Assembly (NCBI GenBank): GCA_031213475.1
Contig: JARUPZ010000025.1
Coordinates: 9,441,544 to 9,505,543 of the forward strand
Direction of reading: 5' to 3'
Length of the DNA stretch: 64,000 bases
Source of the DNA: Nereocystis luetkeana
Lineage: Eukaryota; Sar; Phaeophyceae; Laminariales; Laminariaceae
The notes beneath the pieces are model-generated. The model saw only the letters and a program-made list of their open reading frames with translations, had not been told where the DNA came from and searched no databases. Position numbers and translations under genes: made by a program. Shown piece by piece: positions 1-64,000 of this stretch. The first letter of the stretch is position 1, and the number at the start of each line of letters is the position of its first letter.

Positions 1-3000
1 GCAGTGCTACATTATGGCGCGGCTCTGAAACGGGGTGGGGATGCCCGTCTGGTAAGGGAAGCCTAACCCCAAATCGCCTGGTCGGGAGCCACCAAAACTA
101 TTTGAGATATAACACAGGGCACGTGCAACAAAACGTCACCGGTGACACGTATCAGGACTCTAGTCGGGCTCGTACCTTCTTAGGCCGCCACGGCGCTGCC
201 TGTCAAGCCTTGCCTCTAGAACGTCCTACCCCCCTCCGCGATTTCCCTCTCATGTGTGCGGTCGCGGTAAACGGGAACTAGGGCCCAGGCAGCGTAATTT
301 CATTGGCCAACACGGTTTCGCCGCACCATTTATTTTCATCGAAACTGTTGGTTTTAGTAGTCTGTTTTAGAAAACAGGGGACTGTTCACCTCAGCCTTCG
401 ACCCCCCTCCTTAAGGGATGCTAGCCTTGACAGGTTCGTCAAACACACCAGGTAGGCTACAAGAAGAAATTAATTTAGGGGAGAGACGCCTCGCTCATAA
501 CTGCCGCCTTGTTATGGCTCACGAATTATGGACTGAGTTTTCATATGTGGACCACTACCACCCTATCGTGAACATTCGATTTATATTCCAAGTAAGTGTG
601 ATACGAACGTCCACCGCCATTGACTGCCCCTTTCTCACCCCCCTTCTACCTCTTATGGACCCCCACCTCCAACGAATATTGCATCAGGCTGACCGAACCT
701 CTGATGGTACCCCTCGAATTTCTTCGGGGCTATCTATTAATAGTGCTCTCTCCACACAGCCAGACTGAGAACTCAAGGGTCCTTCCCATGCTAGAATTAT
801 TATACGCCTTTAGTGAGAGCAGTGGAGACGGCATTTTCTGCTGCCTCCCTTGATTGCCTTGCTTCTGTCATAAAAACCCTTGACACCCATCTTCCGGCGC
901 CTTGAACTGGCAACTCAGGGACGCTTTACCCAGCTAACCAAGTGCCCCCCCCCGTACCCATTCCGTGTGCAACGCTAAGTGCATGGGCTCTCTACCGCAG
1001 CGTCTCACCATCAACCTCAACGCGGCGACCGCGTCCGTCCTAGTATACACTTTCCAACTGAGCGACGTGCCCCTGACCGTCAACGGCGCCCCACCTGGGA
1101 GCTGGGAGTGTATGTGTTCCAAGAGTAAATCGAAGGCCCCCATCTGCACGCCACCCGTCGGCCTCTCTTTCGCCGGTCACGTGCGCGTGATGTCTCGTTT
1201 GACCACTCTTGTCTTCGACGCCACAATTTTCACCTGCGTTGCTGTGGCGGTCGCCCCGGCTTCGAACGCAATCTGCACTTCCCCGTGTAAGAAGGCAAGG
1301 CAGTTCCGTGTCAGACAAAACTCGGGGTGGACCGGACGGTTTCCGTACGCTCACAGCTCCGATACCCTGCACAAGAGGAAATGTGACACTGTAAGGACAA
1401 GTCACATAACATACTTTCTGCGCTCATATACTTGCAACTACGCATCGCCCTTGCAATAGATCAGCCCATGTCAGCTGCAAAATATAATCTGTGTTTGTTT
1501 CGCATCCTGTGCTCCTTGGTTATTCCCTTACCCGCAACCACAATCATGGCATGTGACGACGGCAGTTAGTTTACATTCCACAAACACCTTGGTGAAAATG
1601 TTGATCGCTTCTAAGTACCCTGGAACAATTAACTGCTGATTATTATGCACGCGAAGACACGAGAAACTCTGATTTCGAGCAGATAAGTCAGGACTTGATC
1701 GGGATGCTACCACGGTCTTTAATCCTGTGATTTACTCTCTATTGTCCAGGCGTTGTACTTCGCTCAGTAGGTTCTCTGAGTGTTAGCGATTCCACCTAAC
1801 GAAAAACTTCAGTTTTCTTTCCATCTTTGTTGTCCCCTGTTCCTTTGGGTTCCTGAGGTGCACCGTATGCAGGCTGGATATTGAGCAAGATACATACACC
1901 CATACGTGCAGGATAAGCATGCATGTCGAGTGAGGACCATGCCAGATGCATGCCGTACACTGGGCGACCGACACGCATTACTGATCGCGCGAGTCAGGCG
2001 GGGTTCTGTATCGTTCAACACGAGATCCCGCAGAAGATTTTCGTGCTTATTTTGAATCCTCTTCTTCTGGAGCCCAATATCGGAGGTCGCCGAACCCCGC
2101 CACCCAATGTCTCGCTCGGCCCACTGGTAGGAGTTGGCTACACACATTCCAATGTTGACGCCACGTTTCCGCACAAAGGTTAAATCCCTAAGATACCCAC
2201 ATTGTTTTTCAGGTAAAGCTTGCTACGAGCCCGATTCTTCAAACTGAAAGTCCCACAATTTTGGGAAACCCCGAAGGAAACCATTGTAGGGCAAATGTTG
2301 GGTCAATATCGGCTTCAGAAAAGCAGGCGGATGTTGAGGTCGAAGCGGCAGGGTTCCGAGTCCTCGCCAGACATCGGTCGACAAAACCAACAACTTCGTC
2401 ATGGATTCTGAACGGAGTGCGTTCGTTAGGGGCTCCGGCCCACCCTGGGTTCACCGTCTTGACACAATGGAATGGTCGGTGATATGTGGCGGGCGCTGGC
2501 GAAGCGTATGATACAATTAAACAACCGGTCGCTTGTGTGGACAAAACCAAATGACAATAATTCTCAATCCATCTCGAATGGGAAAACATAGTAGATATTT
2601 TTCAGGTTTGAGATACGGCCGTAGAACGCCGCTGGCAAGCGCACGCCCCCTAGACCATGAATCAAGGTGATACGTTCGAGACCGTCATCTATACATGTTG
2701 GTCTTGCCCGACACCAAACGGTTTGACACTGGGCAGACTCTATGTCGAGGTCGAATCGTCGGACAAACTGTTTTTTATCAGCGCCTTCACAATTTGCAAC
2801 GAGACAAAACAAATTGCGCTGTTTGCGGGCGTTTAGTTGAATATAATAAAATATCAAGCATTCTTTTCATTTTTTCACACAGCGGCAGTACGAATATATC
2901 TTCGGCTGATTCGTGGAAGCCACAGTGTTGAAAGGAAACGTTCAGATTTCGCGCTCACATTGTTATCAGTCTTAGCTACCCGACTTTGTCGGACAGGACC

Positions 3001-3589
3001 AGCCGGGGCTAACGCGGGATTCCATTCGCTAGTGTGTTCTGTGCACCCGGTATACGTTTTGTGGTGGGGGTCAACCTCCCTTCGAGATTTTGAGGGCCGA
3101 CCATTATCGTGGGTGACCACGACCGTTTGACTCTCGCCCCACCTCATCAATCGATCCGCCGTCCTGCCGCCATGTTATCACCTCGCAGCAACATCGGGCC
3201 CCCTTCCGCTTCAGGCCTATCTCCTATCAGTGTGAGCATAGCCCACGCCGTCACGACCATTCCCAATACCTCGGACAGGTTGATAGTGATGGTACAGATC
3301 TTCCGGCTATCGGTTTTGTTTCGTTAGCGTTCTGAGAGGTCAGGTTCACGGACATGCCATATGGACAAAGTACCATCCTCTCGAAACTAAAACCATTCAC
3401 CACCCAACGCTGGCGGGGGATACAGCAGATACTGTAGTGTCGTTTTTCGGGTTGTTTCCGCGTTGTATGGCAGGGGGCGCTAAGCGCCCCTCCCGTTAGT
3501 AGTAGCTCGTGATATACCGCCCACTTCCAGAAGGAGATGTCAGCGTAAAACACTCTACCGAGCTCTATCGTATCGTTCTGATGTTGGCT
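1..3589. other. No gene or repeat recognised
   Basis: No open frame here has protein-like composition, recognisable motifs or convincing splice sites on either strand. There is a weak tRNA-like stretch near 890-955 on the minus strand (see rejected list). The sequence is of mixed base composition without tandem repeats. Confidence 0.5.
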
Positions 3590-3950
3590 AATTGATGACT
3601 CGTCTAGCCCAATCAGGTGCAACAGCCTCCACACGAAATACCTGCCAGCCCGCACTCCAGACATCAACCGCTGTAGTCATTAATAATGAGATAGTTTGAT
3701 GTGAGAACGGGGGAACCTCTTGTGCTGTAGTTGAGTGGATACCCGCGGCCGTGTTAAGCCAGCCAGTTTGCACATTCAATTAAAAATCGTCTGCGCGCCT
3801 TCTTTGTCTCGTGTGTTTTTGGTTTCAGAAGCGTTTTGCTTCCCAGCTGAAGTCTGGTTGTAGGCTGTTCCCCTATACGGCCCCAGTACCTTTGTGTGAT
3901 CACGGACTCCTTGACTTGAGAGTAGGTGTTAGAACAACAAGTGACGCATT
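3590..3950 (+). repeat. Dispersed relic shared with 42190-42550
   Basis: Several blocks in the same order match 42190-42550: a CCGCTGTAGTCA block, GAGAACGGGGG, GATACCCGCGGCC, TTTGCACATT, GTCTCGTGT, and CACGGACTCCTT followed by AGAACAACAA. The copies are diverged and differ by small indels. The other copy lies inside the hAT-like element at 40701-43852, so this is either a relic of that element or a sequence the element picked up. Confidence 0.6.
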
Positions 3951-4813
3951 ATTAATATTCATATCCGGTTGAACAGAGGAGATCTGAAGTAGAGAACTAC
4001 GACCTACGAGTAGCAAAAATAACAAAACCCTTCTCCCCGGGAAGATAATCCTACACCATCCAATATCAAGATGCTGGGACTGTAAATCATCCCAAGCATC
4101 ACATGAACACCCCAAGCAACACATGAACGTTTTCAGCCAATATACAACATATAGCCTTGTCTGCTATGTATACCTAGGCTCCAAGAACAAATCTTCAAAT
4201 ATATTTCCGTATTCCACAATTATTACCTCTTGATTCCCAACTACACGTTTATCAGATGGACAAAAACAATGCAAGCGGTGGCTTTCCATATTGGGTTCCG
4301 GTAGGAAGCCCCATGGAAGGGACCCTGGGGTTAAAGGGGCTTACTGTCGATTGGATAGGTAATCGGGAAACCCTTTACCGGTAGCCCAACGGACTAATGC
4401 CCAACACTAGTAGTAATAGTGCGTTCGGGATTGAACGTCCCGTCTATATCAACGTCTCTTATCAGAGTTCGTACAGGCCCGTTACAGCCAATACTGGTGA
4501 AACCGTGATGAACAGATATTTGAAGTCCTCTACACTACTAGGAATACAGGTTTTCCGTTATCGCGGCGTTTCTTGAAAGGGGCTAAACGGCTGAACTGAA
4601 CTATGAATGTTGTTCTGGTGTAAATATACAACTTGCGTGATATGAACGGAACACCAAATGCCAAAGGTAGTCCCCGTATCCAACCGCTCGAAACATGAGA
4701 TCACGAAACACCGCACTTATATTATGTGGTGACGTAAAGATGACCTCGGCGCAAGTTAACCTTAGCTCCATACAATCGTCCAATTAAAATAAATCATTAG
4801 CTGAAATTATTGT
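3951..4813. other. Unassigned spacer
   Basis: No coding potential or repeat was recognised. The stretch lies between a diverged repeat and the exon-like segment ending at 4814. Confidence 0.4.
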
Positions 4814-4981
4814 TCATCCATTGTCAATGACGATCTTCAATTTCTCCTCAATTGCAAAACACACATCCAAAACATCAACTGTCGTCACACGATTCAACTT
4901 CTCTACGAAGCCATTGTCATCAGGTGTGTGAACAGCAGGTAAATCCTGGGTTGACTGAGGTGGAACGTGTTTGTAAACGTC
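4814..4981 (-). CDS. Candidate terminal exon, unknown protein
   Basis: On the minus strand a frame runs from a possible acceptor (GATGTAG then GACGTT at 4981) to a TGA at 4816-4814, giving 55 residues. Composition is protein-like, with an acidic, hydrophobic C-terminal half (VDVLDVCFAIEEKL). No ATG is in frame, so it would have to be spliced to an upstream exon. It lies downstream of two other minus-strand exon-like segments (5220-5835 and 6200-6775) and may belong to the same locus, but I cannot join them. The family was not recognised. Chance openness over 55 codons is possible. Confidence 0.3.
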   Translation of the reverse strand, partial: DVYKHVPPQSTQDLPAVHTPDDNGFVEKLNRVTTVDVLDVCFAIEEKLKIVIDNG

Positions 4982-5219
4982 CTACATCATTTGCCACATA
5001 AAACAACAGTTACCGTGCGTCGGCTCTCTCTTCGTATCTCTCGCCCTCCCTGGTAGCACGTACATATAGGCCGTGGCAATGTTAGCCCCTTCCCTCTTAA
5101 ATGCGTGCCAGGACTCGTTGGAATCACCAAATACTACGTGCGCCGTCACGATCCATCCATGGGCTTCGAAGTCTTGTCGTCTTCCTCTTATGTTCTAGTT
5201 AGTCAAGTTAATTTGTTAA

Positions 5220-5612
5220 TCAACGTGCGCCGTCAGAGCAGTCCAGGGGCTCGAAGCCCGGGCACGACTCAAGGGGGCTGCTGAAATACGCCGTCCAGTT
5301 CTCGGACTTGAAGCCGAAGGGTGCCTTCTTCCGGCCCTTGAGTTTCTCGGTGACGAGCAATTCGAAGCAGGACGACTGGAGGCCATTACCGTCGCCAGTG
5401 TCTAGACACAATGTCTCCTTAGCGGTGAATGCGACGTGTCTGTAGCTGGGGGAGGAGAAGGATCCGGGAGTTATGGAGAGGCCGGGGTGGATCTCGAACT
5501 TGGTTCCCGCGAACCCGAGGCAAAACTCACGCAGCTCCTCCTTGGAATCGGAGATGCGCACGATGTCGTTGAAGTCAAATTCCTGTTTTGATTCCGTTTG
5601 GTTTGCGCGCAT
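5220..5612 (-). CDS. Candidate coding exon, unknown protein with upstream exon duplicate
   Basis: A 130-residue frame ends at a TGA. It has a well mixed, protein-like composition: an acidic start with RISDSKEELREF, then a Cys-containing middle (LCLDTGDGNG, SSCFEL) and a basic GRKKAPFGF patch. The segment coding RISDSK and the GC-rich DNA before it recur about 220 bp upstream (5770-5835), where the minus strand reads NQIKLIEKTVGKDVLRISDSK. This looks like a duplicated exon with its flanking intron. The ATG at 5612 may not be the true start because the similarity extends through it. No known domain was recognised and no signal peptide is evident. Confidence 0.4.
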   Translation of the reverse strand: MRANQTESKQEFDFNDIVRISDSKEELREFCLGFAGTKFEIHPGLSITPGSFSSPSYRHVAFTAKETLCLDTGDGNGLQSSCFELLVTEKLKGRKKAPFGFKSENWTAYFSSPLESCPGFEPLDCSDGAR

Positions 5613-5769
5613 GGCGTGGCGTGGCGTGACGCGCCCATGGAAGCGGGGAGGGGGGTGGGCGTGGGGGTGGGGGTTGGGGCCATCCGAACGAGCGAAATAA
5701 CGATTCGGAACAATACAACCATGAATGGATATTGTTTTCGACGTAATTTTGTAATTTTACATGTTTGGA

Positions 5770-5835
5770 GTCCGAGATGCGCAAGACGTCCTTGCCGACA
5801 GTTTTTTCAATCAGCTTGATTTGATTGCGCGCGCG
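5770..5835 (-). pseudogene. Duplicated exon start related to 5550-5612
   Basis: The minus strand carries ARNQIKLIEK and then VLRISDSK, parallel to RANQTESK and then IVRISDSK in the next segment. The DNA upstream (5840-5945) also resembles 5615-5715: a GCGTGGCGTG run, a purine-rich G tract, then an ACGAGATAAAACGAT-like block. It is a diverged tandem copy of about 220 bp. Whether both copies are used as exons is unknown. Confidence 0.45.
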
Positions 5836-6199
5836 GCATTACGTTGCGTGGCGTGCGGCGTGAATGGAGGCGGGGAAGGGGGCAGGGGTGCGAGTTGGGG
5901 GTACCCGAGAACGAGATAAAACGATACGGAACGAAACACATATATGTGTGCATGTCTGACTGTTCGAGAGCAAAGAACGACGATACAACCCAACGCGTTG
6001 GGAGTAGCCCGCAACAACGTAGGCAGCGCAAGGCAGCGCAAGCACAGAGTGGTGCCGGCGTGATATCTGTGCATAGGGAATATTACCAACAGCAGCCTGG
6101 AGACGTGCATCCACAAAGAAGACTATGTTCAATCACATTAGGTGTACTGCATGGTACCAGCAGGACGAATACGTCAAATATTTACCTTGTCGTACTGGT

Positions 6200-6775
6200 T
6201 CAACGTCTATACGACCGACCACATATGAAATAACTGACACCCAACTCGCCGCATAAATCGTCTATCCCGGCCCATGCGGCGTCTATCTCTCTGTTGGTTG
6301 GGTACGGCATGCCGTCGTATAAATATTTCCTCAGAACATCCAAGCTTCTACGCGTACCGAGCCGGGATTTCGTACAATGCCACAATACCGCAGTCATATG
6401 CTGTAAGTACTTCGTACGAGGACAGGCCGCCAGTAGTTCAATACTGGAGGTGGACAGACTCACGTGTTGGAGCGATGTGGGTAGTGACGACAATAATAAT
6501 CTACAACTTCTACTCATATCGCAGTCACCCATCGCAAACCCCTAAGAGCGAGATGGACCCCGAGACATAAGCTCTGCGTTCAATCGATCAATCGAAGTCT
6601 ACGCTTCATTTTTTCTTACCGTAGTGAAACTGTCAACAAATGCGTCGCAATCAGTGAAGAAGTCCACGAGCTGCTGGGCAATAAAGGCTTGGACGTTGGA
6701 AGCTTCGAAGGGGCCGGTCGCTTGTCCTGGGGGTCGGTGAATCGGCAGATAGAACGGTGAGGAGATCAAAAGGGG
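6200..6775 (-). CDS. Candidate two-exon gene fragment, unknown protein
   Basis: Two minus-strand segments fit a splice model. The first (about 6775 to 6620) reads QAFIAQQLVDFFTDCDAFVD and ends with ACG followed by GTAAGA, a good donor. The second starts after an ACTTACAG acceptor at 6400 and runs to a TGA at 6202-6200. It includes LDVLRKYLYDGMPYPTNR and a short tryptophan-containing acidic helix-like stretch. The intron would be 219 bp and the phases agree (0/0). The upstream start is not resolved, because a poly-C tract at 6771-6785 (plus-strand G) confuses the frame. The product was not recognised. Confidence 0.35.
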
Positions 6776-7402
6776 GGGGGGGGGAGGTACGAGAATTCAT
6801 AAGCTTACCATAGAGGACGAGAGCAAACGGAGCGCACGATAAACGTTCAGAACCAGGGAATAATCCACGAAATAGCTTAGACAGACAATGATCAACACAT
6901 AATTCCAAATAGAGCGAAGAACTGTGAAGAGTAGACGGCCAAATTCTCGACATATTTATATAGAGAACTAGAGAGATAGAGAGAGCTTATGGGTGGGAAA
7001 ATGGCTACCGTAACCACGCCCGTACGCGGAGGTCAACCTATACGCTGTGGGCGTATTTAATTGACGCTTGTGAGAAGGAGGCCTTGATTTCCAAACTGGG
7101 TATTTTGTCTTGAAATCATTTTTCGAAGTGTATTTCTCGCCGAAACTATTTTTGTCCGATGAGAAGTAAAACATTAATAACGTCGCATGGACTCCTATGT
7201 CGGGTTCGAAGCAAACAAAGGCCGCGATACAAAAAGCGGGCGTAATACCCGGCCGCGAAGCCATGGTATGTAAGTATGGCAATGGGCAGTTCCCCCCCCC
7301 CCCCCCTCCACAATATGGGGGTTAAACAGTACTTCGGACACGTTGAACGTTGTAGCAAAAGTCACTAGGTATCAGCCTAATGGCGTGCTATATAGACCAG
7401 CG

Positions 7403-7475
7403 TCCCCGGTGGCGTAGTGGGATGCCCCCGTGGCTACCACAATCGATTTCGTGGGTTGAAGAATCACCGAGTGCG
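7403..7475 (+). repeat. tRNA-like relic (possible SINE head)
   Basis: A perfect A-box-like TGGCGTAGTGGG lies at about 7409-7420. A degenerate B-box-like GGGTTGAAGAATC follows near 7454. The T-stem pairing is imperfect and no acceptor stem closes, so a functional tRNA is unlikely. Confidence 0.3.
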
Positions 7476-10400
7476 TACTCGTGGGTACATTGTTTCGAAT
7501 AAAAACCGATATAGGATATTCGATGAAAATCAACGAGCAATGAGAAGGCCGAACCCTTTGCGCGATACAAACGCAGACATTTACCGAGAGGGGGGAGGAC
7601 GACACCTGTGACCACGGCTTGTCCATAACATCGCTGAGGGTAACCTTCTATCTACAATTTAGCTGGGAAGTATACCTTACCACAAACATGGAAAGGTATC
7701 TAGAATCTTACGAGGTTAACAAGTTTTCGATGCCCCCAAAGTTGTTGTTTCACACCCATACGATACAGGGGGGGGGTCCCCGCCACTTGCGTAGTAGATC
7801 TCCAGTAGTTTGGACGATCACTGATTAGGTCTTCGCGCAGATAGGCAGGCCACTATTGAAGTACTCGGGACGTTTCCGGCAATGACATGCGATTGAAGCG
7901 GTGAGAGACTGATAGTGGGTGACGAACGACCATGTGACAAGCCAGATCGTGTTCTTCTGGAAGAGCTTGGGGGGGGGGGTGCTTGGAAACCGAGCAGGGC
8001 GCTCTCTCAAGCTGGTAGGGCTTTATCAATAGTTGTTGTATTCACATCCACGCGGTGATGGGGTTGCTTGTTGATTATTCATTGTTATCTACAGGGACAT
8101 TTGTGAGGGGAACCGGCATACATGAGCCGTTTCAATGGTGCAGACACGTATCCCGTCGCCTTGCCAGGGTCCATGACCTGGGCCTGGTCTCGGACAACAG
8201 GAAAACCTCAGTAAAACCAGCAGAATGTAATATAGGCGAAAACCAGCCCGTTGCACGGGTCGGCGGAACCGATTCTTTGGAGATTGGCCATGGCAAGGTC
8301 ATCACCATTTTAAGCACTTTTTAATTGGAAAAATGCCACACAAGGTCTCTACCACCGTCGACGTGACGAAGCGTCGACGAAGTTGACACGTTTCACAACC
8401 CCTGAATAGAGTTAGACGTTCTTGACACCGTTCGAAACGAAAAAACAATGCCAAACGTTCATGCAACGTAAGGGACGATCCGAACCTGGAGTAGCCGCCG
8501 AATCGGGTCTTTGGATTTTGAAAGCCACCTCCCGAACCATTTACTTCACGCAATGCCCTTACACAGCGTGGATGGATCCGAACCTTGCGCAACCGGTAAT
8601 GTGTAGGAATTTGTTGACCGTCATTCAGAAATGTAAAAAAACACAAAGCAAGGCCCCTACAACATGTGTGAATCCGAACCTTGCTCAACCTAAATTTTTG
8701 ATGGACGTTGCAGGCCGTCTATTGATTGAATAGTGTAATTTCAATGAGACCCGTGAAGCACCGTATATTTTTCGCTATATATATATCGCCTGAAATCGTA
8801 TGTGTCGTTTGGCGGATGTCCGAGCATGGGGATGCACCTGCCAAAACGCACCTTCTGTGTGGTGGGGACCGTCACGTTTTCCCGAGGGCATTCCATATAC
8901 TGGCTTCTAGCGTAAGGGCGCTGCGCAAAGATTACTACTGTGCATTTTACGTACTTTATCTCTAAACCGTTTGGCCAAAGAGTTTCGCGTCGTTCGAACG
9001 TTAGATACGTATATAGATAGACGCGATAAAGCAAAGAGCTGTCTCCACTTCTTTCAACTGTGTCCCGATAAAATGGGTTAAGTCGTTTGTACACATTAAG
9101 GTCACGTTAGCACCCAAGCGTCTCCTGGTCTCCGCTTTTTCGATCATTTTAATATCTTGATGAATATATCGGAACAGCACAAACATATTTCCCTTTAACT
9201 TTGTAAAACGCCGAGATTAGAACTTCGGCTGGTTCGTGCCTACCGGAGAGTGACCGTCACTCCACATACTTTCATCTCAGCCTATACCTCGACTTACATA
9301 TATATGCAGGAGCTGTCAGAAATGGTAAACAAATGTGGCGCACTAAATGAGACAAAGAACAACCCCCGACAGAACGATTGGACATGACGTACCTTCCGCC
9401 ACAGCTTCTCACTGGAGTCTACAGCCCTCGAAGTTGAGGGACGTTCCAGATGGGATACATGATGGCCTCGGGTGCGCTAGGCAGCAGTCGTAGGCAGCCG
9501 AAAATCACTCACGAGGTGTTTTGGTTGTGTTAGATGTTGCCAGCGAGTTGCACTAATAGCTCCTAAAATCGTTTAAGTGGTCAATTTCGTGCGAGGGAGC
9601 ACAGTACACTGGCTGGTAACCTCGCAGATGAAGATATGGCCTTCAATAAAATATTTTGTTCTCCTGGCGGACGATACATCTCTTCTTGAGTTGTCGCCAA
9701 ATTTATGCGCCCATACCAAGTAGTAAGTTATTGTGGCCAAACGAGGGCAAACACGGGCTAAAACGTTCAGGATTCCTGTCTGTTTGCATCAATTATTCTG
9801 AAACATCCAAGTGCAGATCTTGGTTGCTAACACTTTACTCTAGCTCCAAGTGATATGTGTATGCTGCTGAAAAGCCTATGCGCGGGTACTTGACGACGCA
9901 TTCCTGGGGGTGCTAGCGTCCCCTTGACTATATACCAGTATGTGTATTGCGGGTGCAAAGGCGTCGCGGATTCACGCGAGGGTGCGGTCGACATAGCGGT
10001 GTCCAAATATAGTTTTGGTTTTACACAATAGAAGGTATACCTGGTTTATTTAGAACAAAAACAGGTACACTCGACAACCAATTGCTAATCACATGCCAGG
10101 AGCCCTGCGATTGACCAGCCTGACGTCGTACGCGTACCTGGGCTAGGCTCGAACTGGGCCAAGCCCACCTGGAGTTGTCTTTCGTGTCTAGCTTGCAACT
10201 GTTGTTGCCGAATTCAGAGCCAATCAGAGGCCATACGTACACTACCTCCTGCGGTATATCCCCTGCCCGAACAAGCCTCCACACAACGTTCCAGGTACTT
10301 GAGACCCGCTACATCGAGATACATACGCTCGTATGCAGCGCGATGGGCGCAAGCTGTAGTTTTTCTGCCACACGCTGCTCCCAGGTGGGCTTAGTGCTTA

Positions 10401-11298
10401 GTACTGGTACAGCGAAGGAGCGGGTGGAATCAGCTCCTAGACGATGGTCGAGGATTCAGTTTCTGGCAACGAGGGGAGGCGCCCGAAGCACTCTGTTTTC
10501 GCGTACGATATATCTTGCCACTCAAGTACTACGTCTGCATGCTGAAAGAGTGTGGATGGAGGGCACTTAAATCTCGAGTTTGGCCCTATGTTTCTGCTGT
10601 AATTCTGTTCTTATGATAGCGATGTGGCGCCTACACTGCACGAATGAGTGGGATCACGAAAACAATAAACTCATTCACATTGATATCATACGTCGTAGTT
10701 TACGTGCGTTCAGTAATCATAACTAAATTGGAGGTCACACGCTCACTGGCCATAGGCGCAAAAACAAGTAGGCTTGTGATTTCTCGGGGCCACAACACCG
10801 CATGTAGGGTGTGCTGCGTACATGGCTTCAGTATCGGCATGTTCTTGTCTCAAATCAGACAAAGTGTACCTGTTTCTGGCGTTCGTCCTCGAAAATTCCT
10901 TAACCAGGTACAACGCGAGACAAAGGAAGGGATCATCGGCACTGCACCTCATTCTCATGGTGAGGGGAAGAGTACATATAATGCTTCGATAGCCATACTG
11001 AACCAATCCTGGCTGACCACCTTCCTGCAGCATCTTCAAGGTGGCTCGAACTGACCATAGTACATGCGCCAAAGTAGCAACGTGATGAGTTCAAAGGAAC
11101 ATCCCTCGCCTACAGAACAAACGCCGATATTCTCGACGAGCACTCTAATCCAAAAGGCGATTCTGGTTCAGGAACATCGGCTGTAAGGTGATGGATATTG
11201 TCGCCACCCAGGCGCGTTGGGTCGGAGGTATGCAGCTCCTCGTGCAGAGATTCGGGTCAGAATATATCGAGGCGAACCGTACCATCGCTACCGCTCGT
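7476..11298. other. No confident gene
   Basis: Frames on both strands are short. The best candidate is a minus-strand exon-like stretch near 10284-10170 (GDIPQEVVYVWPLIGSEFG) followed by a possible CCAG|GTGGGC donor; it is too weak to call. Runs of G or C of 7-10 bases occur at 7750-7760 and 7968-7979. Single copies of the short CCAGGTA motif occur near 10035 and 10291. Confidence 0.4.
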
Positions 11299-14185
11299 GC
11301 GTGTGTGTTCTTGTGTTTTTTACATTAAACCGTTCTTTCTACCCGTCGACATCCAGCACAACCAGTGTCCAAGCCGATTCTGCAATTTTAGAGAGGTACA
11401 AGTTGTGTGGTCACAAAACTACGCAATGGAGATACTACACTGTTACCCAGCAAGCAGAGTAGACAATCCAATGCCCTGTTATCATACTGGGTATGACATG
11501 GATGACATACACATCCTATGGAAGAGAGAGAACGAACGAAATATAGAAAAGACGAACAAAAATACAACAAAGAAAAAAACGAAAGAAAAAAGAAAATATA
11601 AAAGAAACATCTGCCGTGCCTCCTCTCCGGAGATGTGGCAGACACATAAAAATATCGAGCTGAAGAAACAGCACCACTGCATATAAACAGGGTAACACTA
11701 AGAACCGAGGGAAAAAAAAGGCACACCGAAGCACAACAGACCCTCCAGGCAGGTAGCCGCAGATGTTTGTGGTACAATTAGCATAGCCAGGCTCCACCTA
11801 CCAGTCGGTATGGTACATTGCCACCCTGTCTGCCGTCTCCTTCGTGCGTTCATCAGCTGGCTAGGCCCCACCCTCGGAGAGGATGCATCAGACACTACGA
11901 ATCAAACAGAGCAGACTCGCCATCCACCCACGCCGCACGGCTTCCTTCATAAGAACAGGAAGAAACAAATACAAAGTAGTAAATTAAAATCACGGAGGAT
12001 CAAGTAAAAATAAGAAGACTAAAGAAGACCACGTTCGAACCGGCTGCAGCAGTCGGTGGCACGAGTAGCTTATCTGGTAGACATGTTTTACTTACTATCC
12101 GGCCTGGTGTTTAGCTATGCTGTCTGCCGTCCCTTTCCTACTTTCGTCCACCGCGGTTTCCCCTCTGCTCCTCCTGTTGCCCCCCCTCCCCCCATGCGCT
12201 TGGCCGGGTTTCCTTCCACTCCCCCTTCTACCCCCCTTCCCCCCATTTCCTGCGGCACCCCCCACGTCAGATTCGCGGCGCTGTCTACTCAGCTGTGCTT
12301 CATCCTCGTGCCACCTCATGATCAACCGTTCCCTTGCTTCAGGAATCCCCCCATACCACTTCCCCGCCTTTTTTGCTTCAGTGGACTACAGCGCGGTCTC
12401 AACTCCAAATAATACCAAGCGGTAGTGTCCCGTTGACCCTTCGGTGGCTCGGGACTCCCTAAGTTCTCCGACTATCCACCTATTATGCCAAGTCTTAAAC
12501 TGTCCGCCAGGTCTCGGGTCGTCCCCGCCAGCCATCGTCTCGCACGTTACCCTACTGGGCAATTGCTCCTTGCTTTGCCGTGCCACGGCCCCCGCGAAAA
12601 AAAGCCACCGTGTACAGATGGTTGTTTATATGCCCTCGTGCCACGCAATCATGATGGCCTTCGCGTACGAGAGGGTGGCGTGGTCAAGGCCCTAGCATTC
12701 AAGCTTTCAGGCTTGCTGAGATAGGCACGCCGCAGGCGAAAAAAGTTGGGATAGGCAAAAAGATAGGCATGTATGTGCCTGGCGTGCCTTAATTTGCCTT
12801 AAACGTGCCTATCTATTTAAGGCGTTTACTTTCAAAAATGCCTGAGACGTGCCTGAAACGTCTTTGGCGCCCCAAGACAAACCCTATACTAATATCAAGT
12901 AGTTTTGTGTGAATGCGCCAAATGCCTGAAAAATTCCTGACACTTGTTCAGCACCCCAAAGCAAATCCTAATTTTAGGTAATTTGGTTTCAAGTGGTAAA
13001 AGGCCTGAAACCTGTGCATTGCCGTAAGGAAAAATCCAATACTAAAATCAAGTAGTTGTTTGCAAGATGTGGAATGCCTAAAGTAATGAATGTAGACGTA
13101 CGTACGAGGGTACTTGGCTGGGTTGTCATAACGTAGGTACATGCCATAATGCGTCGATACGTAGTTACACTATGTATTTTATGAAGACACACTTTGCAAC
13201 ATACAGCTAACGCCATTAATAAATTTATGTTACTCAAGGGGGGGGCTGTGAGCACGAACAAACAAAGATGTCGGGAAAGAGCATTTTCACCCCCTTCACA
13301 GACAGCAACGTTTGCCTTGACAAGCCTTCATTGACACCCAACTACTAGGTTTTAGTGTGAAACTCTCGACCCTACACCCTTAACGGCGCACGTTTTGCCT
13401 TGCTTGATGCGTCTTCAGACATCTTTGCGAACAAGCGCTGTGTGGTGTCTACGGGCTGCGAGGACTCTCCAAAATATGTGTCCCCTTTCCCCGGACTTTG
13501 GAAGTTCCAGACTATCGGCGTTATTTCTTCATGCCTCAAATGCCTGAAAGCGTGCCTGACGCGGGCCTAGCAAGAGATAGGGAATGTAGGCACGAAAACA
13601 GTAGTTCATATTTTTTCAAGCATGCCTTCAAGGCTAGAGCCTAGCATGGCCAGTACAAAATCGACCCTGGAAGCAAATGATTCGCAAGAGGACTTTCTTA
13701 GTGGTGAGCCGTTCGAAACTTGCCAAAGTGTTTCACTCTGGGGGTCCACGTCGCACACCGGTACAGCAGGGCCTCAATCACCTCGACCTTCAGCATTCGG
13801 ACTTTCAAGCTAGGCGGGGCAGTCGTCCTATCTTACGACTCCGGGCCGAATGCCAGCATGAAACGGATCCGTCGGTCGATTTCGAGCCAGAGATCAGCGT
13901 TTGCGTGGGCAATTCCGCCTAGGTATAATAACTGGGCCGTCTATGTATACCTCTGGCCTGCTGCTTTGATTAGCGGTGGTGCGGGGGTTGTCTGGTCTGG
14001 TGCTGGTAAGAACATTGTCTCTGTCTTCTTTCCCTATACCGTAACGCCTGCTGCTTTGAAGATGGTCGCGACTACTGTCGTCATTTTAGCGAGTCACCCA
14101 GCCGACTTCGAGACAATCCTGCGTCATCGGCGTACAACATACCCCATGCAGCCCTTCGCACGCACGCCGTGGGATGAATCGAAAA
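11299..14185 (-). mobile_element. LINE copy A (broken, with nested insertion)
   Basis: This is a non-LTR retrotransposon on the minus strand. The RT catalytic motif reads LYADDAG near 14130-14145. The C-terminal part recurs at 13640-13920 and 12056-12670, matching the copies at 20016 and 32374 on the plus strand. The 3' UTR runs to about 11299, where it ends with the family tail (GTGCTGGATGTCGACGGGTA read on the minus strand) and an AC repeat. The frame is interrupted by indels (for example just after YADD), and a 958-bp hAT-like element sits inside the coding part at 12687-13644. It is 5' truncated at about 14185. Such elements insert by target-primed reverse transcription; this copy cannot encode a working enzyme. 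Confidence 0.8.
12687..13644. mobile_element. hAT-like non-autonomous element 1, nested in LINE A
   Basis: The LINE sequence is interrupted here and resumes in the right place. The flanking 8-mers CGTGGTCA (12679-12686) and CATGGCCA (13645-13652) both derive from the LINE's CATGGTCA, as expected for an 8-bp hAT-type target duplication with later changes. Imperfect inverted ends start AGGCCCTAGC on the left and AGGCTCTAGC on the right (reverse complement). Subterminal DNA is rich in GTGCCT / AGGCAC and AATGCCTGAAA words. No transposase frame is visible. Parts of the interior recur at 14820-15310 and 37390-37450. Confidence 0.7.
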
Positions 14186-14214
14186 CCAACTACAAATTAT
14201 CAAGGCTTATCACA

Positions 14215-14640
14215 ATAGTGACTGAGAATCGTGACGGGACTGGACGGAACATATTTTACTTGTTTGGCGGCGAAAAAAATGGCAACGGGACGGGACGGGA
14301 CAGGTAAAATGAGGACATAAAACGTTGGCGGGACAGGACAGCGGGTGCATAGCTTCTCGACGGGACGGGACGGCAAACTCAACGGGGCAGGTTTTCACGA
14401 CGGGACGAGACGGTAAATATTTTTTCCCTCGACGGGACGGGACGAAATATATTTTTTCCCTGGGCGCGGCGGGGCGGTAAATATTTTTTCCCTCGGCGGG
14501 ATCTTGTGGAACGGGACGCTAAATATTTTTTCCCACCACTGCGGGATAGGACGGTAATTTTCTTCTTCTTCGGCGGGGCGGGACGGTCAATATTTTTTCC
14601 TCCGTAAAACGAGACGGCAAATATATTTTTCTTCTTTTCC
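14215..14640. repeat. Minisatellite of GACGGGACGG with T-rich spacers
   Basis: GGGACGGGACGG blocks alternate with TAAATATTTTTTCCC at intervals of roughly 35-45 bp. The organisation, a short GC-rich word repeated between AT-rich spacers, is the same as the subterminal arrays of the hAT-like elements at 17751 and 40701. It may be one end of a fourth element, but no matching second end was found. Confidence 0.7.
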
Positions 14641-14819
14641 CGCTGCAAGGTCGGCGCGGTTGTACGTGAAGACTTTCCCGCGCTGCTGATTGCGCGAAGG
14701 GATCGAGCCGTCTAATTAACGCAGACGTTTTTCTTCTCGACCCGCGGCCCAAGCTCCGACATGTGCTGCCACTACACGGGCGACATCTTCTTGTGATTTC
14801 TTCCCACCCCTGCCCCAAG

Positions 14820-15310
14820 TACTGTTGTTGTTGCGGTGCCAGCTCATCCTGGTGGCTGTTATGATGGTTGTGCTTGCGCTATGTTACTGGTGGTATTGGA
14901 GGTGGAGGTGGGTGGTGGTGGTGGTGGAAGTGGTGGCGGCGGCGGGGGTGATTCTAGTGCCGCTCGCTACTGGTCGATCGACTCTGCCCGTGATATGGGC
15001 ATCCATGGCGTCCGTGCCGGTCACACCAAATGTGTTAGGAGACAGCACTTTCTTCCCTTGACAGACAGCAACTTTGCCCCGACATGTTTTTTACTTACAC
15101 CAAACAGCTAGGGTTAGTAGTTTGGAACACTCGGCCCTTCGTCCTTGACAGTTCACGTTTTGCGTCTCGCTTGATGACATGTAGGCCCTGCCCGAGAAAA
15201 TGACTGGACTACTGTTTCTGAAAGAGGCGTACCTGAACTACTGTTTTCGTGCCTATCTTGCGTACATTTTGCCAGGCACGCGTCAGTCACGCTTTCAGGC
15301 GTGAAAAAAC
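14820..15310. repeat. Partial copy related to hAT-like element 1
   Basis: Blocks match 13280-13560: CTTGACAGACAGCAA, an ACTAGGTTTTAG / GCTAGGGTTAG block, CACGTTTTGC and CTTGATG. Then TACCTGAACTACTGTTTTCGTGCC relates to 13545-13600 in inverted order. The left part (14880-14955) is a GGT/GGC-rich low-complexity stretch absent from the other copy. Confidence 0.55.
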
Positions 15311-15369
15311 AACGCCGGTAGTCTGGAACTTCTACAATCAGGGGAGCCTTTGCCAGCTGTGCCGCTGAT

Positions 15370-15480
15370 GGCTCGTAAGAACTTGTATCTTTTCTAGGAT
15401 TGAAGAATCGGCACGGACACTGGTTGTGCTGGATGTCGACGGGTAGAAAGAACGGTTTGATGTGGAGAACACACACACAC
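15370..15480 (+). mobile_element. LINE 3' tail only
   Basis: The sequence matches the last ~110 bp of the LINE family (GAATCGGCACGGACACTGG, then GATGTCGACGGGTAGAAAG) and ends in an ACACACAC run. Severe 5' truncation is typical of LINE insertion. Confidence 0.75.
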
Positions 15481-16040
15481 GTAGCACAGCAGTTAGTTCC
15501 AGAATCTCATACTATTTCACTTGAAAGTAGAGTTGACAAGCGTATTTTCCGCTGGCCTCGGACGAGCTCACGTCTCGTCACCCTGTACAGCAGCAGTAGG
15601 GATGTCGTCTACGGTACAGCTCTGGACCAGCACTGCGAAGGAAGAACGGCGGCATCCCCGCCTGCTTCTGTAGTTTACTAACATGCTAAGGCGATGTCCT
15701 CGTGGCGTTGTTTGATTTGTCATTTGCTGTGTGTGTTCTTCTGTATACCACGGGTGTCCGAGTACTACGATTATTGCTGCTCTTGTGCTAGAGTAACTAA
15801 CTGCTGTGCTCAGTCCAGCTTTGTGCCCGTACCTTGATTTTGGTATATATTCGTACGAGAACTGGCCGTTCTACAGCAGCAGTACTTCTGTAGTATGAAT
15901 AGTTGTTGTTGTTGGCTTCATGCACGGGTTGCGAGTGGAAAAGTACACACTACTGGTAGCTCGGCCTCGTGTACATCGGCAGCTCGGGTATAGCACAAGC
16001 GCGCGGCCACGAGAAACAATGCTCCCCAGTGTTACGTGAT

Positions 16041-16075
16041 GGCTGCTGCTGCTGCTGCTGTTGCTGCTGCGGCAA
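16041..16075 (+). repeat. CTG microsatellite
   Basis: A run of CTG units with one TTG interruption. Similar runs occur at 44489-44523. Confidence 0.9.
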
Positions 16076-16505
16076 TGAGCTCAAGGAAACTACGGTCGGA
16101 GGTGTGCAAGTTCTTGACGAGCTCACATTTTTCACGAGTACCAGGTATCGGATTTTCAGAAGAGCTCCTACGTTTGTTTGTGTTATAACTGTACATTGTA
16201 GCTTCATTCACTGCTGATGCAGGGCCTTTGGATGCTGCTCGACCCATCCCCGACTGAGACCCATCCCCGATTGGGATGCTGGAAGTCAACTGCTCTGATA
16301 ACTCCACACACAGGGCACGCGAAGAGGTGTGGTTTGTACCATGACGATCGCCTCCGCGAGGGTTTCGACCTGATGCTTCGACCTGATGCGTGCTGCATGG
16401 GCGTAGCCGTTCCGAAAGAAAACGTCCGTAGGTGGCCATTACTTTTTTTGTTGCCCTGCCTCCTCTTGTCTCTTATCGCTTGCAGCACAATTGCTGTTTA
16501 TTAGG

Positions 16506-16732
16506 TTCTTATCGGAGAGCTTTTTTCCCAAAATTTCCAAAGTTTGGAAATAATCGGAGATATGTATCAATTTACGGAGGCGTTCGTTCTGTCACTATTC
16601 GTGAAATTCTCCAGAACCAAAAATATCAAGTTCGTTACAATTTTTGGGGAAAAAAACAGGAAAATATGGGAGATTGAAAAGTTGCGCGAAATTTGTTTTA
16701 AAAATTTTGGGAAAAAAGCTCTTCGATAAGAA
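16506..16732. mobile_element. MITE with near-perfect 25-bp inverted ends
   Basis: The left end reads TTCTTATCGGAGAGCTTTTT and the right end gives TTCTTATCGAAGAGCTTTTT as reverse complement; the match continues through CCCAAAATTT. Length is about 227 bp with no coding capacity. Related copies are at 34460-34668 and, inverted, 40150-40276. All share an internal GAGGCGTTC...CACTATTCGTG block. No clear target duplication was seen, so the superfamily is open. Confidence 0.8.
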
Positions 16733-17049
16733 TGACGCTCAGGTACAAAGATGAATTCTACCCAATTCCACTTGAAAATAGATTTGACGAAGAGTTTTTC
16801 CGCTGCCCTCGAGCGAGCGATTGCCGCTGCTCGACCAATCTCCCCGATTGTTTGGGATGCTGAAAGTCAACTCTGATAACTCCGCACGCAAAGGGGTGTG
16901 GTTTGTACCATGACGATCGCCTCCGCGAGGACTTCCACCTGATGCGCGCGGCGTGGGCGTCGCCGTTTCGAAATAAATTTGTCCGTGGGTGACCATTGAG
17001 TGATTCGGATCGGACAGACAAGTTTTATGCAGACAGACAGATTATCTGA

Positions 17050-17274
17050 ATCCAATAGTAGTGCGTGCGTCGTTTGTATTCTGTTTTTTTTTCATTTCAG
17101 ATTTTTTTTATTGTCTTTTTGTTCTTCTTTTTCCGGTCTTCCTTTTGTTGTTGTGTTCTCGTACCGGGTATGCTGGCATTTCACTTGCTAGACCCTTGAA
17201 TTTGCGATTTAGTTTATTCTTTGGTCTTCCTCTGTCTCACAATCTCTGACCACATAATTAGTATTTCTCTTTTT
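17050..17274 (+). repeat. Family G repeat, part 1 (T-rich 3' UTR-like)
   Basis: Inverted similarity to 23700-23900: TTTCATTTCAGATTTT, GTTCTCGTACCGGGTATGCTGG, CATTTCACTTG and TTTGGTCTTCCTCTG appear in reverse order there. Together with 17625-17740 it looks like the 3' part of a second LINE subfamily that was interrupted by a SINE. Confidence 0.6.
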
Positions 17275-17615
17275 TTTTTTTTTTTTTTCTCCTCCCATTT
17301 AATATCTTCGTACATCTTCTTTTCTCTCTCCTTCCAACTCGTAACTCAGATCCGGGGTCACGTAGCAGGCTCTTCTCCCCCCTTCCCGCTACGGTATACG
17401 CGTGCCTTCATTTTTATCGCGAGAAGATTTCGGCCTTTTCTTCCCTCGTCGACTCGCATCGAATTGTGCCTACCCACGCTGCAAGGCGCTCTCAACAATT
17501 GAATCCTTTTTTATTTTTGCAAATAAAGTCAAAGTCCGACCCACCTGGGGCTCGAACCCAGGACTCAAACACGTAGAATTCGAGGTTAACCACTTGAACC
17601 ACCGGGGCGACCGGC
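17275..17615 (-). mobile_element. SINE1 copy a, tRNA-derived
   Basis: On the minus strand the head starts near 17615 with an A box (TGGTTCAAGTGG) and a B box (GGGTTCGAGCCC) with a good T-stem. It is followed by a ~250-bp body and a pyrimidine-rich tail on the plus strand (T run at 17270-17289). It is nearly identical to 23126-23470. The tRNA source is not clear because the anticodon arm has decayed. Transcription would be by RNA polymerase III from the internal boxes. Confidence 0.8.
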
Positions 17616-17623
17616 TTCTCTAG

Positions 17624-17624
<1 letters not shown>

Positions 17625-17655
<31 letters not shown>

Positions 17656-17740
17656 TAGGGAATCAGGACGGACACTGGGTGTATACTGATGCAGCTGGGA
17701 AGAAAGGACGGTTTAATTTGAAGACAACAACAACTTTACA
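17625..17740 (+). repeat. Family G tail with AAT microsatellite
   Basis: An AAT run (17627-17656) precedes GGAATCAGGACGGACACTGG and a GTATACTGATGCAGC block, then AAAGGACGGTTTAATTTGAAG. It is a diverged version of the LINE tail (GAATCGGCACGGACACTGG ... GAACGGTTTAATGTGAAG), so two element families share a 3' end. Confidence 0.65.
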
Positions 17741-17750
17741 TTGAAAAAAC

Positions 17751-19854
17751 CAGGGATCTTTACGGTTATATCCGTCCGAGCACGGTGCAGTTTTTTCAAA
17801 TCGATAATCCTACGGTCCGGTTCGGTGCGGTTTTAAATAATCGGAAATGTTACGGTGCGGTTGGGCGCGGTTTTCAAAAATCGAAAATCCTACGGTGCGG
17901 TTTGGTGCGGTTTTCAGATATTGTGAATCCTACGGTGCGGTTCGGTTTTGTGATAAATCCTACGGTGCGGTTCGGTGCGGTTTTCAAAAATCGGAAATCT
18001 TACGGTGCGGTTCGGTGCGGTTTTAGAGAATCGGAAATCTTACGGTGCGGTTCGGTTTAGAGATATATCATACGGTCCGGTTCGGTTCGGTTCCCCGTTG
18101 AATCGGTTTTTCTACGGTGCGGTTCCAATCCCCGTAGGGAAAACAGTACAACCCACGTTTTTCTCTACGGTGCACCATATATATATGATTTTCAGGCTTT
18201 TATCAGGGCATTATAACAAAACCGCTGTTTCTCTACGGTGCGGTTTCGTACGGTTTCTGGCGCTTTTTCTCGGGGCTCTACGTAACGCAAGCGAGCGCTG
18301 CTGCACAAGCAAGCTCTGCTGCAAGCAAACGCTGCCGCAAGCAAACGCTCCTACAAGCAAGCGCTGGTGCAAGCAAACGTTGCTGCAAGCAAGTGCTGCT
18401 GCAAGCAAGAGAGCCACCTCAAGCAAGCGCTGCTGCAAGCGGCGCTGCTACTGCATGAAATGCGGCCAAGGGGTTTCGCTGGATCATTTTGGTTCTCTGA
18501 TACACCACATGGTTCTGGAGATACGGCTTGGTTCTCATTTTAGGCTTCGTTCCCATTTTTCCGATTTGTCTGTTAGCTGCAAGAGCGCGCACCGTTGCCG
18601 CCAAGCTCCTGTGATCTTCGCCGCTCCGATCCCTTCTTGGGTAGAGAGGACAACCAAGAAGGAGGGGCCGATATTCTCGTTGTGGCGGCGTTGCTTGCAC
18701 AGAGAGTATCAAGGAGCGCAAGTTAGATCGCACGTCTGCCTGTTGGTGCTGGCTGCTGCTTACTGCTTCGGCAGCTTACTGCTGCTGATTGTTGTGCTGT
18801 GCTGCACAGACAGGTAGGTACTGCTGCTTGCACGCCTTCTGTTCTGCTCGTTGGACGCTGCTAAAGTGCTGTCGCTGCTGCAAGTAAGTGTGTATTTTTC
18901 AAACATAAAGTCCAATATTGAGCAATTTTTCGTCTCCGATTACGCGCATGACGGAAAAGGCTTTCGATTTTGACCATGCCTCCGACGGAAATCCTTGATA
19001 CACAAAGATATTATGCGCAGGCACTCTAGTGTTTCTGATATTTTTTTTCAGTTTTTTTCAGATACTCAATTTTTCCGGTATATTAATATGTCCTACCATG
19101 GTTTTCCTATTTTCCGGCAGGTGTACTTCCGGAGACTCGGAGTATACCAGGTATAGTATATGTCAGAAATATATAAATATAAACAATTCATCTTAAACAA
19201 CAACTTGTTTTTGGTGTTTCAAGCCCAAAAATATTGAACATACCGGTATGAAATACCATAAGATCAACCAAGCCAGCGGGATCACTTTTGACACGAAACC
19301 GTGCCGAAACCGTTATGAGCCGTGCGAAACGGTGACCCTGTTGCACCGTTCCGCGACCGATGGAACGGCGGTTTACCTACGGTTTCAAGTTAACCGCACC
19401 GTTAAAAAACCGATCTAACGGTTTTTGGCACCGTCTCTTGACGCACACGGTACGGTTCGGTTTGTGATATTTCCTATGGCGCGGCTCGGTGCGGGTTTCA
19501 CAAATCAGAAATCCTACGGTGCGGTTCGGTGCGGTTTTCAGATATTGTGAATCCTACGGTGCGGTGCGGTTTTGTGATGAATCCTACGGTGCGGTTCGGT
19601 GCGGTTTTCAAACTTCGGAAATGCTACGCTCCGGTTCGGTGCGGTTCTAGAAATCGAAAATCTAATGGTGCGGTTCGGTTATTTTTGAAATCCTACGGTG
19701 AGACTCGGTGCGGTTCTCCTATTTCGTAAAACCTACTACGGTGCGGTGCGGTGCGGTTTTCCAAGAGGCAAACATCATACGGTGCGGTGCGGTGCGGTTA
19801 ACCGCACCGAACCGCACCGAACCGATAGGAAAAACCGCACCGTAAAGAACCCTG
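17751..19854. mobile_element. hAT-like non-autonomous element 2 with subterminal arrays
   Basis: The ends are CAGGGATCTTTACGGT (17751) and CAGGGTTCTTTACGGT (reverse complement ending at 19854), a classic hAT-style CAGGG start. Flanking 8-mers are GAAAAAAC (17743-17750) and GGAAAAAC (19855-19862), 7 of 8 identical. Both subterminal regions (17790-18245 and 19440-19850) are arrays of CTACGGTGCGGTTCGGTGCG separated by AT-rich spacers of about 20 bp. A snap-back GGTGCGGTTAACCGCACC lies near 19793-19810. The middle holds a 15-bp GCAAGCAAACGCTGC minisatellite (18290-18450) and no transposase. Subterminal repeats are the usual hAT transposase binding sites; that role is inferred. Confidence 0.85.
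18290..18450 (+). repeat. 15-bp minisatellite inside hAT-like element 2
   Basis: About ten units of a CAAGCAAACGCTGCT-like word with substitutions. Confidence 0.75.
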
Positions 19855-20015
19855 GGAAAAACCAACATACATAATATACGTGTCATAAAGATTGGATAGC
19901 AGTTCAGTTCAACCCCTTAATAATCGGTCGTACTCACGACTGATAGTGGTATTTTCTTGAGCAATTCTTACGACTTGCGCGGGGCTTGTTGTTGTCTTCA
20001 CAAAATCGTCCTTAC

Positions 20016-20892
20016 TACGAAAAAGAAGACTGAGACAATGGTCCTACAAACACCAGACCAGACAACCCTCACACCACCGCTCGTCATCGAAGCGGCAGGC
20101 CAGAGGTATAAGCAGACGACTCAGTTCTCATATCTAGGCGGCGTTATCCACGAAAACGCTGACCTCTCGCTCGAAATTGACCGGCGGATCCGCCTCATGC
20201 GAGCATGCCTCAAACGGTTCGGCCCGGAGTTGTATGATAGGACGACCGCCCCCCTTAGCTTTAAAGTCCGAATGCTGAAGGCCGAGGTGATTGAGACCCT
20301 GCTGTACGGGTGTGTGACGTGGATCCTCAGAGCGGAACACTTTGCCAAGCTTAGAACGGCTCACCACCAAGTCCTGTTGCGAGTCATTGGCTTCCAGCGC
20401 CGACTTCGTACTGACCATGTCACCCTCTCGTACGCGAAGGCCCCCAAGATGACACGTTGCGAGAGCATCGAAACGACCATTCGTAAACGGCGGCTCTTCT
20501 TTGCGGGAGGCGTGGCACGGCAAAGCAAGGAGCGATTACCCAGTCGGATAATGTTCGGGACGATGGCTGGTGGGGAGAACCCGAGACCAGGCGGACAGTG
20601 TAAGACTTGGCATAGATGCATAGTCGAAGACCTTAGGGAGTTCCGAGCCACCGAAGGGTCAACGGAAGTTGCCCCCTTGGTGTTTGGAGTTGAGACCGCG
20701 TTGTGGTCCACTGCAGCCAAAAAGGCGGGGAAGGGGTACCGGGGGATCCTTGAAGCAGCCGAACGGTTCATGACGAGGTGGCACGAGGCTGAGGCTGAGA
20801 TGAGTAGGCAGCGCCGCGCATCCGCCGTGGATGGTGCCCAAAGGAACGGGGGTGGAGGGGGCAACAGGAGAAGTGGCAGAAAGCCCGACTAA
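20016..20892 (+). pseudogene. LINE copy C, RT C-terminal part
   Basis: An open frame of about 290 codons (20016 to a TAA at 20890-20892) covers the thumb and C-terminal region of a LINE reverse transcriptase. Typical landmarks are SYLGGVI, LEIDRRIRLMRACL, LLYGCVTW, HHQVLLRVIGFQRR and RKRRLFFAGGVARQS. A Gly-rich tail follows. The fingers and palm, including YADD, are missing, because similarity begins at KKTET right after unrelated DNA. It is a 5' truncated copy, collinear with 32490-33354 and very similar to it. No activity is expected. Confidence 0.8.
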
Positions 20893-23125
20893 GGGAATGC
20901 GGAGAGGGGGGGGAACAGGAGGGGTAGAAGGGAAACGGCAGCAGACGAAAGTAGGAAGGAGATGGCAGACAGGGCAGCAAGGCACCAGGCCGACTAGGAA
21001 GTAGAACATGGCCATACTACTAGGGCCACCAACTGGTGCAGCGGGTTCGAACGTGGTCTTCCCTTGTCATCTCTTTTTGTTTTGTGTTTTTCTTTCTTGC
21101 GCTGACTCTCCGTGATTTTCATTTCACTTTCTTTTTCTTTTCCTTGTCTGATTGTTAAGCCGTACTGAAAGAGCCGTGTGGCGTGGTTGGATGACGAACC
21201 TGCTCTGCTCGTTTCGTATTGTCTGACGCCAAGGGGCTGGGCACAGTTGACAAACGCAGGGCGGAGACGGCAGTCTGGGTAGCAAGGTACAAGGCTGATT
21301 AGCAGGGAGAACCTGGCTATACTACTCGTACCACTAACTGCTGCCGCCACCGGGAAGGTGCTTTGGGCTTTGGTCTGCCTGTTATTTCCCCTTTGTTATT
21401 TTTCCTTTGTTATTTTTTTCCTTGGTTCTTTGTCTTACTCTGTTTACAAGCAGGGGTGTTTTTTGTTATTTTTTTTCTTTTCCCAGCTCGTCATTTTTCA
21501 AGTGTTGGCCACCTCGCCTGCGGGGGGGGGGCACGACAGATTGTTTCTCCTAGTTTTTGCTTTCATTTTTTTTTTTTTCCCTTTCGATTTGTCTACTTTG
21601 TTTTCGTTTTCTCTTTGATTGTTTCTTTTCGTTTCACTTTTTTATAGATTGCGTGTGTCGTGCCTGTCGTATCTAGTATGATGACATGGCTTTGCATTGC
21701 CCACTGCAGTGCATACTGCACACCTGGCTATACTACTCGTACCACAAGCTGCTGCCGCCACCTGGAAGGTGCTTTGGGGTTTGGTCTGCCTGTTATTTCC
21801 CCTTTGTTATTTTCCCTTGTTACTTTTTTCCTTGGTTCTTTGTCTTACTCTGTTTACAAGCAGTGGTGTTTTTTTTTCTTATTTTATTTTACTTTTCTTT
21901 CTTTTCTCCAGCTCGTTCTTTTTCAAGTGTTGGCCACCTCGCCTGCGGTGGGGGGGCACGACATATTGTTTCTCTTAGATTGTGCTTTCATTTTTCTTCT
22001 TTTTCTTTTTCGATTTGTCTACCTTGTTTTTGTTTTCTCTTTGATTGTTTCTTTTCGTTTCACTATTTCAAAGATTGCGTATGTCGTGCCTGTCGTATCT
22101 AGTAGGATGACAGGGTCAACGGAAGTTGCCCCCTTGGTGTTTGGAGTTGAGACCGCGTTGTGGTCCACTGCAGCAAAAAAGGTGGGGAAGTGGTACCGGG
22201 GGATCCTTGAAGCAGCCGAACGGTTCATGGTGAGGTGGCACGAGGCTGAGGCTGAGATGAGTAGACAGCGCCGCGCATCCGCCGTGGATGGTGCCCAAAG
22301 GAACGGGGGGGGAGGGGGCAACAGGAGAAGTGGCATAAAGCCCGACCGAGGGAATGCGGAGAGGGGGGGGAACAGGAGGGGTAGAAGGGAAACGGCGGTA
22401 GACGAAAGTAGGAAGGAGATGGCAGACAGGGTAGCAAGGCACCAAGTCGACTAGGAAGTAGAATATGACCATACTACTAGTGCTACCAACTGGTGTAGCT
22501 GACTCGAACGTGGTCTTCCCTTGTCTTCTCTTTTAGTTTAGTTTTTTTTTCTTTCTTGCGCTGACTCTCCGTGATTTTCATTTCATTTTTTCTCTTCCTC
22601 TTCCTTTTCTGATTGATAAGCCGTACTCAAGGAGCCGTGTGGCGTGGTTGGAAGACGAACCTGCTCTGCTCGGCTCGTATTGTCTGACGCCAAGGGGCTG
22701 GGCATAGTTGACGAACGCAGGGCGGAGACGGCAGTCTGGGTAGCAAGGTACCAGGCGGATTAGCAGGGAGAACCTGGCTATACTACTCGTACCACAAGCT
22801 GCTGCCGCCACCTGGAAGGTGCTTTGGGCTTTGGTCTGCCTGTTATTTCCCCTTTGTTATTTTTCCTTGTTACTTTCTCCTTGGTTCTTTGTCTTACTCT
22901 GTTCACAAGCAGAGGTGTTTTTTGTTATTTCTTCTTTTTTCCAGCTCGTTCTTTTTCAAGTGTTGGCCACCTCTCCTGCGGGGGGGGGGGCACGACAGAT
23001 TGTTTCTCTTAGATTTTGCTTTCATTTTTCTTCTTTTTCTTTTTCGATTTGTCTACCTTGTTTTTGTTTTCTCTTTGATTGTTTCTTTTCGTTTCACTAT
23101 TTCATAGATTGCGTATGTCGTGCCT
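20893..23125 (+). repeat. LINE C 3' UTR with tandem duplications
   Basis: The LINE 3' UTR (20893-21725) is followed by a partial second copy starting again at CTGGCTATACTACTCGTACC (21725-22108). A third block then restarts inside the coding part at GGGTCAACGGAAGTTGCCCC (22112) and repeats the protein tail and whole 3' UTR to 23125. The UTR contains T-rich stretches, TTTTTCAAGTGTTGGCCACC and G runs of 7-10. The duplications look like unequal exchange or template switching rather than separate insertions, since breakpoints fall at internal sites. Confidence 0.75.
22113..22454 (+). pseudogene. LINE RT C-terminal tail, duplicated fragment
   Basis: The frame repeats the last ~110 residues of the LINE protein (VAPLVFGVETALWST ... 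WHEAEAEMSRQRRAS, then a Gly/Arg-rich tail) found at 20660-20892. It is open to its own stop but begins mid-protein, joined to T-rich UTR sequence. Confidence 0.8.
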
Positions 23126-23470
23126 GTCGTATCTCTCTCTCTCATCCCATTCATTATCTTCGCACATCTTCTTCTCTCTCTCCTTCCAACTCGTAACTCA
23201 GATCCGGGGTCACATAGCAGGCTCTTCTCCCCCCTTCCCGCTACGGTACGTGCCTTCATTTTTATCGCGAGAAGATTTCAGCCTTTTTCTTCCCTCGTCG
23301 ACTCGCATCGAATTGTGCCTACCCACGCTGCAAGGCGCTCTCAACAATTGAATCCCTTTTTTTTATTTTTGCAAATAAAGTCAAAGTCCGACCCTCCTGG
23401 GGCTCGAACCCAGGACTCAAACAAGTAGAATTCGAGGTTAACCACTTGAACCACCGGGGCGACCGGCTCT
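23126..23470 (-). mobile_element. SINE1 copy b, tRNA-derived
   Basis: Same element as 17275-17615. On the minus strand it has the A box TGGTTCAAGTGG, the B box GGGTTCGAGCCC, the body, and a GAGAGAGA end at 23126-23140. It splits the LINE 3' UTR between CGTATCT and CTAGTA, so it inserted after the LINE. Confidence 0.8.
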
Positions 23471-23674
23471 AGTACCTGGTTTGATGACATGGCTTTGCAT
23501 TACCCACTGTAGTGCACACTGCACACGTGGCAACGTAGTATCTCTGTGGCGTAGCTTTGTGACCACAGAACTTGTATCTCTTCTAGGATTGAAGAATCGG
23601 CACGGACACTGGTTGTGCTGGATGTCGACGGGTAGAAAGAACGGTTTAATGTGAAGAACACACACACACACACC
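23471..23674 (+). mobile_element. LINE C 3' end with AC tail
   Basis: The last 200 bp of the LINE, ending in an AC run of about eight units. A CCTGGT insertion follows CTAGTA at 23474, relative to other copies (see findings). Confidence 0.75.
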
Positions 23675-23900
23675 CAGCTTCATCAGTACACCCAGTGTCC
23701 GTCTTGATTCCTTATCCCAGAGAGATACTGATGCTTCTGTGGTCATAAACGTTGGCAGAGGAAGACCAAAAAATAATCGCAAACTCAGGTGTCAAACAAG
23801 TGAAATGCCAGCGTACCGGGTGAGAGAACACAACAGCACAAGCGAGACCAGAAAAATATGAACAAATAGATCACAAAACCAAAACGAAAATCTGAAATGA
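23675..23900 (-). repeat. Family G copy, tail to tail with LINE C
   Basis: Inverted copy of 17050-17260 plus 17655-17700. It begins at the AC run with CCCAGCTTCATCAGTACACCC. The abutting AC tails of two elements in opposite orientation suggest insertion into, or recombination at, the AC run. Confidence 0.6.
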
Positions 23901-24209
23901 AACTTCATGCAAACGAAGGAAGGACTTCAGAAAGGCTGCTATTAATGGACGGAAAGCACACGTACTCAATGAGGACAGATATCTGCTGCGAGGATGAAAC
24001 AACACAAAGGAGAGGGAGATAAAGGCAAAAGTCTGTAAGAGTAGTCGAACCGATATACCCGTCCACCCGATCTATCACTTCGTTTCTGCGTTCGTCGACA
24101 GCTGTATCAGTACGGCCTCCCCTGCCCCTGCCCCCCCTCGCCTTCTCTAAGCTTCAAACCAGCAGTTGACTTTTAATCTTTGCAATGACGGATTAACCGT
24201 GTCACGATA

Positions 24210-24350
24210 TCGTGCGACTCATTATTGTTTCTCTTTCGATTTGTCTTCTTTGTTTTCGTTTTGTCTTGTTTTATTTCGTCTCTCTTTATAGAACGTGTAT
24301 GTCGTGCCTGTCGTATCGAGTATTATGATGAAATTGGCATTGCATTGCCC
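24210..24350 (+). repeat. LINE 3' UTR fragment
   Basis: TTGTTTCTCTTTCGATTTGTC, ACGTGTATGTCGTGCCTGTCG and GCATTGCATTGCCCAC match the LINE 3' UTR near 34020-34140. Confidence 0.65.
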
Positions 24351-24481
24351 ACCGTGCTTAGGGACCTTCTTAACCACAAACCTTTTTCATGACAATCGAA
24401 TGGGAAAAAAAGGATTTGATTTGAATAGAATTTAGTGAAAAAATTGCCTTCGGGTCCTATCGAGGAAAAACGTTTTTTTAA

Positions 24482-24861
24482 GGGCAAATACCAGAATCAG
24501 GTATACCTGATCCATTTGTGCCGGAATCAGTTACATACTAAAACCAAGTAAAAACGCCCGCCTCGAGCGGTGTTCGGTCCATGAAAAAATCCGGTAAAAA
24601 AGAATGCGTAAAACATAAAGCATGCCAAATGGCCTCCAAAATCTGCATTGTTTTGTTTGGTTTAGGGTGTACACTATGAATAGGCTTCGTTCGTTTCGCC
24701 ACGGCGGGGGCGCCAAGAGCATCTCGCGCACCCCCTGTTGACAGCTTTAAATCTTCTAGACCGTCCTCGCGAAACCGCCTGCAAGGCACGAAATTATCTT
24801 GTCCTACCAAACCTGAGACCACCTCGACATGGGGTGGTGCAGACAAAGACCATGGTGCTGT
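24482..24861 (-). repeat. Dispersed repeat family F, uninterrupted copy
   Basis: It matches, in inverted order, 43853-44010 joined to 40403-40700, so it represents the empty site of the insertion at 40701-43852. Both copies can be read as protein on the same strand through NFVPxRRFREDxLE and STGG, which hints at an old coding element. It contains a perfect CAGGTATACCTG palindrome at about 24499. Confidence 0.7.
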
Positions 24862-24894
24862 ATCGACTGATGTGGCCATAAAAAACAACACACA

Positions 24895-24985
24895 GAGTGT
24901 GTGTGTTCTTCGCATTAAACCGTTCTTTCTACCCGTCGACATCCAGCACAACCAGTGTCCGTGCCGATTCCACATCAAAACAACT
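24895..24985 (-). mobile_element. LINE 3' tail only (inverted)
   Basis: The minus strand reads GGAATCGGCACGGACACTGG then GATGTCGACGGGTAGAAAG, ending in ACACACAC at about 24900. Confidence 0.75.
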
Positions 24986-25191
24986 ATTAAATAACTGAAA
25001 CGCATACCCCAAAGAAGAAAAAGTGAAACTAGCGTACGTATGCATGCATGTGTAAATACGTACTTTTACGTACTACGACGTACGAGTACAGAGTGTATAC
25101 GTTAATACTGAAGAATTTCAACCGAGGGAGGGCAAACACATACGCCGAGAAAAAACAGTGAACGTATGGCCTCTCTGATTGGTTTAACGTT

Positions 25192-25380
25192 GGCCAAAAT
25201 CAGTTGAAAGCTAGACAGAGTAGAAAAAAACAGGTATACCTTGGCATTTTCGAGCCAAAATCAGTTACAATGCCAGCTTGGCCAATAGCAGGGCTCCTGG
25301 GGTGTGTTTTGTACCAGGTATTTGTTTTTAGACTGTAACTGATTTTGTCCGAAAAGTGGCCAGGTATACCTGATTTTGGC
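25192..25380. mobile_element. Short inverted-repeat element (MITE-like)
   Basis: The ends are GGCCAAAATCAG and CTGATTTTGGC. Two further inner inverted words (CAAAATCAGTTAC and GTAACTGATTTTG) sit at 25257 and 25334. Three copies of the CCAGGTA / CAGGTATACC motif lie inside. It has no coding capacity. Related words occur in family F (24490 and 43960-44000). Confidence 0.55.
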
Positions 25381-25399
25381 AAAAACCTTTTTTTTTAAG

Positions 25400-25652
25400 A
25401 CCGAATAACGCACGAGGGTCAACGAACACCAGAAGACAACCAACGAGGCGAGCGACGGCCCGCGTCCCCCCCGGGGCGCCGCGGGCAGCGGCTGGTTGTT
25501 TCTGCTGGCACCGCCGAAGAGGCTATCGTTCTTGGGATGTCTTGGGTGGCTGGCGCAGCCCCGAAGCCCCACGCAGGCAGCAGCGACGGTGATACAGTGA
25601 TCGCACTTCTGAGCGAAGTCGTGACCTGGTCGGTGCTCGTGTGGTTCGCGAG
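25400..25652 (+). CDS. Candidate internal exon, unknown protein
   Basis: An open stretch of 84 codons lies between a TTTTTTTTTAAG acceptor and a GAG|GTAAGG donor. It reads AGTAEEAIVLGMSWVAGAAP and ends VVTWSVLVWFAR, a hydrophobic end that could be a membrane segment. A competing 157-codon frame on the minus strand (25892-25419) overlaps it, so strand is not settled. The high GC of this stretch makes chance open frames likely. Confidence 0.3.
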
Positions 25653-26080
25653 GTAAGGAGGGACGGAAAGCTGGGTTTGCGACGACCCTGTATTTTTTCG
25701 AGGTGCCGCGGATAGTCTACTCTGTGCTAGGGGCCGTCGGACCTCGCGCTGCGGCTGCTCCGGTGGCCCTGTCTGGATCTCACCTGTGAAGCAGTCGACG
25801 ACACGGCTCAAGTTTGCGTGGTTTGCTTCGGTTTTTGGAACATGCCCCTTCGAGTTGGACAATTTCCCCAATTTGAATAACACGAAGAGCAAAAGAAGTA
25901 CCTATCCCTACGTCCCAAAATACTTCTTGTCGAATTCGTTTTTTTCGTTTATTTTCGAATCGAACATCAAAATGACTGATGGGTGGGGTTCACTTTTCGA
26001 CCAATCAGACGCAAATCAAATCGAACGGAAAAAAGTTTGGCGGAGTATCATAAAACATACTCGTAGTTGTGGGCCCTTTT

Positions 26081-26270
26081 ACTGCATACCAGGTACTACG
26101 TGGCAACGCAGTCCCAGGTATCTCGAACTGTGGCGTAGCTTTATGGTCACAAAACTTGTACTGTTGTATCTCTTCTATAAATGGGGATGAAGAATCGGCA
26201 CGGACACTGGTTGTGCTGGATGTCGACGGGTAGAAATAACGGTTAAATGTGAAGAACACGCACACATTGC
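26081..26270 (+). mobile_element. LINE 3' tail with two motif insertions
   Basis: The last ~190 bp of the LINE (GTGGCGTAGCTTTATGGTCA, GAAGAATCGGCACGGACACT) ending in an AC run. It differs from sister copies by TACCAGGTA at 26087 and a TCCCAGGTA insertion at 26112. Confidence 0.7.
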
Positions 26271-26659
26271 GCTCTCCTCTCCGCGAGTGATAGCTATTAA
26301 TATATTAGCGCGCGTACTGTACTTGTATAGGCTCGGAGTGTTCGTTCTTATTGTGGACCGAAATGTAAATGTTCCTCGGAAAAACCGTCCTCATGACCCT
26401 CGTAGCATCAAGCGGAGTGGCGGAACGTTACCATATACCAGGTATATATATACGTATTTGCCCTACACCGATTCAGCCCGCCCCAGTCTGGACCTTGGGT
26501 GGGCCGATGAAGCCCGCCAACACCTGTAACGGTGTAGCGGCCACCGCCCGGGCGTCGGCCCTCCAACATCGGGCTGGATAGAGAGGGGGCTCTGCTCGGT
26601 CTGGCTGGATAACCTGTCACTTGAAGGATCGCGTGGGGTGGTGGTGACATCTTATAGTT

Positions 26660-26755
26660 TTAACCCTTTTAGGACGCACTCCCGTTTTGGGGACAAATTA
26701 CTTACTATTTGAGCGGTCTGTCCCCAAAACGGGACTGCGGTTCTAAAGGGGTTAA
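26660..26755. mobile_element. piggyBac-like MITE flanked by TTAA
   Basis: A 96-bp hairpin: TTAACCCTTTTAGGACGCAC on the left, and TTAACCCCTTTAGAACCGCA as reverse complement of the right, with arms continuing through GTCCCGTTTTGGGGACA. TTAA ends and a CCCTTT start are the piggyBac signature. A second copy is at 43375-43471. Half copies with the same words lie near 30722-30765 and 58199-58235. Confidence 0.75.
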
Positions 26756-27640
26756 CCCCAACCACAAGCAGTTCATCTCTACAACGACGATGTGAAGGAA
26801 AAGCGTGGCAGGGGCCTTCAAGGGGTTAACGTCCTATCTGCATGGAGCTCTTGCGCTGGCGGTTCTTCAACTTCAGTTGTGTCCCAAGAGCGGTTTTAGG
26901 ATGCTATTTCTCTTTTAAGCGATGAGCGTCATCGCGGAAAGCTCGTACTGTATGGTGGCTGGGTGCGTGGGTTGGTGCGTCGGTTGGATAATTCACGACG
27001 GTCACGAATACTACCTACCATCAACACTCGATTGTTAAGCGATGCGCGTCAATGCGAAAACATTGTACGGGGCGTGGGGGGGGGGGTACGGCAAATAACG
27101 TATTTCAATTTACGAAGCTGGCCACGAAGTGAGTAAAAAAGCAAGTATAACAACGCGTTGAGTGGAAAAACAAATAACCTACCACACCAAGTGAAACCGA
27201 ACAACCAAACACAACACACATCTACAACAACACCAAGTTCAAACGAAAAAACTGAATGTATGTACTCGTACACACTTTTTCTTGCGGTGCTAGCCGTAAC
27301 ACGATATTGTTCTTGGGGAAACAGCGGTATCTAAACAAGATGCATGTTTTCCGTGTTTAACCGGCAACATTTGGCTCAGAGTTTGTGTGACATACGTACA
27401 TACACCCAGATGTTATCATCAGTAGAGTCATCAAACGTATCACATCCAAGGAGAAGACAAAACCACGGTACGGCGTACGTCGAACGGCATGGATGTACCG
27501 TATGTACCTCCCATGTGTACTACTACATTAAGTTTGTGTTAGATTGGAGATAATCTTACACTTTCCTACAAGGTATCACGGTGAATGATACCTGGCGAGC
27601 GGACGGGCGGCTCGAGCACTGACTACCACCAAGATCAGTC
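26756..27640. other. Unassigned spacer
   Basis: No gene recognised. It contains a G run (27073-27087) and two similar blocks, TAAGCGATGAGCGTCATCGCGGAAA (26922) and TAAGCGATGCGCGTCAATGCGAAAA (27035), probably a small diverged duplication. Confidence 0.4.
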
Positions 27641-27835
27641 AGCATCACAAATAGGACCATTCGAGGTCTACCCTTCGATCCGTCCGTCCTACCAGATGTG
27701 GGCGGCAGACTGTGTTCCTAAGCATGGCATAGACCACTCCTGGTGTACTCTTGCTTGAGTTGAGGATGGCCCGGCAGTAGTAGTCGTGTTTTTGTTCTCG
27801 TCCGACAACAAGAACACAAGAAGCGCACCCCACCA

Positions 27836-27903
27836 TACCACCACCACTACCACCACCGCCACTACAGGTACGTCGACCGCCACCACCACCACCACCACTA
27901 CCA
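27836..27903 (+). repeat. CCA microsatellite
   Basis: CACCAC-rich tract with interruptions. It produces Pro/His/Thr or Gly/Val-rich frames that are not genes. A GGT counterpart lies at 27950-27975. Confidence 0.85.
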
Positions 27904-28005
27904 TAGCTTTGGCTTCTGAGCTTCTCGAGGTTGTTGCTGGCGGTGGGTGGTTGTGGTGGTGGTGGTGGTGCGGTGGTGGCTTTCGCCAACTGATCTACTT
28001 CTACA

Positions 28006-28350
28006 ATGGGAAAACAGTCAGTAATATTGAACGATATATTGATGCTGTACTATGCTGCCCTGCTACAAGGCGCTCCTGTTTACAGCAATCACGACCGGAC
28101 TCGTCAGGTGAACACCAACCGTTATGGTCATGCGTTGTGGAACTGTTGTGCTCTGCAACGCTTGTGTTCCCGGTGGCATGTAGTGCGTGCCCACCGCCAG
28201 AGAACTAGAGAACCTACCACGACCAAGCTCAAGAAACTAACACGGATTAACATGCGACCACAGGAGGATGGCTCCCACAAAGGAGGCGTTTCCATAGCCT
28301 CCGTCGGCGTCGAAATCGGCGGTGATTCGGTCACGCAAACCCAAGCTTAA
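28006..28350 (+). CDS. Possible small protein, unknown
   Basis: A 114-codon frame from ATG to TAA reads MGKQSVILNDILMLYYAALL, a hydrophobic start, then a basic middle (RAHRQRTREPTTTKLKKL) and a Gly/Val-rich end. There is no domain match, no splice evidence and no conserved neighbour. It lies between a CCA tract and a decayed LINE, so it may be chance. Confidence 0.2.
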   Translation: MGKQSVILNDILMLYYAALLQGAPVYSNHDRTRQVNTNRYGHALWNCCALQRLCSRWHVVRAHRQRTREPTTTKLKKLTRINMRPQEDGSHKGGVSIASVGVEIGGDSVTQTQA

Positions 28351-28705
28351 TCCGCACACGAACGAACGACGAAATAATCAACAGGGGAAACAATAACCCT
28401 TAGGTAAAATACCTCACGGTCCGAGGGAAAGGCCTCCGAAGTTTCTTGCACCTACAAACAACTCTGCCCGCTAGACACGGACAGAGCGAGGACCTCGTTC
28501 GCTTTGCTCGGCCGGACTCCCTTGGGCTCCCAATTGCAAGAGCAACGCGAGAATATCACGTCAGAAGAGAAATATATGTGTGCAGTCTGGGGAATAGAGG
28601 GGCTGGCCACCGCGTGGGGACACATGCGCGACAGGAAAGACAGAGAGAGTTGGCTGGAACGGCTGCGCCTACTCAATGTTAACTTAGGATCGTACTGGAC
28701 TACGT

Positions 28706-29345
28706 TGCTGATTACCTTGTTCTTCGCTGCTGCGATGCACGCCGTTCCAGTGTGCTTCAGCGAGGACGGAGGTACACTAAGGGATTTGCTCCACATCGAG
28801 GAGGATGTGGTAGTCGGGAAACAGGTGACACTGATTTGTGTGCGAAGGGCAGCGTGGGGCATGTTGTCAGCCGATGAAGGGGTTGTTTGGACTTTGGTGG
28901 AAGGACTTGCAGAAACGATAACTGCCGCCCTGACAGTATTTTGAGCAGTAGGCCTCACGGTATTGAAACAGAACACGGCGACGATGTCGTTTCTAAACAT
29001 GGGACCAGGATCCACTGTTCCATCGCTCTTGATCGAAGCTGCTGACCAGAGGCGTACACAGACGACTTTGTTCCAACACCTCGGCGGTATTATCCGCGAA
29101 AACGCTGACCTCTGACTCGGAATCGAACGACGGATCCTTCTCATCATGCCGGCATTCCTCCGGCGGATCGGACCGGAACTGTACGATACAAATACGGCCC
29201 CGCCTAGTGTGAAAGCATGTTTAATGCTGATGTACTAAGGACCCCGTGTACGGGTAGTACGTGGACTCTCAGTCCTCAACACTCGCCAAGCTATGCTTTG
29301 GTGAGGCACCAAGTCCTCCCGCGAGTCATTGGCTCCCAGTGGGTA
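28706..29345 (+). pseudogene. LINE copy F, strongly decayed
   Basis: Similarity to the LINE RT runs from LFFAAAMHAVPV through LRDLL, RRAAWGML and IEAADQRRTQTT...HLGGII to RVIGSQ. The catalytic YADD is replaced by SADE (about 28868-28879), and stops and frameshifts follow. It is more diverged than copies A, C and G, so it is older or another subfamily. Confidence 0.75.
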
Positions 29346-29984
29346 TATCGAGCCGGCAATATCTGGTTATACCGGCTATTCTTTTCTGCGAAAAAAACAA
29401 TTGCATCGGTTGTCGCTTATTGAATTTTACTGTCCGGGGCACATATCTCGCTATGATTCTCCGAAAAAAAGAGTTGGCTGTGACTCTCGGCGTATTAACC
29501 AATATGTGCGAAAGTGCAGAACACAGGTCGGACCATTAATAATGGGCTCTTTGCAATGAAGTAGTAAGACTATACTCCCTGGGGTGGAATGTAGTAAAAT
29601 CGGCTCGATTGATAACATACCTTTAGAGATACGAGCAGCAGTCTCTGTACGAACAGCTGGGGGCGGCGATGCTCGGGGACCTATACGAAGCCAAACATAA
29701 AGGCCTCGGCGGAGAATCAACATGATTCAGCCTGAGAAAGCGTGAAACGAGAGATTCCGTCAGGCCCGGTCGTGCGTCGGTGGGTTTCCAGCGAGACTTA
29801 CCCACAGCCCCACGATACCGTGCTACTCGACGAAAGGTGATCGCATCACGAGATCTTCGTGGCCACAGCAGGATATCTCATAGATGACTAACGAAGGGGC
29901 CGTTTGCCAATCGGAGCGCCGTCGCCCCAGTAGTCATTGAATTGCCTGGGTAGAGGGGGCGCAACTCCTTCACCCATATGGTGT
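29346..29984. other. Unassigned spacer
   Basis: No gene or repeat recognised between the LINE relic and the SINE. Confidence 0.4.
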
Positions 29985-30580
29985 CGGGGTCTGACGTGCC
30001 CGAGTGGTTAAGGGAATGGGTTGGAAGAGTATTGTTATTTCACGCGCAGGTTCGAGTCCTGCCGACGACGGAGGATGTGAAGATACGGCCGAGGTAAGGG
30101 TAAGGGTAAGGGGCGCAGGTGTATCTGGCTGCTGGGAAGCAGCGCTCCGCTACTTCTCATATAGATATTATTTGTTGATGGCTAGAGCTGAGGAGGTGCT
30201 CTGGTAGAGAAGTGAGAGGTAGGGGGGTGAGACTCGACGCTCAGATATATTCGTCCCACCCCAAGCCACAAACTCTCCTAAATTCCTCTTATCTAAATTA
30301 CTCTTAAATGACTTTCCTATGGCTACCGATCGTTCTTCAGCGAATAGAAGAACTTCTCACTTTATGGTCCCTATCTGCGTTAAGGACCATTCCTCTTGTC
30401 TAACGGGCTATCTACCCTAGAGAACATTCCTGAAAAAACGTTACTCTCAACTAACGGAATGTCCGCTGGGTTAATCCATTCTTTGGCATATTATCATATT
30501 CCTCAGTCTGCGAAACTGCAGACTATATTATCTATATCTATCTATAGCCCATGAGTACTCCACTCATATCACAATACACT
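29985..30580 (+). mobile_element. SINE2 copy a with tRNA-Ser-like head
   Basis: The head (29985-30070) has CGAGTGGTTAAGG (A box) and GCGCAGGTTCGAGTCCTGCC (T-arm with B box) followed by GACGACG, as in eukaryotic tRNA-Ser. The 5' acceptor and anticodon arms have decayed, so it is not a working tRNA. The body holds three GTAAGG units (30095-30113) and continues for ~500 bp. An inverted copy lies at 58760-59270. It is long for a SINE. Confidence 0.75.
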
Positions 30581-31370
30581 ACCGTAATCTATACAAGGGT
30601 CCCCTCGGCGACGTGCCTAGGGCAGTGGCGCAATAATGAGTTAAGAATCATGCAGCATGCATATGACACCATAATACGACCAAGTAAAAAAACTGCATAA
30701 TACTGTACATAGAGACATGCAGACCGTTTTAGGACTGCAACTGCATTTTTGGGGACAAAACGTACATGGAAATAGTGTGGAACTGTTTCTATCGACCGAA
30801 TCGTTTTTCTTAGTTTTCTAGATGAATCTTCCAACGTTGTTGAATGCAAATCTTTATTGGGGCAATCACGGCAAAGAACGCATCTCCCGCATAAACCCGA
30901 GGGCTGCCGATAAAAACAAATTGAAAGGACTCGACGCGTGACACACGTCAAACACCGCATACACGTGTGGCACACATAACCCAGCAGTACGGTTGGATTT
31001 AAATTACAGAAATAGAACAGGATTCACCGAAGCATGGCCTGGAACTCTCGACCACACACGGCTGACTACGAAACTCGCACCAGCACCACCATCACCATGT
31101 TGTTGTATCTATGGCAGCATGCATGTATCGCAACAATCTCAGAGACCCCCGGCTTTATGGATCGCAGGGTCCGACGAAAAACAACTACAACAATTCGCCG
31201 GAGGATATACTGTAACACGAAAAAAATACAGAGTAGGAGGCCACGGGAATACAGCGCGGACAAACTACCGTACTTGCGTGATTTTGCTTCCTGCTCTGCT
31301 ACAGTAGCGGGCGGCAGGAGTATATAGCGTTGTAGCTAGCTAATGGTAGCACTCCCCCCGCACTGCTCGT
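30581..31370. other. Unassigned spacer
   Basis: No gene recognised. 30722-30765 resembles one arm of the piggyBac-like MITE (TTTTAGGACTGCA ... TTTTGGGGACAAAA). Confidence 0.4.
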
Positions 31371-33354
31371 GTGCCGTTTGTTGCCAGTGGTGTCTGGGTT
31401 ACGTACATGATGCAAAGCAAAAGTTCGAAACAACGCGGGGATAAGGTGCGCATTCGTGAACGATGGGCGGGGTTTTGCCACAAACTCTTGAACATGAAGT
31501 CGCTGACACTCGATCCCACGATCATCGACCTCTTGCCACCGCGACCGCCTAAACTGTCGCTTGGAGGTGAACCATCCATGGACGAGATGACAGAAGCACT
31601 TAAGAGGATGTCAACTTCGAAAGCTGTCGGGCCAGACGGTCTCCCGGCCGAACTCCTGAACGTCGACCACCCGTCATTCGCTCAGTGCTTTCACAACATC
31701 CTTGTCAATGTTTGGTTAACAGGAGAAGTCCCCCAGCAATGGAAAGATGCGTTCATCAAGGTCCTTCACAAAAAGAAGGACCGAACTAACTGCAACAACT
31801 ACAGAGGGACTTCGCTTGTTCCCCACGCAGGCACAGTTTTGTTGAAAATCGTCGCGTCCCGCCCCAGCAACTACTGCGAGACCGAGGAATTACTCCCTGA
31901 GGGACAGTGTGGCTTGCGCCCCGCACGATCAACGATCAATATGTTGTCCGTCGTGCGCCGGTTGCAAGAGCTCGGACGACAGAGGAAATGCCCTTGTACG
32001 TGTGCTTCATCGATCTGCAGAAAGCGTACGACTCTGTCAACCGAGAGTCTTTATGGAAGGTACTCACACGCTTTGGCGTACCAACCAAAATGCTGAGAAT
32101 TATCCGTAATGTCCACGATGACATGCGGGCTTGCGTGCGTACTGATGACGGCGAGCACTCGGAATGGTTTGATGTCACGCAGGGGCTGCGGCAAGGCTGT
32201 GTACTATCCCCGTTCTGTGCAACGTATTCTTCGCTGCTGCGTTACACGTCGTACTAGTACGCTTCAGCCAAAACGAAGCCATCGTAAGGGATTTGGTCCA
32301 ACTCAGTGATGCTGGAGTAGTTCGAACAGAGAAGCAGGAGCCGTTGGCGTGCGTGTGAAGGGCTGTATGGGGCATGTTGTACGCCGATGATGCAGGAATT
32401 GTCTCGAAGTCGGCTGAAGGGCTCGCGAAAATGATGACAGTCATCGTGACTCTCTTCGAAGCAGCAGGCCTTACGGTGTCGGAAAAGAAGACAGAGACAA
32501 AGCTCCTACAAACACCAGACCAGACAACCCTCGCACCACCGCTCGTCATCGAAGCTGCAGGCCAGAGGTATAATCAGACGATACAGTTCTTATACCTAGG
32601 CGGCACTATCCACGACAACGCTGACCTCTCGCTCCATATCGACCGACGGATCCGCCTCATGCGAGCATGCCTCAAACGGTTCGGGCCGGAGTTGTACGAT
32701 AGAACGACCGCCCCCCTTAGCCTTAAAGTCCGAATGCTGAAGGTCGAAGTGATTGAGACCCTGCTGTACGGGTATGTGACGTGGACCTTCAGAGCGGAAC
32801 ACTTTGCCAAGCTTAGAACGGCTCACCACCAAGTCCTCTTGCGAGTCATTGGCTTCCAGCGCCGACTTCGTACTGACGATGCCACCCTCTCGTACGCGAA
32901 GGCCCTCAAGATGACACGTTGCGAGAGCATCGGAACGACCATTCGTAAACGGCGGCTCTTCTTTGCGGGGGGCGTGGCACGGCAAAGCGAGGAGCGATTA
33001 CCCACTCGGGTAATGTTCGGGACGATAGCTGGTGGGGAGAACCCGAGACCAGGCGGGCAGTGTAAGACTTGGCTTAGATGCATAGTCGAAGACCTTAGGG
33101 AGTTCCGAGCCACCGAAGGGTCAACGGAAGTTGCCCCCTTGGTGTTTGGAGTTGAGACCGGGTTGTGGTCCACTGGAGCCAAAAAGGCGGGGAAGTGGTG
33201 CCGGAGGATCCTTGAAGCAGCCGAACGGTTCATGATGAGGTGGCACGAGGCTGAGGCTGAGCCGAGTAGGCAGCGCCGCGCATCCGCCGTGGATGGTGCC
33301 CAAGGGAACGGGGGGGGAGGGGGCAACAGGAGAAATGACAGAAAACCCGACTAA
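31371..33354 (+). pseudogene. LINE copy G, reverse transcriptase, frame broken
   Basis: The most complete RT of the window. Order: a linker typical of LINEs between endonuclease and RT ([22 protein letters not shown]), fingers ([25 protein letters not shown]), palm motif A ([14 protein letters not shown], about 32008-32050), motif B (GLRQGCVLSP, 32184-32213), motif C YADD (32377-32388), then thumb and C-terminus to a TAA at 33354. All catalytic aspartates are present. The frame shifts near 31965-31990 and near 32213, and a TGA at 32355-32357 replaces the CGA seen in copies A and F, a likely CpG change. The endonuclease is missing through 5' truncation. The family resembles jockey/RTE-type LINEs; the exact clade is not determined. 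Confidence 0.85.
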
Positions 33355-34312
33355 GGGAATGCGGAGAGGGGGGGGGACAGGAGGGGTAGAAGGGAAACGG
33401 CGGTAGACGAAAGTAGGAAGGAGATGTCAGACAAGGTAGCAAGGCACCAGGCCGACTAGGAAGTAGAACATGGCCATACTACTAGGGCCACCAACTGGCG
33501 CAGCTGGTTCGAACGTGGTCTTCCCTTGTCATCTCTTTTTGTTTAGTTTTTTTTTTTCTTGCGCTGATTCTCCGTGATTTTCATATTTTTTTCTTTCTCT
33601 TTCTTCTTTGATTGATAAGCCGGATTGAAAGAGTCGTGTGGCGTGGTTGAATGGCGAACCTGCTCTGCTCGTTGCGTATTGTCTGACGCCAAGGGGCTGG
33701 GCACAGTTGACAAACGCAGGGCGGAGACGGCCGTCTGGGTAGCACGGTACAAGGCGGATTAGCAGGGAGAACCTGGCTATACTACTCGTACCACAAACTG
33801 CTCCCGCCACCTGGAGGGGGCTTTGGGCTTTGGTCTGCCTGTTATTTTTCCTTTGTTATTTTTTTCCTTGGTTCTTTGTCTGGCATTCTATTTACAAGCA
33901 GTGGTGTTTTGTTACCTAAAATATATATATATATATATCCAGGTCGTTCTTTTTCAAGTGTTGGTTACCCCGGGGGGCACAACAGATTGTCTCTTCTAGT
34001 TTTTCTTTCATTTTTTTATCTTTCTCTTTCGATTGTCTACTTTGTTTTTGTTTTCTCTTTGATTGTTTCTTTTCGTTTCTCTATTCCATAGAATGTGTAT
34101 GTCGTGCCTGTCGTATGATGACATGGCATTGCCCACTGCCTGCTGTGCTTACTGCATACCAGGTACGTGGCAACGTAGTATCTCTGTGGCGTAGCTTTGT
34201 GACCACAGAACTTGTATCTCTTCTAGGATTGAAGAAACGGCACGGGCACTAGCTGTGCTGGATGTCGACGGGTAGAAAGAACGGTTTAATGTGAAGAACA
34301 CACACACATACC
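33355..34312 (+). mobile_element. LINE copy G 3' UTR and AC tail
   Basis: About 950 bp of UTR, with a G run, CATACTACTAGGGCCACCAA, T-rich blocks, an AT microsatellite (33919-33940) absent in other copies, and the conserved tail ending in ACACACACA. TACCAGGTA lies at 34157. This copy shows the intact order coding region, UTR, tail. Confidence 0.8.
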
Positions 34313-34459
34313 TCACCGAAAAACTGACTTCAGCATAAATCAACTTTCATCGCGATGATTAAGTCCATGGGTCAGGTATACAAAAACGTCATTCTTTGAA
34401 ACAAGATTGGCATTCCGACGATTTTAGGTTTAGAAACATTTTAGCGGTAATGCACTATC

Positions 34460-34668
34460 AATACCTCTATCGTAGAACCTTCAACACTTGAAGATATGCA
34501 TCAATATGCGGAGGCGTTCAGTCACTATTCGTGAACTTCTCCAGAATAAACTAAAACAGTTTGTTAAATTTCACATATATATTAAGAAAAAAGTCGGGAA
34601 AATATTGAAGATTGACAAATTGCGCGAAAGAAATGTCGAAATTATGAAAAACGCTCTCCGATAAGAAT
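34460..34668 (+). mobile_element. MITE related to 16506-16732, 5' incomplete
   Basis: It shares GCGGAGGCGTTC, GTCACTATTCGTGAACTTCT, AAATTGCGCGAAA and the right end CGCTCTCCGATAAGAATGA. The left inverted end is missing. Confidence 0.7.
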
Positions 34669-34673
34669 GACTT

Positions 34674-34935
34674 TTTCTCTATTCACAAGTAGTGGTGTTT
34701 TCTTTTTTTTTTCAGCTCGTTGCTTTCAAGTGTCTCCCACATCCCCTGCGAGTGGGCACGAAACTTTGTTTCTTCTATTTTTCCTATTTTTCTTGACAAT
34801 GTCTTGTTTTTCTCCTTTGATTTGTATTCTTTGTTTCTGTTTTTTCGTATTAATAGTATTATTTTGTTTATCTATTCCATATAATGTGTGTGTGTCGTGC
34901 CTGTCGTATCCAGTATGATGACATGGCATTGCGTT
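34674..34935 (+). repeat. LINE 3' UTR fragment
   Basis: CTATTCACAAGTAGTGGTGTT, CAGCTCGTTGCTTTCAAGTG, GTGTCGTGCCTGTCGTATCC and AGTATGATGACATGGCATTG match the LINE UTR. It starts right after the MITE end. Confidence 0.7.
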
Positions 34936-35716
34936 GTTCTTACGAGTGCAGGGGGCAAGTGAAACCGATGATAAAACACACACACCAATTATGAGGTCGA
35001 ATGACCAATACACCGATACTGAACTACCAAAGTGCCCCCACTCGCATTCTGCGTTCCGCTCGTGACTGGACCAGCTCGTATATCCTGCAGTTATATATCA
35101 CGGTTCTCGAATGTTTTACCTGCCAACTCGTAAGTCACAGTTGTCCGAACAAAAATGTGTCGATGCAGAATGGCCATTACAGCGCGCCTGTACGAAGCAA
35201 CCCGGCCGGGAGTCACCCCACGGTAGGGGTTGCACGTTTTCGGTCAAAGGTTTCTGACCGACTGAGTTCCCTAAGTGAGGAACCAGCAGTTGGCATGAAA
35301 AATTTACACGTATATTCGTTTTAGGACTAGCGCATAGAAGTGCCGGTCGGGTGGCGCGGACCATTTTCTTAGGGTTAGTGTATCGGGTGACATATTGAGC
35401 TCCTGATGTGAGGGGCTTAGGAACGTCTGGTGCATACCGTGGGATGTGTCCGGGCTGGAATGCGTATACTTCTGTAGTGCATCGTCGGTGGAGTATGACT
35501 ATCTGCTACCTATTGCTACACATGTTGTACGTACCTGCTGCCGGCAGCAGGCAAACGTCAACGTAGGGTGATATTGCGCGACCCACGGGGTGCACGGTTG
35601 GTGGACAACTACGACACATATAAAGAAGCACCACGGTCCGCAGCAATTTTTCGTACTACATCTTCGTGTCACATAATGCTAGCAAGCAACACGTAGCAGG
35701 ATGAACCTAGACTCAC
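34936..35716. other. Unassigned; downstream exons of 35777 expected here
   Basis: If the signal-peptide exon is real, its next exon should lie here on the minus strand. No convincing acceptor and frame pair was found. CTG/TACTGC-rich words occur at 35470-35560. Confidence 0.35.
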
Positions 35717-35777
35717 CGGTTGTATTGACGAGAATACTGCTGGACACCAGGACGGCAAGAGAGAAGCCGGTCCACAT
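35717..35777 (-). CDS. First exon of a secreted or membrane protein (signal peptide)
   Basis: The minus strand has a strong start context (CGCAGCCACCATGTGG). The frame then reads MWTGFSLAVLVSSSILVNTT, a typical signal peptide or anchor with a short N-region, a hydrophobic core and small polar residues at the end. After 61 nt it meets G|GTGAGT, a near-consensus 5' splice site at 35716. The frame continues in the intron without meaning. Such a combination of start context, signal sequence and donor is unlikely by chance. The mature protein is unknown because later exons were not found. Confidence 0.5.
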
Positions 35778-35924
35778 GGTGGCTGCGTAGGATAGCTCCT
35801 GGGGTGAGCGTAGGCTCTTTCTCGGCCTTTCTCTTGTCGCCGTGCAGAAACGCGAATCACGATGAAACAAGAGGAGAGGGTTGGTAAGGCATGCAAATAA
35901 GCTGACAGGGTAGTGACTGACGCG

Positions 35925-35995
35925 TGTGTTATTCACATTAATTCGTCCATTCAACCTGTCGACGTCGAGCACAACAAGTGTCCGTGCCAATGCTT
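35925..35995 (-). repeat. Diverged LINE-type tail
   Basis: The minus strand reads GGCACGGACACTTGTTGTGC then CGTCGACAGG and AATTAATGTGAATAACACAC, a third variant of the common 3' tail. Confidence 0.55.
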
Positions 35996-36084
35996 CAATT
36001 CCGTAGCGCTGACACCAATACGTATCAATCAATAGCGAGTTTCGGAGAAAAAAAGTAACACAACAACGAAAGGGCAGCGTTTTG

Positions 36085-36225
36085 AACCGAAAGTGAAAAG
36101 TGGCTCGGTCGGTTTTTCGGTTTTCCCCCAAAACGTCGGTCGGTTTCGGTCGGTTTAAAACGAACAAAACCGAAACCGAAACCGAAGATTTCTCGGTCGG
36201 TTTCTCGGTCGGTTTCTCGTCAACC
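36085..36225. repeat. Array of TCGGTCGGTTT words
   Basis: CTCGGTCGGTTTTTCGG and inverted AAAACCGAAACCG words repeat, ending TTCTCGTCAACCCTTA. It resembles a hAT-like subterminal array. The presumed end TAAGGGTTGACGAG (reverse complement) has no partner seen. Confidence 0.55.
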
Positions 36226-36296
36226 CTTAAATGGTCAATGTTTCGAAGGGTTCGATGTGCATGTGTTGACGTAATGTGACATACGATCGTATGGTA

Positions 36297-37201
36297 TCAG
36301 CTGGCTCGAACGTGGTCTTCCCTTGTCTTCTCTTTTAGTTTTTTTTTTTTTTTTTTTTTTTTTTGTTTGTTTTTTTTTTTTTTTTTTATTTTTTTTATTT
36401 TTTTTATTTTTTTTTTTTTTTTCTCTCTTGCGCTGACTCTCCGTGATTTTCATTTCATTTTTTCTCTTCCTCTTCCTTTTCTGATTGATAAGCCGTACTC
36501 AAGGAGCCGTGTGGCGTGGTTGGAAGACGAACCTGCTCTGCTCGGCTCGTATTGTCTGACGCCAAGGGGCTGGGCATAGTTGACGAACGCAGGGCGGAGA
36601 CGGCAGTCTGGGTAGCAAGGTACCAGGCGGATTAGCAGGGAGAACCTGGCTATACTACTCGTACCACAAGCTGCTGCCGCCACCTAGAAGGTGCTTTGGG
36701 CTTTGGTCTGCCTGTTATTTCCCCTTTGTTATTTTTCCTTGTTACTTTCTCCTTGGTTCTTTGTCTTACTCTGTTCACAAGCAGTGGTGTCTTTTGTTAT
36801 TTCTTCTTTTTTCCAGCTCGTTCTTTTTCAAGTGTAGGCCACCTCGCCTGCGGGGGGGGGGGCACGACAGATTGTTTCTCTTAGATTTTGCTTTCATTTT
36901 TCTTCTTTTTCTTTTTCGACTTGTCTACCTTGTTTTGTTTTCTCTTTGATTGTTTCTTTTCGTTTCACTATTTCATAGATTGCGTATGTCGTGCCTGTCG
37001 TATCTAGTATGATGACATGGCTTTGCATTGCCCACTGCAGTTCACACTGCACACGTGGCAACGTAGTATCTCTGTGGCGTAGCTTTGTGACCACAGAACT
37101 TGTATCTCTTCTAGGATGGAAGAATCGGCACGGACACTGGTTGTGCTGGATGTCGACGGGTAGAAAGAACGGTTTAATGTGAAGAACACACACACACACA
37201 T
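36297..37201 (+). mobile_element. LINE 3' UTR copy H with expanded poly-T
   Basis: Starts at CAGCTGGCTCGAACGTGGTC and ends in an AC run. A T tract at 36337-36425 is expanded to about 90 bases, against about 10 in copy G. The last 200 bp are nearly identical to 60000-60238, indicating recent relatedness. There is no coding region. Confidence 0.8.
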
Positions 37202-39164
37202 CAAATGGTCCTCCTGCAATACCTGCGTCTGCTGCGCCAGAAGGTACAGGCCGACACAAGCTATCATACTGGTACGTCAGGCCCGTCAGACGTGCTATTA
37301 TTTGCAGCAAACAATAATTATTCCAGATACAGCAGTTATATTGCTGCAATAAAAGCCTTTTCGTAGGATTGTAAAAACACAACTTGAACCGTACAGCTAA
37401 CGCCATGAGCCATGAGGAAATCTACGTTGCTCAAGGGGGGGCTGTGAAGACAAATACCAGGTACCTGGTAAGCATTATTGTAGGCAGAGGGCGACTGCCG
37501 CAGTGCGACAGCAGTGCAGCAAACGAAGAAAAGCCAGCACTGCCATCTGCATTCGACATGATTTATCCCTCGCAGTCTCGCGGCGCACAGTGCCCTGTTC
37601 CCTGTGCCCTGTGCGACAGCTGCTCCCTGCTGTCACTGCTGTACTTCTGTGTACCGTGCAGCTATACGTCCTGTTATGCTGTTGCGAGATACCCTGGTAT
37701 GGGGTGCGTGCTGGCTATGGGTCGTGTGCTGGTCGTGTCGCGTGTGGCGCATGTGTCCAAAAATCGTAAAGGGGTTTCCATAGGGATATACCAGGTATAT
37801 GAAAGCTTTAATTTAATAAATGTTATTCGTGAAACCAAGAACAAACCTTTCAAGAAGAAAGAGTTCCAGGTCATAAAAGAGACCGAAAGAGGAGACACAA
37901 GCTCAAAAGAGGAGAGGAGCCAGATATATTGGCGGACTCTTCATGTTATCTCATACCAGGTATCAATTTCTTACGATCGTAGGGGAAGTGTAACATCGAT
38001 TCACACCTTTTATCGGTGAAGAATCGATATCTATCTGGTATATTTTGTCACTTCTACGAGTATGGCAAATTGGCCTCTGCCACATCTTGCATCAAAGAAC
38101 AGGCTGCACCTGTTGTGGCTCTTACGTATCGATTGTGTAATTTGGAGGCTCACACTGTCACGCAGATTTGTTTCAGGGTCTTCGGTACGGCTACCTGCAA
38201 TCGGTTTGGGCACAATGCACATCTCCCTCTTCGGCGCAGTCGTACGGTAGACAGCGTCATCGTCAAGCAAACACTGATTTTGGACAGTTACATTGCGATG
38301 ATACGAAAGGCTGAGTACCACTCCAACCCACCCCCCGCACGCGCCGCTGGCGGTGGTGGTGGTGGTGCTGCTACTGCTGCTGATACCGCTACAGTAAGTA
38401 ACTGCTGATATGTTATCTATCTGCCTGACTCGAGGCGTACGATCTGAAGCAACGGCCAGTCCCGTTTGTCGGCTGCATGCACAAGCGTATGCCAAGCTTC
38501 TTTTTACAGAAAGGAGATATCAGGTATCATACAGAGTCAGACCCATCAAACGTTGGACTTCGGTGCGCTAGCTATTGTAAAGGAGCGGCGCAGGTCTTGA
38601 GATATACTACTACCCTCCCTGCTGCTGTGGCTTAGGCTTTGGCTACTGCAGCTGCTGTCACTTACGAGTTACGACTACAACTGATGCTGTATTCGCTGCT
38701 CGTAGCTACGACGATGGCTCCTGCTGCTGCTTGTTGCTGCGTTCAAATTATTCTATATTACTATATGCTCAAATTTTTACGATAGATATTCCAGAAAAAG
38801 ACGGAGAAACCTAAATCCGCTCCCTCACAACGCAAGCGTGAAGAGCGCTTGCAAACAATCCGGTTCGAGAAGCATGTGTTTTGGAGAGCGAGGATAAGCT
38901 GCTTGACGCGCGACGGAGCGAACCGAGCTATGGGCAGAGCGCACCATTGCATTATGTCACGGAAAACAGCGTGCGAGTCTTAATCATGTGGTATCTTGTT
39001 CTTCTGTTCCAAAATATTCGTTTTGCTGTGCGATATCATATAATATCATGTGATGTGATATGATATCATACAGGATCCGATCCGCTATTATATTGGAGGA
39101 AACCTTGTTCTTCTTGACAGGCTTTGTTCTAGGTTGCACGAATATCATGTTTTTGTTGGGGTAC
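37202..39164. other. No confident gene; several TACCAGGTA motifs
   Basis: 37392-37450 resembles part of hAT-like element 1 (CAGCTAACGCCAT, CTCAAGGGGGGGCTGTGA). TACCAGGTA lies at 37455, 37789 and 37954, with an inverse copy at 37462. 38330-38400 and 38560-38740 are GGT/CTG-rich. Open frames here (for example 37384-38019) have low-complexity or unremarkable composition. Confidence 0.4.
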
Positions 39165-39335
39165 AGGACAGGGGGAAAAAAACGCCCGAGAAAAACCGAG
39201 TCGGTTTTCCGGTTTCAGTTTATTTTTCCAACAGAAAAGCCGACAAATAAAAGTCGGTTTTCGGTTGGAAAAACAGACGAAAATCCGACCGAGAAAAACG
39301 AGTTTCGGTTTTGGGTTCACAACACTGACTCAGGG
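39165..39335. repeat. Array of TCGGTTTT words
   Basis: CCGAGTCGGTTTTCCGGTTT, AAGTCGGTTTTCGGTTGG, CGACCGAGAAAAACGAG and CGGTTTTGGGTTCACAACAC. The right end as reverse complement (CAGTGTTGTGAACCC) looks hAT-like, but no left partner was found. Confidence 0.5.
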
Positions 39336-40149
39336 TGATTGTTGCTCAGGTTTAGTGAAGGTCTCGCCGCATAAAATACTTTGGTGGCTTTTTTTTTTCC
39401 TGAGCGGAGCGGATTTTTTTTCCCCGGAAACAGGGTTTTACCCTGAGCAAAGATGCTGATCAGGGTATAATGGACATGGCACTGTGAGCAAAGATAGTAA
39501 AATATGCCTGTACCGTTGCACAAGCAGCCCGGGACTGACACTAACTCGCCACCATAGCTAGGACGACAAGGCGCACCATCTCCAGTCGTGGTTTGGTTCG
39601 TGATTTTTGGGCGGCGAGGAAGTAGCTTTGACTATCTCAGCAGGCAAGCAGGTGGAGCATGCACCACCTCTATCTTAGGGGTAGGATAAACACAAAGCGA
39701 CCTAGCAACCTCATGCCGCGTGATGGTGAGGAGGGAGGTAATGGCGTAGAAGGTACGCGAGGCGGACGACCACTCGCCAAAGCGTTGGGGCAACCGGGCG
39801 AACCACCTCCTCCACCAGTAGGAGTTTGGTTGTGATGGGGCTGCAGAAGTACTGCTGTATCGCAGCTGTACAGCAGCAGACGGGGCGAATTGAGCAGGAG
39901 GAGCAGCTCGATAGATAGAAGCACATCACGCTGCACACGAAACCGAAGACACACAACCTCGAGCTAGGTGGCGGCTTGGAGGACAGCGACGACGGAGATC
40001 GTGTTATAGTGATGGAGGAGCGAAAGGGGCAGGTCGGGGAGAAAGGTGGTAGAACACGCGGCGGTCGACTGCACGATACTCAAAGTTTGCTGTGAAAAAT
40101 CGGGAAGCTTTTGAACGCAGGTCCACGTCCTCCGACCCTGAGAAAAGTT
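39336..40149. other. Unassigned spacer
   Basis: Nothing recognised. Frames are short and partly low complexity. Confidence 0.4.
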
Positions 40150-40276
40150 TAGCGCACTTCATTTTTTAGTCCACGAATAGTGACAGAACGCCTCTGTATG
40201 TATATTGATACATATATCTCCAAATAATTCCAAAGTTTGCAAATTATGGAAAAAACGCTCTCCCATAAGAATGAGC
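40150..40276 (-). mobile_element. MITE related to 16506-16732, partial
   Basis: The minus strand carries CTCATTCTTATGGGAGAGCG, TTTGGAATTATTTGGAGATA and the GAGGCGTTCTGTCACTATTC block, then ends. Confidence 0.65.
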
Positions 40277-42529
40277 CTTTACTTAGTTCTTGTGATGTGT
40301 ACTCTGTTGTCTTCTATGCTCTGCTATGGTTACAGCAGTGTATAAGTCGGTTCGAAACTAACTGCTGCGCCGTTATGCTCGTGGGGTCAGACAGCTGTCA
40401 GGTTAGTAGACAGCACCATGGTCATACGGCATTTCGTCTGCTCCACCCCGCGTCGAGGTGGCCTCATGTTGGTACTCGTATATGCGGGAAGATATAATTT
40501 TGTGCCGAGCAGGCGGTTCCGCGAGGACGTTTTAGAAGCTTCAAAGTTTTCAACGGGGGGGGGGGGGGGGCAGAGTAAATACTCTGAGCGCTCCCGCCGT
40601 GCCGAAACAAACGAAGCCTATTAATAGCGACTCTCTGAAGGTTCAAGTGGAGCCCGTGGTACTTAAACCCTAGAGGAAACAAAAAAAGCAGATTTCCGGG
40701 TAGGCCTAATCTTCTAAGACGAGCGAAGCGAGCCGTAAGTCGGACTGGGAAATCGAGCGTAGCGAGCCGCAGGCCGAAAAACATTCGACTAAGTCGCGCG
40801 AGTTTCAATCGTCTTAATCCATATTTTGCGTCTTAGCGCGTCTTGGACTCGTCTTAGCGCGTCTTAGCGCGTCTTAGACTCTCGTCTTAGCGCGCCTTAG
40901 ACACGTCTTGGCACGTCTTAGATTCGTCTTGGCACGTCTTAGGTTCGTCTTGGCACGTCGTAGGTTCGTATATAGGCACGTCTAAGCTCTTGGCAGTACT
41001 AAAGCAAGAATTATGTCGAAAACTAACAGTTATTAGTTACTTCAACGAGGCACGGGTACAGCAATACAGCAACCACACAACAACGTAGAGCGCCAGGAAA
41101 TACGGCAATAAGAATCCAAATATCATCAAGCTACCGGTACCTGATAAGTAAGTGCGATTATTACGTATAATGATGGACGAGCAGTATTATTACGTACTTA
41201 CTTGGTACTCCTACTAGTATTAATAGTAGTTCCTTGTTTGTTGGCTTTTGACGTCACGCACAGCAGTACATAGTTGAATACCAGGTATCTATATATATCG
41301 CTGCCTCGGCAAGGAATGCTGCGAGGCATGCCCTATCCGGCTAATAGCGAGTGGGGTAGGTCTTTCTGGTGGGTGTAAGGCCGGACTCACCCTCAAGGAG
41401 TGATACCTTCTTGCTGCTGCCTGTGGCCGCGAGGCTCAGGCGGCAGTAGAGTTGGGTCGTACGTGGTGCGTCAGGCACGGACACCTACGATTCGCGCGTC
41501 TTTTTTAGGCAGCTGCGGCAGAGCAGCAATGCTCAATCGGGGTGTCCGTGCGCGGAGGCAGGCGCCACCACAGGCCACACTACGGCACAGTCTATTGCGC
41601 CGGTAGGAGGCTGGACTCGACGACGAGGGAGGAGGGAGACTGAGCGTCGACGTGCGGGGAAGAGACGGATTGACCTCCCCCTGCGCGAGAATTTTTATTT
41701 TCCAGATCAGAACCGCAAGTGCGAGGAGCATTTTGTTTTTCAGGATGACGGAGAAAGGGAAACGACTGGAAGGGAATGGCAACGAGTGCACGCGCAAAGG
41801 AGCGGGTGGATTGGGCCAAGGCGATGATGCGGCCATGAAGAGCGGCAGGAAGACGGTGCATGGAGACCCATGATCTGCGCGCACACTATCATCACGAGAG
41901 AAGCAGTCATAGTTTGTTTTTTCCTGGTATTGTTTTTCACGAGGCAGAATAGTATCTACCGGTACTTGTTATAAACGTCGTCACTGCTGGTCTTTGTAGT
42001 TTAACGAGTTGTATACCCTTCATGGGGAATAACCTACGCAATTATCAGGGGCATGGTATCATAACTGCTGTGCTGCACTTTTTTGTGTCAGACAGTCCAG
42101 GAAGAGATTATGGCGATCGTTGATATTCGTGTGGTAGTAAGGTTCGATTGCTCCTTTTTTGACTGCATATCCGCGAGTCTTCACTCTGACAGCACCCCAG
42201 ATAGCAGGCAGGTGTGTTCCTCTTTCGTTTTCACGACTACCGTGCGTTTCGTACGGTGCAGGCAGCACTTCAGACAGCATCCGCTGTAGTCAGCAGCCAC
42301 GAGTTGGTTAGTGGTGGGAACGGGGGTACTCTTCTATGTTATAGTTGAGAGGATATACCCGCGGCCATGTTAGTTCAGTTTTGCACATTGGTTTTATCTT
42401 GTGTGCGCTTTTTTCGTCTCGTGTATTTTGAGGCAGCCGAATTTTCGATTTTTTTTTGTTTTTCGGATCTTCCTAGGGCTCCAGCACCTTTGTGTTACCA
42501 CGGACTCCTTCGTCAGAGAGTTAATGTGA

Positions 42530-42553
42530 GAACAACAACAACAACAACAACAA
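42530..42553 (+). repeat. AAC microsatellite
   Basis: Run of ACA units. Confidence 0.9.
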
Positions 42554-43374
42554 TATATGCGTATTTGTTTGTACATTCATTCGTACATACGTACGTGCCC
42601 ATATTCGAAGTGAAAGCTCCGAAATCGCATTGCGAATAAATAGAAGGCTCCAGGTACCTGGTTTTACTGCGTCGTTTGTTTTCTACGAGGACGAATATCA
42701 TACCGTCAGCAGCCGTGGATACAAAAAAACTCAGATATAATTTTTCACGTATTAATAGTGTTAATAGTAGTATCATTAATATTAATAGCAACCTACGAAG
42801 CCACCAACGGAAAACAGAAAGTCTTCAGAGATAACTGCAGTATTTGTCCTAAAAGATGTCGTTCAAAGAACGACACGTTGCTACCGGTGGTACTGATGCA
42901 TCCGCCGTGTAAGCATACCAACGGATTTTGCGCAAACCACTATTAATATTAATATTATAACAATAATAACTGCCCTGCCCACCGAACACAGAAAGAGAGC
43001 AGTAACTTAGTTGTTGTCTTATTATGTTGGGCGTCCCAAATAAGGCATTAGGTCACCTATAGTATTATACTGCTGTACCACGGGTATATAGCAATAATCG
43101 CAAAAAAACAGAGAAAACGAACAGAAGGAGAGTAGTCGCCCTAAAGTATACCATCAGGATGCAATTCTGTTTTTGCAATACCAAGTACTAGTACACATAT
43201 TACGACATTAACAACCAACACAACTTAAAACAAAAAACAGAGGTATAGGTATATATAGCAGTATTCCTCAGGTAGTACGAGGTATGTATGTCGAAATAAA
43301 TTGGAGAGGACCCTCCCCCAACCCAACTGCCAAGTAAGTGGGGAGAGAGGATACAGATCGTGTTTTTTTTAACA

Positions 43375-43471
43375 TTTACCCCTTTAGAACCCCAGTCCCG
43401 TTTTGGGGACAAACTACTTGAAATTTGAGTGAATTGTCCCCAAAACGGGACTGCGGTTCTAAAAGGGTTAA
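43375..43471. mobile_element. piggyBac-like MITE, second copy
   Basis: Same hairpin as 26660-26755: TTTACCCCTTTAGAACC on the left (TTAA changed to TTTA) and AAAAGGGTTAA on the right, with arms through GTCCCGTTTTGGGGACA. It is nested in hAT-like element 3. Confidence 0.75.
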
Positions 43472-44487
43472 AAAAAAAAATAATGCCATCCTCGAAAATA
43501 CGGAGAACCGGGTTCGATGTCCCCGGTGCCGGGGAAGAGCGCATGGAGGCCCGAAAAAAGAAGATTCGAATGAAGCAAGTAGAAGGAGTCGATTCATCTG
43601 CCGTCCTCGCTGTGTTTCCACCTATTTCCACAGCACAGCTGCTCGCTGTGGTCGTGTCGACCCCCTAAGACGCCTCGACCGGCGCCTGGTGGTGCGTTCT
43701 AAGACGAATCTAAGACGTGCTAACAAGACGAATCTAAACGTGCCAAGACGAATGTAAGACGTGCCAAGACGCGATACAGCGAGTAAGACGGGCCTCTCTC
43801 TGAGAAACAGATTAAGACGTATTTTAAGACACGTCTTAGAAGATTGGGCCTATTTCCGGGGCCATAATGCTTTACGCGCATTGTTTTTTTACGGGGTTTT
43901 CATGGGCATCACAGCGCTCGTGGCGCGCGTTTCTACTTGGTTTTAGTATGTATGTACGTGATTTTGGCTCAAACGGATCAGGTGTAACTGATTTTGTTAT
44001 TTGCCCAGTATTTAAAATATTAGACAGTTGTTTCGGAAAGAAAAGGGCAAAAAGCAAATGTTCCGGGTAGGTGCTCAGGGTGTGGGTGCTCATGGTGGTG
44101 CTCATGGGGGGTGCTTCCAGCATTTATTTGGAAAAAGAGAAAAAAAAACGCTCAGGCCGTTTCCTATGCGGTTCGATTTTTGAGCTTCAGATTTTGGCCC
44201 GATCGCCTTTTCAGATGTGAAGTTGGCAAATCGAAACAGCCTTCCTATTATTATGCGGAAAAGTCAGATTTATTGTGTGTGTAGAGATTTATTTGAGCAA
44301 ACGCCGAGACCAACTAACTGCTGTTTTTGTGGTTTGGCGCCGCGAAGAGACGCGCTGGGTGCGCTGCGCTGTGCGTAGAACCCAAGCGTCCGAGCCAAGG
44401 CTGACCATCTCTGGTCTGGCGGCGAAGAGACGTGGCGAGTGCGCTAGGGCCACCTGTCTTGGTATTTTGGGTTCCATGTTTTGACTG

Positions 44488-44488
<1 letters not shown>

Positions 44489-44522
<34 letters not shown>

Positions 44523-44523
44523 A
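44489..44523 (+). repeat. CTG microsatellite
   Basis: About 11 uninterrupted CTG units. Confidence 0.95.
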
Positions 44524-44769
44524 CAGCAGTGTACGTACAAGTATTCGTACGTATCCACGGAGAGGTGCGTGCCGAGTGCGCTTCTCTTGGTCTCTAGGCC
44601 CGAGCCCGCGCCAGGCGACTGACGTCTGGCCACGGAGGGTCGCGCCGCCCGCCGCCCGAGCGTCGGGCGCGAAGCGACGCCGCTATACAGCTGTGTAACC
44701 TTCCAACTCATCGATCGTTCTGCTGCTGTTTGCTGTCATGGATAATATCTTGAATTTAGAGAGCATCCC

Positions 44770-44861
44770 ATTTTTCGATTTGAAAATCTGATGACCCAGG
44801 TCGTCGGATTTTGGGCCAAATCCGACGACTTGGGTCATCGGATTCTCAAATCGAAAAAAAT
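44770..44861. repeat. 92-bp near-perfect palindrome
   Basis: Arms of about 42 bp (TTTTTCGATTTGA, GATGACCCA, GTCGTCGGATTT and complements) around a TGGGCC centre, with few mismatches. The DNA could form a cruciform, or its RNA a long hairpin. Confidence 0.85.
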
Positions 44862-44971
44862 CCGGTCAGATTTTGCATATTTCGACTGCATAAATAAGCA
44901 GGGTCATTCGTTTTTGAGATCGAAAAATACAAATCTGAAGCTCGAAATCGAACCGCATAGGAAACAGCCTA

Positions 44972-45884
44972 AGCTCAATATTTTCAAATTTTTCAGACTA
45001 AAATCAAGTGATTTGGGATCCACCGTACTCAAGCTGAGGTACGTGAAATCGACCTTACTAAAATCAAGTGATTTCGACTCCACCATACTAAAGTCAAGTT
45101 TTTTTTTCCATCTGATACAAAATTGAAATTGTTTTAGGAATCAATGTAAAATTTATGTATCACATTTTCGATACTAAACTCAAGTGATTTAGACTCCACC
45201 GTACTCAAGCCGAGGTATAGGTGAACCCGACCGTACTATAATCACTAAATTCAAGCTCTTTTTTCATCTCACACAAGATTGAAATTGTGTGAGGAATCGA
45301 TGCTAGATTCAATACTTTCAATTTTTGCATACCAAAATAAAGTGATTTAGGATCCACCGTACTCAAGCCGAGGTACGTGAACCCGACCGTACTGTCATCA
45401 AGTGATTTCGACTCCACATACTAAATTCAAGTCTTTTTTTCATCTGATACAAAAATAAAACTGTTTCATGAATCAACGTAAAATTTTATATATCACATTT
45501 TTCGATACTAAACTCAAGTGATTCAGATTCCACCGTACTCAAGCCGAGGTGGGTGAACCCGACGGTACTATAATCAAGTGAGTTCGACTCCACAACATTA
45601 AATTCAAGCAATTTTTTCATCTCACACAAGATTGATATGGTTTGAGGGATCGATGCTAGATTCAATACTTTCAAGTTTTGCAAACTAGAATCAAGTGATT
45701 TAGGATCCACCGTACTCAAGCCGAGGTACGTGAACCCGACCGTACTGTAATCAAGTGAGTTCGACTCCACCATACTAAATTCAATTTTTTCTTCATCTGA
45801 TACAAAAATGAAGTTGTTTTATGAATCAATGTAAAATTTTATATATCACATTTTTCGATACTTAACTCAAGTGATTTAGACTCC
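44972..45884. repeat. Dimeric satellite array 1 (about 170-bp monomers A and B)
   Basis: The word CACCGTACTCAAGCCGAGGT, or a variant, recurs at 45021, 45197, 45355, 45531 and 45708, spacings 176, 158, 176 and 177. Two monomer types alternate. A has CATCTGATAC ... GGAATCAATGTAAAA ... CACATTTTTCGATAC. B has CATCTCACAC ... GGAATCGATGCTAGATT ... CAAGTTTTGCA. The 158-bp unit is B with an 18-bp deletion. The array ends where the LTR at 45885 begins. Confidence 0.85.
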
Positions 45885-46285
45885 ACTCTTAAACAATGTG
45901 GTTTGTGTGTGTCAGCTCGTGGCTGGTATACTCTCAGATACGCTTATCGATGGCCGATAAGACACAATCTTGAGAGGGCAAACGCTTAAGCTGCCGTCAA
46001 GCAAACTTGTATGTGTAAGCTTCTCTGTAAGACAAAGAGATGTTGTTGGCGACTCCTGGCCAGTGTTGATTGATTTGCTCAGCAGATGCGCTATTATTGA
46101 TGATGAGCAGATGTAGAGTGAGCTCATGTGTGGGGGGGTGATGCGTGCTTGCGCTTGCAACAAAAATAACAAGGACAGAAAATATACCACCCCAATCAAT
46201 CCATGACCCTAGCCGGTAGCCAATATTATTACTCCAACAACTGAACTGCTAGGGTGCGCTCAAATCAGTACCCTGTGGCTAATCC
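45885..46285 (-). mobile_element. Copia element 1, left (3') long terminal repeat
   Basis: About 400 bp that recur in direct orientation at 52438-52840 with roughly 95% identity by eye. Read on the minus strand, the likely LTR start is TGTTGGAGTAATAATATTGG (plus 46240). The shared region extends ~47 bp beyond that start and about 11 bp beyond a possible CA end, so the exact LTR borders are not settled. Confidence 0.65.
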
Positions 46286-47107
46286 CGAACCTTACCGGTT
46301 CTAAGAGGGATACTGGATATGACAGTCCCACTACATGTAAACATGTACTTCCGTACGTACGATACAGTACATATACCACATATCAGCAACGACACAGCTT
46401 GTAAAGTGTTGTTTGTCACTTGTCACACGTTCAAGCTATGTACATACTACTTAAAGTAACTACAGCAACAATACGATACACGTCAAACAAGGCTGCTTGT
46501 GGTACATATGCTAAGCTATGTAGACCAGATGACTCTGTATTATCAAGTAACGACAGATAGATGGTTACTTACAAGTATCATCTCCAATACGTCCCCTCGT
46601 TAGGGTAATACTGCTTTGTCTACTTCTGCGTTACATGCCATAATTCCAAAAATGCACACAACAACGATGATAGTTGTTGAGGGAAAAATGCTTCGCATTC
46701 GTTACTCAGAGCCAACTCATTATGCTTCTGTGTGATACCCAAAAGAAGGCAAACAAAGAAATGAACAGAAAGGAATAGCTTACACCAGGTAATTGTCTAT
46801 CAAACAGTGTATCTATTCATTTCGCAAAGAGCATAGAAATGAATAGCCGCCTAGTGTTCTTGACCTTCCCCAAAACAAAGGAACACCAGTGGACTCTGTC
46901 ATCTTTGTATTACAGCTCGGTAGACATCACCTATAGTATTATTTCCCTGTTGAAGGCGCCCACGTGACGCGTCCGCCTCCCATCAGCCTGAAGTTCGTGC
47001 AGTCGTGAGCTGATCTTGTCGTCCTGAAAAGTTTAGGAAACCCTCCTTTTCAAGTTATCCCGAAAATTCTTTGATTTGAAGAAGGATATTTTTGAACCGG
47101 ATCTTTG
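46286..47107 (-). other. Copia element 1, 3' untranslated internal region
   Basis: About 820 bp between the RNase H stop and the 3' repeat. No coding potential and no clear polypurine tract were seen. Confidence 0.45.
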
Positions 47108-47941
47108 CTAGGTGCTTGGTTGCGCAGCTGCCAGCATCTTTCCAGTAGGAGCGTAGTGGAGTGCGATCCTTCCTTCCTTGACAAGCTCCCTGATGAAGAA
47201 GAAGCGCAGTGCTATGTGCTTGGTCCTTGCCGTATAGGTTGAATTGCCCGCAACCGTTAGAGCTCCCGTGCTGTCGCAGCTGATCGGTACGGAGTTGAAG
47301 TTCTTGAACGTTAGTTCCTTGAGGAAGTTTGGAAGATACACTGCTTCCTTGGCTCCGTAGCTTAGTGCGTTGAGTTCAGACTCGACGGTAGACAGGGCTA
47401 CTCTTGATTGAGTATTTGAACCGAAGCTGATGGGTCCTCCAGTCAAGAAAAAAATCGATCCTGTAGTCGACTTGCGCGTGTCAGGGTTTGCACCGAAGGA
47501 AGCGTCTGTAAACCCATGTAGTCGAAATTGCCCTTTCTTGAACGTGATGGGCAAGTCAAAGTGACCTTTTAGGTACCTCAGGGCATGCTTGGCTGCAGTC
47601 ATGTGTGGTTGCGCCGGCTTGCTGCACGCCCTGGTGAGCTGGTTGACCGAGTAGCACATGTCGTAGCGGGTACACTGTGTCAAGGATAGCACAGATCCCA
47701 CGATGGCTTGATAGAGTTTCGTAGCTGTTGCGCCTAGTAGCGTCTCCTCCGGTTGTTCGTTCGAAAGCTCCGATCCATATCCCGGCGTGTGTACAGGGTT
47801 GCACTCCTCCATCCCGAACCTCTCGAGGATGTTTTCGACGTAGCCTTTCTGTGTGATGGACAAGGTCCCTTGGTCATAGTCACGGGTGACTGTCATGCCA
47901 AGAATATGGCTGACTTCTCCCATCCATGTCAGACATAGCAA
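47108..47941 (-). pseudogene. Copia element 1: RT end and RNase H
   Basis: A 277-codon frame starts in the RT connection (VSHILGMTVTRDY) and covers LTR-Copia RNase H: GFTDASFGANPDTRKSTTG, ALSTVESELNALSYGAKEAV and TKHIALRFFFIRELV, then a stop. It is joined to the RT frame by a frameshift near 47930. The Copia order gag-PR-INT-RT-RH is preserved along the minus strand. RNase H would remove the RNA strand during reverse transcription. Confidence 0.85.
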
Positions 47942-49505
47942 AGCAGGCAGTGAGAGCCCTTTTCAAGTGCCTCCCTACGCTCTCGTCCTTTCCAGTGATC
48001 AGTATGTCGTCAACATACAGGGTCAGGATCACAAGGGTGTCCCCGCTCCCGGGCGTATAAACGCAGGGATGAGATTGCGTGGGTGTGAAGTCAACTGTCA
48101 GCATCTCTGCGTTGATCGTGTCGTACCACAGGACAGGTGATTGCGCTAAGCCGTAAAGACTTCTCTTCAATTTGTAGACCAGTGGCTCATCGGTCTTGGG
48201 GTCCTTGGCGTCTTGTCCTGGGGCAACTTTGACGTAAACAGCGCGCCCTTCGATCTTAGACTGTAGGAAGGCCACTTGCACGTCCAGCTGCCATACCGGC
48301 CATCCATGTTCGCATGCGATTGCCAGTAACATGCGGATGCTTCCGACACGACACACTGGCGCGTATGACTTCCCGTAGTCGATGCCTGGCTCCTGGACAT
48401 ATCCTTGAACGACGAGCCAAGCTTTGAACCGACCGTCCGTCTTTTGCTTGAAGATAAATCGGGATCCGATGATTTTGTTGTCCTTGGGTACGCTGGTGAT
48501 TGGAACCAACTCGTACAATTGATGTTCCTTGAGACTATTCATCTCCTTGTCGATAGCGGCTTTCCACTCCTTGTGCTCCGGTGAGTTGATAGCATCATTA
48601 TGCGTGCGAGGAGTTGGAAGTACTCGTTTCACCTCCTCCGAGAACCGTTTGTCGTCTGGGTTAGAAGTGGCGTACGTAAAAGCCTTGTACGACAGAAATG
48701 GATCTCCCTCGATGTGGCCAAAATCCTCGCGCATGCCCATGGTCGTGATCCGTGGTTCTCCCTTTGCAAGGTAGAGGAGTTGGTTGGGAGTGAGTGAGCT
48801 GTCGAAAGTGCAACCCGTGTTCGGATTAGACCTCGTACTAGCACGAGTTACTCGAGGCTGCTGTGCAGCCGGTTCTCCAGTTGATGCGGCAGGTACGACC
48901 CCCGACGATGCTCCAGCCTCTTGTGACGTTCCCTCCTCCAGAGATGGCGCCGGTTCTTCAGGTGATGGTGACAGTTCCTCCGGTAGAGAAGATGCCTCGT
49001 GATGTAGTGATGCTGCCTCTTGCGGTTGTATTGATTTATTGGCATTCTCCTGTAGCATGCCCCTTATCTTTGTCCGAAGGTGTTCCAGCTCCTTTCCCGG
49101 TGAGCCAAAAATTGTGAAATCCAGGAAGGAAGTGAGATCGATGACATCAATTTCGTAGTCCTCATCGTCGACAGCGTAGTCTGTTGCCACGGGCGGCATG
49201 GAGTATGGCGGCGTCTCCAGGAAGGTGACATTGCGGCTCGCCACAACAGTCCCTTTAGCCGGATTGTAGATCCTGTAAGCCCTGCTGTCTTGGCCGAAGC
49301 CACAGAGTTTGCCCTCCCATGCTTTGTCACCGAGTTCCATCGTCTGGGTCTCGATATGCACGAAGGCCCTGGCACCAATAACTCGTAAACCCGATAGATC
49401 CGCCTCTTTGCCATGCATCTTCAAGAAGGGTGTTGCTCCCCCCAATGCGGAGTGTGGTGCCCTGTTGCACAGGCGGACTGCTGTCAAGAATAGTTCGCCC
49501 CACAT
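47880..49505 (-). pseudogene. Copia element 1: integrase C-terminus and reverse transcriptase
   Basis: 541 codons. First comes the integrase C-terminal part (CNRAPHSALGGATPF; the VIGARAFVHI chaperone-like stretch), then a Pro/Glu/Ser-rich linker. The RT domain follows with WKAAIDKEMNSL, NKIIGSRFIFKQKTDGRFKA, YGKSYAPVCRVGSIR, QLDVQVAFLQ and LYVDDILITG (catalytic YVDD). The usual KARLV reads KAWLV. A frameshift at each end breaks the polyprotein. Confidence 0.85.
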
Positions 49506-50092
49506 GTTGCGCGGAAGTTGCCGTCCTTAAGAAGGCACCTGGTCATTGTCGCCAGTGTCCGTCCGTCACGGTCCGGTACCCCGTTCTGTTGGGGAGTTGC
49601 TATGGCGGTGTACTCCATAGTAATGCCGGAGTTGATGCAGAGCTGCTTGAACTCCTTGGAAGTGTACTCGCCTCCTTTGTCGCACCTCAGTCGTTGGATG
49701 CGCAGTCCCAAGGGAACAGCCACCGTCATGTTGTAGAGGTGGAGTGAGTTGACAGCCTCCGCCTTGGATTCGAGGAGGAAAATTTCCTTCATGCGGGAAA
49801 CGTCATCAGTAAACTTGCTGACGTACGTGTATCCTCCCCTTGCTGCTGGTGTGATTGGCCCCATTAGGGCCGTATAAACCAGTTCCATTGGTCCTTTGGT
49901 CGTGTGCTTGTCCTTCTTCGGGTGCGCCTTTTGCGTGTTTTTTCCTACTGCGCAGATTTCACAACCTAACACAGTGCCGGTGTATTCAACACCTTTGCCT
50001 TCCACCTTGCGAAGAAGTTCCATGTTGCGAGGGTTCATGTGCCCCAGTCGCCTGTGCCAGGTGTCAGCGCTTACTTGTGCCGGGAGAGCCAC
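49484..50092 (-). pseudogene. Copia element 1: integrase N-terminus and core
   Basis: The GAG-pre-integrase zinc site is intact (H13, H18, C44, C47: WHRRLGHMN ... CEICAVGK). In the core, the position normally occupied by the first catalytic Asp (TDxxGP) reads TALMGP, the second (RCDKGGEY) is kept, and the third, normally Glu in QNGVAER, reads QQNGVPDRDGRT. Two of the three catalytic residues therefore appear changed. A frameshift near 49507 separates it from the next part. Confidence 0.8.
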
Positions 50093-50145
50093 CGAGGGTC
50101 GAACTGGAGGTGGGGGTTCCCTGTTTCGAGGATGGTGCTCACTCC

Positions 50146-51552
50146 TTATTTAATTGCTCGTGCAGAAGAGAAGAGGTGGCGTCCCATCCCGGGAACAATC
50201 ATGACGAAGATGCGGACAGGGATAGGCGGACCTGATTTGTCGATGATATGTCCGCAGATTTTTCCCGTTGCCGTCGCGAACACCTGCTTGTTGCCTGCGG
50301 TCTCAATGGGTTTCGGCTGTTGCAGGTTTCGGTAGTCCACCATGCCTTGTTGCAGCCCATGGATCAACTCGCTATCCACAAAGTGGTCCGAGGCACCGCT
50401 GTCCACCAGCATGGTGAACACGTCCGGGTTGGATACTGTGATCCCTCCGTCATTTCGTGTCGTCGATCCTGAAAATGCGAACCTCTTGTCAAAATCATCA
50501 TCGAAATTGAGGGATGGTTTCTCATCGCCGTTGACTGGAGGGGATCCTGCACTTACTACAGCAGTGGTGAGGTGAGCACCCTTGTGTTCCGGACGCTGTG
50601 CGCCCTGTGCATAGCACCCCTCATCACTGTGAGAAGTAGTCTTATAGACGGAGTACCACTTCTGTCCAGCGGCTCCCTTGCTTCCTGCCGTGGATCCAGC
50701 CTTCCCCCCGAAATATTTTTTCGTCTTTGGCTTCTTGTCGTAGGCTCCACCACCAGTAGATATGTGCGCTTCGTTCCTCTTTTGCCGGCAGTTGCGGACG
50801 AGGTGACCCATTTTCCCACAATGACTGCAGGTGGATGTCTCCGCGGTCATGGCGACACCTCGTCCAGCGACCTTCCCTTTTGCGCTGCTGCTGCGAGATA
50901 AGTCGTCAAGATAGAGATGCCGCATGGTAGTTTGCATCTGGTCGATATCAAACGTAGGGTCGCGGTACATCATCATCTTGATGTCCTTGTAGTTTTCAGT
51001 GAAGCCCTGTACACAGATGTCTTTAAAGCGGTGGTCGGTGATCGGCTCACCCATCTTGACCAGCTCCGCGCGTGCGAGGGTCTTCTCCATGAAGAAATCA
51101 TCAGGGTCTTGGCCTTGCTTCATGCGGGTGTTGACCAATTTCTCCATCGTTGCGCGGACAACCTCGTCAGTGACCTTGTTATACTTTTCGACTAGGGCCT
51201 CGAGCGCCAATTGCCCATTGCCGCTCATGCCGTCATCCTGGTCATTTTCGTGTTTGCGCACGATCAGCGAGGCTGGCTTCCCGGTGAGGAGGTACAGGAT
51301 TGCGTAGAGGTCTTCGTTCGCGCGGTCAAACGAGGCAATTTCTTGCTCGAGTGCTTTTTGCGTCCCAGGTGTGCCTGCCGTTTCTTCGGTTGGCCGGGCA
51401 CGACCTTTGATTAGGCTTGCAATATCGCGCCGCGTAATGCCAAGTACCACAGCTAGCTTCTTTCTCCACTCCCGAAAGAGGCCAGGGTCCCTGCCACCAA
51501 ACGTTTTCAATGCTTTGATTGTGTTGGACAAGCTGCTGAAGTTGTCGCTCAT
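50146..51552 (-). pseudogene. Copia element 1: gag and protease
   Basis: The likely start is the ATG at 51552 (MSDNFSSLSNTIKALKTFGG). A longer in-frame start at 51654 adds 34 residues without gag character. The UBN2-type Copia gag is followed by a CCHC knuckle CSHCGKMGHLVRNC (about residues 242-255) and the protease active site LVDSGASDHFVD (about 382-393). A TAA at 50148-50146 ends the frame before the integrase, and a further shift is needed near 50095. The protein would form the intracellular particle and process it. Confidence 0.85.
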
Positions 51553-51654
51553 GATGTTGTCGTTGGTACAGTGGTAGTAGGCCACCACAGAAGACGGCAG
51601 CAGTACTACGTCCTCAAACAGCTGCTTGCTAGGTACAGCAGAGGCAAGTACCAC

Positions 51655-52437
51655 ACACCGTGTGTTATACGTGCAGCACTGTTGTACAGGTACTGCTGTG
51701 TGGCGAGACTGTCAGGCCAGGTCAAAAGTATTCTATAAAATAGAACTGTTCGCATGAACGGCCTCTTGGGGTCTCAGATTCTTCGCAGATTATGTGTTTT
51801 CCGAAAAACTTGATGACACTTCCGATCGGCGTGCCTCCGTGGGGTGGTCGGGTGAATAGACAGCGCGTTTTGCTGTCGGAAGTGGATTACACAGCTAGCT
51901 GTTGCTCGTACGTCTCCCGAGACTTATGATCTAGAGCGTGGACTACGTCAAGCTAGAGCTCCCAACAGTAGTTCGACTGCGTTGTGGTGGAGATGGCTGT
52001 CTTAATGACGTACAGCCGCAGTGTGTACCTCGAGTGTGGTCGAGGGTGTCAAAAATAAATGAAAAATTGACCTGACGCGGTGAAATTATATTCAACCAAC
52101 GTTCTGCGTGGTGGTTCTCTGGATGTCGTTATCACAGTTTTAGCAATTTTAATTGCTGCTATCTGCGTACGACTCTCTTAGACCCACTCGCTTTTATATA
52201 GTAGACCGCTAACGCACTCGTAGCCCGTAGACCTTGGAAGGCGGCAGTACTCCTTGTAGATGAAGCAGCAGCAAGCGATCTTGATCGCTTTATGAAACCC
52301 TGAAATTATATGAAATTCCGTAGAGCTGATGTCAGAAGGAGTAGTTGTGAACTCGTAGCTCTTGGAGCGGTCGCTCGTGGCGGCCGTGGTGCCCCGTGGC
52401 TTGTAAGTCGCGTTTGCTTAGTGTTCGAGGCTCAAAC
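51655..52437 (-). other. Copia element 1, 5' leader
   Basis: About 780 bp between the 5' repeat and gag. No gene was seen. The expected primer-binding site next to the LTR was not identified with confidence. Confidence 0.4.
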
Positions 52438-52840
52438 CTCTTAAACAATGTGGTTTGTGTGCGTGTGTCAGCTCGTGGCTGGTATACGCTCAGATACGCT
52501 TATCGATGGCCGATAAGACACAATCTGGAGAGGGCAAACGGTTAAGCTGCCGTTAAGCAAACTTGTATGTGTAAGCTTCTCTGTAAGATGAAAAGATGTT
52601 GTTGGCGACTCCTGGCCAGTGTGAATTGATTTGCTCAGCAGATGAGCTGATGATGATGAGCGGATGTCGAGTGAACTCATGTGGGGGGGGGCGATGCGTG
52701 CTTGCGCTTGCAACAAAAATACAAAAACAGAAAAGATAACCACCCCACTCAATCCATGACCCTAGCCGGTAGCCAATATTATTACTCCAACAACTGAACT
52801 GCTAGGGTGCGCTCAAATCAGTACCCTGTGGCTAATCCCG
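52438..52840 (-). mobile_element. Copia element 1, right (5') long terminal repeat
   Basis: Direct repeat of 45885-46285 with small differences (for example GATGAGCTGATGATGATGAG against GATGCGCTATTATTGATGATGAG). It ends at ...CTAATCCCG, exactly where the LTR of the next element starts. Confidence 0.65.
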
Positions 52841-53219
52841 TGCTGGTCATAACCGTTCGTCATAAGTCGCACACATGTCTGATGTGTCTGATCGTGATAC
52901 GTGTGATTTGTATAAGTGGATATTCCGCCAGGCTGATGTGTCTAACCGTGCGGATACGTGTGATTTGTGTAACTGGAAAAATGCGGCGAGATTTATGATA
53001 TCCCGAATGGGTTTTAGTATAAACATCATCTGGATAACAAAAAAATTGGATCCTGGGACGAAGGGATAGCCCCCCTTCGTTCACTTCGTCTTTGGTGGTT
53101 TCTAATATACACCTGGTTCAACATCTTCTCTCTGGCCTCATGGCAAACTCCCGGGTGTTCACTCACTGCCCCTCCTAACCGAGGCAACCCATTACACGAC
53201 GTGATCGGTTATGCTAGCA
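52841..53219 (+). mobile_element. Element 2, 5' LTR
   Basis: 379 bp starting TGCTGGTCATAACC and ending GCTAGCA (TG...CA). It recurs at 55512-55897. Differences include two 4-bp tandem duplications in the second copy (TAAA and AACT units). Identity is roughly 95% by eye. Confidence 0.85.
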
Positions 53220-53259
53220 CAATTGATATATCAAAGATAACTCGTGTAAGGGTTGCAAG

Positions 53260-54602
53260 ATGGACCCGTCGATCATCGCGGACCTCCCCGAGGAAACTCG
53301 GAATGCGATTGAAGCGAATTTTGCTAGTTACGCCGCAGGACTGATCAAAGCCCAGGAAGAGGACCGTGCCGCCAACCGCGAGGAACAAACAAGAAGATAC
53401 AGAGAACGAGAGCAAGCCCAGGAGAACAAGCCTAGGAGCAGCACCGTCCAGTCCACAGAGCAATTCCCGCAGGACTACGCTCGAGCTCAGCAGCAGGGAT
53501 GGGCTGCAGGCCGCCCGTCAGACACGTTTCGAATTAGCAGCAACAGTAGTCCTAAAGTGTTTGACGGTAGTTTCAAGAACGGGGAGGAAATACAGCGGAG
53601 AGTTATGGTAATTGAGGGTCAAATGATAGCACTTTTTGGGAGGAGGGTTGCCTAGAAGACATAAGCACGGATGTTCCTATTAAAATAGGATTGAAGGGGG
53701 CCAACAGTGAGGCCCTCAATAGAGAGTTTGGGGCCGAGGCGGTAGCCAGGGCACGCGTAGCATGGGAGATACTGATCAACCAGATTACACACTTGCCCAT
53801 ACTGAACCTGATTTTGGCAGCCGGTAGCCCAAGTGAGGGATGGAAAATCTTCACGAATTTTTATGCTCCTCAATCTACTGCCGAGGAGGTCAGGCTGACT
53901 CAAGCGTGGTACAGCCTGAGAATGAAGGAGAACGAACCCCCCAACGACTACTTTGCGAGAGGTAGTGTCGTTAGAAGCCGGCTTGCTTTTCATGGGGTAG
54001 TATTCTCTAATGTAGATGCTAACCAACATTTTTCCCGTAACCTTTCACCCGCCTTCGGAGTGCAAAAGAGCATTTTGCTCACGAACGCAGAGTTGACTCG
54101 CAAAGTCCTTGAAGATGTGGTGCTCAGCGCTCATGGCGAGATGGAGATGGTGAGGGAGGAGGAGAAGAGGACTGGGACGGGACACGCCCTCGTTGCTCCC
54201 GACTGGTCTGGCCGGGGCAACGGGGGTGTTCAACATGTCGGGACAGGAGGACGCGGCGGACGAGGCAGGAGCAGGAGAAACAACAATAGGGGCGGACAGC
54301 AGCAGCAAAATCAACAGCAGCAGCAACAACATCAGCAACATCAGCCTCAGCAGCAACACCAGCAGCAGCAACATCAGCCGCAGTAGCAGCAGCAGCAGCA
54401 CAGCGGCAGCAGCAACAGCAACAACAGCAGCCACAGCAGCAACAGCAGCAACAGCAGCACATCAGCGGTCGCGGTGGTGGCGGTTGGAGCGGAGCACCAC
54501 AGCCGTGGGGCCCTGGAGGAAGAGGGCCCGGCGGCAGGGGAGACAGAGGAAGGTATGTGGGCGGTCGTGGGCAAGCGGTCGGGGGTAGGGGGAGGGGGCG
54601 GC
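53260..54602 (+). pseudogene. Element 2 gag-like protein, frame broken
   Basis: Starts at ATG 53260 (MDPSIIADLPEETRNAIEAN). A charged coiled-coil-like stretch (EDRAANREEQTRRYREREQA) leads into a Copia-like gag core (WKIFTNFYAPQSTAEEVRLT, NEPPNDYFARG). A run of CAG/CAA codons gives poly-Gln and His (54300-54470). The C-terminal part is Gly/Arg-rich (GRGGGGWSG ... GGRGRGRR), suggesting RNA binding without a zinc knuckle. A one-base shift near 53640 and a stop at 54384-54386 break it. No protease, integrase or RT lies before the 3' LTR. Confidence 0.7.
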
Positions 54603-54792
54603 GAACCCAAACTCAAATCCAAAAAATAAAAACCAGTGTCGAAAAACCCAAACTCAAATTCGAAAAATAAAACTAGTGTCGGAAACTCAAACTTAAACCC
54701 AAAAAATAAAAATCAGTGTCGAGAAACCCAAACTAAAATCCGAAAAATAAAACCAGTGTCGAAAAACCCAAATTCAAATCCGGGAAATAAAA
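54603..54792 (+). repeat. Minisatellite, about 39-bp unit
   Basis: Five units of AAAAATAAAAACCAGTGTCG plus AAACCCAAACTCAAATCC, with substitutions. It follows the gag C-terminus and leads directly into satellite array 2. Confidence 0.85.
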
Positions 54793-55511
54793 ATCAGTAC
54801 TCAAGCCGAGGTGGGTGAACCCGGCCGTACTATAGTCAAGTGATTTAGACTCTACCATACTAAAATCAAGTTTTTTATCTCACACAAAATTGAAGTTGTT
54901 TGAGGAATCGATGCTAAGTTCAATACTTTCAAGTTTTGCATACTCAAATCGAGTGATTTAGGCTCCACCGTACTCAAGCCGAGGTACGTGAACCCGACCG
55001 TACTAAGATCAAGTGATTTCGACTCCACCATACTAAAGTCAAGTTTTTTTTCATCTGATCCAAAAATGAAATTGTTTCAGGAATCAATGAAAAAAAACTT
55101 ATATCCCATTTTTCGATACTAAACTCAAGTGATGTAGACTCCACCGTCCTCAAGCCGAGGTAGGTGAACCCGACCGTACTATAATCAAGTGATTTCGACT
55201 CTACAACACTAAATTTAAGTCTTGTTTTCATCTCACACAAAATTGAAATTGTTTGAGGAATCGATCCTAGATTCAATGCCTTCAAATTCTGCATACTAAA
55301 ATAAAGTGATTTAGGGTCCACCGTACTCAAGCCGAGGTAGGTGAACTCGACCGTCCTGTAATCAAGTGATTTTGACTCCACCATACTAAATTCAAGTTTT
55401 TTTTCATCTGATACAAAAATGAAATTGTTCTAGGAATCAATGTAAAATACAAGATAATATTATCACATTTTTCGGTACTAGAATATAGTGATTTAGACTC
55501 CACGGTACTCA
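54793..55511. repeat. Dimeric satellite array 2 inside element 2
   Basis: Same A/B alternation as array 1, with the CACCGTACTCAAG word at 54966, 55142, 55319 and 55501 (spacings about 173, 176, 177, 182, order B-A-B-A). It lies between the minisatellite and the 3' LTR and so is part of the element's 3' region. Confidence 0.85.
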
Positions 55512-55897
55512 TGTTGGTCATAACCGTTCGTCATAAGTCGCACACATGTCTGATGTGTCTGATCGTGATACGTGTGATTTGTATAAATAAGTGGATATTC
55601 CGCCAGGCTGATGTGTCTAACCGTGCGGATACGTGTGATTTGTGTAACTAACTGGAAAAATGCGGCGAGATTTATGATATCCCGAATGGGTTTTAGTATA
55701 AACATCATCTGGATAAAACAAAATTGGATCCTGGGACGAAGGCATAGCCCCTCTTCGTTCACTTCGTCTTTGGTGGTTTCTAATATACACCTGGTTCAAC
55801 ATCTTCTCTCTGGCCTCATGGCAAACTCCCGGGTGTTCACTCACTGCCCCTCCTAACCGAGGCAACCCATTACACGAGGTGATCGATTATGCTAGCA
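55512..55897 (+). mobile_element. Element 2, 3' LTR
   Basis: TGTTGGTCATAACC ... GCTAGCA, 386 bp, the partner of 52841-53219. The element is therefore about 3.06 kb, with gag and tandem repeats only. No 5-bp target duplication is seen (TCCCG before, GTGAG after). Confidence 0.85.
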
Positions 55898-56017
55898 GTG
55901 AGTGAACACCCGGGAGTTTTACATGAGGCCAGAGAGAAGAAGTTGAACCAGGTGTATATTAGAAACCACCAAAGATGAAGTGAACGAAGGGGGGCTATCT
56001 CTTCGTCCCAGGATCCC
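55898..56017 (-). repeat. Inverted fragment of element 2 LTR
   Basis: Reverse complement of about 55728-55857 (GTGAGTGAACACCCGGGAG ... GAAGTGAACGAAGGGGGGCT ... CCAGGATCC). With the adjoining LTR it forms a fold-back with arms of ~120 bp and a ~40-bp loop. Confidence 0.85.
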
Positions 56018-56065
56018 ATAAAAAGGTACCTCCAACCCCCCTTAAATGTAGGTGGGGCAGGGCCC

Positions 56066-57277
56066 TTGGATGATGGTTCTCACCCCCCTTCCCCCCTTAG
56101 TATAGGAGGGGTAGTCCCTGCGGATAACGGTTTCCCGCCCTCCTCTAGAGGCGTAGTGCCTGCGGACATTGGTTTCCTGCCCCCGGCTTCAGGTGAAGTT
56201 AGTGTAGCACCATCGGCGCAGCTCCCGACGGAGCCGCCTACTGTGTCGTCCCTAGTAAAAAAGCACAGAGTGGTAACGATTAGGCCTCTTGTCTCTGCCC
56301 CCGGCACGCAAGAGACAAACATGAGCGTTTTTTCGGACGTTAGACTTATGGATGGTTACTTTACCACTGAGTACACGGATTTTTTCCCTTACCCCCTCTA
56401 CCTTGCGGCAGCGCAAGCCCTAATAGAGTCAGATCGGAATGATGTTTACGTTGGGAACGTAGGCATGACTGCTGCAGCTGTGCTCGCTCCGGGTAGGCGT
56501 CCGTTTACCGTTGGGAAACCTGCCGAGAATATTGATATTAACCACTTTCATTTCTCCTCCGGTCACCTGAACGAGCGTTCGTTGAGGGAAACGGCTCGGC
56601 AGCACGGTATCACCTTGACGGGAGTGCTGCAGCCATGTGGTGGATGTTTGGAGGCCAAGGGTGTGCGAGCTGGGGTGCCGCGGAGGACGACATCGCGCGC
56701 AGGGAGGCCCATGGAGAGCGTGCGTATCGACCTGGCCGGCCCCTACGAGGCGTCTATGGGCGGGTCTGTCTATCTGATCAAGTTCGTCGACAGCGCCTCA
56801 AGGTGGATGCGGCCGTACGGGATGAAGAAGATATCGGAGACCACCGCGTATGTAAAGAAGTTCATCGCCGACATGAACCACGTGAGGCCGCCGCTCTGCT
56901 TCCGCTCGGACAACGGTGGGGAGTTCACCAGCCGCAGCTACATCGAATTCTGCGACACCGCTGGGATCCGCCGCGAACACACAGCCCCGGGTAAGCTAAA
57001 ACAGAACGCGGTTGTCGAGAGTGCAATTTGGCACGCTATGAAGGGGGGCCAGGCGGCTCGTCCCGAGATTCGGCTACTTTTCCCGAGCGTCGACCTTGGT
57101 CGAATCCCCAACATCGGCGCCAGCGGTAACCGCCTGTGGCTGGAGGCTTTGTTTTGGGCTGCCGACTGTGAAGCTGTCACGCTTGAACAGCTGTACAGTA
57201 TCTCGTGTAAAACACGCATTCTTTCCCGGAAAGAAACGCACCGAGTCGGGAAGTCGGTACATCATTTTTACGGCTGA
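56066..57277 (+). pseudogene. Copia-like integrase fragment
   Basis: A 403-codon frame. The N-terminus has three degenerate VVPADxGFxPPSSG repeats. The integrase zinc site follows (H160/H162, H167, C191, C194), then the core with D222 (IDLAGP), D282 (RSDNGGEF) and E318 (VVESAIW), a D-35-E spacing. All catalytic residues are present. Gag and protease before it and RT/RNase H after it are absent; it stops at TGA 57277. It may be the remains of an autonomous partner of element 2, or an unrelated copy. The first ~60 residues could be chance in-frame sequence. Confidence 0.75.
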
Positions 57278-57437
57278 CCGTTAGTCCGACTAACAGTTAG
57301 AGTCGGTGATGTAAATAAGTCGTCGTGACTTACAGCCATACTTTTGGGGCTTCTTTTACGATTCGATCGGACCGACTTGCCCGCGCTCCAAATGATAAGA
57401 TTATTTCCCCTACCAGCCAAATGAAACGTTGAGTTAG

Positions 57438-58172
57438 TGCTGAATATCGTATCGAAACTTTCTTCGATATAATACGATATCGATAACGATAAAGTTAGGC
57501 GTCGTCGATTTGTTTTGGCGAGTCGCGGGCGAGTTGGCGATCGGCGAGCCCGCGTGCACAGCGAAGCTGACGGCCGAAGGCGCTGTCAGCTCGCTGTGTG
57601 TAAAAAGTGGGGCAATTTCGCTTCATTTCGCATCACAATATACCACAATATGGGCCACCGCACCCGGCCGTTTATAGTGTTTTATAATACTGATGTGTGG
57701 TCGTGTGGTGAGTCAAATGTAAAGTTGTATTTAGTTTTTAGAAGTCAGCTTTTCACTCCGTGTCGCCAAATCAGTGGTAGCGTGGTAGCACATCGCACAC
57801 ACGCGAGGGCCCCTTGAACCAAACGAGGTGCGTCTTGATGTCTGCGGCATCGGGGTTTTTGTCGATCACGTCGGTCATTGCTTGCGGCATACGCAGCCGC
57901 CCCCGCGAACGAGTCGTTCATGAAAAATCCACCTGCTATGAAGTTGGTGTTATCAGGTTGCGTTTGTGATGCTGTGTGTTGTGTGCGCGCGCTGCGGTGG
58001 GGCCCTTGTGTCTGCGGGTTCCGTGCGGACCATGTACATACGTCTAGGGGCCCTGTGGGTGGTTTTATCGGTTTACCGTAACGTTCGAAATATCGTATCG
58101 TATCGTATAAAAAGGCCTACAATATTTCGATACTCGTACGATCAATCGGAACTATCGATACGATGTCCAACA
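57438..58172. mobile_element. TIR element of ~735 bp with ATCGTATCG words
   Basis: Left end TGCTGAATATCGTATCGAAA and right end TGTTGGACATCGTATCGATA (reverse complement) match at 15 of 20. Further ATCGTATCGTATCG and CGATATCGATAACG words lie just inside both ends, as in the other subterminal arrays. No transposase and no clear flanking duplication. Confidence 0.5.
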
Positions 58173-58759
58173 CTTCTCTAAGGCTTGCTTTAAGTTTGAA
58201 TGGTTTATCCCCGAAGCGACACTGCAGTTCTAAACGTGTTGAGTGTGTCAAGGTCGATAAGACAGCAGTGGACATACCTTGTTATTGAATCTTATAAATG
58301 TTGCTTTTTAATCACTCGGACTGACTCAGCGATTGTTAGGCGTCTCCAGATCGCAGAATACTGCAGTGGACAAAACGTGAGTCAGCCGCGTTTCCCGCCC
58401 GCTTCCGGTCGGTTTTTGGTCGTGGTTGGGGTCGGTGTTAGGGTGAAGGCAATATGGGTTTGGTTGCGTATACCCCCATACAGGCAGCTTTTCTGGAAAC
58501 AAACACGAACAACCTTACCCTTACATATATTCACTATAAAGGCCTCTCAACTCATCCGGTTTGAAATCGATTCGATTGGAACATTTTCTTCGCTTAAACG
58601 GGCCTGTGGGTTTGGCAAACAGTTAATCAACTGATCATACATGCCGCGTTGTCCTGGTCGATAGGCACCTCTCGCGCACAGCAGTCTATGCATGTACTGG
58701 GCAGGGGTGGACGTAAAGAGATAAACCCGACACCCCACTACCAATTTGCGAGACCTAGA

Positions 58760-59270
58760 TGTGATATGAGTCGAGTGCTCATGGGCTATAGATATAGATA
58801 ATATAGTCGGCAGTTTCGTAGCCTGAGGAATACGAGAATAATCCAAAGAATGGATTAACCCCGCGGATATTCCGGTAGTTGAGATCAACCGTCTTTTAGG
58901 AATGTTCTCTAAGGCGGATAGGTCGTTAGACAAGAGTAATGTTCCTTAACGCAGATAGGATCGTAAAGCGAGAAGTTCTTATATTAGCAGAAGAACAATC
59001 GGTAGCCCTAGGAAAGTTATTTAGGAGTACGTTAGATAGGAGGAATTTAGGAGAGCTCGTAGCGTGGGGTGGGACGAGTATATCTGAGCGTCGAGTCCCA
59101 CCCCCCTACCTCTCACTTCTCTACCAGAGCACCCCCTCAGCTCTAGTCATCAATAAAGAAGATCTATATAAGGAGAAGCGAAGCACTGCTTTCCAGCTGC
59201 CGGATACACCTGCGTCCCTTACCCTTACCCTTACCTCGGCCCTATCTTCACATCTGGCGTCGACGGCAGG
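58760..59270 (-). mobile_element. SINE2 copy b
   Basis: Inverted copy of 29985-30580: CATGGGCTATAGATATAGAT, TTAACGCAGATAGG, GTGGGACGAGTATATCTGAGCG and CCCTTACCCTTACCCTTACC all match in reverse. The tRNA-like head is more decayed than in copy a. Confidence 0.75.
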
Positions 59271-59660
59271 ACGTCTTCGCATTCGACGAACCTTCTGGCC
59301 AAGCTGAGGACTGCAGCGCTTCTTCTAGATCTTCTCACGATCATGTGAGCCATCTCTACCCGGGAGGCCACTGGTTTTGAAGTCAACTTTTTATTTTGTT
59401 TCTTTTCGTTCCTTGTTTCGTGTTCTCTTTCGTTTTCCTCGCTGTCTATTTTCTTTCTTCGTTTGTTTTCTTTTCGAACCTGCGTTCCCGAGCGCGTTTT
59501 TAGTGCCTGCGACTGTGACAAGCTGCCTAGTGGCGACAGTAGACGTTTCTCCCCTCTTAGTATAGGTGAGTAGACGCGTTCTTCCCCCCTTATCAGGCAC
59601 ATGTACAAGTACGTACAAGTTCTCTCTGCTGTTTCTTAGTAGGTACTTGTCATACAAGTA

Positions 59661-59963
59661 CTACTGCTGCTCTCGGCAGTGTGATGAGGTATGTTTTTCC
59701 GCGCCCTGTACCCCGTCTCCGCCTAGAATGACGAGATCGATCACCTCCACGATACGTGACACCATGTGGTTGAATGCACCTGGAGACCCCCCCCAAATGA
59801 CATCGTGCTCATCGCGCGCAACAACGAGAGCGTTTTTTACAACAATGACCCCCTCCGCCTCGATGTATGCCCGCCCTTTCATAGGGAAGGCACGTAAAAA
59901 GTAGGCGGAACTGCTCACATTCTCCCCCCCCGTTATTTCATCTGCACCTTCCTGGATAGACAA
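59661..59963 (-). CDS. Candidate exon, unknown protein
   Basis: The minus strand reads protein-like sequence: FPMKGRAYIEAEGVIVVKNA, then VARDEHDVIWGGSPGAFNHM and IVEVIDLVILGGDG. A possible donor (GACGG|GGTACAG) follows at about 59715, and an AGCAG acceptor-like site lies near 59917. No family recognised. It has the character of a conserved enzyme core but no catalytic signature I can name. Confidence 0.35.
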   Translation of the reverse strand: MSIQEGADEITGGENVSSSAYFLRAFPMKGRAYIEAEGVIVVKNALVVARDEHDVIWGGSPGAFNHMVSRIVEVIDLVILGGDGVQGAEKHTSSHCREQQ

Positions 59964-59987
59964 GCGTTGTATGGGATTTGACCCTTA

Positions 59988-60240
59988 CCACTTTTCGTTT
60001 CACTATTTCATAGATTGCGTATGTCGTGCCTGTCGTATCTAGTATGATGACATGGCTTTGCATTGCCCACTGCAGTTCACACTGCACACGTGGCAACGTA
60101 GTATCTCTGTGGCGTAGCTTTGTGACCACAGAACTTGTATCTCTTCTAGGATTGAAGAATCGGCACGGACACTGGTTGTGCTGGATGTCGACGGGTAGAA
60201 AGAACGGTTTAATGTGAAGAACACACACACACACACGACT
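59988..60240 (+). mobile_element. LINE 3' end copy I
   Basis: Starts at TTTTCGTTTCACTATTTCATAG and ends in an AC run; nearly identical to 36955-37201. Strongly 5' truncated. Confidence 0.8.
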
Positions 60241-62390
60241 ACAAAAAAGCTGCTGTAGTACTGGTAGGACACCCGCAGCAGTATACTGATACGTGGTATT
60301 TTGTTTTAGGAACAGCGGTTGTGTGACTAAATACGCCATTCCTCGTATATGCATATGTGAGCAGCCTACGAACGGCTCGGCTATAATTGCGAATTGTATC
60401 CATTGGTATCCATCGCGTGGGATATTCGCCTGCGAGTTATTGAACGACCATACCTGGTACCTGGTACCTGATACGAGCGATAGTATACGTATGAATTAAC
60501 CATACTGGCGACCCCCCCCACAGCGAGAATAGCCATAAATGTACCTGGTATTTTATTTGAATGCCTTGGTTACAGGATTTCAACACATACATACCTGGTA
60601 CATAGTAGCCTACAAAGTCTGGTGTACGAGCGAGGTACTAATAGGGGTACGTAATACTATTTTAGTGACGAAATTTCCCGTGAACCCTCCCCTTCCTTTC
60701 TCGCGATATATTTAGGTAGACAAACGATGCACGGTCGGTGCCCCTTTCTTGATGTGATGGTGTAGCACATCCACCGTATAGGAATGCATATATTTATACT
60801 CGTACGTAGGCGAACCTTACCTGGTTGCACGTATATACAATGCGAAGAACACACACGTACGGGTAGCGCTCTGGGAATACCAGATATTATACCTGTAGAC
60901 AATTCTTATATAGTTGCACGTAGCTCTTTAGGAATATATCTGCAGGCGAATTTTAAATGTTGCTCATTGGGACCAGCTTGTATTTCTGCACCCCTCTTCA
61001 GATTGCCCGTCCGCACGCTGCTTCTACCGTGCAGAACAGGCTCTATGATGCACTACTTTCCTGCTGCTCTACTATAAATACAGGACGCATGCTGCGGAAA
61101 TTAATCGGATTTCTGCTTTTTATGCCCCACCCCCACGGCCTATAGGATACAAACGATGTCTATTATTTTTAGATTTTTTTTCTACTGCTCTTTACGTGCA
61201 CGTTTTCCAGCATTAACGACTTAAAGCGGCTTTATGTTGCCGAACCTTGTCCGTCTGCTGCCTAGGCGCATTTAAATTTGCCAGTTTTAAGCCAGAAATA
61301 AGGTATATATAGATATGCTGCACAAATATGTCCGGCTACAGCCTCTTACGTGCACGTTCCTCAGCGTTACCGACGAAACGAGGCTTTGTGGCGCGCAACT
61401 TTGTCTACTGCTGCATACGTCTACCCCCCCCCAGCTGTAGCACATCAAAACAGAATGTATGCTACCTGATCTGGCCCGAATATTAGTTTGGTCGTGTTTG
61501 TTTTCCCTTTCTTTTTTGTTTTCGACGTGTGCCTCCCTTCCGTTTTTTTTTCTCTTCTTTTCTTGTTTTGCTCCCACCTTAAATCAAAGCAGGGTAGACA
61601 CTGTTCAAGTTTGTAACAAGTGTTATTTTCCAACGCACCCCACCCCCACCAGCTTTTACAAATAAAGCAGGGTGCAGGCTGCCTAGAACCGTAACACCGC
61701 AAAGGCTACACAAACTAGTAAACAACTGTTTCTCCCATGTTTGTCCAGCTCATCACAAAAACAGCAGCTGCAAGCTGCTCGAATATGGAGCATAGTAACT
61801 GTGGCCCGGACAGTGACCATTTCCGAGAGTGATGAACTAAATGCTGGCCAAACTAACACAATAATACAAAACATCCTTCGCGGCGGATTAGCGTCTTCGA
61901 CTCCCCCAAAGGAGCCGATTGATACTCTTTTCCATGTTTTTACGTACCGGGGTCTATTTCTTATTTTTATTTTTATTTTTGTTCCCACTTGTGCCACGTC
62001 TACGATACCCTAAATATCTCACAACGTATCGGGCCTCGCGACCCCCGAAACGTATCGGTTGCTGTCTGTTTCTACCACGGAACGAAAAACTGCCCACCGT
62101 TCAAGTAGGGAATCGCCCGATATGCTGTGCAGCTACCAAATAGTGCCGGCATGCTGCAATTTCCCCCCCGACTCGACCTACACGTTTCCTTTACGGGTAC
62201 TCTAATTGTATCCCAACGAAAGGTCTTGCACTGCCCACGCCCAGTAATCGTCACGCCCTGTTATCATTACGAACATTGGACATTTCAGACGGAGTTCTGT
62301 TCAATTCAGTTCAACTGATATCACTTGAGTGACTCGGGCGCGACTACCGTCAATCACACGCGAGGCGCCTGAAACTAGCTAGACGTCCTC
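60241..62390. other. No gene recognised; cluster of TACCTGGTA motifs
   Basis: TACCTGGTA lies at 60451, 60458 (overlapping tandem), 60542 and 60592, with near matches at 60820 and 60881. The open frames are short and of low complexity. Several C runs and GCTGC/CAGC words occur. Confidence 0.45.
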
Positions 62391-62393
62391 AAC

Positions 62394-62400
62394 TATAAAA
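62394..62400 (+). promoter_or_regulatory. Possible TATA box
   Basis: TATAAAA about 205 bp upstream of the ATG at 62605. The distance fits a promoter with a moderate leader, but no start site can be seen. Confidence 0.25.
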
Positions 62401-62604
62401 ATATCCTTCGACGGGCACTATAATTGTGGCACACCCCCCTCAATACCCCTTATAGTACGTCCTTACCGTCACTCCTTTCTGTCCCCTAGATCGGTTTGTT
62501 GGTATTGTAGCCGCCTACCCTGATCCAAGCCTGGATCCGCCCGCCCTCTCCATCTTCCACCAAACCTTTTCCCGCCCCAGTACAAGCGTTCTACCCGCCT
62601 AAAC

Positions 62605-64000
62605 ATGGCCGAGAAAGCTTCCTCCACCGACATGCCCGGCGCCCCTTCCCCCGACACCATCAACCCCCGCGAGGCGAGGTATGCCGCAAGGTCCTCTCGC
62701 GCCACGGACGATGACACTCCCGGACGAAACCATTCTGAGTGACCTCGCTCTACACCCCACCACACCGGGATCTTCTCCACTGGGAGCAGGCACGGCCAGT
62801 GCCGAGCCTACCATCAAACCGGAAGTCTCCGCACAGGAAACTTCCACCCCTGCTCTCAATCCGGGGCACTACCAAGGCGATCCCACGGCTCTCCGTGAGC
62901 GCCGCGCGGCCCTCAAAGCCCACCACGAGCAGCTCCTCCTTCTTGCGAAAGAGAGCGCTGACCTCTTACTCGTGTTACCGCCCTCTCCTACCCCTTCCTC
63001 GAACCCCTTCGACCCCACCTACGAGACTGCAGCTGCGACCACGGCCCCCACGGCCCAACCGCAGCCGTCGGCTCCGCACCCTGGACCACCCTTTACGTCC
63101 GCCGCGATGTCTAGGACCACCACCTCCCAGCGCCCCCTAAACCAAGCTGAGACCACAATGTCCCAGACACCACTACCGGTCCAATCCTTGCCAGCCCCCA
63201 AACCCACTGGGCACCGGCAACCGCAGACGTTCGGCTTTGAGTCAAATGACTGGGTCTTTCTGGACGCCAAGCTCCGCTGGATGCAGAGTACACGCGACCC
63301 GATAGCCTCAGAGGTCTCTATAGCGGCACACCGCGTCTGGCGACTGTTCACACCCGACTGCGACCCGTCGATCACCTTCGTTCTGGCCCGCGCCGCCACC
63401 GAGGGTGCCTCGTCCGAGTTTATCGGGGCCGCCAACACCCTTTTACTTGAGCTAAGGTATTTCCACTCCAACGCCGGCCGCGGCTACGTGTGGAACCCGA
63501 CCGAGTCTCGACCCACCCCTCCGACACCCCCAACCACCCGTCCCACGACGAACACACCGTCACCATCGACACCGCCCCACGCCCCTTCGACACCGGCCAC
63601 CACAACGACAGCGCTCCCCTCTACACGAGCGCTCGGCCTGACGACAGGAGCCACTACGGAGCCCATGACGGAAGCGGAACGACGCAGTGTCCGGCGCCTC
63701 TACGCCGGGGTCGATATGCGCAAGTTTAGTGCGCTCGTGCGACTCCCATGCCCGGACAACATCGAACCTGCCGTTTACCTAGGCATGTTCCTGGCCAGCG
63801 TCAAGCTGGTCCTTGGCGAGATCCTGATCGTGCGCGACGATTCAGAGAAACAATCGTTCGACACACCCCCGTGGGTAGCGGGATGGGATGCCCCACTCCA
63901 ACGGAGTTTTCGCAAGGCGCTGTCGTCCCCCCAGGTCATGGCATCGCCACTGCCCCGCCTCATCGATGATTTCTTCGTAGAAGTGCGCCAAGAACTCACC
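62605..64000 (+). CDS. Long Pro/Thr-rich protein, open at right edge
   Basis: Two overlapping frames. The first starts at ATG 62605 (MAEKASSTDMPGAPSPDTIN) and stops at 62742 after 45 residues. The second, in the +1 frame, is open from ATG 62711 for 430 codons to the end of the window. It has an Ala/Pro/Thr-rich N-terminal part, a first compact region (GFESNDWVFLDAKLRWMQST, about 63230-63480), a Thr/Pro linker (63495-63660), and a second compact region (RRLYAGVDMRKFSALVRLP ... GMFLASVKLVLGEILIV). GC is higher than in the surroundings. It may be a gag-like or ORF1-like retroelement protein or a host gene; no zinc knuckle or enzyme motif is seen. The frames join with a one-base change near 62718 or a +1 shift. 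Confidence 0.6.

Follow-up and report, generated by a model that had tools for sequence, protein, structure and literature searches.

The palindromic word TACCWGGTA is found about once per 2.5 kb in the genome of the brown alga Nereocystis luetkeana, and its copies are likely to be scars that healed after the excision of a DNA transposon of the cut-and-paste type, akin to Tc1/mariner/pogo elements. Comparisons of repeat copies support the insertion of five bases, CCWGG, with duplication of a target TA, and the flanks of the units show a symmetrical target preference. The excision step is one that we infer, the parent element not having been found in the regions searched. Insertion of CCWGG with TA duplication had been proposed from a few LINE tails in the 64,000-nucleotide stretch of DNA analysed here (the window). 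That original prediction named no agent, and the excision scar is an addition of the present analysis.

Abundance of the TACCWGGTA word

In the assembly (465,085,209 bases in 1,987 contigs), we counted 182,395 copies of TACCWGGTA, against 1,744 of the reversed word. The window contains 15 copies at 13 loci, where 40 order-2 Markov simulations gave a mean of 0.7 and a maximum of 3. Among 16 palindromic words of the form TA-XYWyx-TA counted in the window, the word with CCWGG occurred 15 times and every other at most twice. Besides the units in repeats that are described below, the word count of the window comprised TACCAGGTA units at 16139..16147, 19145..19153, 26436..26444, 37789..37797, 37954..37962 and 41279..41287 and a double unit, TACCAGGTACCTGGTA, at 37455..37470. 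For detailed analysis, the window was combined with 20 stretches of 10 kb, which started at round coordinates and were spread over 15 contigs, into a sample of 264 kb. These 20 stretches contained 72 units in 200 kb, and the 77 loci of the whole sample were reduced to 72 by dropping those with identical flanks or too close to the end of a stretch. The 182,395 genomic units are not all independent, as one LINE site exists in 156 copies and several units lie within the repeat at 60234-63698.

The word is narrowly defined in both its centre and its length. In the sample, 87 of the 93 occurrences of TACC-N-GGTA had A or T at the centre and 6 had C or G. The W carries no separate information, because CCAGG on the other strand reads CCTGG. 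When the spacer in TACC-N(k)-GGTA was varied from k=0 to k=3, the sample contained 14, 93, 12 and 7 occurrences, respectively, with 8, 2 and 2 in the reversed controls for k=0, 2 and 3.

Other TA-bounded words were also in excess: TAC(A/T)GTA was found 87 times where about 38 were expected, TACGAGTA/TACTCGTA 48 times where about 11 were expected, and TACATA/TATGTA 195 times where about 105 were expected. The analysis of their flanks revealed no target preference like that of CCWGG for TAC(A/T)GTA or TACGAGTA/TACTCGTA. In the window, TACGAGTA occurs 13 times (1.4 expected); five of these share one LINE position and the other eight are at 4005, 25081, 26058, 27263, 38055, 40473, 58131 and 60797.

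Filled and empty sites in repeat copies

The clearest record of insertion comes from repeat copies that differ by a unit. Only a handful of pairs are clean, with TA in one copy, TACCWGGTA in the other and both TAs kept. The TACCTGGTA unit at 60592..60600 is private to the window copy of a repeat: the copy in stretch L020 is empty and reads TACATAG (95.1% identity across a 3,490-column alignment), and the copy in L036 is deleted there. The alignment of this repeat also shows units common to the window, L020 and L036, namely TACCTGGTA at 60542..60550 and the double unit TACCTGGTACCTGGTA at 60451..60466, which is followed by CCTGATA, perhaps a decayed third unit. The TACCAGGTA unit at 25312..25320 has an empty counterpart in a diverged repeat copy at 24491-24568 (minus strand). 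In the other stretches, the site at L029:2187 is filled and those in L021 and L032 are empty, the site at L029:8897, within a MITE-like repeat, is filled and its copies in eight other stretches are empty, and a second site, in the LINE copy of L016, is likewise filled against an empty counterpart. These pairs support the proposed insertion better than the three cases from which it was derived. As different copies have different TAs hit, the motif does not appear to be an ancestral one that was lost in pieces.

The repeat at 60234-63698 is at least 3.4 kb long and 95-96% identical in L020 and L036. Judging by the spacing of its units, it is probably present again on contig C1 near 214.6 kb.

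Between the repeat copies of the 264-kb sample there are 19 distinct sites of seven-base indels, of which four are the CCWGG unit: L029:2187, L029:8897, 60595 (exact) and 26113 (decayed). Another seven-base word likewise accounts for 4 of the 19, at the CTAGTAT place of the LINE and in L022. This unbiased set contains 23 six-base, 19 seven-base and 6 eight-base indels, with no peak at seven. An earlier tally, in which 18 of 51 seven-base indels were the unit, was discarded because 13 of the 18 rows came from L010-L017, which had been chosen for carrying the filled LINE site; some sites had also been counted twice. The tally does not affect our weighing of the explanations, for which we used the abundance of the word in the genome, the target preference and the clean filled/empty pairs.

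The LINE tails in which the insertion was originally proposed show a more complicated picture. A comparison was made between tail copies at 23472..23672, 26098..26266, 34113..34311, 37000..37200 and 60035..60236 (all on the plus strand), the last two of which have all three sites empty. All the strings quoted in the original prediction are present in the window. Its main case is a decayed unit, TCCCAGGTA, at 26112..26120. This copy reads GCAGTCCCAGGTATCTC, with CCAGGTA at 26114-26120 and TCCCAGG at 26112-26118. Removal of TCCCAGG was said to restore the family sequence exactly with the target TA preserved. In fact, it leaves GCAGTATCTC, where the sister tails have GTAGTATCTC, so that besides the insertion a change from GTAG to GCAG is needed, and the left TA has become TC.

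At 34157..34165 the unit, TACCAGGTA within ACTGCATACCAGGTACGTGG, is indeed found, and it had been explained by an insertion. Its 20-base string has 156 exact copies in the genome (85 forward and 71 reverse), and the copy near 26 kb has a TACCAGGTA unit at the same LINE position (26087..26095, followed by an extra CTA). As the unit is thus shared, the site is most simply read from these copies as one old insertion that was spread by retrotransposition, i.e., as an inherited mark of a LINE subfamily rather than a private event. The sister tails of the window that lack the unit read ACTGCACACGTGG there, with CA instead of TA. The third case, TACCTGG at 23473..23479, was likewise borne out in its sequence (CTAGTACCTGGTTTGATGAC), but it is a decayed unit in which TT has replaced the right TA, and no more than 5 bp upstream of it lies the end of a SINE-like insert. 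Two further TACCWGG words, at 22749 and 36621, differ from their sister LINE copies by substitution and not by insertion.

Several other features of these repeats were observed. At the site between CTA and GTAT in the LINE tail, different copies carry different short insertions at the same TA, for example TACTGTA and TATTAATA (L017, L038, L045, L046, L052, L053 and L057), as if this TA were a hotspot for several TA-targeting events; the tail in L016 has a double TACCTGG unit at this site. A SINE-like repeat is present at 17288-17616 and 23140-23468 in copies that are 94.9% identical, the second of which (about 23135-23468) sits inside a LINE tail. The window also contains a copia ORF with a best match of 70% identity; the 120 matches listed of 205 included proteins from Ectocarpus sp. 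CCAP 1310/34, one from Hapterophycus and a few named ones from other groups.

Target-site preference

The sites of the units show a palindromic preference that is about 16 bp wide and centred on the TA. On the 144 sides of the 72 loci, a pyrimidine (C/T) occurred at position +1 with a frequency of 0.79 (background 0.60), T at +3 with 0.47 (0.28), T at +6 with 0.49 (0.25) and A/T at +7 with 0.85 (0.54). In a leave-one-out test, a score built from this preference distinguished the unit sites from other TAs (p=7e-25). Decayed neighbouring units were controlled for by dropping 14 of the 144 sides, which resembled the unit at 5 or more of 7 positions; the bias persisted in the remaining 130 (p=4e-9 at +6 and p=3e-12 at +7). 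The preference is symmetrical around the TA, and the observed insertions are thus not off-centre from it, as the original prediction held. Such a symmetrical, palindromic preference is the mark of a transposase dimer, and it is the strongest evidence for a putative origin of each unit by transposase-type integration.

Most loci have a single unit (69 of the 77 in the sample), and double units can be explained by the target preference, with which they agree quantitatively. Genome-wide, there are 15,917 doubles per 182,395 units (8.7%), against 2 in the reversed control. By the preference score, 8.3% of insertions should land in TAs that belong to scars already present. In the sample, 8 of 80 units were inserted in scar TAs, a figure that is not independent of the prediction, as the score was trained on that sample. 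Doubles with the A-centred unit followed by the T-centred one number 4,522 and those in the opposite order 1,856, a ratio of 2.4; by arithmetic, the preference at +3 predicts an excess of 2.7-2.9-fold. The remaining 9,539 of the 15,917 (60%, by subtraction) have the same orientation, where about 50% would be expected under independent events. Amplified repeats, such as the one with the double unit at 60451, add to this class.

Age of the units

The 264-kb sample contains 87 intact units. Words with one mismatch numbered 97, where six order-3 simulations gave 46-66, and words with two mismatches 513, where the simulations gave 527-580. As the excess of units decayed by one step is about half the number of intact ones and no excess of two-step forms is visible, most units look young. 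If L020 represents the original state, the insertion at 60592 would have occurred after the repeat copies, now about 5% different, had begun to diverge.

Search for a parent element

No parent element was found within the window. In the 264-kb sample, none of the 116 inverted-repeat pairs flanked by TA began with CCWGG; the few that began with CCT or CCA were all inside CGGGGGACC repeats. The 92 TACCWGG half-sites without a following TA had no common continuation. Candidate transposases were sought across the genome. DDE_1 (pogo-type) had 28 matches among 48 candidates scored, several of them with stops and none tied to the scars, and DDE_3 had no matches among 30 candidates scored. Inspection of 6 kb at each of the two best DDE_1 loci yielded no convincing element ends (at best 16 and 19 of 30 bases).

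The second-best of these loci (L067, C35:5109500-5115500) has a 415-amino-acid open frame that matches DDE_1. What we take to be the place of its middle (second) catalytic D appears to read G, and from its sequence the frame may represent a decayed relic or else a gene that was domesticated. Five other stretches (L068-L072) share one DDE_1 match; those from four small contigs show 100% identity over about 2.4 kb to a stretch of contig C2. They are probably assembly duplicates and give no information on polymorphism. Two kinds of short element were also seen. A frequent MITE-like family of about 99-105 bp has ends CGGGGGACCATAG..., apparently after TTA (L021:3573-3671, L028:4682-4786, L029:8853-8957, L032:8871-8969 and others). 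At L035:6350-6567 there is a 218-bp TA-flanked element with inverted ends CAGCAGTGGGCGCC, which resembles, by length alone, the 217-bp TcMar-N1_Ec32 named in the Ectocarpus element study (PMC12477816).

In a collection of viral sequences, the LINE tail had no matches. Nine viral loci had the double unit, with 2-3 copies of TACCWGGTA each and little outside the array that was used as the query. They were taken as chance matches.

Origin of the units

The units have properties of a Tc1/mariner/pogo footprint: the TA target is doubled when filled in the few filled/empty pairs, and the preference is palindromic and centred on the TA. In a likely course of events, a transposase-like dimer would have joined DNA into a TA with palindromic surroundings (approximately wANNAYRTAYRTNNTw), whereby the TA was doubled; of this step the sites retain the trace. 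On excision, staggered cuts inside the element ends would leave single-stranded CCAGG/CCTGG tails on both flanks. Of the five positions of these tails, all but the central one would pair (C-G, C-G, centre, G-C, G-C); ligation would then leave, in most cases, an identical five-base scar, CCWGG, with a TA on either side. The tails may be 5 nt long, or 3 nt (CCA) and paired only at the mismatched tip. Pairing of the tails at four of five positions would explain the A/T centre of 87 of the 93 TACC-N-GGTA words and the rarity of other lengths. The W itself was considered as proof of mismatch repair, but this idea was abandoned, since CCAGG and CCTGG represent a single word read on opposite strands. 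Once healed, the scars would be inherited and copied within LINEs and larger repeats, as is seen for the units, and later insertions would re-hit the scar TAs, since the scar resembles the favoured target, giving rise to short arrays. Since a scar can remain after every jump, a small number of elements would be compatible with a large number of scars, if a few frequent jumpers were active over a long time.

An origin without any parent element would account for several of the same observations. An integrase-like enzyme might write the 5-bp CCWGG, together with a duplicated TA, directly into palindromic TA sites. Both the duplication of the TA and the preference for certain targets are typical of an integrase, most of the inserts are uniform, and no parent was seen in 264 kb or around the two DDE_1 matches. 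However, we know of no such writing activity, and excision scars explain the same facts by known steps, which makes direct writing improbable. It is similarly improbable, in a version of this idea, that the activity comes from a low-copy DDE_1 (pogo-type) gene, with the marks, as favoured targets themselves, spreading as a self-seeding sequence. A further origin lies in miniature elements that lost their middle by internal deletion rather than by excision. Their short inverted ends, left back to back, would resemble CCWGG, and TACC-NN-GGTA is somewhat in excess (12 against 2 in the reversed control). As random internal deletions should give a spread of lengths, whereas the observed length is nearly constant across k=0 to 3, we consider such a collapse quite unlikely. 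The units are not MITEs, as the insert of 5 bp plus TA is not a short element with terminal inverted repeats and a target-site duplication.

The arrays, and the 60% of doubles in the same orientation, could suggest a 7-bp tandem repeat that spreads by slippage or unequal exchange. In tandem repeats and microsatellites head-to-tail arrays are normal, whereas here single units predominate and orientation is mixed within arrays. Single-unit insertions at plain TAs without an earlier unit refute slippage as the main route, and we give this explanation very little credence. Selection on a functional word, such as a protein-binding or CCWGG methylation site, would fit the high count of one palindromic word, but it seems highly improbable for units that are located in repeats (LINE tails, a MITE-like repeat and others), that are in part private insertions and whose flanks show the preference of an insertion site. 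Excision scars thus remain the likely origin of the TACCWGGTA units.

Comparison with known transposons

Excision of Tc1/mariner elements, in the parts of the literature drawn on here, involves cuts inside the 5' ends, after which the element-derived tails are joined into a short footprint (PMC7827188, PMC2170065, PMC4561436). According to the excerpted account of Sleeping Beauty, this Tc1/mariner element shares with the proposed scars the cut-and-paste movement at TA, the staggered cuts, the element-derived 3' tails and the short end-joining footprint; however, it cuts three nucleotides inside, whereas the scar of the alga is 5 bp long and nearly uniform, with more than 10^5 copies and no parent found in the searched regions (PMC7827188). 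The passages on Stowaway MITEs and Osmar, a plant mariner, likewise describe a 2-bp duplication and a short element-derived footprint. In that system the elements themselves are abundant, while in the alga it is the scars that are abundant, with no element seen in the 264-kb sample (PMC4561436). ISY100, of the IS630 type, also targets TA and, in the sections that treat its cleavage, is cut precisely at its 3' ends but internally at its 5' ends; however, it is bacterial and these cuts lie two nucleotides inside, not five (PMC2170065). The 5-bp scar thus exceeds the 2-3-nt cuts of the Tc1/mariner elements described there, which speaks against the excision origin (PMC2170065, PMC7827188). In Ectocarpus, which is probably a related host, 17 families of mariner-Tc1 elements and MITEs with nearly 12,000 copies were reported; the main text of that study, the part considered here, contains neither 'excision' nor 'footprint' and describes no scar class (PMC12477816).

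None of the whole words TACCAGGTA, TACCTGGTA and TACCWGGTA occurred in the literature searched, which lacks most subscription journals. Longer tandem strings of the unit gave, among the matches listed, papers on unrelated subjects, in which the strings perhaps stem from primers. No such scar class was found in the literature searched on footprints, Ectocarpus elements and TA insertion. The kind of event is known, and the 5-bp length of the scar, its uniformity, its number and its role as a target appear, to us, to be new.

Studies of transposon scars usually deal with a few of them. If no parent element exists, the units would represent a new way of adding DNA to a genome. If they are scars, as is likely, then a genome with such a unit every 2.5 kb or so would preserve a fossil record of cut-and-paste activity over a long time, and its scars would serve as targets of subsequent insertions. 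A single assembly, even with hardly any element left, would then reveal how targets are chosen, how faithfully breaks are repaired and how often elements jump.
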